A stretch of 64,000 nucleotides of DNA from Piscinibacter gummiphilus (lineage in GTDB: Bacteria > Pseudomonadota > Gammaproteobacteria > Burkholderiales > Burkholderiaceae_C), in NCBI RefSeq assembly GCF_032681285.1, contig NZ_CP136336.1, positions 3,645,001 to 3,709,000 on the forward strand, read 5' to 3'. The notes under the pieces are model-generated. The model was not told where the DNA came from. It saw nothing but the letters and a program-made list of their open reading frames with translations, and did no database searches. The position numbers were made by a program, and so were the translations under genes. Below are positions 1 to 64,000 of the stretch, piece by piece. How positions within the stretch are numbered: position 1 is the stretch's first letter; every line of letters starts with the position of its first letter.

Positions 1-1023
1 GCCGACCGCGCCATTCCGGCCGAAGAGCGCGAGAAGATCTCGCTCTTCACCAACGTGCCCGAGTGGGGCGTGATTTCCGTGTGGGACGCCGACACCATCT
101 ACAAGGTGCCGCGCATGCTGCATGAGCAGGGGCTCGACGGGCTCATCTGCGACAAGCTGCGCATCAACACGCCGCCCGCCAATCTCAAGCGCTGGGATGC
201 GCTGGTCGAGGAGGTCGAGCACCCGCAGCGCGAAGTCACCATCGCCATGTGCGGCAAGTACACCGATCTCTCGGACTCGTACAAGTCGCTCAATGAAGCG
301 CTGCGCCACGCCGGCATCGCCAACCACGCCAAGGTCAACATCGAGTACGTCGACTCCGAGACGCTGACGCCGGCAAACGTGAACCAGCTCGACAAGTACG
401 ACGCCATCCTCGTGCCGGGCGGCTTCGGCAAGCGCGGCGTGGAAGGCAAGGTGCTCACCGCCCAGTTCGCCCGCGAACACAAGCTGCCCTACCTCGGCAT
501 CTGCCTCGGCATGCAGGTCGCCACCATCGAGTACGCGCGCCACAAGGCCGGCCTCGTGAACGCGAACAGCACCGAGTTCGACCCCGACACACCCGAGCCC
601 GTGATCGCACTGATCGAGGAGTGGCAAGACGCCGATGGCTCGATCCAGAAGCGCACGGCCCAGTCAGACCTGGGCGGCACGATGCGCCTCGGCGCGCAGA
701 GCTCCGACGTGAAGCCCGGCACCCTGGCCCACCAGATCTACGGCGACGTGGTGACCGAGCGGCACCGCCACCGCTACGAGGCCAACGTCAACTACCTCGA
801 CAAGCTGACCGAAGCCGGCCTCGTCATCTCGGCCATCACCCAGCGCGAGAAGCTGACCGAGATCGTGGAGCTGCCGCAGAGCGTGCACCCGTGGTTCATG
901 GGGGTGCAGTTCCACCCCGAGTTCAAGTCGACGCCTTGGGGCGGTCACCCGCTCTTCAAGTCGTACATCGAAGCGGCGCTGGCACACCAGTCGTCGCGCC
1001 AGAAGCAGAAGGTGGCCGCATGA
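1..1023 (+). CDS. pyrG: CTP synthase, C-terminal part (5' end cut by window)
   Basis: CTP synthase converts UTP to CTP using ammonia released from glutamine, in the cytosol. The reading frame is open from base 1, so the window starts inside the gene. 340 residues remain, and about 200 residues of the N-terminal synthase domain are missing relative to the usual length of about 545. Visible are the end of the synthase domain ([11 protein letters not shown] near residue 28) and a complete class I glutamine amidotransferase domain. Its nucleophile is Cys168 in YLGICLGMQ, with His305 and Glu307 in GVQFHPEF (fragment numbering). The TGA stop overlaps the kdsA start as ATGA, so the two are probably translated in a coupled way. 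Identification is secure. Confidence 0.97.
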
Positions 1024-1877
1024 AGCTCTGTGGATTCGACGTGGGCTTGAACAAGCCCTTCTTCCTGATCTCGGGCCCGTGCGTGGTCGAGTCAGAACAG
1101 CTGCAGATGGACGTGGCCGGCCGGCTGAAGGAGATCACCTCCGCGCTCGGCATCCCCTTCATCTTCAAGAGCAGCTACGACAAGGCCAACCGCTCGTCGG
1201 GCACCTCGTTCCGTGGCCCCGGCATGGAAAAGGGCCTCGAGATCCTGGCTAAGGTGAAGCGCGAGCTGAACGTGCCCATCCTGACCGACGTGCACAGCGA
1301 AGCCGAGATCCCGCTCGTCGCGAGCGTGGTCGACGTGCTGCAGACACCCGCCTTCCTGTGCCGCCAGACCGACTTCATCCACGCCGTGGCGCAGTCGGGC
1401 AAGCCGGTCAACATCAAGAAGGGCCAGTTCCTCGCGCCGCACGACATGAAGAACGTGATCGACAAGGCACGTGCGGCCGCCAAGGCCAAGGGCCTGAACG
1501 AAGACAACTTCATGGCCTGCGAGCGTGGTGCGAGCTTCGGCTACAACAACCTCGTCTCCGACATGCGCTCGCTCGCCATCATGCGCGAGACGGGCGCCCC
1601 CGTCGTGTTCGACGCCACCCACTCGGTGCAGCTGCCGGGCGGCCAGGGCACGAGCTCAGGCGGTCAGCGCGAATTCGTGCCGGTGCTCTCTCGTGCCGCC
1701 ATCGCGGTAGGCGTGGCCGGTGTCTTCATGGAAACGCACCCCGACCCGAAGAACGCCATGAGCGACGGGCCGAACGCCGTGCCGTTGAAGCACATGAAGG
1801 CCCTGCTCGAACAACTGGTCGCCCTCGACCGCGTGATCAAGCAGCAGCCGCTGCTCGAAAACGACTTCTCCTGCTGA
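1020..1877 (+). CDS. kdsA: 3-deoxy-8-phosphooctulonate (KDO-8-P) synthase
   Basis: Condenses phosphoenolpyruvate with D-arabinose 5-phosphate to KDO 8-phosphate, a precursor of the lipopolysaccharide inner core. The 285 residues are full family length, starting at the ATG that overlaps the pyrG stop. Family motifs run through the protein: [68 protein letters not shown] and [16 protein letters not shown]. Cys21 in [10 protein letters not shown] is at the position that binds metal in metal-dependent KdsA enzymes; E. coli KdsA has Asn there. This copy therefore looks like the metal-dependent class. It lies in the usual pyrG-kdsA-eno group. Confidence 0.97.
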
Positions 1878-1887
1878 AACCCCGACG

Positions 1888-2175
1888 ATGAGCAGCTACA
1901 TCATTGCCGACGTGACCGTCACCGACGCCGAGAAGATGGCGAAGTATCGCGAGTGGTCGACGAAAGCCATGCAGGAGCACGGCGCCGAGATTCTCGTGCG
2001 CGGCGGCGAGTTCGAAGTGCTCGAAGGCCCGTGGACGCCCAGCCGCATCATCGTGCTGCGCTTTCCTGACCGCGCCAAAGCTAAGGCCTTCTACGCCAGC
2101 GAGACCTACACCCACGCCCGCACCCTGCGTGAAGGCGCCGGGATCATGCGCATGATCGTTGTCGACGGCGTGTAA
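1888..2175 (+). CDS. DUF1330 family protein
   Basis: A 95-residue cytosolic protein of the DUF1330 family, small ferredoxin-like alpha/beta-barrel proteins of unknown function related to dimeric monooxygenase folds. Recognisable family features are the N-terminal strand YIIADVTVTD, the central GGEFEVLEG turn and the segment RIIVLRFPDRAKAKAFYASE, followed by a helix around TYTHARTLR. The gene starts 10 bases after kdsA and ends 62 bases before eno, so it probably belongs to the same transcript. Betaproteobacteria often carry such a gene between kdsA and eno. No catalytic residues can be assigned from the sequence. Confidence 0.88.
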   Translation: MSSYIIADVTVTDAEKMAKYREWSTKAMQEHGAEILVRGGEFEVLEGPWTPSRIIVLRFPDRAKAKAFYASETYTHARTLREGAGIMRMIVVDGV

Positions 2176-2237
2176 CCGGGATCGGACAAGAATCGCTCCC
2201 CCCACAGAATCCACCAAAACTGCCAAGAGGAAGATAG

Positions 2238-3521
<1,284 letters not shown>

Positions 3522-3523
3522 AC

Positions 3524-3799
3524 GTGCGTTTGGTCACCCTCGCCCTGCTGGCGCTCATCGCGCTGGTGCATGCCGAGCTCTGGCTCGGCAGGTCGGGGGT
3601 GCCGCGTGTGATGGAGCTGGAATCGAAGCTGCTCGAGCAGAAGGCGCATAACGAAGCTGCGCACGAGCGCAACGAGCAACTGCTGGCCGAAGTGAGCGAC
3701 CTCAAGGAAGGCCTGGAAATGGTCGAGGAGAAAGCGCGCTTCGAGCTCGGCATGGTCAAGCCGGACGAGATCTACGTCCAGGTCACGCCCAAGCGCTAG
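3524..3799 (+). CDS. ftsB: Cell division protein FtsB (septum formation initiator)
   Basis: Small bitopic inner-membrane protein of the divisome that pairs with FtsL and FtsQ. The 91 residues begin with a hydrophobic segment (residues about 3-18, LVTLALLALIALVHAELWLG). This is followed by a heptad-rich coiled coil (about 28-70, MELESKLLEQKAHNEAAHER onward) and the conserved end EKARFELGMVKPDEIYVQV. The start is a GTG two bases after the eno stop; no better start exists in the frame. The eno-ftsB arrangement is typical of beta- and gammaproteobacteria and supports the call. Confidence 0.93.
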   Translation: MRLVTLALLALIALVHAELWLGRSGVPRVMELESKLLEQKAHNEAAHERNEQLLAEVSDLKEGLEMVEEKARFELGMVKPDEIYVQVTPKR

Positions 3800-3805
3800 C
3801 GCCAC

Positions 3806-4435
3806 ATGGATGCCCTGCTGCAGGCGCTGCAGCCGATCTTCGCTGCACCCTTCACCCTGCTCGGCTCGCCGGTCACCTGGCTCGAGATCGTCGCCTTCGT
3901 GCTGGCCATCGTGATGGTGGTGTGCAACATGCGCGTCAACCCCGTCGCCTGGCCGTTGGCCATCGTGAGTTCGCTGCTGTATTTCCTGCTCTTCTGGAAC
4001 AGCAAGCTCTACGGCGAAGCCGGCTTGCAGATCTTCTTCGTGGTCGTCGCGAGCTGGGGCTGGTGGCAGTGGCTGCGTGGCACGCAGGACGATGGCCGGC
4101 CGTTGCACGTGCGCTCGCTCGCACCCCGCATGCGCTGGGGCCTGCTGCTCGCCTTGGCCGTCGCCTGGCCGGTGACCGCCCTCTTCCTGGCCCGCACCAC
4201 CGACAGCGATGTGCCCTGGTGGGACGCTTTCCCCACGGCCGCCAGCCTGCTCGGCCAATGGCTGCTCGGCCGCAAGTACGTGGAGAACTGGACGGCCTGG
4301 CTCGTCGTCAACGCCGTGAGCGTGATGCTCTTCGCCTACAAGGGTTTGTGGCTCACCGTGGTGCTCTATGCGATCTTCATCGTGATGTCAGTGGCCGGCC
4401 TGCGTGCCTGGCGGCGGCTGGCGGTGGCTGCATGA
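3806..4435 (+). CDS. pnuC: Nicotinamide mononucleotide / riboside transporter PnuC
   Basis: Inner-membrane facilitator of the PnuC family, which takes up nicotinamide riboside (or NMN-derived riboside) for NAD salvage. The 209 residues contain about seven hydrophobic segments. Family landmarks are NPVAWPLAIVSSLLYFLLFW, the WGWWQWLRG motif and FPTAASLLGQWLLGRKYVENW followed by WLVVNAVSV. The gene overlaps the following riboside kinase by ATGA. This fits metabolic trapping, in which the kinase phosphorylates the imported riboside to keep it in the cell. Confidence 0.93.
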   Translation: MDALLQALQPIFAAPFTLLGSPVTWLEIVAFVLAIVMVVCNMRVNPVAWPLAIVSSLLYFLLFWNSKLYGEAGLQIFFVVVASWGWWQWLRGTQDDGRPLHVRSLAPRMRWGLLLALAVAWPVTALFLARTTDSDVPWWDAFPTAASLLGQWLLGRKYVENWTAWLVVNAVSVMLFAYKGLWLTVVLYAIFIVMSVAGLRAWRRLAVAA

Positions 4436-5052
4436 GCGAGGTGATCACCATCGTCGGCGCCGAAAGCACCGGCAAGACAACCCTCGCTGCTGAACTGAGT
4501 GAGGCACTCTCGCAAAAAGGGTTGCGCGTCGCGCGGGTCGACGAGTACCTGCGCGAGTTCTGCACCCTTCACGGCCGCACACCACAAGCCCACGAACAAG
4601 CCGGCATCGCACTGGAGCAGGCGCGTCGCATCGAGGTAGCCGCGGCCGAGCACGACATCGTCGTGGCCGACACCTCGGCGCTGATGATCGCCGTCTACAG
4701 CGACCTGGTCTTTCGCGACACGGGCCTCTATGCGGAAGCAGAAGCCCGACAGCGCCGCTACCGGCACACGCTGCTGACGGCGCTCGACCTGCCCTGGGAA
4801 GCCGACGGCCACATGCGCGACGGCGCGCACGTGCGCGAGCCGGTCACCGCGCTGGTGCGTGCGAGCCTCACGCGCGCCGAGGTGCCGTATGCCGTGGTGA
4901 GTGGAGAGGGGCCGCAGCGGCTGCGCTCGGCGCTTGCGGCCATCGGCCACGCGCTGCCCGACGACTCGCCGCAGCGCCCGTGGCAATGGATCTGCGAGCG
5001 CTGCGGCGACGCCGATTGCGAGCGCCACCTGCTGGCGCGCGGCGACGCTTAG
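4432..5052 (+). CDS. Nicotinamide riboside kinase-type ATPase (NadR C-terminal-like, AAA_28)
   Basis: Probably phosphorylates nicotinamide riboside to NMN in the cytosol. The 206 residues form a single P-loop kinase domain with Walker A GAESTGKTTLA at residues 9-19, the following VDEYLREFC, and VADTSALMIAVYSDL. This resembles the C-terminal ribosylnicotinamide kinase domain of NadR, without the regulatory HTH and adenylyltransferase domains. The C-terminal end holds a CERCGDADCERH stretch of unclear role. The ATG overlaps the pnuC stop, so the pair forms a salvage operon. The stop overlaps by four bases the end of the convergent membrane-protein gene. Confidence 0.85.
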   Translation: MSEVITIVGAESTGKTTLAAELSEALSQKGLRVARVDEYLREFCTLHGRTPQAHEQAGIALEQARRIEVAAAEHDIVVADTSALMIAVYSDLVFRDTGLYAEAEARQRRYRHTLLTALDLPWEADGHMRDGAHVREPVTALVRASLTRAEVPYAVVSGEGPQRLRSALAAIGHALPDDSPQRPWQWICERCGDADCERHLLARGDA

Positions 5053-5525
5053 CTCGCCTGCCCGAGCGCCACCACCACCACGATCAACGCGCCGAACACC
5101 AGGTTCGCGCCGACCCAGAAGCGGATCTCATTCAAGGCCTTGCCACCGGCGGGCCAGTCCTGCGCGGCCACCGCACGCTGCACGCGCGGGTAGAGCACGA
5201 AGCGGATGAAGCCGTAGACCACGAGCATCAGCACGCCCATGCCGGCCATGAACAGCCAATCGGCCGGCGCATTGAACGCCAGGCTGGTCTGGCGGGTGGT
5301 CTGCGCGGCGCGCCACAGCATCGCGCCGCCGCTGCCGACAGCGAGCAAGGCGACCCACAGCACGATGTTGAGGAAGCGGCCGAGCGCGTCGGCCATGAAG
5401 GGAACGCGCACCGGGGGAGGCAAGCTGCCCGCCGCCGGGCGGAGGCAGAAGAGCGCGAAGAACATCCCACCCAGCCAGATGACGATGGTGCCCCAGTGCA
5501 GCATCTTCAGCAGTGCGTAGCCCAT
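5049..5525 (-). CDS. CopD-like integral membrane protein
   Basis: A 158-residue inner-membrane protein with four hydrophobic segments: about residues 9-29 (LHWGTIVIWLGGMFFALFCL), 50-70, 90-110 (WLFMAGMGVLMLVVYGFIRF) and 135-155. The HWG...WLGG start and the RFVLYP motif are typical of the small CopD/DUF4149-like group. These proteins are often annotated as copper-resistance-related, but a role is not established for this form. It is transcribed toward pnuC-kinase and overlaps the kinase end by four bases. It may share a transcript with hslO and the carbonic anhydrase upstream, with a 17-base gap to hslO. Confidence 0.75.
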   Translation of the reverse strand: MGYALLKMLHWGTIVIWLGGMFFALFCLRPAAGSLPPPVRVPFMADALGRFLNIVLWVALLAVGSGGAMLWRAAQTTRQTSLAFNAPADWLFMAGMGVLMLVVYGFIRFVLYPRVQRAVAAQDWPAGGKALNEIRFWVGANLVFGALIVVVVALGQAS

Positions 5526-5542
5526 CGTGGTGCTTTCGTTGT

Positions 5543-6502
5543 CTAGTTGAGCGTGGTGGTACCGGGCTGCTGCCGGCTCTGGGGCGTGAAGAGTTCGCCC
5601 ACGTCCACCACGTCGAAGTGGTACTTCACGCCGCAGAAGTCGCAGCCGATCTCGACGCGGCCCTGCTCGGCCACGATGCCGTCGATCTCTTCGCGGCCCA
5701 GCGACTTGAGCATGTTGCCCACGCGCTCGCGCGAGCAGCTGCAGGCGAACTGCGGGTGTTGCGGTTCGTATCGCACGACCTTCTCTTCCCAGAACAGGCG
5801 CCGAAGAATCGTGTCGGCATCGAGCGTCAGCAGTTCGTCGCTGGTGAGCGTGGCGGCCAGCATCGAAATGCGGCGGTAGTCTTCGTCGCGGCCGATGTCG
5901 TCTTCGTTGCGCGCGCCGATGTTGCCTGCGCCTTCGACCGGCAGCCGCTGGATCAGAAGGCCCGCAGCCACCTCGTCGTTGGCGGCGAGCACGAGCTTGG
6001 TGTCGAGCTGCTCCGACTGCAGCATGTAGTGCTCGAGCACCTCGCTCAGGCGGTGCAGCGGCTCACCGTGGTCGCCATGCAGCGCTACCACGCCCTGGTA
6101 GGGCTGCTGGCCCGGCAGCTTCTGGCGCGGGTCGAGCGTGATCGCGCAGCGGCCCTTGCCGTTCACGTTGACCAGCGTGTCGAGCCGCGGCATGGAGGGC
6201 ATTTCGCCCGTCACCTTGGCCGTGACGCGAAACGTGAGGTCCGATTTCACTTCGGCCACCGTCAACTTCACCGGCCCTTCGCCATGGATCTGCATCACGA
6301 CCGCACCGTCGAACTTGATGTTGGACTGCATCAGCACGCCGGCTGCGGCCATTTCGCCGAGCAGCTCGCGCACGGGCGCCGGGAAGGCATCCTGCGCGGA
6401 CTCGCGGCGTGCGAGCACCTCGCGCCAATCGCCGGTCAGGCGCACCAGCAGGCCACGCACCGGCAGCCCATCGAACAGAAACTTGTGGAGTTCGCTCATC
6501 AA
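5543..6502 (-). CDS. hslO: Redox-regulated chaperone Hsp33
   Basis: Cytosolic holdase chaperone switched on by oxidative unfolding of a C-terminal zinc centre. At 319 residues it is slightly longer than E. coli Hsp33. The four zinc cysteines are in place: Cys254 and Cys256 ([10 protein letters not shown]) and Cys287 and Cys290 (GCDFCGVKY). The N-terminal substrate-binding domain shows [13 protein letters not shown] and the hydrophobic core around [19 protein letters not shown]. The start ATG overlaps the stop of the gamma-carbonic anhydrase gene, so both are on one transcript. Identification is secure. Confidence 0.96.
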
Positions 6503-7023
6503 CCGATCTTCTTCAAACCCGCCTTGTAGCGCTTGGCGTTCTCAACATAGTGCAGCGCACTCAGCTTCAGCCGCTCGATCTGCTCGGGCGACAGTGTCTT
6601 CACCACCTTGGCCGGCGAGCCGAGGATCATCGAGCCGTCGGGGAATTCCTTGCCTTCGGTGACGAGTGCGCCCGCACCCACGATGCAGTGCCTGCCGATC
6701 TTGGCACCGTTCAGGATCACCGACTGGATGCCCACCAGCGAGCCCTCGCCGATCGTGCAGCCGTGCAGCATCACCTGGTGGCCCACCGTCACGTTCTCTC
6801 CGAGGGTACAGGGATAGCCGGTGTCGCAATGGATCACCGTGCCGTCTTGCACGTTGGCGTTGCGGCCGATGGTGATGCGCGCATTGTCGCCGCGAAGCAC
6901 GGCGCCGAACCATACGCTCGCGTTCTCTTCGAGCGTCACCGCACCAATGAGCTGGGCGCTGTCGGCGACCCAGGCGGAATCGGCAATGTCGGGCGACTCG
7001 TCGCCGAGTTGATAAAGAGCCAT
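6499..7023 (-). CDS. Gamma-class carbonic anhydrase family protein (YrdA/PaaY-like)
   Basis: A 174-residue left-handed beta-helix protein with hexapeptide repeats through residues about 20-135. It is related to gamma-carbonic anhydrases and the PaaY/YrdA group. The three metal-binding histidines are visible in VIHCDTGY and in VGHQVMLHG, and the C-terminal helix follows [13 protein letters not shown]. Homologues form trimers, and some hydrate CO2 while others act as thioesterases, so the substrate is not fixed by the sequence. It is first in an operon with hslO (ATGA overlap) and lies 35 bases from the divergent DUF455 gene. Confidence 0.9.
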
Positions 7024-7058
7024 GGGTCATCCTCGAGGTCAAGCGGATAATTTTAAGG

Positions 7059-7847
7059 ATGAACCCCCGACGCCGCGCCCTCGAGGTCTTGTGTTTGCAA
7101 GACCCGGCCACCAAGGCCGCCGAAGCGCGCGCGCTTTTTGAGGGCCTCGACCACAGTCTCATCGACGCCACGGAGCGAATAGAGGCCCCACTCGACCTGC
7201 CCGGCCGCCCAGTGCGCCCACGGCTCGTGCCGCCGAAGGAGGTGCCTTCGCGCACGCCCTTCACGCCGGAAGGCCGCGCCGCGCTGCTGCACGCCATCGC
7301 CCACATCGAGTTCAACGCAATCAACTTGGCACTCGACGCCGCCTTCCGCTTCGATGGCATGCCGGCGCTCTTCTACGTCGACTGGTTGCGCGTGGCGAGC
7401 GAGGAGGCGCTGCACTTCAGCCTCCTGCGCGAGCATCTGCAGAGCCTGGGCCACGACTACGGCGACTTCGACGCGCACGACGGCCTCTGGCTCATGACCC
7501 AGCGCACCGCCGGCGACGTGACGGCCCGCATGGCGCTCGTGCCCCGCACGCTCGAAGCGCGCGGGCTCGACGCCACGCCGCCACTGCAGGCGAAGTTCGC
7601 CAAGGCGGGCGACATGCGAACGGTCGAAATCCTCGACATCATCCTGCGCGACGAGGTGGGCCATGTGGCCATCGGCAACCGCTGGTACCGCTGGCTCTGC
7701 GCGCGCCAAGGGCTCGACGCCGTGAGCCACTACCGCGAGCTGACCCGCCGCCATGAAGCGCCCAGGCTGCGCCCGCCCTTCAACAACAGTGCCCGTCTGG
7801 CCGCGGGCTTCACCGACGAAGAACTGGCCCAGTTGAACCAGGCTTGA
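7059..7847 (+). CDS. DUF455 family ferritin-like protein
   Basis: A 262-residue protein of the DUF455 family, predicted helical ferritin-like proteins with a possible di-iron site; biochemical function is unknown. Candidate metal ligands are in AIAHIEFNAINLALD, ASEEALHFSLLREHL and ILRDEVGHVAIGNRW, where the E...ExxH pattern repeats. The start ATG follows AAGG with no spacer. A GATAAT box at 7046-7051 ends only eight bases before it, so the message could be leaderless. It is divergent from the gamma-carbonic anhydrase gene. Confidence 0.85.
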   Translation: MNPRRRALEVLCLQDPATKAAEARALFEGLDHSLIDATERIEAPLDLPGRPVRPRLVPPKEVPSRTPFTPEGRAALLHAIAHIEFNAINLALDAAFRFDGMPALFYVDWLRVASEEALHFSLLREHLQSLGHDYGDFDAHDGLWLMTQRTAGDVTARMALVPRTLEARGLDATPPLQAKFAKAGDMRTVEILDIILRDEVGHVAIGNRWYRWLCARQGLDAVSHYRELTRRHEAPRLRPPFNNSARLAAGFTDEELAQLNQA

Positions 7848-7890
7848 GTTGGCTCACATCTTGCTGCCGGGCGAGCCGCCCCCGTCTCGA

Positions 7891-7934
7891 GCACCATTAC
7901 ACTGGTGCCCCTTTTCGGCCGCCACGAGCGGCCG
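7891..7934 (+). promoter_or_regulatory. Two tandem dyads in the leader of the amino-acid ABC genes
   Basis: GCACCA (7891-7896) and TGGTGC (7903-7908) form a 6-bp dyad around TTACAC. CGGCCGC (7916-7922) and GCGGCCG (7928-7934) then form a 7-bp GC stem with a 5-base loop, followed by CCTTTC. The first may be an operator; the second may be a weak terminator for the preceding gene or a leader hairpin. Both lie within 75 bases of the receptor start. Confidence 0.4.
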
Positions 7935-7962
7935 CCTTTCAGGCCTCATTCGAAGGACGTCC

Positions 7963-8829
7963 ATGAACACGCTCTCCACACGTCGCTTTCTCCAAGCCAG
8001 CGCCCTGCTGATCACCGGCTTCCTGCTGTCCGCTTGCGGCAAGAAGGCTGAAACCCCGGCCCCCGCCGCGTCGGCCCCCGTCGCAGCGGCCTCGGCTCCG
8101 GCCCCGGCGCCCGCCAAGGTCTACGTCGTCGGCACCGACGCCGCCTATGCACCCTTCGAGTCGGAGAACACGCAGAAAGAGATCGTCGGCTTCGACATCG
8201 ACGTGGTGAAGGCCGTGGCCCAGAAGGCTGGCATCGAGGTGAAGTTCGTCAACACCCCGTGGGAAGGCATCTTCAACACCCTGGCGCAGGGCGACCGCGA
8301 CCTGCTCGTGTCGGCGATCACCATCACCGACGAACGCAAGCAGACCATGGACTTCAGCAACCCGTACTTCGATGCGCAGCAGCTCATCGCGGTCAAGGCC
8401 AACTCCAAGGTCACGAAGTTCGACGAGCTGAAGAAGCTCAAGGTCGGCGTGCAGACCGGCACCACCGGCGATGAAGTCGTGACCAAGCTGCAAGGCAAGA
8501 CGAGCGCCAACATCAAGCGCTTCGAGTCCACGCCGCTGGCGCTGAAGGAGCTCGAAAGCGGTGGCGTCGATGCCGTCGTGGCCGACAACGGCGTCATCAT
8601 CAACTACGTCACCAACAACTCCGGCAGCAAGTTCAAGACCGTGGCCGACAAGGCCTTCCAGAACGAGCAGTACGGCATCGCCGTGAAGAAGGGCAATGCC
8701 GACCTGCTGGGCAAGATCAACAAGGGCCTGGCCGACATCAAGGCCGACGGCACCTACGACAAGATCTACGCGCAGTACTTCGGCGCCGCGCCGGCAGCCG
8801 CACCGGCCGCTTCGGCCGCATCGAAGTAA
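7963..8829 (+). CDS. Amino-acid ABC transporter substrate-binding lipoprotein
   Basis: Periplasmic receptor of the family 3 (polar amino acid) solute-binding proteins. 288 residues, starting at the ATG that gives a lipoprotein signal with lipobox LLSAC and Cys25 as the anchor. An upstream in-frame extension would bury the signal peptide. After an Ala/Pro linker (about 31-58) the two-lobe domain begins at YVVGTDAAYAPFE and includes GFDIDVVKAVA, DLLVSAITITDERK and VGVQTGTTGDE. The C-terminus ends in a second Ala/Pro-rich tail. The permease gene follows after 24 bases. The ligand cannot be told from the sequence. Confidence 0.92.
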   Translation: MNTLSTRRFLQASALLITGFLLSACGKKAETPAPAASAPVAAASAPAPAPAKVYVVGTDAAYAPFESENTQKEIVGFDIDVVKAVAQKAGIEVKFVNTPWEGIFNTLAQGDRDLLVSAITITDERKQTMDFSNPYFDAQQLIAVKANSKVTKFDELKKLKVGVQTGTTGDEVVTKLQGKTSANIKRFESTPLALKELESGGVDAVVADNGVIINYVTNNSGSKFKTVADKAFQNEQYGIAVKKGNADLLGKINKGLADIKADGTYDKIYAQYFGAAPAAAPAASAASK

Positions 8830-8853
8830 GCCGCACGGCAAGCACGACCGACG

Positions 8854-9606
8854 ATGGACTTGCGCTGGGAGATCCTCGTCGGTTACGGGCCGCTCTTCGT
8901 GACCGGCTTGTGGATGACCGTCCAGCTCACCGTCGTCGCCATCGTGTGCGGGCTGGTGCTGGGCGTGCTGTTCGGCCTGGTGAGCAGCTCGCTCGACGCA
9001 CCGGCGCCCAAGTCGCTGGCGCTCGCGTGGGCGCTCAAGGTCGCGCGGGCGTTCACCCTCGCCTACGTGACCTTCTTCCGCGGCACACCGCTCTTCGTGC
9101 AGATCCTGCTCGTGCACTTTGCGGTGATGCCGCTCCTGATCCATCCCGACACCGGGCTCCTGCTCGCGGGCGAGGCGGCGCGTGAGTTCCGTCAATCGCA
9201 CGGCGCCTTCTTCTCGGGCGCCCTCGCGCTCAGCCTCAACGCCGGGGCCTACATCTCCGAGATCTTCCGCGCCGGCATCCAGAGCATCCACCTCGGGCAG
9301 ACGCAGGCCAGCTACAGCCTGGGCCTCACGCACGCGCAGGCCATGCGCTTCATCGTGCTGCCCCAGGCCTTCCGGCGCATGCTGCCGGCGCTGGTGAACG
9401 AGGGCATCACGCTCATCAAGGACTCCTCGCTCGTCTCGGCCATCGGCCTGGCCGAGCTGGCCATGGCCGCGCGCACCGTGGCCGGAGCGTATTCGCGCTA
9501 CTGGGAGCCGTACCTCACCATCTCGGTGATGTACCTCGCGCTCACCTTGTTGCTGTCGCTCTTGGCGAAGCGGCTGGAAGCCCCCGCACACCACCGCGGT
9601 CGTTGA
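8854..9606 (+). CDS. Amino-acid ABC transporter permease
   Basis: Inner-membrane permease of the HisM/GlnP type, 250 residues with about five transmembrane helices. The N-terminal amphipathic entry (WEILVGYGPLFVTGLWMTVQ) and the EAA-type loop around ALGLTHAQAMRFIVLPQAF (seen as YSLGLTHAQAMRFIVLPQAF) mark the ATPase contact. ALSLNAGAYISEIFRAGIQ is also typical. It pairs with the receptor just upstream. No ATP-binding subunit follows: the next gene is a porin with its own leader. The transporter must borrow an ATPase encoded elsewhere, or the ATPase gene has been lost from here. Confidence 0.92.
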   Translation: MDLRWEILVGYGPLFVTGLWMTVQLTVVAIVCGLVLGVLFGLVSSSLDAPAPKSLALAWALKVARAFTLAYVTFFRGTPLFVQILLVHFAVMPLLIHPDTGLLLAGEAAREFRQSHGAFFSGALALSLNAGAYISEIFRAGIQSIHLGQTQASYSLGLTHAQAMRFIVLPQAFRRMLPALVNEGITLIKDSSLVSAIGLAELAMAARTVAGAYSRYWEPYLTISVMYLALTLLLSLLAKRLEAPAHHRGR

Positions 9607-9635
9607 TTTGTGCTAGCGCATCAAGCACAAAAACG

Positions 9636-9657
9636 CTTGTTGCGAACGAGCAACGAG
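9636..9657 (+). repeat. 8-bp dyad between permease and porin genes
   Basis: CTTGTTGC (9636-9643) and GCAACGAG (9650-9657) pair over 8 bp with one G-T wobble and a 6-base loop. No T-run follows. It could be a weak terminator of the ABC genes or a regulatory site for the porin, whose start is 128 bases downstream. Confidence 0.4.
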
Positions 9658-9784
9658 ATTGGGACTTTCCAGTACCTGCGCGCCTAAACTCCATTCGCGT
9701 TTGGGTCAGCAGTCAGGACTCAACCACCCAACAGTGAAACCATCCGCGGTAACCAACTCCGCACTTCACATACAAGGAATGCTC

Positions 9785-10759
9785 ATGAAGCGCTCTCTTC
9801 TCATCGCTGCCCTCTCGACCCTGGCAGCTGGCTCCGCCCTCGCACAAAGCAACGTCACCATCTTCGGTCGCCTGAACGACTCGGTCGAACGCCAGAAGGT
9901 TGGTAGCACCAGCACCACCGCCGTCGTCGACAGCGCTTCGCGTCTCGGGTTCAAGGGTTCGGAAGATCTGGGTGGCGGCCTCAAGGCCAACTTCATCATC
10001 GAGCACGGCTTCAACACCGATACCGGCACGGTTGCTGGCAGCCGCTTCTGGGGTCGTGAGTCGACCGTCGGCCTGTCGCACCCCACCTTCGGCGCGATCC
10101 GCCTGGGCAACATGGCCGCTTCGGAAGCCTATTTCGCGACCGCCGACTATGTGTCGATGCACAACCACGACACCGGCAGCTCGGCTGACGCTCTGTACGA
10201 GTTCGTGACCACCGGCCAACTGCAGAACGCCATTGCCTACACCTCGCCGACGTTCGCCGGTCTGCGCGCCGACGTTCAGTACTCGCTGCACGAAGCCGGC
10301 ACCGTGAGCCGCCGCGCGCTGGCGCTGAACTACGATCTGGGCGCGCTGCACCTGGGCCTGGGCCACGAAGCTGCCACCGACACCGATCGCAAGAGCACCG
10401 CCCTGCGCGCCCTGTACGAACTCGGCGCCTTCACCATCGGCGGCTACTACGAGCGCACCACGGGCGACACCTTCAAGCGCAACAACTTCCGCCTCGCCGG
10501 CATGTACGCCATGGGCGCTTCGGAGTTCCACGTCAACGCCGGCCTGGCTGGTGACCGTGGTGGTGTCGACAACACCGGCGCCAAGCAGTACACGCTCGGC
10601 TACAACTACAACCTGAGCAAGCGCACCAAGGTCTACGCCTTCTACACGAAGGTCGACAACGACGCGAACGCCACCTACAACCCGGGCGGCTTCGTGACGG
10701 CTCCGACGGCAGGCCAGAACCTGCAGTCGTTCGCCCTGGGCGTGCGCCACAACTTCTGA
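9785..10759 (+). CDS. Gram-negative porin (Burkholderiales OmpC-like, Porin_4)
   Basis: Outer-membrane trimeric diffusion channel. With the chosen start it has 324 residues, at the short end for this family. The signal peptide is MKRSLLIAALSTLAAGSALA, followed by QSNVTIFGRLNDS, the usual first beta strand. SRLGFKGSEDLGGGLKANF, RESTVGLSHPTFGAIRLGN and the C-terminal strand ending in VRHNF with a terminal Phe are diagnostic for BAM-inserted porins. Two in-frame ATGs lie six bases apart; the second (9785) is chosen because AAGGA sits six bases before it. A strong terminator follows. Confidence 0.95.
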   Translation: MKRSLLIAALSTLAAGSALAQSNVTIFGRLNDSVERQKVGSTSTTAVVDSASRLGFKGSEDLGGGLKANFIIEHGFNTDTGTVAGSRFWGRESTVGLSHPTFGAIRLGNMAASEAYFATADYVSMHNHDTGSSADALYEFVTTGQLQNAIAYTSPTFAGLRADVQYSLHEAGTVSRRALALNYDLGALHLGLGHEAATDTDRKSTALRALYELGAFTIGGYYERTTGDTFKRNNFRLAGMYAMGASEFHVNAGLAGDRGGVDNTGAKQYTLGYNYNLSKRTKVYAFYTKVDNDANATYNPGGFVTAPTAGQNLQSFALGVRHNF

Positions 10760-10790
10760 TCCCCTGATCAGCAAGCTGTCGCAAGACAAG

Positions 10791-10819
10791 AACGGCCGGT
10801 CGTAAGACCGGCCGTTTTT
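10791..10819 (+). terminator. Intrinsic terminator after the porin gene
   Basis: A perfect 11-bp stem, AACGGCCGGTC (10791-10801) with GACCGGCCGTT (10806-10816), has a GTAA tetraloop and is followed by TTTCTTTCT. It ends just before the stop codon of the convergent MarC gene, so it may also act weakly from the other side. Confidence 0.93.
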
Positions 10820-10824
10820 CTTTC

Positions 10825-11418
10825 TCAGCCGAGGAAGTAGCGCTTCAGGCCGGCGAGGATCATCTCCACCGCGATCGCGGTGAGCACCAGGCCCATCAGT
10901 TTTTCGGTCGCCGACACGACCGAGTCGCCCACCACACGCCGGATCTGGTTGCACAGCAGCAGCACCAGCAAGGACACTGCCATCGCGCAGGCCAACGCGC
11001 CGATCCAGGAGCCCATGCGATCGGGCTGGCGTGAGGCCAGCAGCAACACCGTCGCCATCGCCGAGGGGCCCGCGAGCAGCGGCACGGCCAGCGGAAAGAT
11101 CAGCGGCTCCTTGCCCTCGGGCACGCCATAGGCACCCCCGCCGCCCCCGAAGATCATGCGGATGGCCACCATCAGCAGGATCACGCCGCCGGCCACTTCG
11201 AGCGAGCGCTCCGACAGGCGCATCACCCTCAAGAAGCCTTCGCCCACGAACATGAAGACGAAGAGCACAGCGAATGCGATGCCCACCTCGCGCAACGCGA
11301 CCCAACGACGCCGCTCGGGCGCCACCTGGCGCATCACCGGAATGAAGATCGGCAGGCTCCCCAGCGGGTCGAGCACCAGCAGCAACAGGATCAGGGCCGA
11401 GACGAAGTCGTGTTGCAT
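10825..11418 (-). CDS. MarC family integral membrane protein
   Basis: Inner-membrane protein of the MarC/UPF0056 family, 197 residues with six hydrophobic segments. It opens with LILLLLVLDPLGSLPIFIPV, the family signature (DPxGxxPxF), and contains GGVILLMVAIRMIFGG and FPLAVPLLAGPSAMATVLLL. Despite the MarC name, a drug-resistance role was not upheld for E. coli MarC, and the substrate is unknown. The gene ends against the porin terminator and begins 15 bases downstream of the mutL stop on the same strand. Confidence 0.92.
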   Translation of the reverse strand: MQHDFVSALILLLLVLDPLGSLPIFIPVMRQVAPERRRWVALREVGIAFAVLFVFMFVGEGFLRVMRLSERSLEVAGGVILLMVAIRMIFGGGGGAYGVPEGKEPLIFPLAVPLLAGPSAMATVLLLASRQPDRMGSWIGALACAMAVSLLVLLLCNQIRRVVGDSVVSATEKLMGLVLTAIAVEMILAGLKRYFLG

Positions 11419-11433
11419 TGCGGGGCCTGCTGC

Positions 11434-13245
11434 TCAACGCCCGCGCCAGAACAGGCCGTCGAGCTCCTTCATCGTGATCTGCCGCCAGGTCGGCCGGCCG
11501 TGGTTGCACTGGTCGCTGCGCTCGGTGCGCTCCATGTCGCGCAGCAGCGCGTTCATCTCGTCGAGCGTCAGCTGGCGGTTCGCACGCACCGCGCCGTGGC
11601 AGGCCATCGTCGACAGCAACTCGTGCTGCGCACGCTGGATCACCGTGCTGCCGTCGTATTGCGCCAGCTCGGCAAGCACGCTGCGCGCCAGTTCGACCAC
11701 GTCACCTCCGGCCAGCGCCGCGGGCCGCGAGCGCACGGCGAGCGTGCTGGCCGACAGGACCGAGATGTCGAGCCCGAGCGCCATCAGGTTGTCTGCCTGC
11801 GCCTGGGCGGTGGCAATCTCCTGCGCGTTGGCTGCAAAGGTCGCCGGGATCAGCAGCGGCTGCGATTCGATGGCCGCCGTGCCGAGGCTCGCCTTGAGCC
11901 GCTCGTAGACGATGCGCTCGTGGGCCGCATGCATGTCGACGACCACCAGACCCTGAGCGTTTTCTGCCAGCACGAAGACCCCGCCCACCTGCCCGATCGC
12001 TCGGCCGAGGGGCCACTCGCCCGCAGGCAGTGCAGGTGCAGACTCGGCCGGCGGCACCGGCGCGGGCATCGCCGTCGGCGCCACCTGCCACGCCGCAGGC
12101 GCTTCCTGGGCGTACAGCACCGCCGCCTGTTCCAGGCCCAGCGAACCCTGCACGCGGGGCATGTAGGCCGGTGCGAAGGCGGCGCGGCTCGCCTCGGCCA
12201 CCTGCGGCTGGGCCACCGGCACCGCTGCCGCCACGACGGCCTGCGGCGGCGCCAGGCCCGCCTCGACGGCCCGCCGCATCGCCTGGTGCACCTCGCGCGA
12301 ATCGCGGAAGCGCACTTCGATCTTGGTCGGGTGCACGTTCACGTCGACACGGTCAGGCGCGATCTCGAGGAAGAGCACATAGGCCGGCTGCCGGCCGCCG
12401 TGCAGCACATCTTCGTACGCCGAACGCACGCCATGCGCGATCAGCTTGTCGCGCACATAGCGGCCGTTGACGTAGACGTACTGCTGGTCGGCGCGCGAGC
12501 GTGCCGCGGCCGGCGTGCCGGCACGGCCCACCACGCGCAGCGGGCCGATCTCGAACTGCACCTCGCGGCTCTCGGCCACGAAGTCCTCACCCAGCACCTC
12601 GCGCACACGCTGATCGAGGCTGCTGCGCCGCCACTGCTCGACGAGCTTGCCCTCGTGCCACACCGCAAAGCCCACGTCGGGGCGTGCGAGTGCGTGCCGG
12701 CGCACCGCTTCGAGGCAATGCGCCAACTCCGTGGCATCGGTCTTCAGGAACTTGCGCCGCGCCGGGGTGCTGAAGAAGAGTTCGCGCACCTCCACGCTCG
12801 TGCCACGCCCGCGCGCCGCAGGCACCAGCTCACCGCTGCGCGCATCGATGCGCTGCGCATGGGGCGCGCCTTCGGTACGGCTCGCGATGCTGAGCTCGGC
12901 CACCGACGAGATCGCCGCCAGCGCTTCGCCACGGAACCCCATGGTCGCCACGCTCTCCAACTCGCCCAACGAGGCAATCTTGCTCGTGGCATGGCGGCGC
13001 AGCGCAAGCGGCAGTTCGTCGGCCGGAATGCCCACCCCGTCGTCTTCCACCAGGATGCTTCGCACCCCACCGGCCATCAGCTTGACCACCACCTCGGTCG
13101 CACCCGCGTCCAGCGCGTTGTCGACCAGCTCGCGCACCACCGACGCAGGCCGCTCCACCACCTCACCGGCCGCGATCTGGCTGATGAGCTCGTCGGGCAG
13201 CTCGCGGATGGGGCGACGAGGGGCTCGCTCAGGCACGGCGTTCAT
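11434..13245 (-). CDS. mutL: DNA mismatch repair protein MutL (endonuclease type)
   Basis: Links mismatch recognition by MutS to strand removal. 603 residues, started at the ATG giving MNAVPERAPRRPIRELPDEL; longer in-frame extensions lack family sequence. The GHKL ATPase motifs are present: Glu39 and Asn43 in RELVDNALDAGA, then DDGVGIP and GFRGEAL. A Pro/Ala-rich linker spans roughly residues 330-420. The C-terminal domain carries D437MHAAHERIVYE448, fitting the endonuclease motif DQHA-X2-E-X4-E with Met for Gln. The accompanying ACHGAVRAN and CNHGRP motifs are also present. It should nick DNA, unlike E. coli MutL. Confidence 0.96.
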   Translation of the reverse strand: MNAVPERAPRRPIRELPDELISQIAAGEVVERPASVVRELVDNALDAGATEVVVKLMAGGVRSILVEDDGVGIPADELPLALRRHATSKIASLGELESVATMGFRGEALAAISSVAELSIASRTEGAPHAQRIDARSGELVPAARGRGTSVEVRELFFSTPARRKFLKTDATELAHCLEAVRRHALARPDVGFAVWHEGKLVEQWRRSSLDQRVREVLGEDFVAESREVQFEIGPLRVVGRAGTPAAARSRADQQYVYVNGRYVRDKLIAHGVRSAYEDVLHGGRQPAYVLFLEIAPDRVDVNVHPTKIEVRFRDSREVHQAMRRAVEAGLAPPQAVVAAAVPVAQPQVAEASRAAFAPAYMPRVQGSLGLEQAAVLYAQEAPAAWQVAPTAMPAPVPPAESAPALPAGEWPLGRAIGQVGGVFVLAENAQGLVVVDMHAAHERIVYERLKASLGTAAIESQPLLIPATFAANAQEIATAQAQADNLMALGLDISVLSASTLAVRSRPAALAGGDVVELARSVLAELAQYDGSTVIQRAQHELLSTMACHGAVRANRQLTLDEMNALLRDMERTERSDQCNHGRPTWRQITMKELDGLFWRGR

Positions 13246-13284
13246 CGGGGCATTGTAAGAATCACTCACCCATAATCGCCGCCC

Positions 13285-13935
13285 ATGGAATTCATCACTT
13301 TCCTGCTCGACTTCATCCTGCACGTCGACGTGCACCTCGCCAACTTCGTGGCGGCCTACGGCAACTGGGTCTACGCCCTGCTCTTCCTCATCGTCTTCGT
13401 CGAGACCGGCGTGGTGGTGATGCCGTTCCTGCCGGGCGACTCACTGCTCTTCGTGGTGGGAGCCCTGTGCGGCGTGGGGCTCATGAGCCTGCCGCTGTCG
13501 ATCGGCCTGCTCGTCGCTGCCGCCATCCTCGGCAACCAGAGCAACTACGCGATCGGGCGCTACTTCGGGCCGCGGGTCTTCCAGTGGGAGAACTCGCGCT
13601 TCTTCAACAAGAACGCGTTCAACCAGGCCCACGCCTTCTACGAGAAATATGGCGGCATCACCATCGTGGCCGCGCGCTTCATGCCCTTCCTGCGAACCTT
13701 CGCCCCCTTCGTGGCGGGGGTGGCGCAGATGACGCGCAGCAAATTCACCTTCTACGACGTGACAGGCGGCATCCTGTGGGTGGGCGGCATCGTGACCGCG
13801 GGCTACCTCTTCGGCAACATCCCATGGGTCAAGGAGCACCTCGACAAGATCATCTGGGGTGCCATCCTGCTGCCGGGCCTGCTGGTGATCGCCGGCGCCC
13901 TGAAGGCGCGGCGCAAGGCGGCTGCCGCCACCTGA
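13285..13935 (+). CDS. DedA family membrane protein
   Basis: Inner-membrane protein of the DedA/VTT family, 216 residues. Family members are linked to membrane homeostasis, and some act as polyprenyl-phosphate or lipid flippases. Visible motifs are VFVETGVVVMPFLPGDSLLF near residue 35, a polar loop GNQSNYAIGRYFG, and the conserved re-entrant segment ARFMPFLRTFAPFVAGVAQM followed by FTFYDVTGGILW. The ATG is 40 bases from the divergent mutL start. It sits between mutL and amiC, which in many proteobacteria are adjacent. Confidence 0.93.
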   Translation: MEFITFLLDFILHVDVHLANFVAAYGNWVYALLFLIVFVETGVVVMPFLPGDSLLFVVGALCGVGLMSLPLSIGLLVAAAILGNQSNYAIGRYFGPRVFQWENSRFFNKNAFNQAHAFYEKYGGITIVAARFMPFLRTFAPFVAGVAQMTRSKFTFYDVTGGILWVGGIVTAGYLFGNIPWVKEHLDKIIWGAILLPGLLVIAGALKARRKAAAAT

Positions 13936-13951
13936 ACGCTGGAGCTGGCCT

Positions 13952-15280
13952 CTAGAGCTGGCGGTTGCGCGCCAGCGGCGGGTTCTTCGCGAAGTAGCGC
14001 TTGATGCCCGCGGTCAGCGCATCCACCAGCTGCTCGCGGTAGTCGTCGCTTCGCAGCTTCTTCTCTTCGTCCGGGTTGGAGATGAAGGCCGTCTCCACCA
14101 GGATCGACGGCACGTCGGGCGCCTTCAGCACTGCAAACCCCGCCTGCTCCACGCTGCCCTTGTGCAGGTGGCCGACCTTCCGGATCTGGCCGAGCACCTC
14201 GCCGCCGAGCTTCAGGCTGTCCTTGATCTGGCGGGTGGTGCTCATGTCGAGCATCGCGCGCAGCACGGCCGAGTCCTTGGCCTTGAAATTGACGCCGCCC
14301 ACCAGGTCGGCCGCGTTCTCCTTGTCGGCCATCCAGCGCGCGGCAGTGCTCGTGGCGCCGTTCTGCGAGAGCGCAAACACCGAGGCGCCCCGCGCGGAGG
14401 GCTTCATGAATGCATCGGCGTGGATGGAGACGAAGAGATCGGCCTGCACGCGCCGCGCCTTGCGCACCCGCTCCTGCAACGGCACGAAGTAGTCGGCATC
14501 GCGCGTGAGCATCGCGCGCATGCCGGGCACGGCGTTGATGCGGTCGCGCAGCTTGAGCGCGACCGCCAGCACGACGTCTTTCTCGCGCAGGCCGGTCGGG
14601 CCCGTTGCCCCCGGGTCTTCGCCGCCATGCCCGGGGTCGAGTGCCACGATGATGAGGCGGTCGATGCGTGACTGGCTCATCGTCGGTGCCGAGGCCGCCG
14701 CCACTGGCGCAGGAGTTGTCGCTGGTGATGGCGCAGGCCCCGCGCCCGAGGCGGCGGTAGGCGGCTTGTTCATCTTGCCGAGAAACTCGCCAAGCGCGTC
14801 TTGCACGGCCTGCGCGGCCTTCTGCTCGGCCTGCGACTTGTCTTGAACGAGCGCGAGCAGCGGGTCGCGCTCCTGCGTCGGGTGCAGGTCGAACACCGAG
14901 CGGTGCTGGTAGGCCGCCACTGGCGCCAGCGTGAAGAGCTGCGGCGCGGTCGACTGCTTGAGGTCGATCACCAGGCGCACCACGCGCGGCTGGTTCTGCC
15001 CCACACGCACGCCGGCGATGAAGGGGTCGTCGGACCGCACCTTGCCCACCAGCTCGCGCAGCGCGGGGCTCAGCTCCAGGCCGTCGATGTCGATCACGAG
15101 CCGCGACGGGTTCTCGGCCATGAAGTGCTTGATCGAGAGGGCGGTGTCGGACTCCAGCGTGACCCGCGTGTACTCGGCCGCCGGCCACACGCGCACCGCG
15201 AGGATGCTGGCGCCGAAGGCCAGCTCGTGCGTGCCGAGCAGCAGTGCGATAGAGCCTTGAAGAAGGTCGCGCCGCTTCAA
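13952..15280 (-). CDS. amiC: N-acetylmuramoyl-L-alanine amidase (AMIN + Amidase_3), Tat-exported
   Basis: Periplasmic zinc amidase that splits septal peptidoglycan during daughter-cell separation. 442 residues from a TTG start whose bases overlap the tsaE stop (TTGA); a start further upstream would run into tsaE. The N-terminus KRRDLLQGS followed by a hydrophobic stretch is a twin-arginine signal. An AMIN domain spans about 25-130, a Pro/Ala linker 170-200 and Amidase_3 210-430. Zinc ligands are His218 (DPGHGGEDPGA), Glu233 and His287 (VSIHADAF), and the catalytic Glu is Glu396 (LVETAFISN). Family knowledge places activation with EnvC/NlpD-type partners. Confidence 0.94.
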   Translation of the reverse strand: MKRRDLLQGSIALLLGTHELAFGASILAVRVWPAAEYTRVTLESDTALSIKHFMAENPSRLVIDIDGLELSPALRELVGKVRSDDPFIAGVRVGQNQPRVVRLVIDLKQSTAPQLFTLAPVAAYQHRSVFDLHPTQERDPLLALVQDKSQAEQKAAQAVQDALGEFLGKMNKPPTAASGAGPAPSPATTPAPVAAASAPTMSQSRIDRLIIVALDPGHGGEDPGATGPTGLREKDVVLAVALKLRDRINAVPGMRAMLTRDADYFVPLQERVRKARRVQADLFVSIHADAFMKPSARGASVFALSQNGATSTAARWMADKENAADLVGGVNFKAKDSAVLRAMLDMSTTRQIKDSLKLGGEVLGQIRKVGHLHKGSVEQAGFAVLKAPDVPSILVETAFISNPDEEKKLRSDDYREQLVDALTAGIKRYFAKNPPLARNRQL

Positions 15281-15744
15281 GGCAGCAGCTCCAGTCCGCG
15301 GGGCGTGTGGGCGGTGAAGATCACGCGGCGTTCGTCTCCATCGAGCGGAATGAGTTCCACGCGCAGGTCGGCGGCCGGCAACAAACCGGCAGCCTGCTCC
15401 GGCCATTCGGCGATCTTGAAACCGGGGCTTGCGAACACATCGCGGAAGCCCGCGTCCTCGAACTCCTGCGGGTCCTTGAAGCGGTAGAAATCGAAATGCG
15501 AGATTGCCAACCCTGCCACTTCGTACGACTCGAGCACTGCATAGGTCGGGCTCTTGATGCGCCCCGTGACACCGAGCGCCTGCAGCAAATGGCGTGCGAA
15601 GGTGGTCTTGCCGGCGCCCAGCGTGCCATGCAGCTCCACGAACGCATCGCGCAATGCAGGCCGTCGGGCCAGCGCTTCGGCGGTGGCCTGGCAGCCGGCC
15701 TCATCGGCCCAGTGCACGGTGCGGGTTCCTAGAATCGACGGCAA
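15277..15744 (-). CDS. tsaE: tRNA threonylcarbamoyladenosine biosynthesis ATPase TsaE
   Basis: P-loop ATPase of the TsaB-TsaD-TsaE complex that makes t6A37 on ANN-decoding tRNAs. Walker A is GTLGAGKTTFARHLLQ, followed by SPTYAVLESYE and FDFYRFKDPQEFEDAGF, all standard for TsaE. The start is uncertain. A TTG at 15744 gives 155 residues (normal length) but lies exactly opposite the ATG of queG on the other strand. A GTG at 15717 gives a 146-residue alternative and an ATG at 15831 would extend into queG. It is followed by amiC with a TTGA overlap, the same order as tsaE-amiB in E. coli. Confidence 0.92.
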   Translation of the reverse strand: MPSILGTRTVHWADEAGCQATAEALARRPALRDAFVELHGTLGAGKTTFARHLLQALGVTGRIKSPTYAVLESYEVAGLAISHFDFYRFKDPQEFEDAGFRDVFASPGFKIAEWPEQAAGLLPAADLRVELIPLDGDERRVIFTAHTPRGLELLP

Positions 15745-16835
15745 TGGATGACGCTCGCAAGTTGGACGATGAGGCACTCCTCGCGCTGATGCCCGCTCTG
15801 CGCGAGTGGGCCGCAGCGCTGGGATTTTCACAGATCGGCGTGGCCGACGTGGACTTGTCCTCCGCCGAGCCCGGGCTCATGGCCTGGCTCCACAACGGCT
15901 TTCACGGCTCGATGGACTACATGGCGGCGCATGGCCTGAAGCGGGCCCGCCCGGCAGAGCTGGTGCCGGGCACGGTGCGTGTGGTCACCGCGCGCATGGA
16001 CTACCTCCCGCGCCACACCCCCGACGATTGGCAAGCCATCGAGTGGGACCGACTGAAGCGCCCGACCGACGCCACCATCTCGCTCTACGCCCGCGGCCGC
16101 GACTACCACAAGGTGCTGCGCCACCGCCTGCAGAAGCTCGCCGACAAGCTCGCCGACGCGGTCGGCCCCTACGGCCACCGCGTGTTCACCGACTCGGCCC
16201 CGGTGCTCGAAGTCGAGCTCGCTTCGCGTAGCGGCATCGGCTGGCGCGGCAAGCACACGCTGACGTTGCACCGCGAGGCGGGCTCCACCTTCTTCCTCGG
16301 CGAGATCTACGTCGACCTGCCGCTGCCGTTGTCGGAGCCAGTCACGTCTCACTGCGGCAGCTGCAGCGCCTGCCTCGACGTCTGCCCCACGCAGGCCATC
16401 GTCGCGCCCTACCGGCTCGACGCGCGGCGTTGCATCTCCTACCTCACCATCGAGCACGACGGCCCCATCCCCGAAGAGCTGCGCCCGCTGCTCGGCAACC
16501 GCATCTATGGCTGCGACGACTGCCAGCTCGTCTGCCCCTGGAACAAATACGCGCAGCGCAACGAGCTGCCCGATTTCGACCCACGCGCCTCGCTCACCGG
16601 TGCAACGCTCCTGCAGCTGTGGGCGTGGACGGAAGACGACTTCCTGCGCCACACCGAAGGCAGCGCCATCCGGCGCATCGGCCACGCGCGCTGGCGGCGC
16701 AACATCGCGGTCGCGCTCGGCAATGCCCTGCGGGCCACGCACGACCCTGCCATCACCACCGCCCTGCAATCGAAGCGCGCCGACGCAAGCCCGCTGCTGT
16801 GCGAGCACATCGACTGGGCCCTCGCCCAGCACTAG
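15744..16835 (+). CDS. queG: Epoxyqueuosine reductase QueG
   Basis: Cobalamin- and iron-sulfur-dependent enzyme that reduces epoxyqueuosine to queuosine in tRNA, the last step of Q synthesis. 363 residues. Two ferredoxin-like clusters are visible: CGSCSACLDVCPTQAI and CISYLTIEH...CDDCQLVCPWN. The N-terminal half holds the corrinoid-binding DUF1730-type domain (DYMAAHGLKRARPAELVPG; YARGRDYHKVLRHRLQ). The TAG stop lies in the CTAG flanking the mobile element at 16836-17099, and the coding sequence is intact. The start ATG faces the tsaE start directly, with no intergenic space. Confidence 0.96.
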   Translation: MDDARKLDDEALLALMPALREWAAALGFSQIGVADVDLSSAEPGLMAWLHNGFHGSMDYMAAHGLKRARPAELVPGTVRVVTARMDYLPRHTPDDWQAIEWDRLKRPTDATISLYARGRDYHKVLRHRLQKLADKLADAVGPYGHRVFTDSAPVLEVELASRSGIGWRGKHTLTLHREAGSTFFLGEIYVDLPLPLSEPVTSHCGSCSACLDVCPTQAIVAPYRLDARRCISYLTIEHDGPIPEELRPLLGNRIYGCDDCQLVCPWNKYAQRNELPDFDPRASLTGATLLQLWAWTEDDFLRHTEGSAIRRIGHARWRRNIAVALGNALRATHDPAITTALQSKRADASPLLCEHIDWALAQH

Positions 16836-16867
16836 GGCCTGTTCACACTAAATGAGCGCCCACGTGA

Positions 16868-16958
16868 CTCAACAAAAGCCCGCCAACGAGGCGCAAAGCG
16901 CAGCTGTAGCACTTGCTACAGCGAGCATTTGCAACGCTGTGGGCGGGCTTTTGTTGAG
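16868..16958. repeat. Inner hairpin arm A of the MITE-like element
   Basis: A perfect 17-bp stem joins 16868-16884 (CTCAACAAAAGCCCGCC) to 16942-16958. Further in, GCAAA (16893-16897) pairs with TTTGC (16928-16932). At the tip a perfect 9-bp stem joins 16903-16911 to 16914-16922 (GCTGTAGCA / TGCTACAGC) with a 2-base loop. Confidence 0.88.
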
Positions 16959-16970
16959 ATCACCCGAAGG

Positions 16971-17071
16971 GCCGGGGCCTGAAGGCGCGTGCGGCGGCGT
17001 TGCAGCGTCGTTGTGTGCCGCAGGCACAAGGCCTCCGCTGCGCCTTGCCGCCCACGCCTTCAGGCCCCGGC
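16971..17071. repeat. Inner hairpin arm B of the MITE-like element
   Basis: A perfect 17-bp stem joins 16971-16987 (GCCGGGGCCTGAAGGCG) to 17055-17071. Inner pairings follow: 16991-16995 with 17047-17051, 17002-17007 (GCAGCG) with 17036-17041 (CGCTGC), and 17014-17019 (TGTGCC) with 17023-17028 (GGCACA) closing a GCA loop. Its last base also starts the outer stem. Confidence 0.88.
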
Positions 17072-17099
17072 GTGGGTGCTCATTTAGTGTGAACAGGCC

Positions 17100-17990
17100 C
17101 TAGATCAACGCCAGCCAGATCGGGATGCTCACCATCCCGAGCAGAGTCGACACCGTCACCAGCGCAGCCACATACGGCCCGTCGCCGCCCATGCGTGAAG
17201 CCAGCACGAAGGCGCTCGACGCAGTCGGCATCGCGGCGAACAGCACCGCGATGTGCCGCTGCTCCGGCGGCAAGGCGAGCGCCAGTGTGAGCCCGAAGCC
17301 GATGGCCGGCAGCACCGCGTGCCGGATGCCCAGCAGCGTGGCCGCGAGCCACGGCCCTTTCTTCAAGCCGCCCATGCGCAGCCCGGCCCCCACAGCGAGC
17401 AGGCCAATGGGCAGGGCGGCCACACCGATGCGCTGCAGCGTGGTCGCCACCGCCTCGGGGAAGGTGAGGCCCGCGGAGTTGGCCGCGAGCCCTGCGAGCG
17501 TGCTGATGATGAGCGGGTTGCGCGCAATTTCTTTCAGGTAGTTGTGCCCACCGTGCCGCGCGAGCGACCACACCGCCGCCACATTGGCCACCGGCACACA
17601 CAACGCGATCAGGAGCGCCATCCAGGCCACGCCCTGCGAGCCGCCCAGCCGCTCGGCCAGCGCGAGCGCGATGTAGGAGTTGAAGCGAAACGCGATCTGC
17701 GCGCCCGAGGCGTGCAATCGCGCGTCGACCCCGGGCCACCGCCCGAGCGCAAACGCCAGCGCCACGCCGCACAGCATCACGCCCACGCCCGCCGCCGCCA
17801 GGCCCAGCGTCTGCGCCGGCTGCAGCGGGGTCTTCACGATCGAGTTGAAGAGCAGCACCGGGAACAGCAGGTAGTACACCAGCCGTTCGGCACTCTCCCA
17901 GATGGGGCGGTCGAGGGCGGTGTAGCGGCAGAGCAGGAAGCCGCACGCGATCAGCAGAAAGTCCGGCAGCAGCAGAAGGCCATTCGACAT
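17100..17990 (-). CDS. AEC family (auxin efflux carrier-like) transporter
   Basis: Inner-membrane carrier of the AEC/malonate-type family, 296 residues with about ten hydrophobic segments in two halves ([20 protein letters not shown] at the N-terminus; a second half from [18 protein letters not shown]). The start giving [11 protein letters not shown] is chosen because the longer frame adds only non-family sequence. Substrates of bacterial members include malonate, malate and amino acids, and nothing here narrows it. The TAG stop uses the right-hand CTAG of the MITE-like element. The gene diverges from the TctC receptor gene, with about 105 bases between the starts. Confidence 0.88.
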
Positions 17991-18095
17991 CGCGCGAGTT
18001 TGCAGTACAACGCCCTGCGTAGTTTCCACAGTCGCCAGTGCTTCTTCGCCCGGGCAGCATGGCTTCTTCGCCGATCCAAACCCCCAGGAGTACGC

Positions 18096-19067
18096 ATGCA
18101 CCGCAGACATCTGATCGCCACCGCGCTCGCCCTGTCAGCCACATCCCCCTTCGCCTTCGCGCAGGCCTACCCCGCGAAGCCCGTGCGCCTGGTCGTGCCC
18201 TTCGCCCCCGGGGGCACCACCGACATCGTCGCCCGCGTGGTCTCGGAAAAGATCAACGCCGCCCTCGGGCAGACCATGATCGTGGAGAACAAGGCCGGCG
18301 GCGGCGGCTCCATCGGCGCCAACGAAGTCGCCAAATCTGCGCCCGACGGCTACACCCTCGGCATGGCCACCGTCTCCACCACGGCGGCCAACCCTGCGAT
18401 CAACCCCAAGATCCCGTACAACCCGATCACCGACTTCGCGCCGATCATCAACGTGGCCGCCACGCCCAACGTGATCGCGGTGCACCCGAGCTTCCCGGCG
18501 CGCGACTACAAGGGCTTCGTCGCCGAGCTGAAGAAGAACCCGGGCAAATATTCGTTCAGCAGCTCCGGCACCGGCGGCATCGGCCATCTGCAGATGGAGC
18601 TCTACAAGAACCTCTCGGGCACCTTCGTCACCCACATCCCGTACCGCGGCGCAGGCCCTGCCCTGAACGACACCGTGGCAGGCCAGGTGCCGATGATCTT
18701 CGACAACCTGCCTTCCGCACTGCCCTTCATCAAGGACGGCCGCCTGATCGCCATCGTGGTGGCAGCACCCACCCGCCTGAGCGTGCTGCCCGATGTGCCC
18801 ACCTTCAAGGAAGTGGGCCTGGAGCCGGTGAACCGCATGGCCTACTACGGCATCTACGGGCCCAAGGGACTGCCGAAGGACGTGATCGACAAGGTCCATG
18901 GCGCGGTGAAGAAGACGCTGGAAGACCCGACCGTGAAGAAGCGCATCGAAGACACCGGCTCGCTCATCGTGGCCAACACGCCCGAGCAGTTCAGCGCGCA
19001 GATCAAGGCCGAGTTCGAGGTCTACAAGAAGGTGGTCGCGCAGCAGAAGCTGACCCTCGACAATTGA
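18096..19067 (+). CDS. Bug/TctC-type tripartite tricarboxylate transporter receptor
   Basis: Periplasmic solute-binding protein of the Bug family, typical of Burkholderiales. 323 residues; signal peptide [28 protein letters not shown] lies five bases before the ATG, which supports the start over the long upstream frame. Diagnostic segments are [60 protein letters not shown] and [10 protein letters not shown]. No TctA/TctB membrane subunits are nearby, which is common for Bug receptors. Ligand unknown. xerD starts five bases after the stop. Confidence 0.93.
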
Positions 19068-19071
19068 CGAC

Positions 19072-19977
19072 TTGACGCTCCCCGACGACAGCCAATCCTC
19101 GATCGACCGTTTCATCGATGCCTTGTGGATCGAGGATGGGCTGTCGGCCAACACGCTCGCCGCCTACCGCCGTGACCTGACGCTCTACGCGCAATGGCTG
19201 GCGAAGGCCCACGCCGGTGCGCCGATCAATGAAACCCGCGAGAGCCACCTGCGCGAGCACGCCATTGCGCAGCACGCCGCCAGCAAGGCCACCAGCGCCA
19301 ACCGCCGGCTGACCGTCTTCAAGCGCTACTTCCGCTGGGCCTTGCGCGAGCACCTCGTGCAAGCCGACCCGACGCTCAAGTTGCTCTCGGCCAAGCAGCC
19401 GCTGCGCGTGCCCAAGACGCTGAGCGAAGCGCAGGTCGAGGCCCTGCTCAAGGCGCCCGACGTCGACACCCCGCTCGGCCTGCGCGACCGCACCATGCTC
19501 GAGCTGATGTATGCGAGCGGCCTGCGCGTGAGCGAGCTCGTCACGCTGAAGAGCGTGCACCTGAGCCTGAATGAAGGCGTGCTGCGTGTCACCGGCAAGG
19601 GTGCGAAGGAGCGGCTCGTGCCCTTCGGCGAAGAGGCACATGCGTGGCTCACGCGCTACCTGGCCGAGGCGCGCGGTGACATCCTGCATGGCCAGGCGAG
19701 CGACGCACTTTTCGTCACCGGCCGCGGCGGCCCGATGACGCGGCAGATGTTCTGGCAGCTCATCAAGAAATACGCGCTGCAAGGCGACGTGCGCGTGCCG
19801 CTCTCGCCGCACACGCTGCGCCATGCGTTTGCCACGCACCTGCTCAACCACGGCGCCGACCTGCGCGCAGTGCAGATGCTGCTAGGCCACGCCGACATCT
19901 CCACCACCACCATCTACACCCACGTGGCACGAGAGCGGCTGAAGTCGCTGCACGCGACCCATCACCCGCGAGGCTAG
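19072..19977 (+). CDS. xerD: Tyrosine recombinase XerD
   Basis: Site-specific recombinase that resolves chromosome dimers at dif together with XerC. 301 residues from a TTG start five bases after the TctC stop. The N-terminal SAM-like core-binding domain spans about 8-95 ([20 protein letters not shown]). The catalytic domain holds Arg152 (GLRVSEL), Lys176, His247 and Arg250 ([10 protein letters not shown]), His273 (LGHADISTT) and the nucleophile Tyr282 (TTIYTHV). Length and the [10 protein letters not shown] signature fit XerD rather than a phage integrase. No phage genes lie nearby. Confidence 0.93.
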
Positions 19978-20009
19978 GCCGGGCGGGCACGCCATGTTCC
20001 AATCCCGGC

Positions 20010-21272
20010 ATGGCCACCTTGAAGTTGAAGAAGACGCCGCCCGCCGGCCCCGCGAAGTCTGACCGCAGCCCGGTGCGCGGCACCACGTCGGCGGTGAAGA
20101 AGCGGCCGACGCTCGCCCAGGCGCAAGCCGAACGCGAAGCACGCGAGGCGCGCTACCAGGAGCAATTGCGGCTGCGCTATGGCGACCGCCCGCCCGCGTC
20201 GGCCAAGCGCCGTCCCGAACCCGAAAGCCTCGGCCGCCCGCCACGGCGTGACGAGCGCGCCCCGTTCGACCCCAACGCGCGCCAGCCGCGCGACGCCCGC
20301 CCACCGCGGCCCGAGCGACAGGAACGCCAGGAGCGCCGGCCGCTCCCGCCCGCCCGCCCCGTGAGCCCGAACCGCCAGGGCGGCAACACGGCCTTCGGCA
20401 AGCCCAACACCGCCTTCGGCGGGCCGGCTCGCCCGGCGCATCCCCACCAGGCGCCCAAGCGCCCGCCGATGCCGCGCCGCCGCGATCACGACGACGATGA
20501 CGACGACTTCCAGGCGCACACCGACACCCCGGGCTCCATGCGCCTGTCCAAGCGCATGAGCGAACTCGGCATCGCCTCGCGCCGCGAGGCCGACGAGTGG
20601 ATCCCCAAGGGCTGGGTGCGCGTCGACGGCAAGGTCGTCACCGAGCTCGGCTCGCGCGTGCTCCCCGGCCAGCTCATCAGCATCGAGGCCAAGGCGCGCG
20701 ATGCACAGGCGCTCAAGGTCACGGTGCTGCTGCACAAGCCCATCGGCTACGTGAGCGGCCAGGCCGAAGATGGCTACGAGCCCGCCTCGGTGCTGGTGAC
20801 GCCGCAGAACCAGTGGCGCGAAGACCGCTCGGGCATCCGCTTCCTGCCATCGCACCACCGTGGACTCGCCCCTGCCGGCCGGCTCGACATCGACTCCACC
20901 GGCCTGCTCGTGCTCACGCAAGATGGCCGCATCGCCAAGCAGCTCATCGGCGAAGACAGCGAGGTCGAGAAGGAGTACCTCGTGCGCGTGGAAAGCGTGA
21001 ACGGCGAGCCCTTGTCGCAGGAGAACCTCGCCTTGCTCAACCACGGCCTCGAACTCGACGGCGAGCCGCTCAAGCCCGCGCAGGTGGAGTGGGTCAACGA
21101 CGACCAGCTGCGCTTCGTGCTGCGCGAAGGCAAGAAACGGCAGATCCGCCGCATGTGCGAGGCGGTCGGCCTGAAGGTCATTGGCCTGAAACGCGTGCGC
21201 ATCGGCAACGTCATGCTGGGCGACCTGCCGCCTGGCGCGTGGCGCTACCTGCGCGGCAACGAGAAGTTCTGA
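20010..21272 (+). CDS. 23S rRNA pseudouridine synthase of the RsuA/RluB/RluF family with long basic N-terminal extension
   Basis: Isomerises a uridine to pseudouridine in 23S rRNA. At 420 residues it is much longer than E. coli RluB/RluF (about 290). Residues 1-165 are low complexity: Pro/Arg/Gln-rich with RQERQER-type stretches, two near-copies of [13 protein letters not shown] and an acidic run DHDDDDDDF. Then come an S4 RNA-binding domain ([20 protein letters not shown], about 173-235) and the synthase domain with [30 protein letters not shown] (catalytic Asp in GRLD) and [17 protein letters not shown]. RluF and RluB are both possible. A hairpin follows the stop. Confidence 0.9.
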
Positions 21273-21281
21273 CGTCGTTTC

Positions 21282-21300
21282 CCAGGGCGGAACGCCCTGG
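21282..21300 (+). terminator. Hairpin after the pseudouridine synthase gene
   Basis: CCAGGGCG (21282-21289) and CGCCCTGG (21293-21300) form a perfect 8-bp stem closing a GAA loop, nine bases after the stop. There is no T-run, so termination would be weak or factor-assisted. Confidence 0.5.
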
Positions 21301-21331
21301 CGTTAACACCGAGGAAATTGCAGGTCAACTT

Positions 21332-21362
21332 ACTTGTTGCGGTGTCAACAAGTTTCTAGACT
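21332..21362 (+). promoter_or_regulatory. TetR operator overlapping the regulator's promoter
   Basis: ACTTGTTG (21332-21339) and CAACAAGT (21346-21353) form a perfect 8-bp palindrome with 6 central bases. Within it TTGTTG (21334-21339) can serve as -35, followed 17 bases later by TAGACT (21357-21362) as -10. Transcription would start at about the ATG of the TetR gene (21369), giving a leaderless message; no ribosome site precedes that ATG. Repressor bound here would cover the -35 box. The assignment to this TetR is inference from position. Confidence 0.65.
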
Positions 21363-21368
21363 GGCCGC

Positions 21369-22004
21369 ATGCCCGCCGAGAAAACCGTCGACAGCCCGCC
21401 GCATCGCCGCACCCAGGCCGAGCGCGTCGCTGAGTCCGACACCCGCATGCTGCAGGCGGCCATGGGCCTCGTGGCCACCCGCGGTTATGCGCAGACCACG
21501 CTCGAGGCGATCGGCACCGAGTCGGGCTACAGCCGCGGTCTCGTCTCGCACCGCTGGGGCACGAAGGACAAGCTGCTCGAAGCGCTGGTCGACCGTGTGC
21601 TCGAAGACTTCCGCGTCGGCCTGCTCGAACGCCTGCGCGGCCTCACGGGCCTCGACGCCCTCTTCTGCGAGATCGACTGCTACCTCGAAGGCATGGACGA
21701 CCCGCCGCTGTCGTCACGCGCCTTCTTCGTGCTGATGCTCGAATCCATCGGCCCCGCCCCGCAGATTCGCGAACACTTCGCGCGCTTCAGCAAGAAGTGG
21801 CAGGCCTCGCTCGCGCGCACGATCGCCAAGGGCCAGCAGCTCGGCAGCATCCGCGCCGACGTGAAGCCGGCCGACGAAGCGCGCCTCCTGATCGCCACGC
21901 TGCGCGGCCTGCGCACGCAATCGATGCTCGACCCCGCGTCGAGCGACATCGCCCGCGACATCGCGGCGCTGAAAGCCACCCTCACGCAACGCCTTGCGCC
22001 ATGA
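21369..22004 (+). CDS. TetR family transcriptional regulator of the acyl-CoA operon
   Basis: A 211-residue repressor. The N-terminal HTH lies at about residues 20-65 (ESDTRMLQAAMGLVATRGYA, then TTLEAIGTESGYSRGLVSHR, the recognition region) and is followed by a helical ligand-binding domain with FFVLMLESIGPAPQ. The gene is first in a run of same-strand genes, and its TGA overlaps the next ATG. It probably controls itself and the downstream genes through the palindrome at 21332-21353. The inducer is likely an acyl-CoA or its precursor, by analogy with other catabolic TetR regulators. Confidence 0.9.
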   Translation: MPAEKTVDSPPHRRTQAERVAESDTRMLQAAMGLVATRGYAQTTLEAIGTESGYSRGLVSHRWGTKDKLLEALVDRVLEDFRVGLLERLRGLTGLDALFCEIDCYLEGMDDPPLSSRAFFVLMLESIGPAPQIREHFARFSKKWQASLARTIAKGQQLGSIRADVKPADEARLLIATLRGLRTQSMLDPASSDIARDIAALKATLTQRLAP

Positions 22005-22387
22005 CGACTTCCTCCCTGATGCCCGCCTGGGGTGTGGACCACCTGCCCACGCTGCTCGCGCACTGCCGCCAGTGCGGCACGTACACCTTCCCGTCGAACG
22101 CCTGGAGCTGCCGTGCGTGCGGCGCCGACACGCTCGACAAGGTGCCGATGCCGCAGACGCCCGTTCTGCGCAACTTCATCACCCTCCACGGCGACGTGGT
22201 GCCCGGTCTCACACCGCCAGTCGTGGTGGGCGAAGTCGAGATCGCCCCCGGCGTGGTGGAAGAAGCGCTGATCGCGGTCGACGATGAATCACGGCTCACG
22301 CTCGACATGCCGATGGAGGCCATCGGCGCCGACCCGGCGGACACGCAGCGCGGCCTGCGCTTCCGGCCGCTGGAGGCACAAGGATGA
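22001..22387 (+). CDS. DUF35 zinc-ribbon/OB-fold protein (thiolase partner)
   Basis: A 128-residue protein with a rubredoxin-like zinc ribbon (CRQCGTYTFPSNAWSCRACG, residues about 22-41) followed by an OB fold (LRNFITLHGDVVPGL to FRPLEAQG). DUF35 proteins form complexes with thiolase-like enzymes; known examples are the BbsA/BbsB thiolase and the steroid aldolase Ltp2 with ChsH2. The gene overlaps both neighbours (ATGA with tetR, ATGA with the thiolase-like gene). This tight coupling fits a stoichiometric complex with the next protein. It is not catalytic on its own as far as is known. Confidence 0.88.
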   Translation: MTTSSLMPAWGVDHLPTLLAHCRQCGTYTFPSNAWSCRACGADTLDKVPMPQTPVLRNFITLHGDVVPGLTPPVVVGEVEIAPGVVEEALIAVDDESRLTLDMPMEAIGADPADTQRGLRFRPLEAQG

Positions 22388-23532
22388 GCCGCCTGCTGCA
22401 GGAACGCGCCGTGCACGTGGTCGGCATCGGCATGCACCCGTACCAGTTCCCGAGCGAAACGCCGTACGTGCACCTGGGCCTCACCGCGATCCGCGAGGCG
22501 CTGAAGGACGCCGGCCTGCAATGGCCGCAGGTGCAGGCCGCCTTCGTCGGCACCGCCGCGATCGGCATGGCCGCGGGCCGGGTGATGCTGCGCCACCTCG
22601 GCTCCACCGGCCTCTCGGTCACGCAGGTCGAGAATGCCTCGGCCTCGGGTTCATCGGCCTTTCGCCTCGCCTGCCAGGCGGTGGCGAGCGGTGAACACGA
22701 GGTCGTGCTCGCGGTCGGTGTCGACAAGACCGGCCACGCACGGCGTGCGTCGGGCAGCGATGGCCTTTCGACGCTCAGCCCGACCAGCAACCTGCCGGTC
22801 GCGAAGTTCGCGCTACTTGCGCGCCGCTATCTGCGCGATGGCGAGCTCGACGTCGAAGCGCTGGCCCGCGTCGCGGTGAAGAACCACGGCAACGCGGCCC
22901 TCAACCCGTATGCACAGTTCCGCAAGCCGCGCACGCTCGAGCAGGTGCTGGCGTCGCCGAAAGTGGCCGGCGACCTCACGGTGCAGCAGTGCTGCCCGCG
23001 CGGCGAAGGTGCCGCCGCGGTGATCGTCGCCTCGGCGGCGGCGATGGCACGGCTGGGCCTCGCGCGAGCGCGCTCGCCGCGCGTGATCGCCTCGGTGTCG
23101 ACCAGCGAAAAGCTCGGCCGCGGCGACGTGCCGCCCATCGTCGACATGGTCCGCGAGTCTTCGCTGGCCGCGCTGGAACAGGCCGGCATCGGCGCGCGAG
23201 ACCTCGACATGGTCGAGCTGCACGACGCCTTCTCCATCGAGGAGATCGTCTACGGCGAAGCCATCGGCGTGTGCCAGACCGGCGAAGGCGCCCACGACCT
23301 CGCGCGCGGCGACACCGCCATCGGCGGGCGCTGTGCCGTGAACGCCTCGGGCGGCCTGATCGGCATGGGCCACCCCATCGGGCCCACCGGCGTGGGCCAG
23401 ATCGCCGAGATCACGCGCCAGATGCGCGGCGAAGCCACCGGCCGCCAGCACCCCGGCACGCGCCTCGCGATGGCGCACATGATCGGACTCGGCTCGGTCG
23501 CCATCGCCCACGTGCTGCAGAAGACAGATTGA
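22384..23532 (+). CDS. Thiolase-like / SCP2-type acyl-CoA enzyme lacking the nucleophilic Cys
   Basis: A 382-residue thiolase-fold protein of the SCPx/lipid-transfer group. The C-terminal signature NASGGLIGMGHPIGPTGVGQ with its active-site His is intact. The nucleophile segment reads VENASASGSSAF: Ser86 stands where thiolases have Cys (as in NNNCSTGSTA). The HDCFS-type motif reads HDAFSIEE, again without Cys. Classical Claisen cleavage through a Cys acyl intermediate is therefore unlikely. A retro-aldol or other C-C bond reaction, as in Ltp2-type aldolases that also need a DUF35 partner, is a better guess. The overlapping DUF35 gene supports this. Residue readings are direct; the function is inference. 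Confidence 0.85.
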   Translation: MSRLLQERAVHVVGIGMHPYQFPSETPYVHLGLTAIREALKDAGLQWPQVQAAFVGTAAIGMAAGRVMLRHLGSTGLSVTQVENASASGSSAFRLACQAVASGEHEVVLAVGVDKTGHARRASGSDGLSTLSPTSNLPVAKFALLARRYLRDGELDVEALARVAVKNHGNAALNPYAQFRKPRTLEQVLASPKVAGDLTVQQCCPRGEGAAAVIVASAAAMARLGLARARSPRVIASVSTSEKLGRGDVPPIVDMVRESSLAALEQAGIGARDLDMVELHDAFSIEEIVYGEAIGVCQTGEGAHDLARGDTAIGGRCAVNASGGLIGMGHPIGPTGVGQIAEITRQMRGEATGRQHPGTRLAMAHMIGLGSVAIAHVLQKTD

Positions 23533-23544
23533 AGGAGACCGCAG

Positions 23545-24336
23545 ATGAAGTTCGAGACCTTGCTGTATGAGGTGAAGGAGGGCGTGGCGGTCATCACGCT
23601 CAACCGCCCCGATCGCATGAATACGCTGGGCGGCACGATGAAGCCCGACCTGCAGGCGGCCATCCTCGACCTCGCCCGCCACGACGATTCGGTGCGCAGC
23701 GTGATCCTCACCGGCGTAGGCGACCGCGCCTTCTGCGCCGGCGCCGACATCAAGGAGCGCGCCGCCACGCAGACACACCCGGCCGACTACTACGTGAAGC
23801 AGAAGGCCACGCACCAGCTCTTCCGCAACATTGAGGAATTCGAGAAGCCCATCATCGCCGCCATCAACGGCGTGGCGCTCGGCGGTGGCCTGGAGCTGGC
23901 GCTGTGCTGCGACATTCGCATCGCCTCCAGCACCGCCCGCTTCGGCCTGCCCGAGGGAAAGATCGGCGTCATCCCCGCCGCCGGTGGCACGCAACGCCTG
24001 CCGCGTGTGGTGGGCGTGGGCGTGGCGAAGGAGCTGATCTTCACGAGCGAGATCATCGACGCGCAGCGGGCGCACGAGATCCGTCTCGTCAACCACGTGG
24101 TCGCGCCCGAGAAGCTGATGGACGCCGCCTTCGAGATGGCCGCCAAGATCGCCCGCAACGCGCCGCTCGCGTTGCGCTTCGCCAAGCAGTCGATCAACCT
24201 CGGCATCGAGGTCGGCATCGAGGCGGGCCTCGAATTCGAGCGCTACGCCGCGACGATGGTGGTTGACAGCGAAGACCGCAAGGAGGGCATGAAGTCCTTC
24301 GTCGAAAAACGCGCCCCGGTCTTCAAGGGCCGCTGA
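23545..24336 (+). CDS. Enoyl-CoA hydratase (crotonase family)
   Basis: A 263-residue crotonase-fold enzyme, probably hydrating a 2-enoyl-CoA to the 3-hydroxyacyl-CoA. The oxyanion-hole segments are GDRAFCAGADIKE and NGVALGGGLELALCCD. Both catalytic glutamates of classical hydratases are present, Glu117 in GGGLELAL and Glu137 in FGLPEGKIG. This favours a hydratase over an isomerase or other crotonase. AAGGTQRLPRVVG follows as usual. An AGGAG-type ribosome site (GAAGGAGACCGCAG) precedes the ATG. It is third of six catabolic genes on this strand. Confidence 0.93.
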   Translation: MKFETLLYEVKEGVAVITLNRPDRMNTLGGTMKPDLQAAILDLARHDDSVRSVILTGVGDRAFCAGADIKERAATQTHPADYYVKQKATHQLFRNIEEFEKPIIAAINGVALGGGLELALCCDIRIASSTARFGLPEGKIGVIPAAGGTQRLPRVVGVGVAKELIFTSEIIDAQRAHEIRLVNHVVAPEKLMDAAFEMAAKIARNAPLALRFAKQSINLGIEVGIEAGLEFERYAATMVVDSEDRKEGMKSFVEKRAPVFKGR

Positions 24337-24358
24337 ACTTCACCTCTCAGGAGACACC

Positions 24359-25171
24359 ATGGATCTGCATCTCAAGGGCAAGGTCGCCCTCGTCACGGGC
24401 GGCGGCCAGGGCGTGGGCCGCCGCATCTGCCTCGACCTCGCTGCCGAAGGCGCGCACGTGCTGGTCAACGACCTCTTCTCCGAGCGTGCCAACGCGGTGG
24501 CGAAGGAGATCAACGACGCAGGCGGCAAGGCCCGCGCCGCCGTGGCCGACATCACCGACGAAGCCGCGGTCGACAAGATGATCGCCGACGGTGTGGCCTC
24601 GTTCGGCACCATCGACATCCTCGTCAACAACGCCGGCATCATTCCCGAGCGGCGCGAGAAGGGCGGCATCCCGCCGAAGTTCCTGCAGACCGACCCGGCC
24701 GGCTGGAAAAAGATCGTCGACCTCAACGTCTACGGCATGCTGTATTGCTGCAAGGCGGTGCTGCCCGGCATGGTGGACAAGCGCGGCGGCAAGATCGTCT
24801 CGATCATGTCCGAGGCGGGCCGTGTCGGCGAAGCCAACCTCGCCGTCTACTCGGGGGCCAAGGCCGCCATCCTCGGCTTCTCGAAGGCCATCGCACAGGA
24901 GCACGGCAAGGACTGCATCAACGTCAACGTGATCGCGCTCGGCGCCGTCTCGCACGAAGGCATCAAGGACGGCGCCCTCGCCCCGAGCGCCACGCCCGAG
25001 AACAACGAGCGCCTGGCCAAGATGCTCAAGGCCTACCCGATCTCGCGCGGGCTCAACCGGCTGTGCAGGCCGGAAGACGTGTCGGGCATGGTCGCCTTTC
25101 TCGCGTCCGACCGCGCCGCCTTCATCACCGGGCAGAGCATCGGGGTGAGCGGCGGTTTCACGATGCTGTGA
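24359..25171 (+). CDS. Short-chain dehydrogenase/reductase (3-hydroxyacyl-CoA type likely)
   Basis: A 270-residue classical SDR. The NAD(P)-binding TGGGQGVGRRI motif is at residues 13-23, DIT at about residue 64, LVNNAGIIP at about 87-95, and the active-site YSGAK follows the serine region of SIMSEAGRVGEANLAV. It probably oxidises the 3-hydroxyacyl-CoA made by the hydratase upstream, or reduces a ketone on the same substrate. CAGGAGACACC lies before the ATG. The stop overlaps the next gene's GTG start as GTGA, which indicates translational coupling. Confidence 0.92.
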   Translation: MDLHLKGKVALVTGGGQGVGRRICLDLAAEGAHVLVNDLFSERANAVAKEINDAGGKARAAVADITDEAAVDKMIADGVASFGTIDILVNNAGIIPERREKGGIPPKFLQTDPAGWKKIVDLNVYGMLYCCKAVLPGMVDKRGGKIVSIMSEAGRVGEANLAVYSGAKAAILGFSKAIAQEHGKDCINVNVIALGAVSHEGIKDGALAPSATPENNERLAKMLKAYPISRGLNRLCRPEDVSGMVAFLASDRAAFITGQSIGVSGGFTML

Positions 25172-26154
25172 GCCTGCCCTTGTTGAAGACACGCATCACG
25201 GCGCTGTTCGGCATCCAGCACCCCATCCTCGCCGGTGGGCTCATGTGGCTGTCGGACGCGCGCTATGTGGCCGGCATCGTCAACGCGGGTGGCATGGGCT
25301 TCATCACGCCACGCTCGTTCGACACGCTCGATGCGTTCAGGGATCAGCTCAAGCTCTGTCGCGAGCTCACCCAAGGCAAACCCTTCGGCGTGAACCTCAC
25401 GCTCTCGTCGCGCAACGCCAACAACGAGATGGTGCCGCGCCACATCGAGATCGCGCTCGAAGAAGGTGTGCGCCATTTCGAGACCGTGGCCGCGCAGCCC
25501 GAGCCACTCTTCAAGGCCATCCATGACGGCGGTGGCATCGTCGTCCACAAGGCCTCGCGCATCCGCTACGCGCAGAAGGCCGAGGCGCTGGGTGCCGATG
25601 CGGTCTGCCTCGTCGGCATGGAAGCCGGTGGCCACCCGGGCATGAACGAGCTGCCGACCTTCGTGATGGGCGCCTACGCGGTCGAGCGGATCAAGATCCC
25701 GCTCGTCATCGGCAGTGGCCGGCAGATCGTGGCCGCACTCGCACTCGGCGCTGACGGCGTGGTGATGGGCACGCGCTTCCTCACCTGCCACGAGGTGTGG
25801 GCGCACGAGAACTACAAGAACCACCTGATCGGCTGCGACGAAGACGCCTCGACCACCGCCATGCGCAGCCTCAAGGACACCTGGCGCGTGCTCGCCAACG
25901 ACAACGCACGCACCGTGCAGGCGATGGAAGGCGCCGGGGCCCGCAGCTACCCCGAGTTCGGTGACCGCATCAAGGGCACCACCACGCGCGACCTCTGCTA
26001 CCGCGGGGGCGACGTGCAGCAGGGCATGGTCTCGATGGGGCCCTCCATCGGCTTCGCGACGAAGCGCGTATCGATCGCCGAGACGATGGCCACCCTGATG
26101 CTCGATGCCGCCGTCCACCTGAACCGATTGAAGACGCTGGAGACCGCCCCGTGA
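25168..26154 (+). CDS. Nitronate monooxygenase-like flavoprotein (NPD family)
   Basis: A 328-residue FMN-dependent TIM-barrel protein of the 2-nitropropane dioxygenase/nitronate monooxygenase family. It starts at the GTG overlapping the SDR stop. Visible are HPILAGGLMWLSDARYV, GGMGFITPRSF, the GMEAGGHPGM motif and the FMN phosphate site IGSGRQIVAALALGADGVVM. In acyl-CoA catabolic clusters such proteins may act as flavin-dependent oxidoreductases on enoyl-CoA or ketone intermediates rather than on nitronates; context favours that. It overlaps the next gene as GTGA. Confidence 0.88.
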   Translation: MSLPLLKTRITALFGIQHPILAGGLMWLSDARYVAGIVNAGGMGFITPRSFDTLDAFRDQLKLCRELTQGKPFGVNLTLSSRNANNEMVPRHIEIALEEGVRHFETVAAQPEPLFKAIHDGGGIVVHKASRIRYAQKAEALGADAVCLVGMEAGGHPGMNELPTFVMGAYAVERIKIPLVIGSGRQIVAALALGADGVVMGTRFLTCHEVWAHENYKNHLIGCDEDASTTAMRSLKDTWRVLANDNARTVQAMEGAGARSYPEFGDRIKGTTTRDLCYRGGDVQQGMVSMGPSIGFATKRVSIAETMATLMLDAAVHLNRLKTLETAP

Positions 26155-27686
26155 ACCCCGACACCCAAGTGCTGATCTGCGGCGAGCGCCGCATGAGCGG
26201 GAGCACCTTGCGCCTGAATTCGGCGCGCGCGGCCGCGGGCTTCGCAGCGCTCGGCGTGGGCCAGGGCGATGCGGTCGCGGTGATGATGCGCAACGACCTG
26301 CCCTACCTGGAGGCCATGCTGGCGGTGAACCGGCTCGGCGCCTACCTCGTCGCGGTGAACTGGCATTTCCAGGCCGACGAAGCCGGTTTCCTGCTGGCCG
26401 ACAGCAGAGCGAAGGTGCTGGTGATCCATGCCGACCTGCTGCTGCAAGTGGCTGCGGTGGTGCCCTCGGGTGTGACGGTGATCGCGGTCGACACCCCCGC
26501 CGAGATGACGAGCGCCTATGGCATCGCTGCCGCCGCGCTGCCCCCAGGCGTGCTGCGCTGGCCCGCGTGGCGAGACGGCTTCGAGCCGTGGCGCGCCGCG
26601 CCCGTGCCCACGCTCGGCACGCTGCTCTACACCTCGGGCACGACAGGCCGCCCCAAGGGCGTGATGCGCCTGCCCGGCACGCCGGCCCAGCATGCGGGGC
26701 AACTGCGCGTGCGCGCGCTCGTCAACCGGGCACGCGAAGGCATGCGCACCGCCGTCGTCGGCCCGCTCTACCACGCCGGCCCCAACGCCGGGGCCCGCCT
26801 CGCGCTGGAGATGGCCGACGTGATCGTGGTCATGCCCCGCTTCGATGCCGAGTTGCTGCTGCAGGCCGTCGAGCACTACAAGCTGACGCACCTGTCGCTC
26901 GTGCCGGTGATGCTGGTGCGCCTGCTCAAGCTGAGCCCAGCCGTGCGCGCGAAGTACGACGTGTCGTCGCTCGAGAACGTCACCCACGGCGGCTCGCCCT
27001 GCCCGCCCGAGGTGCGCCGCGCCATGATCGACTGGTGGGGGCCCATCCTCACCGAGACCTACGGCTCCACCGAAGCCGGCCTCGTGACGCTGGGCACGAG
27101 TGAGTCGTGGCTGCGCTTTCCCGGCACCGTGGGCAAGCCGGTCGACGGCTTCTCGCTGCGCATCCTCGATGGCGAAGGCCGCATCCTGCCCGCGGGCGAG
27201 GTCGGCGAGATCTACGTGAACCCCGGCGACAACGCCCTGCCCTTCACCTACAAGAACGACCCTGCGCTGCGCCAGAGCATCGAGCGCGACGGCCACATCA
27301 CCAATGGCGACATGGGCTACCTCAACGCCGAGGGCTATCTCTTCATCACCGACCGCAAGCGCGACATGGTGATCTCGGGCGGCGTGAACATCTACCCGGC
27401 CGAGATCGAGCACGTGCTGCTCGCGAACCCCGAGGTGCTCGACGTGGCGGTGTTCGGCATCCCCGATGCCGAATACGGCGAAGCGTTGGCCGCAGCCGTG
27501 GTGCCCGCGCCCGGCTGCTCGCCCACGCCGGAAGGCATCCGCGCCTGGGTGCGCGAGCGCCTCGCCGGCTACAAGGTGCCGAAGGTGGTCGACTTCCACA
27601 CCGCGCTGCCGCGCGAAGGCATGGGCAAGCTCTTCAAGAACCAGCTGCGTGCGCCGTACTGGGCCAAGCTGGGACGCAACATCTGA
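26151..27686 (+). CDS. Acyl-CoA synthetase (AMP-forming, ANL superfamily)
   Basis: A 511-residue ligase that activates a carboxylic acid as acyl-AMP and then acyl-CoA, the entry reaction of the pathway. The A3 motif LLYTSGTTGRPKGVMR is near residue 160, A5 is YGSTEAGLVT, the hinge follows in DRKRDMVISGGVNIYPAEIE, and the catalytic Lys is in GMGKLFKNQL at the C-terminus. The GTG start overlaps the upstream stop. The substrate is unknown. It is the last gene of the TetR-led run, and 264 bases of non-coding DNA follow. Confidence 0.92.
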   Translation: MNPDTQVLICGERRMSGSTLRLNSARAAAGFAALGVGQGDAVAVMMRNDLPYLEAMLAVNRLGAYLVAVNWHFQADEAGFLLADSRAKVLVIHADLLLQVAAVVPSGVTVIAVDTPAEMTSAYGIAAAALPPGVLRWPAWRDGFEPWRAAPVPTLGTLLYTSGTTGRPKGVMRLPGTPAQHAGQLRVRALVNRAREGMRTAVVGPLYHAGPNAGARLALEMADVIVVMPRFDAELLLQAVEHYKLTHLSLVPVMLVRLLKLSPAVRAKYDVSSLENVTHGGSPCPPEVRRAMIDWWGPILTETYGSTEAGLVTLGTSESWLRFPGTVGKPVDGFSLRILDGEGRILPAGEVGEIYVNPGDNALPFTYKNDPALRQSIERDGHITNGDMGYLNAEGYLFITDRKRDMVISGGVNIYPAEIEHVLLANPEVLDVAVFGIPDAEYGEALAAAVVPAPGCSPTPEGIRAWVRERLAGYKVPKVVDFHTALPREGMGKLFKNQLRAPYWAKLGRNI

Positions 27687-27950
27687 ACCCACATCGGCAA
27701 GGTCGCGTTGCGCTGCGCAGACCGCCGACAGCGGCTGAGTTCAAGGAATTGCACGGTGATCCACTGAGTTCGTAACGCCACGTAACTTCGTTTCCAGGGC
27801 AAACCCGGACCGCGATTTGTGCAATTTCCCCCTTAAACGAGGGGGTCCAACCCCTTGCCGTGGCAAAAGCCGTGCAACAAGCAGACACGCCGTAACACCC
27901 CGATTGAGCGGCTAATGCGCTCCTGTCGCAAGACCACAGGGGTACTCAGA

Positions 27951-29069
27951 ATGAATCGCAGAGATCTGATCGTTGGGGGTGTGGCGGGCGCATTGAGCGC
28001 TGGGTTTGCGGGCCGCGTGCTGGCGCAGACCAATGTCATCAAGTTCGGCCAGTCGGCCGCCATGACGGGCCTCGGCTCCGAACATGCGCGAGACGTGCGC
28101 GCCGGCATCGTGGCCGCCTTCGAAGCGGCGTCCAGGACGGGTGGCACACGCTTCGAGCTGATCACACTTGACGACGCCGGCTCGCCCGAGCGCTGCGTGC
28201 AGAACGTGAGCACCCTGCTCGGCTCGAACGTGGCCGCGCTCGTGGGCCTCACCAGCGGCGCTGGCACCGAAGCGGCGATGAGCGCCATCGAGCAGCAGCA
28301 GATGGCCCTCGTGGGCCCAGCCAGCGGCACGATGGGGTTGCGCAACGACAAGGTGCACTCGGCCTTCCACGTGCGCGCCGGCCATGACCTCGAATTCAAG
28401 CGCATGGTGACCTACGCCCACGAGCGCGCGCTGCTGCGTGTGGGCCTGGTGCACCAGGTCGGCATCACCCCGGCCAACCTGGGTGCGATGACGGGGGCGC
28501 TGGCCAGCGCCGGCATCGCGCCGCGCGAAGTGATCGCCGTCGACCAGAACCCGGCGTCGTTCCAGGCCGCGTCCAACCGGCTGGCCGGCGCCAGCCTCGA
28601 CTGCGTGCTCTTCGTGACCAACGCCGCCCCGGTGGCTGCGATCATCGACCAGATGCATGCGGCCCGGTACAAGGGCCTCTTCTACGCCTCGTCGATGGCG
28701 GGGCAGGACCTGATCGAGACGCTCACCGCGCGCGGCCAGAGCGCCATCCTGAGCGTGGTGGTGCCGCGCCCTTCGGCGATGGGCCTGCAGGTGGTGAGCC
28801 GCTGCCAGCAAGACCTCACCGCGATGAAGAGCGACGAGCGTGTGAACGTGGCCACGCTCGAGGGCTACATCAGCGGGCGCATCGCGGTCGAAGCCGCGCG
28901 CAACGCGATGCGTGGTGCCGGTGCCAACAAGCGCGGCATCAAGGAGGCGCTCTCCAACCTGCGTGCCGACCTCGGCGGCTACACCGTGCAGTTCACGCCG
29001 GGCAGCACGCAGGGCTCGAAGTACGTCGAGCTCGTGGCACTCGACCGTTACGGCCGCATGGTCGGCTGA
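27951..29069 (+). CDS. Branched-chain-type ABC transporter substrate-binding protein, Tat signal
   Basis: A 372-residue periplasmic type I binding protein of the LivK/Peripla_BP_6 group. The start ATG gives MNRRDLIVGGVAGALSAG, a twin-arginine signal with cleavage near VLAQ. Lobe 1 includes KFGQSAAMTGLGSEHARDVRAG and LTSGAGTEAAMSAIEQQ, where aromatic-acid and amide receptors bind the ligand carboxylate. No permease or ATPase genes are adjacent. It may supply the acid activated by the ligase upstream, but the 264-base gap (with a CCCCC/GGGGG hairpin at 27828-27845) suggests separate transcription. The end overlaps the convergent peptidase gene by 22 bases. Confidence 0.88.
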   Translation: MNRRDLIVGGVAGALSAGFAGRVLAQTNVIKFGQSAAMTGLGSEHARDVRAGIVAAFEAASRTGGTRFELITLDDAGSPERCVQNVSTLLGSNVAALVGLTSGAGTEAAMSAIEQQQMALVGPASGTMGLRNDKVHSAFHVRAGHDLEFKRMVTYAHERALLRVGLVHQVGITPANLGAMTGALASAGIAPREVIAVDQNPASFQAASNRLAGASLDCVLFVTNAAPVAAIIDQMHAARYKGLFYASSMAGQDLIETLTARGQSAILSVVVPRPSAMGLQVVSRCQQDLTAMKSDERVNVATLEGYISGRIAVEAARNAMRGAGANKRGIKEALSNLRADLGGYTVQFTPGSTQGSKYVELVALDRYGRMVG

Positions 29070-29968
29070 TCGAGAAGAAGCCGCGCCTGCGCTGCCCACT
29101 GCGGGTCGCGCAGTGCGCGTTGCGCGGCGGCGATGGCATCGTCGCGCTTGCCTTCCGCCTGCAGCAGCCGCGCGAGGTTGAGCCACGCGGCACCGCTGCC
29201 GTGCTGCTCACCGGCGCGGCGAAACACATCCTTGGCCCGCGCCGTGTCGCGCACCGCATACGCACTCGTGCCCAGGCCGATGGCAAGCGGCAGGCTCTCG
29301 GGCCAGCGTTCCAGGCCGCTCTCATAGACCTTCAAGGCCTGCGCCGGTGAAGCGCTGCGCTCGAAGCCGACCGCGGCCTCGACCGCCGCCGAGGCGCGCG
29401 CCGTGAGCGGCCAGCGGCCGGGCGGCAGCGCGACGAACGCCCAGTGATCCGCGCGCGCCCAGGTGTGCTCGAAGGTGCGCAGCGCGATGCGGTCGCGCTC
29501 GACGGTGCCCGAACGCATCAGCAGCTCACGTTGGTCGAGGTCGTAGCCCACCACCACCGCGTAGTGCCAGCGCGGCGCGATGGCCAGTCCCAGGTTGAGC
29601 AGCACGACCACCACATGGCCGGCCGCCACCTCGCGCAGCACCGCCTCCACCGTGCCGGGAATGCGCACGGCGACCGCTCCATGCCGGCGCGCCCCGGCGA
29701 GCATCTCGGCCTGCAAGCTGCCGCCGCGTGCCGGAAGAAAAACCTCGCCGCCCAACTGCGCGGGCGATGCCACGAGGCCCACCGCGCCCAGCGCGGTGGC
29801 CAGCGCAGCCGGGCCACAGTGAAGGTCAGTCTGCGGAAAGAAGGGCGTGCGCGACAGCTCCAAGCGCGTCGGCAGGCCAGCAGGCGCCTCAGCGAGCCAG
29901 GCCTCGGCCTGGACCGCACAGCCCGCCAGCGGGGCGAACGTCAGCGCAAGGCAGGTACGCCGGCGCAC
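29048..29968 (-). CDS. PA2778-type lipoprotein cysteine peptidase (C39-like) with TPR tail
   Basis: A 306-residue secreted lipoprotein: MRRRTCLALTFAPLAGC gives a lipobox with Cys17. The papain-like C39-type domain begins at FFPQTDLHCGPAALATALG (active-site Cys in HCGPAA), with the His in WHYAVVVGYD. The C-terminal third (about 215-300) holds helical TPR-like repeats (PAQALKVYESGLERWPESLP; AAWLNLARLLQAEGKRDDAI). This is the PA2778 family of Pseudomonas, substrate unknown. It is followed after six bases by a PA2779-type gene, the usual pair. The last 22 bases overlap the convergent receptor gene. Confidence 0.85.
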   Translation of the reverse strand: MRRRTCLALTFAPLAGCAVQAEAWLAEAPAGLPTRLELSRTPFFPQTDLHCGPAALATALGAVGLVASPAQLGGEVFLPARGGSLQAEMLAGARRHGAVAVRIPGTVEAVLREVAAGHVVVVLLNLGLAIAPRWHYAVVVGYDLDQRELLMRSGTVERDRIALRTFEHTWARADHWAFVALPPGRWPLTARASAAVEAAVGFERSASPAQALKVYESGLERWPESLPLAIGLGTSAYAVRDTARAKDVFRRAGEQHGSGAAWLNLARLLQAEGKRDDAIAAAQRALRDPQWAAQARLLLDQPTMRP

Positions 29969-29974
29969 ATCACC

Positions 29975-30367
29975 TCAACGGGCCGGGCGCAGGAACGGGA
30001 AGATGCGCGTGAAGCCGAGGATGTCGGAGAACACCAGCACCACGAAGACGAGGATGAGCGTGCCGATCAGTTCGCCTGACGCCCCCGCGGGCGCCCTGTC
30101 GATCTCGGCGAGCAGCTGGGCGGCTTCGTCATCGGTCAAGGCCGCGACGCGTGCATGCGCCTGCTCGACGGTGACGCCCCGCTCGGCCAGCGCGGCGGCC
30201 ACGTCGCTGCGTTCGAGCACGGCGCGCAGGCGAAGCTGCGCATCGCTTCCCACCCCGCGCTGCACCACCTGCTCGGCCGTGATCAGTTCGACCGCCTGCG
30301 CGCTGTGCACGGCACCGAAGCTCAGCGCGACACACAAGGCCAGGAGGCGGCGGGATTTCGTCAACAT
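29975..30367 (-). CDS. PA2779-type small secreted/membrane protein
   Basis: A 130-residue protein of the PA2779 family. A signal peptide (MLTKSRRLLALCVALSFGAVHSAQA) is followed by a short helical periplasmic domain with ITAEQVVQRG and ALTDDEAAQLLAEIDRAPAG, and a C-terminal transmembrane helix (LIGTLILVFVVLVFSDILGF) ending in RIFPFLRPAR. Function unknown; it normally accompanies the PA2778 cysteine peptidase, which lies six bases downstream here. The start CAT at 30365-30367 is chosen because it gives the signal peptide. The gene diverges from the MFS transporter. Confidence 0.82.
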   Translation of the reverse strand: MLTKSRRLLALCVALSFGAVHSAQAVELITAEQVVQRGVGSDAQLRLRAVLERSDVAAALAERGVTVEQAHARVAALTDDEAAQLLAEIDRAPAGASGELIGTLILVFVVLVFSDILGFTRIFPFLRPAR

Positions 30368-30427
30368 CGGGTCAGCTCCGCGGGCAAACAGGGAGCGGCA
30401 TCGTATCAAGGCTGCTACCCTCGCACG

Positions 30428-31687
30428 ATGACCCCGACCCCGGCCGCCCCTGCGGCCCACCGTGTGGCGATGAGCCCGGCCACGGTGGTGCTTCTGCTGA
30501 CGCTCCTGATGGGCATCCAGCCCGTCACCACCGACCTCTACCTCCCCGCCCTGCCCGCACTCACGCGCGACCTCGGCGCCAACATCGCCTCGGCGCAGCT
30601 CACGCTGTCGGCGCTCATCATCTGCTTCGGTTTCGGGCAGCTCGTGTTCGGGCCGCTGGCCGACCGCTTCGGGCGCCGGCCGGTGCTGCTGGCGGGCCTC
30701 ACGCTCTACACCCTCGCCAGCGTGCTGAGCGCGGCGGCCCCTGCCATCGAGTGGCTGGTGCTGTGGCGTGCGTTGCAGGGCGCGGCGATGGCTGCCGCCG
30801 TGACCTGCGGGCGCTCGATCATCCGTGACCTCTATGCGCCACACGACGGCGCACGCGTAATGTCGCGCGCGCTCACCGGCCTCGGCACCATCGCGATGGC
30901 GAGCCCGCTGCTCGGGGGCGTGCTCGTCGAATACATCAACTGGCATGCGGCGCTCACGGTGCTCGCGGTCTTCGGCGCGGCGGCACTCGGCCTCGTGGTG
31001 TGGCGCTTCGAAGAGACGGTGCCGGCACGCAACCCGAGCGCCACGCAGATCGCCCCGATGCTGCGCAACTGGCGCAACGTCGCCTCGCACCCGACCTTCC
31101 TCTCCTGGGCCGCACTCTCGGCGCTGACCTATGGCGGGCTTTTCGTCACGCTGGCCGGCTCGTCCTTTGTCTTCATCGAGGTGTTGGGCAGTTCGCGCGC
31201 GGGCTATGGCCTCTTCCTGCTGTCGAGCTCGATCGCCTACACGGCCGGAACCTTCCTGTGCCGCCGTCTGCTGCTGTCGCACGGCCTGCGCGGTGCCGTC
31301 GCCATCGGCGCCGGCCTGTCGCTCGCGGGCGGCGTGAGCATGGCGGGCCTGAGCCTCTTCGGCGTGCACAACGTGTGGGCCATCGCGGTGCCGCAGTGGC
31401 TCTACGCGCTGGGGCACGGCATCCATCAGCCCTGCAGTCAGGCAGGGGCCGTCGGGCCGTTTCCCGAGAAGGCCGGCACGGCGGCCTCGCTGTCGGGCTT
31501 CGGCATGTCGGTCAGCGCCTTTCTCGTGAGCATGTGGCTCGGCAAGCACCTCGATGGCACCGTCTACCCGATGACGCTGGGCGTCGGGGTCTTCGGTGTC
31601 GGCATCGCACTCGTGGCCTGGACGCTGGTGCAGCGCCACGGCGAACCTCACCGCACCTCCACCGCATCCCCCGCTTCCCGCGCATGA
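30428..31687 (+). CDS. Bcr/CflA family MFS drug-resistance transporter
   Basis: A 419-residue inner-membrane proton antiporter with 12 predicted helices. TM1 ends in the Bcr/CflA signature [16 protein letters not shown]. Motif A is [15 protein letters not shown], and motif C-like Gly-rich stretches follow ([20 protein letters not shown]). The start ATG lies 60 bases from the divergent PA2779-type gene. The last codons run straight into miaA (ATGA overlap). Substrate not predictable; relatives export bicyclomycin, chloramphenicol or sulfonamides. Confidence 0.92.
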
Positions 31688-32619
31688 ACGAGCACCACTA
31701 CCTCTGCCTCGCCGGCCCCACCGCTTCGGGCAAGACGGCGGCCGCCCTGGCGATTGCCGAGGTGCTGCCGGTCGAGATCGTCAGCGTCGATTCGGCGCTC
31801 GTCTACCGCGGCATGGACATCGGCACCGCCAAGCCCAGCGCCGACGAGCTGGCCCTCGCGCCGCATCACCTCATCGACATCATCGACCCCGCCGAGGCCT
31901 ACTCGGCCGCACGCTTCGTGCTCGATGCGCAGCGGCTCATCGCCGAGATCCGCACGCGCGGCAAGCTGCCGCTGCTCGTGGGCGGCACGATGCTCTACTA
32001 CAAGGCGCTCTTCGAAGGGCTCGATGCCATGCCCGCGGCTGACCGCGGCGTGCGTGCCGCGCTCTACGAGCAGCTCGAGCGCGAAGGCCTGCATGCGCTC
32101 TACCGCGAGCTGCAGCGGGTCGACCCCATCACCGCCGCGCGCCTGAAGCCCGCCGACCAGCAGCGCATCACCCGCGCGCTGGAGGTCTACCGTGTGAGCG
32201 GCCAGCCGATGTCGTCGTTCCACAGCGAGAAGAAAGTGCTCACGCACGCCCCGCTCATCTCCTTGGAGCCGACCGACCGCGCCTGGCTGCACGAGCGCAT
32301 CGCTCAGCGATTCCACGCCATGCTTGAACACGGCCTCGTCGAAGAAGTGCAGGCGCTGCGAGAGCGCAGCGACCTGCATGCCGACCTGCCCTCGATGCGC
32401 TGCGTGGGCTACCGCCAGACCTGGGAAGCACTCGACGCCGACGACCTCTACGACCTGCCTGAGCGCGGCATCGCCGCCACGCGGCAGCTCGCCAAGCGCC
32501 AGATCACTTGGCTGCGCGGCATGCCGCAGCGGCAGGTGGTGGCCTGCGAAGCGCCCGATGCGGTGCAGCAGGTGGTGGCGCTCGCGCGCCAGCATGCGCA
32601 GACGATGGGCCATGCCTGA
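31684..32619 (+). CDS. miaA: tRNA dimethylallyltransferase MiaA
   Basis: Transfers a dimethylallyl group to A37 of tRNAs that read UNN codons. 311 residues, family length. P-loop [16 protein letters not shown] at the N-terminus, then [19 protein letters not shown] (catalytic Asp region), [24 protein letters not shown] and [11 protein letters not shown]. In E. coli miaA follows mutL; here mutL is about 18 kb away with dedA inserted between mutL and amiC, so the ancestral cluster has been broken up. The start overlaps the MFS gene stop and the stop lies inside the next gene's first codons. Confidence 0.96.
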
Positions 32620-33265
32620 TCTGCTCCAGATCCGCTCGCTCGCCAAGCGTTATGGCGAGAGCACCGTCTTCCGCAACGTGAGCCTCACGCTCTGCGAAGG
32701 CGAGTTCGTCGCCATCCTCGGCGAGTCGGGCGTGGGCAAATCGACGCTGCTCAACTGCATCGCCGGGCTCGACACGGTCGACGACGGCAGCGTGCACATC
32801 GCCGGCACCGACATCACCCACCTCACCGAAGCGCAGCAGGCCATCCTGCGGCGCACGCAGCTCGGCTTCGTGTTCCAGGCCTTCCACGTGCTGCCCCACC
32901 TGAGCGTGGCCGACAACGTGGGCCTGCCGCTCTTGCTGCAGGGCCGCCCCGACGACACGCGCGTGCGCACGCTGCTCGACGCGGTGGGCCTCGCTGCACT
33001 CGCCGAGCGCCTGCCGCGCACGCTCTCGGGCGGCCAGTTGCAGCGCGTGGCGCTGGCACGGGCGCTGGTGCACCAGCCGAAGCTGATCCTCGCCGACGAG
33101 CCCACCGGCAACCTCGACCCCGAGACCGCCGAGAGGATGATGGCGCTGCTGGCCGCACAAGTGCGCGAGCATGGGGCCGCCTGCGTGCTGGTCACGCACT
33201 CGCAGCACGCCGCGGCCCACGCCGACCGCGTGCTCACGCTGCGGCAGGACGGCATCGCGCCCTGA
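32612..33265 (+). CDS. ABC transporter ATP-binding protein (LolD/MacB/YbbA type)
   Basis: A 217-residue ATPase for an FtsX-type permease. Walker A is GESGVGKST, the Q-loop [17 protein letters not shown], the signature [15 protein letters not shown], Walker [13 protein letters not shown] and the H-loop VTHS. The ATG lies within the end of miaA (8-base overlap). The matching permease is the FtsX protein at 34152-36653, separated by the MBL-fold gene. Such pairs export or extract lipoproteins, lipids or peptides using mechanical force across the membrane. Confidence 0.93.
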
Positions 33266-33349
33266 TTCGGTTGCAGGGTGTGACGGGAGCGCGGTCGGCT
33301 TGACGGCGCGCAAGGGGTGGCGAGGCGCGAGTCCCTAAGCTGCGCCCCC

Positions 33350-34120
33350 ATGCCCATCGAGCTCTACAACCACGGCGGCCACCAGTGCCTCATGTTCACC
33401 GACCTCTGCCAGGAAGGCACCGAGGTCGTGCAGTCCAACCAGTTCCTGATCATCGACGGCGACACCGGCGCGATCATCGACCCGGGCGGCAACCTCGCCT
33501 ACGGCGAGCTCTACCTCGCGATGACGCGGCACTTCACGCCGCAGCGGCTCTCGGCCATCTTCGCCTCGCACGCCGACCCGGACATCATCGCCTCGCTCGA
33601 CCGCTGGATGACCGCGACGCCCTCCGCCAAGATCTACATCTCGCGCGTGTGGGAGCGCTTCATTCCGCACTTCTGCAAGTCGGGCAAGACCGACGGGCGC
33701 ATCGTCGGCATTCCCGACCCGGGCATGCGTGTGCCCGTGGGGCGCAGTGAACTCGTGGCATTGCCGGCGCACTTCCTGCACTCCGAGGGCAACTTCCAGT
33801 TCTACGACCCGGTGAGCCGCATCCTCTTCTCGGGCGACCTGGGCGCCTCGATGGGCACCGGCGCGCAGGCGCAGGAGTTCGTCACGCGCCTCGCGGACCA
33901 TGTGCCGCGCATGGAAGGTTTCCATCGCCGCTACATGGTGTCGAACAAGGTCATGCGCCACTGGGCGCAGATGGTGCGCTCGCTCGACATCGACATGATC
34001 GTGCCGCAGCACGGCTCGCCCATGCGCGGGCCGGCCGTGCGCGAGTTCATCGAGTGGGCCGAGCGGCTCGAATGCGGCATCGACCTGCTGACCTCGAAGG
34101 ACTATCGCGTGCCGGCCTGA
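33350..34120 (+). CDS. Flavodiiron-like MBL-fold protein (ODP type)
   Basis: A 256-residue metallo-beta-lactamase-fold protein without a flavodoxin domain. It resembles the stand-alone oxygen-binding diiron proteins rather than hydrolases. The metal-site loop is [13 protein letters not shown], followed by [30 protein letters not shown] and [10 protein letters not shown], all typical of the flavodiiron group. The start ATG follows a CCCCC stretch without a strong ribosome site. It is sandwiched between the ATPase and permease of an ABC system. Role unknown: NO/O2 reduction or redox sensing are options. Confidence 0.82.
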
Positions 34121-34151
34121 GCGCCCCGCGCTGCCCGACCACAATCGGGCG

Positions 34152-36653
34152 GTGACCTCCACCGCCTTCCCCCTGCTGCGCCACGTCTCGTGGCCGGCCT
34201 GGCGCCACCAGCCGCTGCGCACGCTCACCGCCCTGCTCGCCATCGTGCTCGGCGTGGCGCTGGCGTTTTCGGTGCAGCTCATCAACCAGTCGGCACTGGC
34301 CGAGTTCGGCGCCGCGGTGCGATCGGTCAACGGGCAGCCCGACTTCGAGCTGCGTGCACAACGCGAAGGCTTCGACGAAGCGCTCTACGAGCGCGTGGCG
34401 CGGCACCCGCAGGTACAAGTGGCCAGCCCCGTGATCGAGCTCGACGTGCAGGCGCAGCTGCCCTTCGGCGAGCGGGTGGCGTTGAAGCTGCTCGGGCTCG
34501 ACGCACTCTCGGCCGCGCCCGTCGCCCCCACGCTGATGCCACGCGTCAACGACGATGCCGAGCGGCTCGCCTTGCTGTCGGCCGACGCTGTGTTCCTCAA
34601 CGACGCTGCACGGCAGCGCCTGGGCGATGCGCCGCTGCAACTGAAAACCGCCGACGGCTGGGCCAGGGTGAAGGTGCAAGGCCGCATCGCCGCCGGAGGA
34701 CCGCCACTCGCCGTGATGGACATCGCCGCCGTGCAGACCCGCTTCGGCTGGCTCGGCCGCCTGAGCCGCCTCGACGTGCGCCTGCAACCGGGCGCCGACC
34801 GTGCGGCGGTGCTGCGCGCGCTTGCGCTGCCCGAAGGCGTGCGCGCGGCTTCACCCGACGAGTCGGCGGAGCGCGCCTCGAACATGTCGCGCGCGTACCG
34901 CGTGAACCTCACGGTGCTCGCGCTGGTGGCGCTCTTCACCGGCGCCTTCCTGGTGTTCTCGATCCTCTCGCTCTCGGTGGCGCAGCGGCAGCCGCAGTTC
35001 GCGCTGCTGGGCGTGCTCGGCCTCTCGGCCGGCGAGCGGCTGCGACTGGTGCTCTTCGAGGCACTGCTGCTGGGCGTCGTCGGCAGCGCCATCGGCCTGC
35101 TGCTGGGCACCGGCCTCGCGGCACTCGCGCTGCGCCTGCTGGCGGGTGACCTCGGCGGCGGCTACTTCCCTGGCGTGGCGCCGCGATTGCAGTTCAGCCT
35201 CTGGGCGGCCAGCCTCTACGGCACGCTGGGCGTGGTGGCGGCCGTGGTGGGCGCGTGGGTGCCGGCACGCGCTGCGCAGCAGATGGCGCCGGCCCAGGCC
35301 CTCAAGGGCCTCAGCACTGCGCATGGCCCGCCAGGCTTCGTGTGGTTCGGCCCCGCGATGCTGCTGGCCGCGGGCGTGCTCGCGTCACTGCCTCCGGTGG
35401 CCGAGCTGCCGATCCCGGCGTACGCGGCCGTGGCCTGCCTGCTGCTGGGTGGCATCGCCTGCGTGCCGGCGGGCGTGGGGCTGCTGCTGAAGGCACTGCC
35501 GCCGCCACGCCATGCGCTCGCGCTGCTGGCCGTCGAGCGCGCCCGGCACGAGCGGCACACCGCCACCATCGCAGTCGCGGGTGTCGTCGCGAGCCTGAGC
35601 CTCGCGGTGGCACTCACGGTGATGGTCACGAGCTTTCGCGATTCGATGGTCGACTGGCTCGACCAGGTGCTGCCCGCTGATCTCTACGTGCGCGTGCCCT
35701 CGGGCGACAGCGCGCGCCTGCCGCCTAGGCTGGTGGAAGAAGCACCAAAGCTTTCGGGCGTGCGCCGGGTGATCACGCAGCGCGCGGCCACGGTGCAGCT
35801 CGCGCCCGAGCGCCCGCCCGTCGCGCTGATGGCGCGCGACATGGCCGATGCCGCGCAGTCGCTCCCGCTCGTCGGCCCGCTGCAGCCGCTGCCGCCCGGC
35901 GCGACGGCGGCTTACGTGAGCGAGGGCATGGCCCGCCTCTACGACCTGCGGCCCGGCCAGCGCACCACGCTGCCGCTGCCCGATGGCCGCCGCATCGAGG
36001 TCTTCGTGCGCGGCGTGTGGCGCGACTATGCCCACCAGCACGGCGCCGTGGTTCTGCACGGCGACGACTACCGCCGCCTGAGCGGCGACACCCGCATCAC
36101 CGACCTCGCGCTCGGCCTGCAGGCCGGCACCGACGTCACCGCCCTGCAGCAGTCGCTGCGCACCTTGGCTGGCGCCGACGCCGAGTCATTGCAGTTCGCC
36201 ACGGCCGGCGAGCTGCGCGCGGTGTCGCTGCGCATCTTCGACCGCAGCTTCGCCGTCACCTACTGGCTGCAGGCCGTGGCCATCGGCATCGGGCTCTTCG
36301 GCATCGCGGCGAGCTTCTCGGCGCAGGTGTTGGCGCGCCGCAAGGAATTCGGCCTTCTCGCGCACCTGGGCTTCACGCGCCGGCAGGTGCTCGCCATCGT
36401 GGCCAGCGAAGGTGCGGTGTGGACCTGCGCCGGCGCCCTGCTCGGCCTCGTGCTCGGCCTCGCGGTGAGCGTGGTGCTGGTGAAGGTCGTCAACCCGCAG
36501 AGCTTCCACTGGACGATGGAGATGGCCCTGCCCGCCGGGCGGCTCGCGCTGCTGTGCGCCGCGGTGGTGGCCGCCGGCACGCTCACCGCGTGGCTGGCGG
36601 CGCGCCGTGCGGCGTCCCGGCAGATGGCGCTGGCGGTGAAGGAAGACTGGTGA
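34152..36653 (+). CDS. FtsX-type ABC permease, fused two-module form
   Basis: An 833-residue permease with a GTG start. TM1 (LLAIVLGVALAFSVQLINQS) is followed by a large periplasmic domain (about 45-250). The first FtsX domain has three helices (VALFTGAFLVFSILSLSVAQ onward), and a central repeat of the whole arrangement includes a second periplasmic domain (about 505-690). The second FtsX domain starts at VTYWLQAVAIGIGLFGIAAS. It thus combines two half permeases, like YbbP. It works with the ATPase at 32612-33265. The stop is 10 bases from the convergent xylanase stop. The lipocalin-like AttH gene that often follows such permeases is not here. Confidence 0.9.
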   Translation: MTSTAFPLLRHVSWPAWRHQPLRTLTALLAIVLGVALAFSVQLINQSALAEFGAAVRSVNGQPDFELRAQREGFDEALYERVARHPQVQVASPVIELDVQAQLPFGERVALKLLGLDALSAAPVAPTLMPRVNDDAERLALLSADAVFLNDAARQRLGDAPLQLKTADGWARVKVQGRIAAGGPPLAVMDIAAVQTRFGWLGRLSRLDVRLQPGADRAAVLRALALPEGVRAASPDESAERASNMSRAYRVNLTVLALVALFTGAFLVFSILSLSVAQRQPQFALLGVLGLSAGERLRLVLFEALLLGVVGSAIGLLLGTGLAALALRLLAGDLGGGYFPGVAPRLQFSLWAASLYGTLGVVAAVVGAWVPARAAQQMAPAQALKGLSTAHGPPGFVWFGPAMLLAAGVLASLPPVAELPIPAYAAVACLLLGGIACVPAGVGLLLKALPPPRHALALLAVERARHERHTATIAVAGVVASLSLAVALTVMVTSFRDSMVDWLDQVLPADLYVRVPSGDSARLPPRLVEEAPKLSGVRRVITQRAATVQLAPERPPVALMARDMADAAQSLPLVGPLQPLPPGATAAYVSEGMARLYDLRPGQRTTLPLPDGRRIEVFVRGVWRDYAHQHGAVVLHGDDYRRLSGDTRITDLALGLQAGTDVTALQQSLRTLAGADAESLQFATAGELRAVSLRIFDRSFAVTYWLQAVAIGIGLFGIAASFSAQVLARRKEFGLLAHLGFTRRQVLAIVASEGAVWTCAGALLGLVLGLAVSVVLVKVVNPQSFHWTMEMALPAGRLALLCAAVVAAGTLTAWLAARRAASRQMALAVKEDW

Positions 36654-36663
36654 TGCCGGCCCC

Positions 36664-39453
36664 TCACCTGCACCGCACGCCCGGCGGCAGCAGCCGGGTG
36701 ATCGCGGACACGTCACGCATCTCGACGACCCCGTCCTGGTCGAAGTCGGCGTTGCGCACGTAGCCGGCCTCACCCGCGCGCTTCCAGAGCGACGCCGTCG
36801 CGGCCGACACATCCGCGCAGGTGAGCTGGCCGTCACCGTCCACATCGCCCGGCACATACGGCTCTATGTCGTAGGCGTACAGCTTCACGCCCGACCCTTC
36901 CTCGGGGCCGCCCGCCAATGCGGCGACGAAGCCGCCGAGGGAGCCTTGCCGCTGGCTGATGGCGTTGTTGGCGTCGCGGTTCGGCGTGACGCCGTCCGCC
37001 ACTTCCCTGAGCACATGATGCTGGCCGCCTCGGCTGGTGTACTGGAACATCTTCAACTCGCCGGTGCGCGAGTCGATGGGCGTGTTGAACCACACCGCCT
37101 GGTCCAGCACGCGGTCGGCGATCTGCGAACCCTCCTGGCCGTTCGTCTGCCGGGTGATCAGCGAATGCTGGCCACCCACCACCGTGCCGCTCGCGCCATT
37201 GCCGCGGAACATGACGTGCGGGTAGACGTTGCTGCCGTGGATGAAGCTTTGCAGCGTGCGCCCTTCCGCGGCGGAGTACGGTCCTGCCGCGGGGCTCTTG
37301 GACTCCTCGACGATGAACTTGTGGTTGTCCTGCGCCAGTGCCGGCTCGCTCGCCGGGGCGTTCGAATTGCGCAAGGGCAGGAGCGTGTCGCCGCGCAGCA
37401 CGACCGGCGTGCGCGACAGCGACTCAGGTGAGGTCGTCGACGCGGGTTTGCTCCGGTTGGTGAGCACGTGGGTGCGAAGCTCGCCACCGTCGGCCAGCAG
37501 CGTCGACGCAGACGCGACCATGTACGTGCGGCCTGGCTCGAAGCGCTTCATGAGCCGCCACGCTTTCTCGGTCGAGGCGTCCTTCGCGAACCGGAGGCCC
37601 GCCGGCGCTGAGATGCGGTCTTGCGGCGAGAGCACGAGCGTCTCGCGGCCATGCTTCGGCACGACCTTCATGTCGCTCGCGCCGGAAGCGCGCGCCATGC
37701 CGTCGGCCGCGTAGTAGGTCTTGTACTGCCTGAACTTCGTGTGCCCATCGCTGAAGCGCACCTCGGCATACGACAGCGGCGCGGCCAGCGAGTTGGGCGC
37801 ATCCATCCACGAGACCGTCATGTGCCCGAACGACAGCACGAAGGTCGCGGTGTTGTCCACACCGACCTCGCGGTACTTGGGCGCGGGCGCAGGGCCCCTC
37901 GCCGTCACCGTCACGTGGCAGGGCTTGCCGGGCACCACGGCGCAGTCTGGCGGGTTGTACTTCATGCTCTCGACGGCGAAGCCGGGTGGCAGCGAGACGT
38001 TCTTCTCGGTGAAGGTGACATGCGTCGTGCCGACGGGCACATGGATGTCGAGCGTCGCCCGGGCGCTCTTGCCGCCCCAGGTGCGCAACTTGAAGTGGTC
38101 TCCGCCGTACCGGAAGGTCGCCTGCACACCTTGCGCCGGCAGGCCAGCGGCGAGCAGGTACTGCTCGGGGCTCACGGTGGCCCAGTACGCTTCCTTGGGC
38201 TGGCCGACGGCCGACCACGGGTAGCCGTTGGTGTGATAGCCGGGGTCGGTCATGCCCCACCAGGTGACGCGGTGCACGCCACCCTTGTACTGCGGGTTCT
38301 CGCCGCCCGGGCCGGCGGCGTATTGCTTGAGCAGGCTGAAGAGCTTCGCGTACTGGATGCCCTGCTCGAGGAACAGCGCGTCCATCTCCGGGCCGTTCTG
38401 GATGCGCAGCGCCTTGTCGAGGCCCAGCGTGGGCGCGAGGTCGAGTTCGGTGAGGTCGACGTTCACGCCGATCTCGAGGTAGGTCTTGAGGGTCCGCTCG
38501 AAGGCGTCGAGGTTGAGCCGCATGTCCCAGTGCCCCTGCGTGCCGATCACGTCGACCAGCGGCCGTGGCCTTCCCTTCGCATCGAGCAGGATGCGGCCGC
38601 GGCCGGCGGCCGACTCGGCGGCGTAGCGCTCGTTGAACTCCTTCACCATCGCCGCGATCGCATGGGCCTTGGCGGGCCGCTCGTCGTCGTTGAAGTCGTT
38701 GTAGTTGAGCAGCGCCGTGGTGTTCTGGCGGGCATGGAAGAACGCGTCGTACATGTAGTCCCAGCTCTTGCCGCCCTTGGCGTAGGCCTGGGCCCACCGC
38801 GACGGCCGCTCCTCCGGGTTGTAGCCGGTGCGCAGCGCGTTGCGCCAGTCGGCGGGGTTCTCGGGGTTGTCCTTGAACGCTTCGTTGACCACGTCCCAGG
38901 CGTAGGTCTTCTGGGGAGCGCGATCGAAATGCCCGGCCACGGTGCGGATGTAGAACTCCAGGCTCGACTTCGCCATGGCGTTGTCCCACGGGGTTTCCCA
39001 GCCTCCGTTGGGCGTCAGCACGTTGGCGGCGGGCCACTGAGACGACTGGTTGTGCCACAGCAGCGTGTGCCCGGTGACCTTCACGTCGCGCGCATTGGCC
39101 GCGGCGATGTCCACGTTGATGCCGGTCGTGAAGTTGGTCAGGAAGTTGGGGGCCGGGCCATTGATGCCGCCATTCCAGAAGTCGGGCTTCATCGCGTTGC
39201 TCGGCGTCACTGCGTTGAAGTGCTTCACGGTCATGGCCGCGACCGAGTCTTCGCCGGGCACGACGGTCGGCGCGAAGTTGGGCGCGCTGAGGTTGGTGCT
39301 GCCGATCAGGAAGTGGTACTTGTAGACGTCTTTCAGCGCCGGCCACTGCGCAGGGTTCGTGGGCCTGTCGGACGCAGCGAGGGCGTTGGCTGCGATCGTC
39401 AATGCCGCAGGCAAGGCGACGAGGCCCTTGAGGATCAGACTGCTGGATTTCAT
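36664..39453 (-). CDS. Secreted GH10 endo-beta-1,4-xylanase with unassigned middle region and dockerin-like C-terminus
   Basis: 929 residues. Signal peptide at 1-27 (SSSLILKGLVALPAALTIAA). The GH10 catalytic domain spans about 30-430, with acid/base Glu191 in WDVVNEAF and nucleophile Glu336 in VDLTELDL; the substrate residues SNAMKPDF, LLWHNQ and TWWGMTD are also there. Residues about 440-865 match no domain I recognise and may be beta-rich binding modules. The last 64 residues hold two calcium loops, DVDGDGQLTCAD and DFDQDGVVEMRD, spaced as in type I dockerins. The start at 39453 has AAAGGA five bases upstream. It is last in the sugar-acid TRAP operon. Confidence 0.92.
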   Translation of the reverse strand: MKSSSLILKGLVALPAALTIAANALAASDRPTNPAQWPALKDVYKYHFLIGSTNLSAPNFAPTVVPGEDSVAAMTVKHFNAVTPSNAMKPDFWNGGINGPAPNFLTNFTTGINVDIAAANARDVKVTGHTLLWHNQSSQWPAANVLTPNGGWETPWDNAMAKSSLEFYIRTVAGHFDRAPQKTYAWDVVNEAFKDNPENPADWRNALRTGYNPEERPSRWAQAYAKGGKSWDYMYDAFFHARQNTTALLNYNDFNDDERPAKAHAIAAMVKEFNERYAAESAAGRGRILLDAKGRPRPLVDVIGTQGHWDMRLNLDAFERTLKTYLEIGVNVDLTELDLAPTLGLDKALRIQNGPEMDALFLEQGIQYAKLFSLLKQYAAGPGGENPQYKGGVHRVTWWGMTDPGYHTNGYPWSAVGQPKEAYWATVSPEQYLLAAGLPAQGVQATFRYGGDHFKLRTWGGKSARATLDIHVPVGTTHVTFTEKNVSLPPGFAVESMKYNPPDCAVVPGKPCHVTVTARGPAPAPKYREVGVDNTATFVLSFGHMTVSWMDAPNSLAAPLSYAEVRFSDGHTKFRQYKTYYAADGMARASGASDMKVVPKHGRETLVLSPQDRISAPAGLRFAKDASTEKAWRLMKRFEPGRTYMVASASTLLADGGELRTHVLTNRSKPASTTSPESLSRTPVVLRGDTLLPLRNSNAPASEPALAQDNHKFIVEESKSPAAGPYSAAEGRTLQSFIHGSNVYPHVMFRGNGASGTVVGGQHSLITRQTNGQEGSQIADRVLDQAVWFNTPIDSRTGELKMFQYTSRGGQHHVLREVADGVTPNRDANNAISQRQGSLGGFVAALAGGPEEGSGVKLYAYDIEPYVPGDVDGDGQLTCADVSAATASLWKRAGEAGYVRNADFDQDGVVEMRDVSAITRLLPPGVRCR

Positions 39454-39521
39454 TCCCATCCTTTCAATGAACAGGTGGATCGGGGAGTGCGCGCGTGGAA
39501 GCGCGCGGGGGGAACCGGGCT

Positions 39522-40799
39522 TCAATAGAACCAGCGCAGCGGCACGAGCACCGTCTGCGGGAAGAGCACCATCACGAACATCACCGCGAACTGGGCGGCC
39601 ATGAACGGCAGCACCCCGCGCGTGACTTCATCCATCTTCATGCGGCCGACACCGGCCACCACGTTGAGCACGGTGCCCACCGGCGGAGTGACCAGGCCGA
39701 TGGAGTTGTTGATGATGAAGAGCACGCCGAAGTAGACGGGGTCGATGCCCGCTGCCTTGATCAAGGGCATGAGCACCGGCGTCATGATGAGGATGGTGGG
39801 CGTCATGTCCATCGCCGTGCCCACCAGCATCACGAGCACCATGATCGCGATCAGCAGCAGCGTCTGGTTGTCGAGCAGCGGCCTCAACAGGTCGACCATC
39901 TGCACCGGCAGGTTGGCCACCGTGATGAGCCACGCCGACACCATGGCCGCTGCCACCAGGAACATCACCACCGCCGTGGTGCGGGCCGCCGTGACGAAGA
40001 TGCGCACCAGCGCCGAAAGCGTCAGCTCGCGGTACACCACGGTGGAGACGAAAAGCGCGTAGACGGCCGCGACGACCGCCGCCTCGGTGGGCGTGAACAC
40101 GCCCATGCGCAAGCCCACGAGGATGAACACCGGCAGCAGCAGCGCCCACACCGCCTCGCGTGCCGCGGCCCACACTTCGGCGCGCGTCTTGCGCTCGGGC
40201 AGCACCAGCTTTTCCTTCCGGCCCACCCACCACCACGTGAGCGCCAGGCCCAGGCCGATCATGATGCCGGGCACGATGCCGGCGATGAAGAGCTTGGTGA
40301 TCGACACGTTGGCCGCGACGCCGAAGATGACGAAGCCGATGCTCGGCGGAATGATCGGGCCGATGACGCCCGACGCCGCGATCAGCCCGCCCGACACTTC
40401 CCTCTTGTGCCCGGCCTTGATCATCATCGGCAGCAGCAGCGCCGCCAGCGCCGCCGCGTCGGCCACGGCCGAGCCCGACAAGGCCGACAGCAGGCAGGCC
40501 GCGAGGATCGTCACGTAACCCAGCCCGCCCTTCACATGCCCCACGAGCGCGAGCGCGAAGTTGACGATGCGCTGCGACAGGCCGCCGGCATTCATGATCT
40601 CGCCGGCCAACATGAAGAAGGGCACCGCCAGCAGCGGGAAGCTGTCGGCGCCGTTGATGAAGTTCTGGGCCAGGATCTGCGCGTCGAATAAGTCCAGGTG
40701 CCACATCAGCGCCACGCCGCTCGCGAGCAGCGCGTAGGCGATGGGAATGCCCAGCGCCATCGCGCCAACAAGGCTGCCGAGGAAGATGAAGACGGTCAT
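39522..40799 (-). CDS. TRAP transporter large membrane subunit (DctM)
   Basis: A 425-residue ion-coupled permease with about 12 helices. It opens with MTVFIFLGSLVGAMALGIPI, and the DctM hallmarks follow: GADSFPLLAVPFFMLAGEIM, LSALSGSAVADAAALAALLL, GVIGPIIPPSIGFVIFG and VTPPVGTVLNVVAGVGRMKM. The start overlaps the DctQ stop. Together with DctQ and the DctP receptor upstream it forms a complete TRAP system, probably for a sugar acid or oligosaccharide acid released from xylan (inference from neighbours). Confidence 0.95.
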   Translation of the reverse strand: MTVFIFLGSLVGAMALGIPIAYALLASGVALMWHLDLFDAQILAQNFINGADSFPLLAVPFFMLAGEIMNAGGLSQRIVNFALALVGHVKGGLGYVTILAACLLSALSGSAVADAAALAALLLPMMIKAGHKREVSGGLIAASGVIGPIIPPSIGFVIFGVAANVSITKLFIAGIVPGIMIGLGLALTWWWVGRKEKLVLPERKTRAEVWAAAREAVWALLLPVFILVGLRMGVFTPTEAAVVAAVYALFVSTVVYRELTLSALVRIFVTAARTTAVVMFLVAAAMVSAWLITVANLPVQMVDLLRPLLDNQTLLLIAIMVLVMLVGTAMDMTPTILIMTPVLMPLIKAAGIDPVYFGVLFIINNSIGLVTPPVGTVLNVVAGVGRMKMDEVTRGVLPFMAAQFAVMFVMVLFPQTVLVPLRWFY

Positions 40800-41389
40800 G
40801 GCCGAGGGCCCTTCGTGTCAACGCCTGGCTGCAGCTCGCTGCGCGCAAGCTCGGCCTGCAGCGCTTCGAGTTCGGCCTGCTCTTCCGATTCCTTGACCAT
40901 CACGAGCTCGCTCTCGCGGAGCTGGCCTGTCAACAGGCGCACCAGCTGCAGGAGCAGCAGCACGCCCGCGCACACCGAGAAGACCACGCCCGAGGCGTAG
41001 AAGATGGACACTGGCATGCCGGTGACGGGCGCCTCCATGTCCATGTTGATGCGCGCCTGCTGCCAGCTCCCCTGGAGGAAGAGCCAGGTCACGTACAGCA
41101 TCAGCACGTGGCCCAGCACCATGCACACCTTCTTGCCGGCCACGGGCAGGCGCGACACCAGCATGTCGGTGCCGAGGTGCCCGCCTTCCTTCAGCGCGGC
41201 CACAGCGCCCAGGAAGCACAGCCACACGAACAGCCAGCGCGCCACCTCCTCGCTGACTGCGATGCCGGAGTTGAAGACATAGCGCAGCACGACGTTGCCG
41301 AACACCAGCACCACCATCACCGCGAGCGCGGCAGCGATCAGCAGATCGATCGCGTGGCAGAAGCGATCGATGGCGGCGTCGATCTTCAC
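40796..41389 (-). CDS. TRAP transporter small membrane subunit (DctQ)
   Basis: A 197-residue inner-membrane protein with four helices (LLIAAALAVMVVLVFGNVVL; EEVARWLFVWLCFLGAVAAL; MVLGHVLMLYVTWLFLQGSW; FYASGVVFSVCAGVLLLLQL). The RYVFNSGIAVSEEVARWLFV stretch is the usual DctQ signature. A charged C-terminal tail of about 40 residues follows. It overlaps FAH-fold and DctM genes by four bases on either side. Confidence 0.93.
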   Translation of the reverse strand: MKIDAAIDRFCHAIDLLIAAALAVMVVLVFGNVVLRYVFNSGIAVSEEVARWLFVWLCFLGAVAALKEGGHLGTDMLVSRLPVAGKKVCMVLGHVLMLYVTWLFLQGSWQQARINMDMEAPVTGMPVSIFYASGVVFSVCAGVLLLLQLVRLLTGQLRESELVMVKESEEQAELEALQAELARSELQPGVDTKGPRP

Positions 41390-42600
41390 AGCCGCGCCCC
41401 TTGCAGCAACCCGCGCTCGGCCAGGTTGCCGATGAGCGCGCGCAAGCCGAAGCGCCAGGGCGGCGCAGCCTCGCAGTGCGTGACCCGGTTCTGCAGGCCG
41501 CCCAGCCAGTGGCTGTGGATGGTGACCACGTCGCCGAGCTTGTGCGTGAAGCCGCCGCCGGGCGTGTCGCGGTCTTCGGTGGGCGCGAAGAGCGTGCCGA
41601 GGAACAGCATGAAGCCGTCGGGGTACTGGTGGCAGGCGATCGTCTGCGCCACCAGGTCGACCGGGTCGCGGCTGATGCTCGCCATGGTGTTGATGCCGCG
41701 CAGCGTGAAGCCGTCGCTACCGCTCACGTGAAGGTGGACGGTCTCGCGGCGCAGCTGCTCGAGGCCGAACCCGTCGTCGAACAGGCGGATGAAAGGGCCG
41801 ATGGCGCACGACGCGTTGTTGTCCTTGGCCTTGCCGAGCAGCAGCGCGCTGCGGCCTTCGATGTCGCGCAGGTTGACGTCGTTTCCGAGCGCGGCGCCCA
41901 CGATGCCGCCCCGGCTGTTGACCGCCAGCACGACCTCGGGCTCGGGGTTGTTCCAGGCCGAGTCGGCTCGGATGCCGATGTCCTGCCCATGGCCCACGGC
42001 CGCGAGCACCGGCGACTTGGTGAAGACCTCGGCATCGGGCCCGATGCCCACTTCGAGGTACTGAGACCACAGCTTCTTCTGCTGCAGCAACTCCTTGAGC
42101 GCCCGCGCCTGCGGCGAGCCGGGGCGGATGTCGGCGAGGCTGGACCCGATCAGCGCCGTGACCTGGCTGCGCAACCCTTGGGCACGGCTCGCGTCGCCAC
42201 CGGCCTGCTCCTCGATCACGCGCTCGATCATGCTCGACGCAAAGGTCACGCCCGCTGCCTTGACCACCTGCAGGTCGCACGGCGCGAGCAGCCAGGGCGC
42301 TGCGTCGTCACGGCCTTCGGGCTTGCTGTTGTCGAGCAGCGCCTCGACGCTGCACAGCAATTCCCCGGCCGCTGAACGCACGGCCTGCGCCGGCTGGTCG
42401 GTCTCGAGCAGCGTGCTCATGGTCGGGAAGTGCCGGCTGAGGTCGAACACCCCCTCGGGGCGCAGCACCACCACGGCCGGGCCGGCCGGCGAGCCTGCGC
42501 GCCACACGCGCGCCACCAGCGTGCCCGCCAGCCCGTCTTGCGGCAGCACGGGGTGCAGGCCATCGGTGCGCACAGGCAGCACCGTCGTCGTTGAAGTCAT
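41386..42600 (-). CDS. FAH-fold 2-keto-3-deoxy-aldonate dehydratase (XylX-like)
   Basis: A 404-residue fumarylacetoacetate-hydrolase-fold enzyme. It resembles 2-keto-3-deoxy-D-xylonate or L-arabonate dehydratases, which form alpha-ketoglutaric semialdehyde in the Weimberg-type pathway. Distinctive stretches are GIGPDAEVFTKSPVLAAVG, NNPEPEVVLAVNSRG (the metal-binding EPE), GNDVNLRDIEGRSALLLGKA and DNNASCAIGPF. It lies between the aldonate dehydratase and TRAP genes, consistent with the next reaction in the series. Which pentose stereoisomer is used cannot be told. Confidence 0.87.
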   Translation of the reverse strand: MTSTTTVLPVRTDGLHPVLPQDGLAGTLVARVWRAGSPAGPAVVVLRPEGVFDLSRHFPTMSTLLETDQPAQAVRSAAGELLCSVEALLDNSKPEGRDDAAPWLLAPCDLQVVKAAGVTFASSMIERVIEEQAGGDASRAQGLRSQVTALIGSSLADIRPGSPQARALKELLQQKKLWSQYLEVGIGPDAEVFTKSPVLAAVGHGQDIGIRADSAWNNPEPEVVLAVNSRGGIVGAALGNDVNLRDIEGRSALLLGKAKDNNASCAIGPFIRLFDDGFGLEQLRRETVHLHVSGSDGFTLRGINTMASISRDPVDLVAQTIACHQYPDGFMLFLGTLFAPTEDRDTPGGGFTHKLGDVVTIHSHWLGGLQNRVTHCEAAPPWRFGLRALIGNLAERGLLQGARL

Positions 42601-42621
42601 TCAGGTTTCCTCGAAGCAGGG

Positions 42622-44403
42622 TCAGTGGTTGTGGCGCGGCGTGCGTTCGGCGATGCGCCGGTACTTCAGGGCCATGTCGAGCGTGGCGCCGTCCACCAGC
42701 TGGCCGGTGTGGCTGCGGTACATCTCTTCCCATGGGGACTGGCTGGGTGGCACTGGCGGCGTCGGCAGCTCGCGCTTGCGGCGCTCGATCTCGTCGACCG
42801 GCACCAGCGCGTCGCAGCGGCCGGCATTCAGGTCGATGCGGATCACATCGCCGGTCTGCAGCCAGCTCAAGCCACCGCCGGCGGCGCTTTCGGGCGACAC
42901 GTTCAGGATCGACGGGCTGTCAGCCGTGCCCGACTGGCGGCCATCGCCCAGCGTGGGCAGCGCGACGATGCCGCGCTGGATGAGCGCATCGGGCGGTTGC
43001 ATGTTCACCACCTCGGCCGAGCCCGGCCAGCCGATGGGGCCGGCGCCACGCATCACGAGGATGCAGCCTTCGTCGATCTCGAGCGCCGGGTCGTTGATGC
43101 GGGCGTGGTAGTCGTCGGCGCCGTCGAACACCACGGCGCGCGCTTCGAAGACGCCCTCGTGCCCCGGCCGGCTCAGGTAGCGCTCGCGAAAGCGCTGCGA
43201 GATCACCGACGTCTTCATGATGCCGAAGTCGAACAGGTTGCCGCTCAGCACCAGGAAGCCGGCTTTCTGCATGAGCGGCGCGTCGAACGGGCGGATCACG
43301 TCACGATCGGTGGGCGCGCGGCCCTCGATGTTTTGCGCCACCGTCTTGCCGGTGACGCTCGCGCAACCACCATGCAGGCGACCGGCCTGCTGCAGCTCCC
43401 ACATCAGCGCCGACACGCCGCCGGCGCGGAAGAATCGTTCGCCGAGAAACTTGCCGGCGGGCTGCATGTTCAGCAGCAGCGGCAGGTCGTAGGCGTGCTC
43501 GGTCCAGTCTTCGGGGCGCAACTCCACGCCGGCATGGCGGGCCATCGCCATGATGTGCACTTGCGCGTTGCTGGAGCCCCCCGCCACGCTGACGATCGAC
43601 AGCGCGTTGAGAAAACTCTCGCGGCTGAGGATGCGTGACGGGCGCAAGTCCTCGAAGGCCATGCCGACGATGCGCCGCCCGGTCTCGTAGGCCATCTGGC
43701 CGCGCTCGCGGTACGGCGCGGGAATGGCCGCGCAGCCGGGCAACGAGAGCCCCAGCGCCTCGGCCACCGCATTCATGGTCGAGGCCGTGCCCATCGTGTT
43801 GCAGTGGCCGGCCGAGGGGGCGCTGCTGCAGGCGCGCTGCATGAATTCTTCTTCGTCGATCTCGCCGGCCGCTAGCTGCCGGCGGCTGCGCCAGATGACC
43901 GTGCCCGAGCCCACCAGCTCGCCGTCATGCCAGCCGTCGAGCATGGGCCCGCCCGACAGCACGATGGCCGGGATGTCGACGGTCGACGCGGCCATGATGC
44001 CGGCCGGTGTGGTCTTGTCGCAGCCGGTGGTCAGCACCACCGCGTCGATCGGGTAGCCGTACAGAATCTCGACCAGGCCCAGGTAGGCCAGGTTGCGGTC
44101 GAGCGCTGCGCTCGGGCGGCGGCAGTTCTCGAAGATCGGGTGCACCGGGAACTCGATCGGGACGCCTCCCGCGTCGCGAATGCCGTCGCGCACCCGGCGC
44201 GCGAGCTCCAGGTGAATGCGGTTGCACGGCGAGAGGTCGCTGCCCGTCTGCGCGATGCCGACGATGGGCCGGCCGGAGCGGAGCTCTTCGGGCGTCAGCC
44301 CGTAGTTCATGAAGCGCTCCAGGTAGAGCGCCGTCATGTCGGAGCGTTGGGGGTCGGCAAACCATTCGCGCGAGCGAAAGCGCCGACCGGCTCGGTGGTC
44401 CAT
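42622..44403 (-). CDS. IlvD/Edd family aldonate dehydratase (xylonate/arabonate type)
   Basis: A 593-residue Fe-S dehydratase. The N-terminus RSREWFADPQRSDMTALYLE and SGRPIVGIAQTGSDLSPCN place it among the sugar-acid dehydratases (L-arabonate, D-xylonate, D-fuconate) rather than IlvD. Cluster and Mg ligands are in TTGCDKTTPAGIM and AGHCNTMGTASTMN. It would turn an aldonate into its 2-keto-3-deoxy acid, the substrate of the FAH-fold enzyme downstream. 21 bases separate the two genes. The sugar dehydrogenase and lactonase that would precede it are not in the window. Confidence 0.92.
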   Translation of the reverse strand: MDHRAGRRFRSREWFADPQRSDMTALYLERFMNYGLTPEELRSGRPIVGIAQTGSDLSPCNRIHLELARRVRDGIRDAGGVPIEFPVHPIFENCRRPSAALDRNLAYLGLVEILYGYPIDAVVLTTGCDKTTPAGIMAASTVDIPAIVLSGGPMLDGWHDGELVGSGTVIWRSRRQLAAGEIDEEEFMQRACSSAPSAGHCNTMGTASTMNAVAEALGLSLPGCAAIPAPYRERGQMAYETGRRIVGMAFEDLRPSRILSRESFLNALSIVSVAGGSSNAQVHIMAMARHAGVELRPEDWTEHAYDLPLLLNMQPAGKFLGERFFRAGGVSALMWELQQAGRLHGGCASVTGKTVAQNIEGRAPTDRDVIRPFDAPLMQKAGFLVLSGNLFDFGIMKTSVISQRFRERYLSRPGHEGVFEARAVVFDGADDYHARINDPALEIDEGCILVMRGAGPIGWPGSAEVVNMQPPDALIQRGIVALPTLGDGRQSGTADSPSILNVSPESAAGGGLSWLQTGDVIRIDLNAGRCDALVPVDEIERRKRELPTPPVPPSQSPWEEMYRSHTGQLVDGATLDMALKYRRIAERTPRHNH

Positions 44404-44464
44404 GGCCGTCGTGGGAGAAGAAGGTGGAGGGAAGGCGGCGGCGCCGCCTCCCGTGGTGTGCCGC

Positions 44465-45475
44465 TTACTTGGCGGCGGTCGTGCCGCCGCGCACCTTGGC
44501 CAGCTCGGCGTTCATCTCGGCGGTGGAGTCTTCGCCGAATTCCTTGCTGAACTTGGCCAGCACCGGCTGCAGCTTGCTGCGCATCTTGGCGTGCTCGGCC
44601 GCGGGCAGCTCGGTGATCTGCATGCCGGCCTTCTTCAGATCGGCGAGCGCCGTCTCGGAAAACGCGCGAATGGTCTTGCGCTCGTAGGCGGTGGCTTCAC
44701 GCGCAGCCTCCTGCACGATCTTGCGTTCGTCGGCCGAGAGGCCATCCCACGTCTTCTTCGCCAGCAGCAGCACCCAGGCGCTGTACATGTGCCGCGAGAG
44801 CACCATGTGCTTCTGCACTTCGTAGAACTTGCTCGCGAGGATGGTGGCCGCCGGGTTCTCCTGGCCGTCTACCGCCGCCTGCTCCATCGCCGTGTAGAGC
44901 TCGGTGAAGGGCATGGGCGTGGCGTTGGCGCCGAGGGCGTTGAAGGTGTCGAGGAAGAGCGGGCTCTGGATGACGCGCAGCTTCAGGCCGCTCAGGTCGT
45001 CGGCCTTCTGCACCGGCCGGCGCGAGTTGGTGACGTGGCGGAAGCCGTTCTCCCAGAAGGCGAGGCCGATGAGGCCCTTGTCGGGCAGCGTGGCCAGCAG
45101 CTTCTGGCCGAACGGGCCGTCGAGCACGGCGTCGGCCTCCTTCTCGTTGTTGAAGGTCATGGGCAGGTTCAGCACGCCGAAGGGCTTGACCAGCGAGACG
45201 AGCGTGGAGCTGTCGGGGATGGTCATCTCCAGCGTGCCGCCGCGCAGGGCCGAGGTCATGCTGATGTCGTTGCCGAGCGAGCCGCTGGTGTAGACCCGCG
45301 CGGTGAGCTTGCCGCCGCTCTTGGCGGCCAGCTGGTCGGCGAAGAACTTAAGCGCCTTCGCCTGCGGATGCTCTTCGTTGAGGCCGGTGCCGATCTTGAA
45401 TACGTGCTGCGCCGCCGCGGGGGCAACCAGGGCGGCCAGCAGGGCGGCCGCGACGCCGAGTGATCTGATTTTCAT
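44465..45475 (-). CDS. TRAP transporter substrate-binding protein (DctP)
   Basis: A 336-residue periplasmic receptor. Signal peptide MKIRSLGVAAALLAALVAPAAA, then HVFKIGTGLNEEHPQAKALK. The family's carboxylate-binding Arg is in GLKLRVIQSPLFLD, followed by ALGANATPMPFTELYTAMEQ and AAVDGQENP. The start ATG has GGAG five bases upstream. It is the first gene of the operon, facing the LysR regulator across 140 bases. The preserved Arg supports an acidic ligand, in line with an aldonate or uronate. Confidence 0.93.
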   Translation of the reverse strand: MKIRSLGVAAALLAALVAPAAAQHVFKIGTGLNEEHPQAKALKFFADQLAAKSGGKLTARVYTSGSLGNDISMTSALRGGTLEMTIPDSSTLVSLVKPFGVLNLPMTFNNEKEADAVLDGPFGQKLLATLPDKGLIGLAFWENGFRHVTNSRRPVQKADDLSGLKLRVIQSPLFLDTFNALGANATPMPFTELYTAMEQAAVDGQENPAATILASKFYEVQKHMVLSRHMYSAWVLLLAKKTWDGLSADERKIVQEAAREATAYERKTIRAFSETALADLKKAGMQITELPAAEHAKMRSKLQPVLAKFSKEFGEDSTAEMNAELAKVRGGTTAAK

Positions 45476-45525
45476 GATGTCTCCGTGATGAGGATTGCGA
45501 GGCGCGGACACCCTGCCTCGACGTG

Positions 45526-45583
45526 CCGGCCCTCTGTGAAGCCGATCAGTGGGGCTGAAGGCTAGGTGAGCCCCCAGGGCCGG
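45526..45583 (+). promoter_or_regulatory. Nested dyads in the dctP/lysR divergent promoter region
   Basis: CCGGCCCT (45526-45533) is inverted as AGGGCCGG (45576-45583). Between them GGGGCT (45551-45556) is inverted as AGCCCC (45569-45574). The region lies between the two divergent starts (45475 and 45616), where a LysR protein normally binds. Assignment to this regulator is inference. Confidence 0.45.
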
Positions 45584-45615
45584 TCCACTGACTTTTTCGC
45601 TAGCATCGATTCCAA

Positions 45616-46587
45616 ATGGTGATGAGTCCGGACAAGCCTTCTGGCAAACCCTTGGCCTTGGCGCAGGTCGCGCGGCTGCGCTTCCGGCATCTGCAGTTCC
45701 TCGACATCCTGGGCAAGACGCGCAACCTGCGCCTCACCGCCGAGCAGATGCACATCACGCAGCCGGCCGCCACCAAGGTGCTGATGGACATCGAAGAGAT
45801 GCTCGAGTCGACCCTGTTCGACCGCCTGCCGCGCGGCATGCGCCCCAACGAGCTGGGCCTCTTCACCTTGCGCTATGCGCACGCCGCACTCGACGGCCAC
45901 CGCAAGTTCGTCGACGAGTTCAGCACCTTGAAGCAAGGCGGGCACGGCCATGTGTCGATCGGCGCCATCTCGGGCTCGGCCGCACACCTGCTGATCGCCG
46001 CGGTGGCCGAGCTGCAGCGCCTGCGCCCGCTGCTGGTGGTGAAGGTGCTGGAACAGAGCAGCGACCAGCTCATCGTGTGGCTGGCCGAACGCAAGATCGA
46101 CGTGATGATCGGCCGCTTCACCGACGAATCGCAACGCGCCCAGTTCCAGTACGAGAAGCTCGCCGGCGAAGGCCTGCAGGTCACGGCGGGTGTGCACCAC
46201 CCACTGCGCGGGCCCACCGCACCGAGCCTGCTGGAGCTGTCGCACTGGCCGTGGATTCTTTACCCGACGTCGACCGCGCTGCGCAGGGTGTCGGACGACA
46301 TCTTCAGCCGCACAGGCCTGTCGCTCACCTCAGGCATCGTCGAGACGCCGTCGTTCCTGTTCGCACTCGAGCTGATGCAGAGCACCAACATGCTGTCGCT
46401 TCAGCCGGCGGCGCTGGTGGACAAGTACGTGCGGCGAGGCCTGCTGACGCGCATCGCGGCCGAGCTGCCCGATCGCATGCCCGACTTCGGGATGATCACG
46501 CTGCAGGGGGAGCCGCCGAGCACGGCGGCGCAGGCGTTCATGGATGTGATGCGACAGCTTGCGGGGCAGGTGGAAGACGCGGCGTAG
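45616..46587 (+). CDS. LysR family regulator (GbpR-like) of the xylan/sugar-acid operon
   Basis: A 323-residue LysR-type regulator. The HTH is at about residues 25-65 (RHLQFLDILGKTRNLRLTAE; QMHITQPAATKVLMDIEEML), with the inducer-binding domain from about 100 (VSIGAISGSAAHLLIAAVAE). It resembles GbpR-type regulators of sugar receptors. Divergent from dctP, so it probably controls the transporter, dehydratases and xylanase and itself. ATG at 45616 or 45622 are both possible starts; neither has a strong ribosome site. Confidence 0.9.
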   Translation: MVMSPDKPSGKPLALAQVARLRFRHLQFLDILGKTRNLRLTAEQMHITQPAATKVLMDIEEMLESTLFDRLPRGMRPNELGLFTLRYAHAALDGHRKFVDEFSTLKQGGHGHVSIGAISGSAAHLLIAAVAELQRLRPLLVVKVLEQSSDQLIVWLAERKIDVMIGRFTDESQRAQFQYEKLAGEGLQVTAGVHHPLRGPTAPSLLELSHWPWILYPTSTALRRVSDDIFSRTGLSLTSGIVETPSFLFALELMQSTNMLSLQPAALVDKYVRRGLLTRIAAELPDRMPDFGMITLQGEPPSTAAQAFMDVMRQLAGQVEDAA

Positions 46588-46640
46588 GTCAGCCAATGCC
46601 CGGTGCAGACTGAATCGAGGCGCTCAGCTGCGCTCGCCCA

Positions 46641-46925
46641 TCAGGCGCCGCCGCCGAGCCATGCCGACAGCCGATGCTCGCAAGTCTTGAAGACGACATA
46701 GGCCACGCAGCTCACGAAGCCTTGCGCAACCAGTTCGATCAATTGTTGAAGGGCGCCGTCCATCAATGCCATCACACCGTGTTCGCGCAGCAGCTGCAGA
46801 TTCGCCGCCAGCAAGCTGACGAGATTCAAGGTGCCAAGCGCACCAACCAGGAAGCTCACGCCGAGGACGACAAACGTGAGCCAAAGCCGAGACAGCACGA
46901 CTCTTTGGAACAAGGTGTTGATCAT
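46641..46925 (-). CDS. Small conserved membrane protein
   Basis: A 94-residue protein with two hydrophobic segments, about 9-38 (SRLWLTFVVLGVSFLVGALG onward) and 68-84 (VAQGFVSCVAYVVFKTCEHR). The stretches LWL..VVLG, GTLNLVSLLAANLQLL and VMALMDGALQQLIEL look like a small family I have met in other Burkholderiales, of unknown function. No good ribosome site precedes the ATG. It is on the other strand from the defence cassette and probably belongs to the chromosomal backbone rather than to the island. Confidence 0.62.
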   Translation of the reverse strand: MINTLFQRVVLSRLWLTFVVLGVSFLVGALGTLNLVSLLAANLQLLREHGVMALMDGALQQLIELVAQGFVSCVAYVVFKTCEHRLSAWLGGGA

Positions 46926-47069
46926 GGTTGCCGGCCAGATGACGATCCGTGAGTCGCTGGGGGCGGCCGGGAACTTACAGATGCGCGCTTGGTGCTGTGG
47001 ATGCCTCGTGAGGCCGCGCGACGAGCGGAGGAAGATCTGCGCGAGAGTCGGGAGCAGACTGCCTGCGGT

Positions 47070-47097
47070 CGGTCACCGTCTAGACTCTCGGCGACCG
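47070..47097 (+). promoter_or_regulatory. Dyad upstream of the Gabija genes
   Basis: CGGTCACC (47070-47077) and GGCGACCG (47090-47097) are inverted with one mismatch, around the palindrome GTCTAGAC (47078-47085). It lies about 105 bases before gajA in a region without a gene and could be an operator. No convincing -35/-10 pair was found nearby. Confidence 0.3.
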
Positions 47098-47201
47098 GTT
47101 TGCCTGAGAGCTGACGTTGGGGAATGCCTGACGAAAACCGTGCATCCCTTCGGCAGCTTCGTATCGCGTTGGGATACTTGCCAGACAAACTGGGAGGAAA
47201 C

Positions 47202-48935
47202 ATGACGCGCGTCCGTCGCCTTGAAGTTCGCAACTTCCGCTCGATACAGGCACTTGATTGGACGCCGTCCAACGGCGTGAACTGTCTAGTTGGCCCGGGT
47301 GACAGTGGCAAGTCGACCATCCTTGATGCCATCGACCTGTGCCTTGGAGCGCGCAGGAGCGCACCTTTCGGCGACACGGACTTCTTCAGCCTGGACGTCA
47401 CGCGGACCATCGTGATTGCGGTCACGCTCGGTGGACTACCGGACGCCCTGAAGAACATCGACACCTACGGAGAGTTTCTCCGCGGATTTGATCTCGGCAC
47501 AGGATTGCTTGAAGACGAACCGCGCGCAGGACTAGAAACGGTTTTGACGCTGAAGCTGGAGGTCAAGGGCGACCTTGAGCCAAGTTGGACGCTTCAATCC
47601 GACCGAGCCACCAACCAGCAACTGGAACGGTCTCTGGCCTGGAAGGACCGCAGCCTCCTTACGCCAGCCCGAATCGGGACCTACGCGAACACGAACCTTT
47701 CCTGGGCTAGGGGCTCGGTGTTGAACCGACTTACGGAAGAGCGCGCGAACCTTGGATCGGAACTCGCCGACGCAGCACGTGCCGCCCGGGCCACCTTCGG
47801 AGCGCAGGCTGGCCCCCAACTCGCCCAGACCCTGCAACTGGTCGCTCAGACAGCTACCGACCTGGGCGTAGCCGTCGGCGCGAGCGCTCAGGCGCTACTT
47901 GATGCTCACTCGGTCTCGATTAGCGATGGTGCTATAGCCCTCCACAGCGAAGCCGGCATTCCTCTTCGGTCGCTGGGAACCGGTTCGGGGCGGCTCCTTG
48001 TCGCGGGTTTACAGAGGGCCGCAGCGGCGGCTGCAACCATCGCCTTGGTAGACGAAGTCGAGTACGGACTTGAGCCGCATCGGCTTATGCGGTTGCTCGA
48101 CTCACTCGGTGCGAAAGACGCGACTCAGCCGCTGCAGGTCTTTATGACTACCCATTCACCGGTGACGCTCAGGGAACTCGCTGGCAACCAGCTTTTCGTC
48201 GTGCGCGAGCGTTTGGGCATCCACACAGCCACATGCGCCGGTACGGACGACGGCATTCAGGGTACCTTGCGCAAGGCAGCCGAGGCCTTCCTGTCCAAGT
48301 CCGTCATCGTCTGCGAGGGTGCGAGTGAGGTCGGATTCGCTCGCGGTATGGATCAGTGGTGGGTCCACTGTGGTGCGACGTCATTTCTGGCCCGCGGAGG
48401 CTCATACGTGGACGCAGGCGGAGGAAGCCCCGACCAATGCTTCATACGAGGTGAGGCGTTCCTCAAACTGGGCTATCGCGTCCTCGTCTTCGTCGACGCG
48501 GACAAGCCAGTTTCGACCGTCGGACTCGTTGAGAGATTCATTGCGAATGGCGGGCAGTACCTCACATGGCGACCGGGCTTGGCACTTGAGGACGAGCTAT
48601 TCCTCCATTCAAGCAATGACGCCGTGCATGCGCTGCTGAATAAAGCGGACGAGATGGTCGGCCGCGAGCTCATGGCTGAGCACGTTAAGTCGAAGTCGCA
48701 CGGACAAGTCACCTTGGATTCCATAGAGGCCGAACGGATGAATGGCGGCTACACGCCTGCGAGTCGAGCATTGCTCGGACTTGCCGCTCGCAACAACAAG
48801 AACGGCTGGTTCAAGTCAGTGACTGGTTTCCAGGAAATCGCTAAGGACGTCGTCGGACCTCACATTGCGAATGCAGAGCCGGGCTTCGTCCAAATTGCGA
48901 ACCAACTCTGGGGATGGACGAGTGCCGCCGCCTGA
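47202..48935 (+). CDS. gajA: Gabija-type OLD-family ATPase/TOPRIM nuclease GajA
   Basis: A 577-residue protein, near-identical in length to characterised GajA (about 578). The start ATG has a strong GGAGGAAA site; a longer upstream frame lacks one. The N-terminal ABC-type ATPase has Walker A GPGDSGKST at 31-39, a signature-like LGTGSGRL near 258-265, Walker B ALVDEVEYGLEP with Asp284/Glu285, and the H-loop MTTHSP. The C-terminal TOPRIM nuclease has VIVCEGASE (Glu372) and LVFVDADKP (Asp432, Asp434), with a late Lys in GWFKSVTGF. Known Gabija complexes nick or degrade phage DNA when nucleotides fall. The helicase gene overlaps by 14 bases. G+C is visibly lower than in the neighbours. Confidence 0.9.
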   Translation: MTRVRRLEVRNFRSIQALDWTPSNGVNCLVGPGDSGKSTILDAIDLCLGARRSAPFGDTDFFSLDVTRTIVIAVTLGGLPDALKNIDTYGEFLRGFDLGTGLLEDEPRAGLETVLTLKLEVKGDLEPSWTLQSDRATNQQLERSLAWKDRSLLTPARIGTYANTNLSWARGSVLNRLTEERANLGSELADAARAARATFGAQAGPQLAQTLQLVAQTATDLGVAVGASAQALLDAHSVSISDGAIALHSEAGIPLRSLGTGSGRLLVAGLQRAAAAAATIALVDEVEYGLEPHRLMRLLDSLGAKDATQPLQVFMTTHSPVTLRELAGNQLFVVRERLGIHTATCAGTDDGIQGTLRKAAEAFLSKSVIVCEGASEVGFARGMDQWWVHCGATSFLARGGSYVDAGGGSPDQCFIRGEAFLKLGYRVLVFVDADKPVSTVGLVERFIANGGQYLTWRPGLALEDELFLHSSNDAVHALLNKADEMVGRELMAEHVKSKSHGQVTLDSIEAERMNGGYTPASRALLGLAARNNKNGWFKSVTGFQEIAKDVVGPHIANAEPGFVQIANQLWGWTSAAA

Positions 48936-50346
48936 AATCGATATCTTTCAGGCGCGCCTAGGCTCAGTGACCGCCCCGGCCGGATGCGGCAAGACCCAGC
49001 TCATCGCGGACGCGCTGAGTCAGCACACCGACATCAAGCCAGTCTTGGTGTTGACGCACACCAACGCTGGAGTCACCGCTCTACGCGCGAGGCTCCAGCG
49101 CGGAGGCGTCCCGAGCTCAGCGTACAGGGTGTCGACCATCGACGGTTTCGCGATGCAGTTGGCGGCAAAGTTTCCTCTCCGCGTGGGCCTCGATGCACGC
49201 GTTCTCGAGCTGGCCAACCCGAACGCCGACTACCCAGCTATCCGAGTCGCCGTTCGAGGTCTCCTACAGGCAGGTCACATCGGTGACCCCATCGCTTCGA
49301 CTTATTCGCGCTTGCTGGTGGACGAGTATCAAGACTGCAACACCGCGCAGCACGCCATCGTCTGTTCCATCGCGCAAGCGCTGCCCTCCTGCATTCTTGG
49401 TGACCCGATGCAGGCGATATTCGGCTTCCGCGACCCGCTGGTTCACTGGGAGCGTGAGGCTCAGGCCGCGTTCCCGCCCATCGGCTCGCTGCAGACCCCT
49501 TGGCGATGGCGCCTCGCAGGCATGGACGCACTGGGGGCTTGGCTACTGCAAGCCCGGGCATCATTGCAGGCCGGTCAACCTGTGGATCTGCGTGGAGCGC
49601 CAGAGGGCGTCCAGTGGGTTCAACTGACCCGAGGCATGGAAGTGCAGCAGCGACTGGCGGCCGCCCGGACGGAAGCGCCAATCCGAGACGGCCGCGTTTT
49701 GGTGATTGGCGACTCCATGAATGTCAACGGTCGCCACCAACTCACCATGCAGACACCGGGCGCCACCTCCGTCGAGGCTGTCGACCTGAAGGACCTAGTG
49801 AGCTTCGCCCGCCAGTTCGACTTAGGGAATCCAAACGCGCTGCGACGGCTTGCCGAGTTCGCGACTTCACTGATGACCGAGGTAGGCACTGCCAACTTAC
49901 TCGCGCGAGTCGAAACGATACGAGGCGGCCGAGCCCGCACGCCGGCAACGCACGCAGAAGCCGCAGCAGTGGCGTTCATGGCGTCTCCCAGTCACACGAC
50001 CTCGATTGACGTGCTCCAGGCCCTCGCGGACCAACGCGGTGCGCGTGTCTACCGACCCGAAGTGCTGCATTGCTGTATCTCGGCGTTGAGAGCAGCCGGA
50101 GGCGAAGGTGGGTTCATTGGTGCGGCAATGCGAGCCCGTGAGCGAAACCGCCATCGGGGCCGGCCGCTGGGCCGGCGCGCCGTTGGAAGCACTCTTCTTC
50201 TTAAAGGGCTGGAGGCTGACGTCGCGGTCATTCTTGAGCCCGAGCGCATGACTGCACAGCACCTCTACGTGGCGCTCACGCGAGGCGCAAGGCGAGTCGT
50301 TGTTTGCTCGGCGACGCCTTTGCTAACGCCCGCCGCAGGCCGCTAG
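48922..50346 (+). CDS. gajB: Gabija-type UvrD-like helicase GajB
   Basis: A 474-residue superfamily 1 helicase, close to characterised GajB (about 494) and much shorter than full UvrD. The GTG start lies 14 bases inside gajA, preceded by GGGGATGGA; coupling is likely. Motif I is APAGCGKTQLI (Lys24-Thr25), motif II VDEYQD (133-138), motif III ILGDPMQAIFGFRDP, motif V LLLKGLEADVAV and motif VI YVALTRGARRVVV. In Gabija GajB associates with the GajA tetramer and senses DNA ends or single strands. Low-GC codon use matches gajA, so both were probably acquired together. Confidence 0.9.
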   Translation: MPPPEIDIFQARLGSVTAPAGCGKTQLIADALSQHTDIKPVLVLTHTNAGVTALRARLQRGGVPSSAYRVSTIDGFAMQLAAKFPLRVGLDARVLELANPNADYPAIRVAVRGLLQAGHIGDPIASTYSRLLVDEYQDCNTAQHAIVCSIAQALPSCILGDPMQAIFGFRDPLVHWEREAQAAFPPIGSLQTPWRWRLAGMDALGAWLLQARASLQAGQPVDLRGAPEGVQWVQLTRGMEVQQRLAAARTEAPIRDGRVLVIGDSMNVNGRHQLTMQTPGATSVEAVDLKDLVSFARQFDLGNPNALRRLAEFATSLMTEVGTANLLARVETIRGGRARTPATHAEAAAVAFMASPSHTTSIDVLQALADQRGARVYRPEVLHCCISALRAAGGEGGFIGAAMRARERNRHRGRPLGRRAVGSTLLLKGLEADVAVILEPERMTAQHLYVALTRGARRVVVCSATPLLTPAAGR

Positions 50347-50616
50347 CGGATGCTCATTCAAGAACTGAGCTCACCCTCTCCGTGGTGAGGTTCGGCCTTC
50401 GACGACCGCTCCGCGCTCTAAATCGGATGTGCGCTACCGAACACCGAGCTTCTGCTTCCGCTGCAGAACAGTCTTGGGAGCGAGCAATAGCAGCAATGCA
50501 TACGCTCCCCGCGTCGTCCTGTCGCTGCATAGCCATGCTCCTGGCCTGCGTGCAGCGCAGTCTCACGCTGGAGAGCTCGACACTGCAGTGAGTCGAGGCT
50601 TCATCGCTTGCGACGA
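50347..50616. other. Non-coding stretch after the Gabija cassette
   Basis: 270 bases without a credible gene. Short open frames exist on both strands but have no family resemblance, no ribosome sites, and compositions rich in Arg/Ser/Ala as expected by chance. I see no integrase, tRNA end or clear direct repeat that would mark an island boundary. It could be the decayed remnant of an inserted gene. Confidence 0.5.
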
Positions 50617-51948
50617 TCAGGCTGGCTGCGCCCCCTTCGTGTCGACGGCCTTGTTCAGGCGGTCAAGCAGCGAGAACAAGGTCTCGATGCTGAAGCCCGC
50701 GAGGAATGCCATCCCGAACGGGATGGACGACACGACCGGCATCGCGTGGCTCGGCTCGGCACTGGTCGGCACCCAGAACCACCCGATGATCACCCCCGCG
50801 AGGCCACCGAGTGCAATTCGCAAAGACAGCGACAGCATGCTGAGCACGGTCGGGTTCCGCGCCAACGCATGAGTGCCGCTGACGAGCACGAAATCGCGCA
50901 TCAGATACACGCAAGCCCCAAGCAGGCCGTAGAGGCCGGGCAGCAGCCAGACGACCAGGAGGTTGATCTTCGACTTGATGAAGTAGATCGTGCTCCAGGG
51001 TGAATAGCTGGCGAACTGCGTGGGAATGTTGGCCGAGCGCAGGAAGCAGTCGATGCTTTCGGTGTACGCATCGACGTCGCTCACGGCCACTTCGGTCTTG
51101 TTGAGACTGACCCGCATCGCCTTGAGTGGTTTCTTGCAGTCGGGGATCGGGAGCCTGGGGTATTTCTCCGTGTATTCGGACTTGCCTGCGGCAGTCCTGC
51201 CGCCTGGGGCCTCAGGGCCAGCTCCCGTCGGTGGAAAGTTCATCTCACCCTTGCGCGCGAGCAATTGCTTTTGCTCGTCAAACAGGTCATAGCTGTTCGA
51301 CGGTGTGTTCAGCGCGGCCGCGAAGCGCTGCCACCAGTCCGGGCCGATGCTCGTCAGGACGGGCGGCACCAGCAAGTCGGCCGACGATTGGGTCAGCAGC
51401 AGCTGGATCGCTTCGCCCTTCTCGGCGAGGCGCCGGGCGTCTTCCACCAGCTTCTGGTAGGCATCGAGTTGCGCCAGGGGCGGGGTCTGCACGTTCAGGA
51501 CTCGCTCGTACCTGAACATCTTCCACGCGTGGTACAGCTTCTCCCGGGGCATTTCGGCCACCCACTCCTGGTACTCACGCAACGCGGTATCCGCCTTGTG
51601 CAGTTGCGAACTCTGAAATGCCAGGTAGCAGGTCAACAACAGCGTGAGGAGGCCGATGCCGAAGGGCACGATGTTGGCGAAGGCAAAGCGGAACTGACCG
51701 ACGAGCGTGCGACGTCGGACGAGTTGCCTCAAGGTGAGAGGTGCGATTGCCAAGGCCAACGCGTTCAGCTCGCGGTACAGCGACTCGGTGATTCGCTGAC
51801 GGTCGGCCGCCCCACCCGATACGGCGGCAGCTTTGCTGATGGCGTTGAAGATCCGCGTATCCGCAGGCAGCTTTCCATTGCGCGCGGCGTACTCGGCGAG
51901 GATCTCGGCCTCCTCAATCAGTCTTCGGAGATCGGACGTCGAAGGCAT
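50617..51948 (-). CDS. Unassigned membrane protein, 443 residues
   Basis: I do not recognise the family. The N-terminus (1-75) is soluble and helical. A transmembrane segment lies at about 88-110 (IVPFGIGLLTLLLTCYLAFQ). A large middle domain (about 115-320) includes WQRFAAALNTPSNSYDLFDE and a Gly/Pro-rich patch. Three more hydrophobic segments follow near the C-terminus (NLLVVWLLPGLYGLLGACVY; LRIALGGLAGVIIGWFW; PFGMAFLAGFSIETLFSLLD). GGAGGCG precedes the ATG. The small Cys-rich secreted protein is encoded 9 bases upstream on the same strand, so the two form an operon. Confidence 0.72.
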   Translation of the reverse strand: MPSTSDLRRLIEEAEILAEYAARNGKLPADTRIFNAISKAAAVSGGAADRQRITESLYRELNALALAIAPLTLRQLVRRRTLVGQFRFAFANIVPFGIGLLTLLLTCYLAFQSSQLHKADTALREYQEWVAEMPREKLYHAWKMFRYERVLNVQTPPLAQLDAYQKLVEDARRLAEKGEAIQLLLTQSSADLLVPPVLTSIGPDWWQRFAAALNTPSNSYDLFDEQKQLLARKGEMNFPPTGAGPEAPGGRTAAGKSEYTEKYPRLPIPDCKKPLKAMRVSLNKTEVAVSDVDAYTESIDCFLRSANIPTQFASYSPWSTIYFIKSKINLLVVWLLPGLYGLLGACVYLMRDFVLVSGTHALARNPTVLSMLSLSLRIALGGLAGVIIGWFWVPTSAEPSHAMPVVSSIPFGMAFLAGFSIETLFSLLDRLNKAVDTKGAQPA

Positions 51949-51957
51949 GAACGCCTC

Positions 51958-52155
51958 CTAAACCAGGATGCCCTGGACCCAGCCATACGGCGTGGGGCAC
52001 GCGCACCGCGCGCCAGGAGGCCCTGCGTAGGGTGCCCAGCACCAGAACTGAGGCGTCGCGCAGATGGTGCCCGGCGCGTGGGGTGGAATTTGCGCGGACG
52101 CCCTGCATGACAGGGCGAGCAGCACGGCGGTGAACAAGACGGAGCGGGTTTTCAT
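51958..52155 (-). CDS. Small Cys-rich secreted protein, 65 residues
   Basis: Signal peptide MKTRSVLFTAVLLALSCRASA, then a mature peptide of about 43 residues: Pro/Trp-rich, with four Cys in ICATP, FWCWAPY and RCACPTPYGW. A very strong ribosome site (AAGGAGGAAGG) precedes the ATG; longer frames lack a signal peptide. Similar small PPGTIC-FWCWA-type proteins occur in other proteobacteria without known function (recollection, not a search). Disulfide bonding in the periplasm is likely. It is first in a two-gene unit with the 443-residue membrane protein. Confidence 0.72.
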   Translation of the reverse strand: MKTRSVLFTAVLLALSCRASAQIPPHAPGTICATPQFWCWAPYAGPPGARCACPTPYGWVQGILV

Positions 52156-52301
52156 GTCACCTTCCTCCTTACGCGGATGTGCCGGCGTGGCCGGCATGCC
52201 GCATGAGGCGAAAAGTGTCGTGCTTGCATCGTCGCTCGGCATCCTCCCATTGAATGACGGAGCGCCTGACACACATCGGCCCTTCGCCGCCGGCAAGGCA
52301 G

Positions 52302-53099
52302 TCACCCGTGCGCACCCCCCGCTCCGCCCGCGCCCACGCTCTCGCATCCACAAGCCACAGCGCCTTGGTACATCCGCCCCGCCCGCTGCCGCCCCAGCCA
52401 CCCGGCATGGCGCATCACCTCCTTGGCTGGCAGCGGCCCACCATGGCCGAGATGAAAGGTCTGCATGCCGCCGGCCACCAGCTGCTGCAGCTGCAGGGCG
52501 ACGGTCGCGGGGTCGTCTTCAAAGGGCGGGCGCCGTGCATGCTGCGTGTGCATCAGGCCGCCGAGCAGCACGCCAGACGCGACCAGGTCGCCCACCAGCG
52601 CATCGCCGCTGTCGAGCTCCAGTGACACCGAGCCCGCGGTGTGGCCCGGTGTCGGGCGAGCGCGGCCGGCGATGCCGTAGGGTGCGAGGTCGAGCGCCTG
52701 GCCGTCGGTGAGCAGGATGTCGGGCGTGAACGCCTCGTAGGGCTTCACGATGACGCCGGTGCGGAAGAAGAGCCGGCTCACCCAGCCCGTTTCGCAAAAG
52801 GTCATCGGCTTGCGGCGCTGGTAGTACGGCAGGTCGCCTTCGTGGGCCACGATGGGTGCGCCCGAGAGCTGGCGCACGCGGGCCGCGGAGCCGGCATGGT
52901 CCATGTGCGCATGGGTCACGACGATGAGGCGGATGTCCTGGAGGCCCAGGCCTTCGGCTTTCAGTGCACGCTCGATCTTGCGGTGGGAGCCGGGCACGCC
53001 GGTGTCGACCAGCACACAGCCTTGCTCACTGATGACGAGGTGGCAGTTCACCACGCCGAAGGGAACGATGGGGACGCGGACGATGCGGGGCTGAGACAT
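52302..53099 (-). CDS. Metallo-beta-lactamase-fold hydrolase
   Basis: A 265-residue soluble MBL-fold enzyme. The zinc motif THAHMDHAGS (HxHxDH) is present, with further ligands in HEGD, PTPGHTAGSV and GDALVGDLVASG, and a terminal LGHGGPL. It resembles the glyoxalase II-like/lactonase groups; substrate unknown. The start giving MSQPRIVRV is chosen over a longer frame that would cross the regulatory dyads. It is divergent from the GlxA-type regulator, which may control it. 146 bases of apparently non-coding DNA separate it from the small secreted protein gene. Confidence 0.87.
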   Translation of the reverse strand: MSQPRIVRVPIVPFGVVNCHLVISEQGCVLVDTGVPGSHRKIERALKAEGLGLQDIRLIVVTHAHMDHAGSAARVRQLSGAPIVAHEGDLPYYQRRKPMTFCETGWVSRLFFRTGVIVKPYEAFTPDILLTDGQALDLAPYGIAGRARPTPGHTAGSVSLELDSGDALVGDLVASGVLLGGLMHTQHARRPPFEDDPATVALQLQQLVAGGMQTFHLGHGGPLPAKEVMRHAGWLGRQRAGRMYQGAVACGCESVGAGGAGGAHG

Positions 53100-53145
53100 G
53101 GCGAGGGGGCACAAGGGCGTTGAGGTGATGGCGCCATTCTGAGAA

Positions 53146-53180
53146 ACGCAATCCTTGCGTGTGATGGCGAGATTGCCATC
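53146..53180 (+). promoter_or_regulatory. Two adjacent dyads between the MBL and GlxA-type regulator genes
   Basis: ACGCAA-TCC-TTGCGT (53146-53160) is a perfect 6-bp dyad with a 3-base centre. Two bases later GATGGC (53163-53168) is inverted as GCCATC (53175-53180). Both lie in the 125-base divergent region. A TATGAT at 53211-53216 could be the -10 of the regulator, which would make its message nearly leaderless. Confidence 0.5.
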
Positions 53181-53224
53181 TTCGAGTGCATTACCGCCAA
53201 GCTCGCTGGCTATGATGGCGACCC

Positions 53225-54193
53225 ATGAAGACACTGCGAATCGCCGTGCTCACCTACCGCGGCTGCATGGCCACACAGCTCTTCGGCCTGGCCGACGTGC
53301 TGCGCATCGCCAGCCAGATCGATGCCTTGCGGCACGGCAGCTCCCGTGTGCAGTTCGATGTGCAGATGGTCGGGTTCGACACGGCCGTCGCCGTGTCGGG
53401 CGGCTTGCGTCTGCCGGCGAAGCGGCCCCGCGGCACCTTCGACCTTCTCATCGTGCCCGGGCTGCTGGCCGAGCGCGGCCACCGATGGAGCACCACGCTC
53501 GCCGCCCTTGCGCCGGAGCTGGCGTTCATCGCCAAGACCTTTGCGCGTGGCACGCCGGTGGCATCGGTGTGCGTGGGCGCCTTCCTCTTGGGCGAAGCCG
53601 GCTTGCTCGACGGCCGGCAGGTCACCACCTCATGGCTCTTCGCCAAGGAGTTCGCCACGCGTTACCCCGCCGCGCGCCTGCAGGCCGATGCCATGCTGCT
53701 GGAAGACGGCGGCGTCATCACCACGGCGGCCGTGACGTCGGTGTTCGACCTGGCCCTTCACCTGGTGAAGCGGCACCTGGGCGCGGCGGCCGCCACGGCC
53801 ACGGCGCAGGCCACCTTGCTGCCCACCGCCCGCACGAGCCAGGCCCCGTATGTGGACCCCGAGGCCGCCGCCTCGCCGCTGCCCAGCTTCTCGAACCGCC
53901 TGCGCGACTGGTTTGATTCCCGCCTCGCCGAGCCCTACGACCTGCAACGTGTGGCGCGCGCCTTCCACGTGAGCGGCCGCACCTTGATGCGCCGGGTGAA
54001 GGCGGAAACCGGCGACTCGCCGCTCACGATGCTGCAGCACGCACGGGTCGACAAGGCCCGTCGTCTGCTCGCCAGCACCCGCTGGAGCGTGGCGCGCATC
54101 ACCCAGGAAGTGGGGTACAACGACGCCGCCACTTTTGCCCGGCTCTTCGCCCGCCGTGTCGGCGAGCCGCCCTCGGCCTACCGCAAACGATGA
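53225..54193 (+). CDS. GlxA-type transcriptional regulator (DJ-1/PfpI-like + AraC HTH)
   Basis: A 322-residue regulator. The N-terminal class I amidotransferase-like domain (about 1-185) has LIVPGLLAERG and ASVCVGAFLLGEAGLLDG, with Cys in SVCVGAFLL at the nucleophilic elbow. The C-terminal AraC-type double HTH (about 225-320) has LQRVARAFHVSGRTLMRRVK and ARITQEVGYNDAATFARLF. Family members respond to amines, betaines or amino-acid derivatives. It is divergent from the MBL-fold gene, with two dyads between them, and overlaps DUF1415 (ATGA). Confidence 0.92.
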   Translation: MKTLRIAVLTYRGCMATQLFGLADVLRIASQIDALRHGSSRVQFDVQMVGFDTAVAVSGGLRLPAKRPRGTFDLLIVPGLLAERGHRWSTTLAALAPELAFIAKTFARGTPVASVCVGAFLLGEAGLLDGRQVTTSWLFAKEFATRYPAARLQADAMLLEDGGVITTAAVTSVFDLALHLVKRHLGAAAATATAQATLLPTARTSQAPYVDPEAAASPLPSFSNRLRDWFDSRLAEPYDLQRVARAFHVSGRTLMRRVKAETGDSPLTMLQHARVDKARRLLASTRWSVARITQEVGYNDAATFARLFARRVGEPPSAYRKR

Positions 54194-54765
54194 GCCCCAA
54201 CGTGAACACACCCGACTCCGCCACCGTCGTCGCCCACACCCGAGCCTGGCTCGAACACGCGGTGATCGGCCTCAACCTCTGCCCCTTCGCCAAGGCCGTG
54301 CAGGCCAAGGGCCAGGTGCGCTACGTGGTGAGCGAGGCGACCGACCCCGAAGCGCTGCTCGCGCAGTTGCTCGATGAGATGCAGAGGCTCGTCGACACCG
54401 ACCCGGCGGAGGTCGACACCACGCTCGTCATCCACCCGCAGGTGCTGAACGACTTCTACGACTTCAACGATTTCCTCGGCTTGGCCGAAGACGCACTGGC
54501 CGACGCCGGGCACGAAGGCGTGCTGCAGCTGGCGAGCTTCCACCCCGAGTTCCAGTTCGCCGGCACCGACACCGACGACATCGGCAACGCCACCAACCGC
54601 GCGCCCTACCCCACGCTGCACTTGTTGCGCGAGGCGAGCGTCGACCGCGCCGTGGCCGCCTTTCCTGAAGCCGACGCGATCTACGAGGCCAACATCAAGA
54701 CGATGGAGCGGCTCGGGCCCGAAGGCTGGGCGGCGCTGCAGGCGCGGATCAAGGCATCCCGTTGA
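54190..54765 (+). CDS. DUF1415 family protein
   Basis: A 191-residue cytosolic protein of the DUF1415 family, unknown function. Family stretches are LEHAVIGLNLCPFAKAVQ, TTLVIHPQVLNDFYDFNDFL, LASFHPEFQFAGTDTDDIGN and RAPYPTLHLLREASVDRAV. The conserved LNLCPFA Cys and several acidic residues could be functional. It overlaps the GlxA-type regulator gene (ATGA) and its end overlaps the convergent MocR gene by 17 bases. Confidence 0.9.
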   Translation: MSPNVNTPDSATVVAHTRAWLEHAVIGLNLCPFAKAVQAKGQVRYVVSEATDPEALLAQLLDEMQRLVDTDPAEVDTTLVIHPQVLNDFYDFNDFLGLAEDALADAGHEGVLQLASFHPEFQFAGTDTDDIGNATNRAPYPTLHLLREASVDRAVAAFPEADAIYEANIKTMERLGPEGWAALQARIKASR

Positions 54766-56218
54766 TCAGACCACCGGCAATGCGCCCCAGCTCGCGCAAG
54801 CCCTGCTGCGCCTCGGCCGTGACCGGAAAGCCGCTGCTGATGCGCAGGCAGTTGTCGTAGCGCTTCGAGTTCGAGAAGAGCGGCCCGGGCACCACCCGGA
54901 TGCCCCGCTCCAGCGCCGCGTCGCTCACCCGCTGCGCTTCGCAGCCTTCGGGCAGCTGCACCCACAGCAAGAGGCTGCCGGCCGGTACGTTGAACCGCGT
55001 GCCTTCCGGGAAGCTTGCGACGATGCATTCGGCCACTTGCTCGCGCTGGGCCTTGAGCAGACGGCGCAGGCGCGCGAGGTGGCGGTCATACGCGCTGCTG
55101 GCGATGAACTCGGCCGCCGTGATCTGCGAGAGCGCTTCGTTGGCGCGGCTCTGCGCGTACTTGAGCATCTGGATGCGCGCATGCCAGCGCCCGCCGCTCA
55201 CCCAGCCCAGGCGCAGGCCGGGCGCGAGCGTCTTGCGCAGCGACGCGCAGTGGATCACGCTGCCGTCGCGGTCCCACGCTTTCACCGCCTTCAGCGGCAC
55301 GCCGTCGTCGCACAAGGCGCTGTAGGTGTCGTCTTCGATCACCGGCACCTCGAAGCGGCTGCACAGCTCGACGAGGCGCTGCTTGTGCGCATCGGGCATC
55401 ACGCAGCCGAGCGGGTTCTGGAAGTTGGGCACGACGACGACCGCCTGGATGCGCTCATGCGTCTGCAGCGCGAGTTCCAGCGCCTCGATCGAAAGGCCGG
55501 TGCTCGGGCTGGTCGGGATCTCGAGCGCGCGCAGGCTCAGGCTTTCCAGCACCTGCAACAGGCCGTAGTAGGCGGGCGACTCCACGGCCACCGTGTCGCC
55601 CGGCTGGCACACCGCGCGCAGCGCGACGTTGAGCGACTCCACGCAGCCTTGCGTGATCACGATGTCGTGTGCGGTGAGCTGCATGCCGGCATCAAGCGCG
55701 CGGCGGGCGAGCACCGCGCGCAGTCCGGCATCGCCCGACGAACCCACGGGTTTGACCAGCAGGTCGGGGTGCTGGCGCAGGGCGCGCATGGCGGCGTTCT
55801 TCAGCGCCTCGCCGGGGTACTGCTCGGGGGCGGCATAGGCGGCGGCAAAGTCGTGCTTGACCGCGCTGCGCTCGCCCTGCGCGACGAAGGCCGACACGCG
55901 GTCGTGGATGCCGACGTAGCGCGCAGCATCCACCGCCTCCGCCGTGTCGGGCTCGCGTGCGGGCGGCATCGCCAGGCGCCGGGCCATGCGCACGAAATAG
56001 CCCGAGCGGGGCCGCGCCTCGAGAAGGCCTTCGTCTTCGAGGTGGCGGCAGGCCTGCAGCGCGGTCGACAGGCTGACCTGGTGCAGCCGCGTCATCGAGC
56101 GCACCGAGGGCATGCGGGCGCCGGGTGCGAGCGTGCCGGCGCGGATGGCGCCGCGGTAGTGGTGCGCGACGCGCTGATACAGGGGCTCGGAGGCGAGGTT
56201 CGTTTCCACGGTGTCCAT
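54749..56218 (-). CDS. MocR/PdxR-type regulator (GntR HTH + class I aminotransferase fold)
   Basis: A 489-residue regulator. The GntR winged helix spans about 10-75 (YQRVAHHYRGAIRAGTLAPG; SVRSMTRLHQVSLSTALQA) and the PLP-binding aminotransferase-fold domain 115-485. PLP contacts are visible: PNFQNPLG, the Asp of VIEDDTYSAL, and the Schiff-base Lys in CASLRKTLAPGLRLGW. Members sense PLP or amino-acid ligands. It is divergent from a glutathione transferase gene across 165 bases containing a direct repeat. Its end overlaps DUF1415 by 17 bases. Confidence 0.92.
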   Translation of the reverse strand: MDTVETNLASEPLYQRVAHHYRGAIRAGTLAPGARMPSVRSMTRLHQVSLSTALQACRHLEDEGLLEARPRSGYFVRMARRLAMPPAREPDTAEAVDAARYVGIHDRVSAFVAQGERSAVKHDFAAAYAAPEQYPGEALKNAAMRALRQHPDLLVKPVGSSGDAGLRAVLARRALDAGMQLTAHDIVITQGCVESLNVALRAVCQPGDTVAVESPAYYGLLQVLESLSLRALEIPTSPSTGLSIEALELALQTHERIQAVVVVPNFQNPLGCVMPDAHKQRLVELCSRFEVPVIEDDTYSALCDDGVPLKAVKAWDRDGSVIHCASLRKTLAPGLRLGWVSGGRWHARIQMLKYAQSRANEALSQITAAEFIASSAYDRHLARLRRLLKAQREQVAECIVASFPEGTRFNVPAGSLLLWVQLPEGCEAQRVSDAALERGIRVVPGPLFSNSKRYDNCLRISSGFPVTAEAQQGLRELGRIAGGLINGMP

Positions 56219-56245
56219 GATGCAGGCCGCAGGCGCGGGCAGACC

Positions 56246-56310
56246 GGAACAGATGCCAGCTTACTGCGCCATAACAGGCGCGGCGAATCCATTCTGATGC
56301 GGAACACATG
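56246..56310 (+). promoter_or_regulatory. Direct repeat in the MocR/GST divergent region
   Basis: GGAACAGATG (56246-56255) and GGAACACATG (56301-56310) are in the same orientation with starts 55 bases apart, close to five helical turns. MocR regulators commonly bind direct repeats, so these are candidate sites for the adjacent regulator. Confidence 0.45.
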
Positions 56311-56383
56311 GCCGTCGCCTGTGCCTGTTCGGCGCGCGATGCAATCCCTACGCTGGCAGCCATCACATCAACACGAGGCCGCC

Positions 56384-57007
56384 ATGCTGCAAGTGCTCGG
56401 AAAGTCATCGTCGATCAACGTGCGCAAGGTGCTGTGGACCTGCGTGGAGCTGGGCCGTCCATTCGAGCAGGAGGAATGGGGCACCGGCTTTCGCGACACG
56501 AAGACCCCTGAGTTCACCGCGCTGAACCCAAACGCGATGGTGCCGGTCATCCTCGACGGCGGCTTCGTGCTCTGGGAGTCGAACACCATCTGCCGCTACC
56601 TTGCGCACAAGGCCGGCCGCACCGACCTGCTGCCGTCCGATGCGCAGGGCCGCGCTGCCGTCGAGAAGTGGATGGACTGGCAGGCCACCGAGCTCAACAA
56701 CAGCTGGCGCTACGCCTTCATGGGCCTGGTGCGGCAAAGCCCGCAGCACGCCGACCGCAGCGCCATCGCAGCGAGCGTCGCCGAGTTTCACTGCCACATG
56801 GCGATGCTCGACGCGCAACTCGCCCGCACCGGCGCCTATGCGGCGGGCGACACCTTCACGCTGGCCGACGTGGTGCTCGGCTTGTCGACGCACCGCTGGC
56901 ATTCGTTGCCGGTGGAGCGCCCCGCCCTGCCAGCCGTCGCCGCTTACTACGAGCGTCTGAGCACACGGCCGGGCTTTCTGCGCCACGGCCGCAACGGGCA
57001 ACCCTGA
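56384..57007 (+). CDS. Glutathione S-transferase family protein
   Basis: A 207-residue cytosolic GST. The N-terminal thioredoxin-like domain has LGKSSSINVRKVLWTCVELG (candidate Ser/Asn active-site region), NPNAMVPVILDGGFVLWESN (cis-Pro and the ES glutathione motif) and ICRYLAHKAG. The all-helical C-terminal domain has GDTFTLADVVLGLSTHRW. The ATG is within a shallow leader 165 bases from the divergent MocR start, so MocR may regulate it. Substrate unknown. DUF2917 follows after nine bases. Confidence 0.92.
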   Translation: MLQVLGKSSSINVRKVLWTCVELGRPFEQEEWGTGFRDTKTPEFTALNPNAMVPVILDGGFVLWESNTICRYLAHKAGRTDLLPSDAQGRAAVEKWMDWQATELNNSWRYAFMGLVRQSPQHADRSAIAASVAEFHCHMAMLDAQLARTGAYAAGDTFTLADVVLGLSTHRWHSLPVERPALPAVAAYYERLSTRPGFLRHGRNGQP

Positions 57008-57016
57008 GGAGCCGAC

Positions 57017-57484
57017 ATGCACACCGAATCCCAATGGCTGCAACCCGGCCAGGCGCAATCGTTATGGGTCGAACGAGGCAGCCACCTGATCGTGCAGCGC
57101 GGTGGCGCAAGGATCACCTTGCCCGCGGCGGGCTGGCTTGCCATCGGTCCGCGCGCGACGCTCACGCTCCCCGCCGGCAGCGCCCACTGTCTGCAACGCG
57201 GTGGGTGGGTGGCGCTGGAGGCCCTCGGCCCGCGATCGGCCGAGGTGCTGGTCGTCCCGCTACTCGGCGCGCGCGCCCGAGGCCTTCACCACCTTGGCCC
57301 ACTTGCGCGTTTCGGAAGCGATGAGCCGGGTGAAGGCCGCCGAGCTCATGCCGCTCGGAATGGCGCCCTGCGCGAGCATGCGGTCGCGCAGCGCAGGGTT
57401 CTTGAGCGCATTGGCCGTTTCCTGCTGCACGCGGCTCACCACATCGGGTGGCGTGCCGGCCGGCGCCAGCAGGCCGAACCATGA
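57017..57484 (+). CDS. DUF2917-like protein, frame running on into the antisense of the next gene
   Basis: The first 85 or so residues ([59 protein letters not shown]) look like a DUF2917 cupin-like beta protein of unknown function. After about 57265 the frame continues for roughly 70 residues, rich in Arg/His/Ala, that are exactly antisense to the convergent TctC gene. Such a tail looks non-functional. The original stop may have been lost, or the product may simply be extended. Ribosome site GAGGAG lies just upstream. Follows the GST gene closely. Confidence 0.6.
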
Positions 57485-58267
57485 GGTCGCCTCGTAGCCC
57501 TTGAGCGCCGGGCCGCCGGCTTCTTCGACGGTGGGCAGGTCCAGCATCGTCAAGGAGCGGGTGCTGCCGGTCACGGCCAGCGCCTTGAGCTTGCCCGACT
57601 TGATGTGCGGCATCGACGACGGGAAGTTGTCGAACATCAGGTCCATCGTGCCGCCGATCAGGTCGATGAGCGCCGGGCCCGAGCCGCGGTACGGGAAATG
57701 GACCATGAAGGTGCCACTCATGGTCTTGAAGAGTTCACCGGCGAGGTGGATGGAGGTGCCGTTGCCGGCGCTCGCCATGTTGAGCTTGCCGGGGTTGGCC
57801 TTCGCGTACTTGATGAGGTCGGCCACGCTGTTGATCTTGGCCGAGGCGGCCTTGGCGGGGTTCATCACCAGCACGTTGGGCACGTTGGCCACCAGCGTGA
57901 TGGGGGCGAAGTCCTTGATGTGGTCGAAGGGCATGCTCTGGTAGAGCGCCGCGTTGATCGCGTGCGTGCCCACGGTGCCGAGCAGCAGCGTGTGGCCGTC
58001 CGGGGCCGACTTGGCCACCTCGGCGGCGCCCACGTTGCCGCCGGCACCGGCCTTGTTGTCGACGACGAAGGGCTGGCCGAAGGCTTTCTGCAGCTCGGGG
58101 GCGAGCGCACGGGCCAGCACGTCTGTCGTGCCGCCAGGGGCGAAGGGCACGACGATGCGCACCGGCTTGCTCGGCCAGCCTTGCGCATGCACGCGGGGGG
58201 TCGACAGGGTGATGGGGGCGGCGGCAGCCGCCAGCAGCAGGCGGCGACGGTCGGCAGACAGGCTCAT
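57260..58267 (-). CDS. Bug/TctC-type tripartite tricarboxylate transporter receptor (second copy)
   Basis: A 335-residue periplasmic binding protein of the Bug family. N-terminus [20 protein letters not shown] is a Tat-like or Sec signal, followed by [60 protein letters not shown] and [10 protein letters not shown]. It is a paralogue of the receptor at 18096-19067. The start chosen gives the signal peptide; the open frame extends much further upstream without family sequence. No TctAB genes lie nearby. Confidence 0.93.
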
Positions 58268-58411
58268 GGGTGTGAAAAGGATGACAGCAGTGGGAGGCGG
58301 CGGACTATGCGTGCCGATCCGTACACTGCCCAGCCGGGAATGCCCTAGCCGCCGTTCCGCGGAAGACGCAGAAAAAACTACCCAGCCAAATACGTACAAA
58401 GGAGAACTTCC

Positions 58412-58774
58412 ATGTGGATCGCCGTCGCACTTGTCGCACTCGTGGCCTTGCTGCACCTCTACTTCCTGGTGCTGGAGATGTTCCTCTGGGACACGCCCAC
58501 CGGCCGCAAGGTCTTCGGCAACACGCCCGAGTTCGCGGCGGCCTCGAAGGTGCTGGCGGCCAACCAGGGGCTTTACAACGGCTTTCTGGCCGCGGGCCTT
58601 CTCTGGAGCCTGTGGCTGGGGCTGGCCGCCACGGGGCGCCCGGTCGCGCTCTTCTTCCTGGGCTGCGTGGTGGTGGCGGGGGTCTACGGCGCCCTCACCG
58701 CGAGCCGCAAGATCCTTTTCGTGCAGGCCGTGCCCGGGGCCATCGCCATCGCCGCCGTGCTCTTCATGAGCTGA
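58412..58774 (+). CDS. DUF1304 family membrane protein
   Basis: A 120-residue protein with four hydrophobic segments. Family stretches are [56 protein letters not shown] and [20 protein letters not shown]. Function unknown. AAAGGAGAA precedes the ATG. It has a 145-base leader from the divergent TctC gene and is closed by a good terminator at 58821-58857, so it is probably a single-gene unit. Confidence 0.9.
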
Positions 58775-58820
58775 GCGTACGGTGCGCCCCACGGGGCGCG
58801 TCGTCACGCCACCACAGGCG

Positions 58821-58857
58821 CCGCCCTCGCATGCACCGTGCGGGGGCGGTTTTTTTT
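58821..58857 (+). terminator. Intrinsic terminator after the DUF1304 gene
   Basis: CCGCCCTCGCA (58821-58831) pairs with TGCGGGGGCGG (58839-58849) over 11 positions with one G-T wobble, followed by eight T (58850-58857). It lies 47 bases past the stop. Confidence 0.93.
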
Positions 58858-58892
58858 GAGGCCCTCTCCAACGGGGGTACATTGCTCGCCAC

Positions 58893-60749
<1,857 letters not shown>

Positions 60750-60776
60750 GCCGGCCCACGGTTCAGTTCGACCGGT

Positions 60777-61604
60777 TCAGTGCGGCAGGCCGGCGACGCC
60801 GCGGCCGCTCAAGCCGAAGCTCACCGCCGCCGCCAGCGCCTCGAAGACTTCGATGTCGGGGTGGAACTCGCGGAACACGAAATCGTAGTCTTGCGGGCGC
60901 TTGTCGCGCACCTGCGAGTCGGCGAGCAGCGTGTCGCGGAATAGCACGCGGTGCGGCAGGCCGCCGGCATGCTGGAGCGGGCACAGCCGGTCGTCGCCGT
61001 ACAGGTCGGTGAAGCCCAGGCACAGGTAGGTGCGCAGCAGCGAGCGGCGCGAGCCCGCTACCACGCCGCCGATCTGCATCGCGATGCAATAGAGGTGCAC
61101 GGCCTTCAGCAGGGCCAGGCGCACCTGGTGCTCGTAGCCGGGCAGCACGCACAGCCGCGTGATCTCGGCCAGCAGGCGCCCCTGCTTTTCCGGCGGCAGC
61201 TCGATGCTGCCCTCGATCTGCAGCGGTGCATGGCGGTTGCTCTGGATGCGCGCCGAGCCCACGATGCTGCCGGTCGCCTTGTCTTCGGCATAGAAGATCA
61301 CGGTACCCGGCGTGCGGTCTTGCGCGTCGGCGCTGCCGAAGGCGGCGGCCTGCTCGGGCAGGTGCCGGCCGTAAGCGAGCTGACGAAGCGCCTGCACCCG
61401 CAGCAACTGCAGCTCGTCGCACACGAGCTTCACCTTGAACGGCAGGCCGAAGCCGACGGCGGTCGACGCCGGCCGCGGGATGGCGGTGATGACGGCATCG
61501 GGCCCGGTGCCGCTCGCACCGGGCAGCGGGGTCGTGCTTCTGCCCAGCTCAGGCGCACGCGAAACCGGCAGCAGCGTGGCCGGAGAAAAGTCTTCCCTGT
61601 ACAT
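60777..61604 (-). CDS. FeeM-like N-acyl amino acid synthase / GNAT acyltransferase
   Basis: A 275-residue protein of the autoinducer-synthase-like GNAT group. Its core has FKVKLVCDELQLLRVQALR, a YGRHLPEQ turn, TGSIVGSARIQSNR, ITRLCVLPGYEHQVRLALLK, and the late LYGDDRLCPLQHAGGLPHRV. FeeM and the PEP-CTERM-associated acyltransferases share this layout and make long-chain N-acyl amino acids or similar signals from acyl-ACP. The start giving MYREDFSPATLLP is preceded by AGGGACC. No exosortase genes are in the window. An 11-bp repeat array lies 173-216 bases upstream. Confidence 0.75.
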   Translation of the reverse strand: MYREDFSPATLLPVSRAPELGRSTTPLPGASGTGPDAVITAIPRPASTAVGFGLPFKVKLVCDELQLLRVQALRQLAYGRHLPEQAAAFGSADAQDRTPGTVIFYAEDKATGSIVGSARIQSNRHAPLQIEGSIELPPEKQGRLLAEITRLCVLPGYEHQVRLALLKAVHLYCIAMQIGGVVAGSRRSLLRTYLCLGFTDLYGDDRLCPLQHAGGLPHRVLFRDTLLADSQVRDKRPQDYDFVFREFHPDIEVFEALAAAVSFGLSGRGVAGLPH

Positions 61605-61776
61605 GATGGTCCCTGTTGCAACCCGTGGCGTTTCGCTCTGTCGGGCTCCCAATGCAAGCATCTCAAGGCGGCGAGTCGGCACCTAGAGGGGTCACGCGCA
61701 TGAGTTGTTGCGAGTTGTTTGCGCAAGCGCACCCCAGGCGTACTTGGTGACAACTTCGTTTGCTAACCCCCAAATT

Positions 61777-61820
61777 CAAGGGATGGCCAAGGGGTGGTCA
61801 AGTGGTCGTCAACGCACCCT
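61777..61820 (-). repeat. Four-copy 11-bp phased direct repeat upstream of the FeeM-like gene
   Basis: On the + strand the block reads CAAGGGATGGC, CAAGGGGTGGT, CAAGTGGTCGT, CAACGCACCCT, four units starting at 61777, 61788, 61799 and 61810. The 11-base spacing puts every CAA on the same face of the helix. It lies between the hydrolase stop and the FeeM-like start, so it is a candidate multi-site operator for the latter. Confidence 0.6.
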
Positions 61821-61831
61821 TCGGCATGACG

Positions 61832-63295
61832 TCACTTGGCGATGGCGGGTGTCTGTGACCAGACGGTGTGCACGTCGCCGGTGTTCTCGCGCCCGCGCAT
61901 CTCGCTCACCGAGAAGTACACGCGGCTGGGCGGCGGCGCTTCCACCGCCATGTCGCGCGCCACGAGGCTGGCGCCCGCGAGGTCGATGCGGCTGTTCTCG
62001 GCGCGCACGGCCACGCGGCCGGCGAGGCGCAGGTTGGTGGCGGTCACCTCGCTGTCGGTGGCGGCGAGCGCCACGTCGTCGGCTTCGACCACCGTGTCGT
62101 CGATCGTCACGGTCGAGCCCCTGAGCACGAGGCGCTTGATGCGCGCCGAGTGCACCCGCACGCCGAGGCAGTTGTCGAGCGTGAGCGTGTCGAAGCGGCC
62201 GGTGTAGCTGCGGTTGGCGTCGGCCGAGCAGGTGACGTCGCCTTGCGAGATCTCGGGCACCGTCACCGAATACTTGGGCGCAAGCGGCGCCGTCAGTGCC
62301 TCCACCAGCAACGCGCGGAAGGCCTCGGGGCTTTCAAGCATCGGCGTGTGGCCCACGCCGTCGATCACCTTGAGGCGTGCGTCGGGCAGGCGCGCGGCCA
62401 GCAGGCGGCCGGTGCGCAGCGGTGCGATGGGGTCGTCGGCACCCCAGATCACGGTGGTGGGCGCGGTGGTCTCGCGGATGGCGCGGGTGAAGTCGTGCTC
62501 CACCAGCCCGAGCCCCGCCTCGACCTGCGTGTAGCGGCCGAGCAGGGCGAAGCGGATGCCGGGGTTCTGCGCCAGCCAGCGGCTGAAGTCGAAACGGTCG
62601 TCGAGGTTGCCGAACACGCCGCGCTTGATGCCGCGCAGCCGATCGCTCACGCCGCTCAGGATGCGATCGACCGGCGCGATGCCAACCTGCGGCGTGCGCA
62701 GGTTGGCCATGTGCTGCACGTACACCGTCTTGAGCAGGATGCCGGCCGCGTCAACCAGCACGAGCCGCTCGACCTGCGCGCCATACGCATGCGCGAAGAA
62801 AAGGCTCACCGCACCGCCCAGCGAGTGACCCACCACATGCGCCTTCTGGCCCGGCGCCAGCTGCTCCAGCACCTGCGACAGCACCCGGCCGAGCGCGACG
62901 AATGAGTAGCCTTCGCCGTTGCCCGGCGAGGCGCCGAAGCCCGGCAGGTCGACCGTGATCACATGGAACTGCGCCGCCAGCGGCCGGATCACCGGCGCCC
63001 AGTCGCGGTGCGCGTTGTTGCCGAGGCCATGCACCAGCAGCACGGGCGGCGCCTTCGCATCACCCGCTTCGCCGGTCAGCACCCGCTGGCCGCCGTTGAG
63101 CTTGAGGCACTTGTATTGAAGCTGCTGCAGGCGCGGCGGGGGCAGCACGGGCGCGGCGCCCGAGGCTGGTGGCGGCACGGGCTCCACGCAGGGCGCGGTG
63201 CTCGCGGTCTGCGCCGCGGCCAGAACCCCTGTGAAGAAAAGGGCCGCGGCCACGGTCAGGTTCCGCACTCGTCGGATCATTGGCAGGTGGGTCAT
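61832..63295 (-). CDS. Secreted alpha/beta hydrolase with C-terminal beta-helix-like extension
   Basis: 487 residues from the ATG at 63295 (63280 is an equal alternative). Signal peptide MIRRVRNLTVAAALFFTGVL, then a Pro-rich linker. The alpha/beta hydrolase domain spans about 80-340: oxyanion LLVHGLGNNAH, nucleophile Ser158 in VGHSLGGAV, acid Asp287 or Asp288 in IWGADDPI, and His316 in GVGHTPML. Residues about 365-465 are short strand-like repeats (VHSARIKRLVLRGSTVTIDD; ADDVALAATDSEVTATNLRL), suggesting a right-handed beta-helix or polymer-binding module. Substrate unknown; esterase on a polymer is a guess. Confidence 0.85.
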   Translation of the reverse strand: MTHLPMIRRVRNLTVAAALFFTGVLAAAQTASTAPCVEPVPPPASGAAPVLPPPRLQQLQYKCLKLNGGQRVLTGEAGDAKAPPVLLVHGLGNNAHRDWAPVIRPLAAQFHVITVDLPGFGASPGNGEGYSFVALGRVLSQVLEQLAPGQKAHVVGHSLGGAVSLFFAHAYGAQVERLVLVDAAGILLKTVYVQHMANLRTPQVGIAPVDRILSGVSDRLRGIKRGVFGNLDDRFDFSRWLAQNPGIRFALLGRYTQVEAGLGLVEHDFTRAIRETTAPTTVIWGADDPIAPLRTGRLLAARLPDARLKVIDGVGHTPMLESPEAFRALLVEALTAPLAPKYSVTVPEISQGDVTCSADANRSYTGRFDTLTLDNCLGVRVHSARIKRLVLRGSTVTIDDTVVEADDVALAATDSEVTATNLRLAGRVAVRAENSRIDLAGASLVARDMAVEAPPPSRVYFSVSEMRGRENTGDVHTVWSQTPAIAK

Positions 63296-63354
63296 CACAG
63301 GCCGGCATTCTGGCCGATGACCCGACCGCAGCATCTCCAGAGGACCCCGCATCG

Positions 63355-63912
63355 ATGATGAAGTCGAAGACACCACTCACCGCCCTGCTCTGCGCCGGCA
63401 CCATGCTCGCCGCGCAGGCGCAGACCACCCCCGGCCCGCGCGTAGAAGCCGGCCTGTGGGAGATCAACATGTCGATCAAGAGCCAGACCGGCAAGGCCGA
63501 GATGGCGATGCGCCAAGCGCAGGCCTACATCGCGAGCCTGCCGCCCGCGCAGCGCAAGCAGGTCGAGGAAGTGATGGCCCAGCAGGGCGTGAAGCTCGGT
63601 GACAAGAGCAGCACCGTCAACGCCTGCATCACCAAGGAAGACGCCGAGCGCGGCACCATCCCCCAGCAGGCTGGCGACTGCACGCAGGACGTGTTGGAAA
63701 AGACCGCCACCTCGATGAAGGTGAAGTTCAGCTGCACCACCAACCCACCGGCCAGCGGCGAAGCGGTGGTCGACTTCCAGAGCCCGACGGCCTACACCAG
63801 CCGCGGCATCGTCGACACGGTGGTGCTCGGCCAGAACGAGCGCGTGTCGGTCGAGCAGACCGGCCGCTGGCTCGGCGCCGAGTGCGGCAGCGTCAGGCCC
63901 CTGGGGAAGTGA
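63355..63912 (+). CDS. DUF3617 family secreted protein
   Basis: A 185-residue (or 184 from the second ATG) periplasmic protein: signal peptide MKSKTPLTALLCAGTMLAAQAQ, then VEAGLWEINMSIKSQTGKAE, the usual DUF3617 opening, and four Cys in VNACITKED, AGDCTQD, FSCTT and GAECGSVRP that may pair as disulfides. Function unknown. It is divergent from the hydrolase. Its end overlaps by about 20 bases the cut-off gene on the other strand. Confidence 0.87.
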   Translation: MMKSKTPLTALLCAGTMLAAQAQTTPGPRVEAGLWEINMSIKSQTGKAEMAMRQAQAYIASLPPAQRKQVEEVMAQQGVKLGDKSSTVNACITKEDAERGTIPQQAGDCTQDVLEKTATSMKVKFSCTTNPPASGEAVVDFQSPTAYTSRGIVDTVVLGQNERVSVEQTGRWLGAECGSVRPLGK

Positions 63913-64000
63913 TCTCCGCCCGCAGCGGCTTCTGCATCGTGATGTAGGTCGGGCGCGCATAGCCCTCGTGCGCATGCTCGGCCGTGCGCACGAAGCCGAG
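63893..64000 (-). CDS. C-terminal fragment of a gene entering from the right edge
   Basis: A 35-residue end of a protein read leftward from base 64000 to a TGA at 63893-63895. The sequence contains FVRTAEHAHEGYARPTYI followed by MQKPLRAEITSPGA. It resembles the end of a GNAT-type acetyltransferase (GF.RT... MxKPL), but this is weak. It overlaps the DUF3617 stop by 20 bases in convergent orientation. Too short to assign. Confidence 0.4.
   Translation of the reverse strand, partial: LGFVRTAEHAHEGYARPTYITMQKPLRAEITSPGA

Follow-up and report, generated by a model that had tools for sequence, protein, structure and literature searches.

The window, the whole 64,000-nucleotide stretch of Piscinibacter gummiphilus DNA analysed here, carries a queG gene and an AEC-transporter-like gene that converge on a 266-bp non-coding element with terminal inverted repeats, as in a MITE (Table 1). 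The TAG stop of the queG frame occupies positions 16833-16835 and that of the convergent frame positions 17102-17100. A left CTAG holds the first stop and a right CTAG the second, just as the initial annotation had described. That annotation also gave the element a length of 264 bp between the two CTAGs. CTAG does stand on both sides, but the true layout is TA, 266 bp and TA: the element itself starts with the G that follows the left TA and finishes with the C that precedes the right one.

Table 1. Genes and element features at the queG/AEC junction
Feature	Position	Strand	Evidence
queG (longest ORF 15594-16835)	15828..16835	+	TIGR00276 QueG, E 1.4e-133
Left TA of the duplicated target site; completes the TAG stop of queG together with the first G of the element	16833..16834		Sequence, empty sites
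Mobile element GGGCC...GGCCC, 266 bp	16835..17100	+	Sequence, copies, empty sites, flanks
Left terminal inverted repeat	16835..16864	+	First arm of the inverted repeat without the flanking CTA
Arm 1: core hairpin on an outer stem that has A4/T4 tracts	16868..16958	+	Inverted repeat, fold
Arm 1 core	16881..16946	+	Match to arm covariance model R1, E 3e-10
Arm 2: core hairpin on an outer stem, in inverted orientation to arm 1	16971..17071	-	Inverted repeat, fold
Arm 2 core	16988..17053	-	Match to arm covariance model R1, E 1.1e-11
Right terminal inverted repeat	17071..17100	-	Inverted-repeat analysis
Right TA copy; completes, with the C at 17100, the TAG stop of the minus-strand gene	17101..17102		Sequence, empty sites
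AEC-transporter-like gene	17100..18110	-	TIGR00946 auxin efflux carrier, E 2e-18, far below the model's curated cut-off

Including their flanks, the terminal arms (16832-16864 and 17071-17103) span 33 nt with one mismatch and are perfect over the first 26. Two inner inverted repeats (16868-16887/16939-16958 and 16971-16995/17047-17071) each have 17 perfect base pairs from the base. Both features had been read correctly from the start, as had the capacity for a Y-shaped fold on either strand. The predicted fold energies of the two strands are -205.9 and -206.5 kcal/mol, compared with shuffled means of about -115 (z = -17.6 and -17.5; 0 of 200 shuffles equally good). Rfam returned only three miRNA matches in the window, all far below the gathering score, and no match at gathering score in eight loci.

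Copies, empty sites and the duplicated sequence

The 266-bp element is real and mobile. Its own genome contains one full copy of the window's subtype plus two divergent two-armed elements. These two lie at G000:C1 3045764-3046029 (L112 1448-1713) and, with different ends (GGGCCTGCTGGCATATGAA), near 670533-670704 (L348). Matches at E 0.001 occur in 9 of the 11 genus genomes, its own included. The search of related genomes that had been proposed for copies found near-identical ones elsewhere: genome G008 has at least five full copies at 97% (mutual identity 97.7-99.6%), and G009 has six, two at 95-97% and four at 86%. Plasmid and phage sequences searched for the window's subtype gave no match.

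The flanks of 13 sites were joined at one TA and searched in the 11 genus genomes. Orthologous places without the element aligned for 12 of these sites (none for L020), and nine of the 12 kept a single TA at the junction in at least one empty place. The junction itself is changed in the empty places of L112, L006 and L026. At the queG/AEC junction, where empty sites in close relatives had been suggested as a check, one CTAG/TTAG stands without the element in G006, in G009 and in G008, where 17 bases across the junction are identical. The terminal repeats, TA duplication, empty sites and copies in relatives all support the original description of the element as MITE-like.

A duplication of CTAG, read initially as the YTAR duplication of IS5-type transposases, is ruled out. 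The would-be 4-bp repeats are unequal in 39 of 71 TA-flanked elements, and five of 14 full copies have unlike bases just outside the TA on their two sides. The duplicated sequence is TA. Of 84 distinct elements between 140 and 350 bp long, 71 are flanked by it left and right, a figure that is partly selected because many elements were found by a pattern requiring TA at one end. YTAR is instead the preferred target (64/71), with CTAG at 32 of the 71 elements, TTAG at 15, CTAA at 12, TTAA at 5 and others at 7. IS630 elements likewise duplicate TA within CTAG.

Some related loci have unusual layouts. At L034 (5340-5520), an arm-bearing element has apparently entered a CTAG in the core of a second element's arm. 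Among the short cases, such as L167 (1503-1520) and the L144 type, are minimal 18-bp palindromes, GGGCCTGTTAACAGGCCC, with TA flanks, which have the ends without an inside; others measure 25-97 bp.

The target of the window's element was the TA of a CTAG that the overlapping TAG stops of the two convergent genes shared. The TA was duplicated on insertion, after which both stops again read TAG, as the sequence and the empty sites show. Both genes are intact because the element begins with G, so that insertion at the TA of a TAG or TAA leaves TAG; both stops are restored because it also ends with C. The earlier proposal of an insertion at overlapping stops that changed neither protein is thus supported by the sequence and the empty junctions.

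Preference for stop codons

A neighbouring gene's TAG lies at an edge in 33 of 60 elements, and at both edges in six of these, a count that would include a TAG created by an insertion within a gene. The 60 were taken from 70 elements by leaving out nine under 140 bp and L043. Among ordinary CTAG sites in 528 kb, 18 of 145 are stops, 59 are intragenic and 68 intergenic. The stop excess of the elements over these sites is significant (Fisher p 7e-10; 4e-5 without intragenic sites), and selection against insertion inside genes explains part of it. A smaller control, drawn from the loci of the elements themselves, counted four stops among 26 CTAG sites. Genes for the stop counts, and for the orientation count of single-arm elements given below, came from a simple codon-score caller that had been trained on the window and works less precisely in other genera.

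A candidate source of mobility

Six loci carry IS-like pairs of the element's ends, five of them 823-829 bp apart and one 397 bp apart. Five pairs have a mismatch in the 12-base motif at one end; CTA/TAG flanks five of the six pairs and TTA/TAG the sixth. Frames from three of these loci match PF13340, in two cases also DDE_Tnp_1, and each IS half-frame has NF033580 as its best NCBIfam match, slightly below the whole-protein cut-off. The terminal GGGCCTGTTNAC is common to the element and these IS427-like ISs, which are 823-829 bp long with TA flanks and, in those examined, two frames. Passages of PMC3281130 describe IS427-group members as mostly 832-865 bp long, with 2-bp repeats and in some cases two overlapping frames. 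The link to the IS5 family made in the initial annotation, which had advised looking for an IS with the same ends, is borne out by such ISs with shared ends, TA flanks and PF13340 and DDE domains.

The element is non-coding and has no DDE transposase gene, whereas the ISs with the same ends have one. Most likely it would have been moved in trans by an IS427-like IS5-family transposase acting on those ends. We only infer this movement, because the IS427-like transposase occurs in one of the 11 genus genomes, which is not the element's own, and PF13340 was found in one of 10 chosen genomes. This makes it a MITE-like element with a putative mover.

Probable conservation of the arms as folded single strands

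Elements were aligned by taking 52 of the 70 (240-275 bp), reducing them to 29 under 90% identity and removing L194 and L197, which align badly. Among the 99 predicted pairs of the resulting 27-element alignment, 75 show changes on both sides. With one constant pair (27 G.T cells) set aside, G.T and A.C cells are equally frequent (58 each), so the outer stems and ends show no strand bias. This equality argues against selection on one strand of the whole element, and selection of the kind expected for the small RNA that had been offered as one possibility is not seen.

The arms differ from this. An arm alignment was built from 56 of 97 extracted arms, 18 having been excluded by name as mis-cut, repeated or truncated and the others by length and an 85% identity filter. 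All 56 come from elements with GGGCCTGTTNAC-type ends, and they are the basis of covariance model R1. In this alignment, 89.1% of cells pair, compared with 58.0% after shuffling and 27-41% when slid, and the helices contain 307 double-change cells. The unpaired core bases A11, G13, C14, A58, A59 and G61 are fixed at 93-100%.

On the core-forward strand there are 48 G.T cells against five A.C, counts that ignore relatedness. A structure obtained independently on the reverse strand has 16 pairs in common with the forward structure and on these again gives 48 and five. Its two extra pairs add an invariant A.C column, which changes the ratio to 48 against 61 and which we read as loop; a hand-set list of 18 pairs gives 49 against 25. 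The G.T:A.C ratio is 15:1 in arm 1 and 12:0 in arm 2. Because the two arms are on opposite DNA strands, the wobble bias follows the core and not the element. Outside the family the ratio is 21:4, nine of the 21 being at one pair and perhaps inherited. The comparison, whose wobble counts take no account of relatedness, suggests that the arm is selected as a folded single strand of one orientation, either RNA or ssDNA.

Spread of the ends and of the arm module

The element's end pattern occurs in 76 of 200 family genomes (one control match) and in 40 of 398 phylum genomes (control match in six genomes). In the phylum genomes, 266-bp elements with quite different stems recur alongside shorter and longer ones. 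R1 finds arms in 13 of 14 chosen genomes, with six in the window's own genome (three elements) and none in G006. Genomes G158 and G590 have 43 and 70 arm matches, although PF13340 was not found there. Among 200 sampled phylum genomes, 53 have R1 matches at E 1e-5, with copy numbers per genome that are lower bounds, since no more than 26 candidates were scored in each. Many R1 arms lie between other ends, namely GGGCCTGCTGGCATATGAA (the window's own genome, L348), GGAGGGTCTGCAAAACCCC, AGAGGCTGTGAG, GTGCAGTGTTTCACGC, GGAAGCTCTGAACAGGCCC and GGCAACGCTGAACAAGTCC. Some of those listed may be remote variants of others, and the arm is counted on at least five different ends.

Two matches were obtained in 75 of the 78 loci selected as two-armed, some loci of this survey being repeats of one place. 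In all 75, one element being included twice and most being related by descent, the forward orientation falls on the plus strand for the left arm and on the minus strand for the right. With one forward copy per strand, the forward hairpin of a two-armed element would be met first from either side. A relative of the two-armed L394 is present on four plasmid records (NZ_CP010421.1, NZ_CP017294.1, NZ_CP040452.1 and NZ_CP066311.1), two from Azotobacter and one each from Pseudomonas and Halomonas, where the match has no annotated feature.

Fourteen elements with AGAGGCTGTGAG-type ends have a single arm (L012, L013, L017, L018, L023, L329, L339, L341, L352, L358, L361, L363, L365 and L366). In most of them the called gene stop is a constant short distance away, without exception downstream of the arm, and their orientation at stops looks non-random.

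Possible roles of the module

The element carries two inverted copies of a conserved hairpin module that is also found between other transposon ends, which the initial annotation had no means of seeing. Covariation, fixed loop bases and wobble bias indicate that the module would act as a folded single strand in one defined orientation, RNA or ssDNA. We consider it quite likely that the account as a whole is right: a MITE-like 266-bp transposon, an IS427-like mover in trans and a folded single-strand arm module. The simplest alternative is a plain MITE whose arms are functionless long palindromes, kept perfect by template switching or half-to-half conversion. Such a duplex-level process predicts the equal G.T and A.C variation of stems and ends, and nested and truncated copies do exist. 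It would, however, also erase mismatches, yet several unpaired core bases stay fixed amid varying helices, and the strand bias of the core tracks core orientation on both arms. We regard this alternative as quite unlikely.

Transcription offers another role. At the queG/AEC site itself, the likeliest effect could be to end or insulate transcription from both genes, at slightly less than an even chance. More generally, the elements could be mainly mobile bidirectional terminators or mRNA 3'-end structures for convergent genes, which on balance we doubt. They sit directly at gene ends, 33 of 60 at a TAG stop. Such a role is plausible in Burkholderiaceae: 21 of 58 arms have A4 or longer on the 5' side of the core and none has T4, where background 22-mers gave 51 and 73 of 3,330. 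However, 37 of the 58 arms have neither tract, a simple terminator scan at the element found none, and single-arm elements show no sense-strand rule: among 27, the 3' end of the abutting gene is upstream of the arm in 13 and downstream in 17, so such a rule was rejected. A terminator role is not general because 13 of 32 arms outside Burkholderiaceae have the reverse tract T4 and three have A4. The bidirectional roadblock envisaged in the initial annotation is thus possible at this site but fails as a general property of the arms.

Alternatively, the arms may be ssDNA hairpins for a DNA-processing enzyme in the manner of REPs and REP transposases, with the outer ends as a second mobility system. 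The strand-specific fold, the presence of a single forward hairpin on each strand in all 75 two-match loci (one element twice), the independence of the module from the outer ends and the lack of a rule relative to the abutting gene are all consistent with this. TA flanks and shared IS ends already explain movement, and we consider this reading of the arms unlikely. More generally, the module could be bound by a host or element factor that would aid the persistence or spread of such elements, though at clearly less than an even chance.

Relation to known repeats

The usual view of MITEs is that of ISs whose insides have decayed. Here the structure of the inside is retained across a phylum and found again between different ends, which makes the question of what, other than a transposase, selects for such content a testable one. 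The elements also offer a natural collection of harmless stop-codon insertions. In the open-access literature searched, which leaves most subscription papers outside its scope, the end and core strings had no match, and subject searches found related repeats, none with this arm module. The chances seem even that the arm is an undescribed, portable, strand-specific hairpin module (RNA or ssDNA, with fixed internal loops) spread across Pseudomonadota within unrelated transposon ends.

The IS427 group of the IS5 family, as covered in the same passages of PMC3281130, is represented here by ISs with the same terminal GGGCCTGTTNAC; the element differs in having no transposase, and the arms are not part of the ISs seen. 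REPs and BIMEs, as portrayed in parts of PMC3733652 and PMC2817692, are also palindromes near genes that form inverted pairs, and their GTAG end often supplies a TAG stop. REPs are palindromes of 20-40 bp with GTAG at one end, whereas the element is 266 bp long with transposon-like ends, a TA duplication and another core, preceded by CNAG. The Pseudomonas fluorescens repeats R0, R2 and others (Silby 2009, PMC2718517) are, in the portions that deal with them, MITE-like, share ends with ISs and are common between convergent gene ends; the sizes and structures listed there differ, which sets them apart by description. Also similar are the bacterial MITEs with TA termini of Delihas 2007 (PMC2229807). 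In the sections concerned, these are likewise short, non-coding and intergenic, with inverted repeats and stable folds; the Caulobacter CIR is described as having two arms with a linker, and others there as having a single stem-loop. Compared with these, the inner arms described here form a conserved module that is common to elements with different ends.
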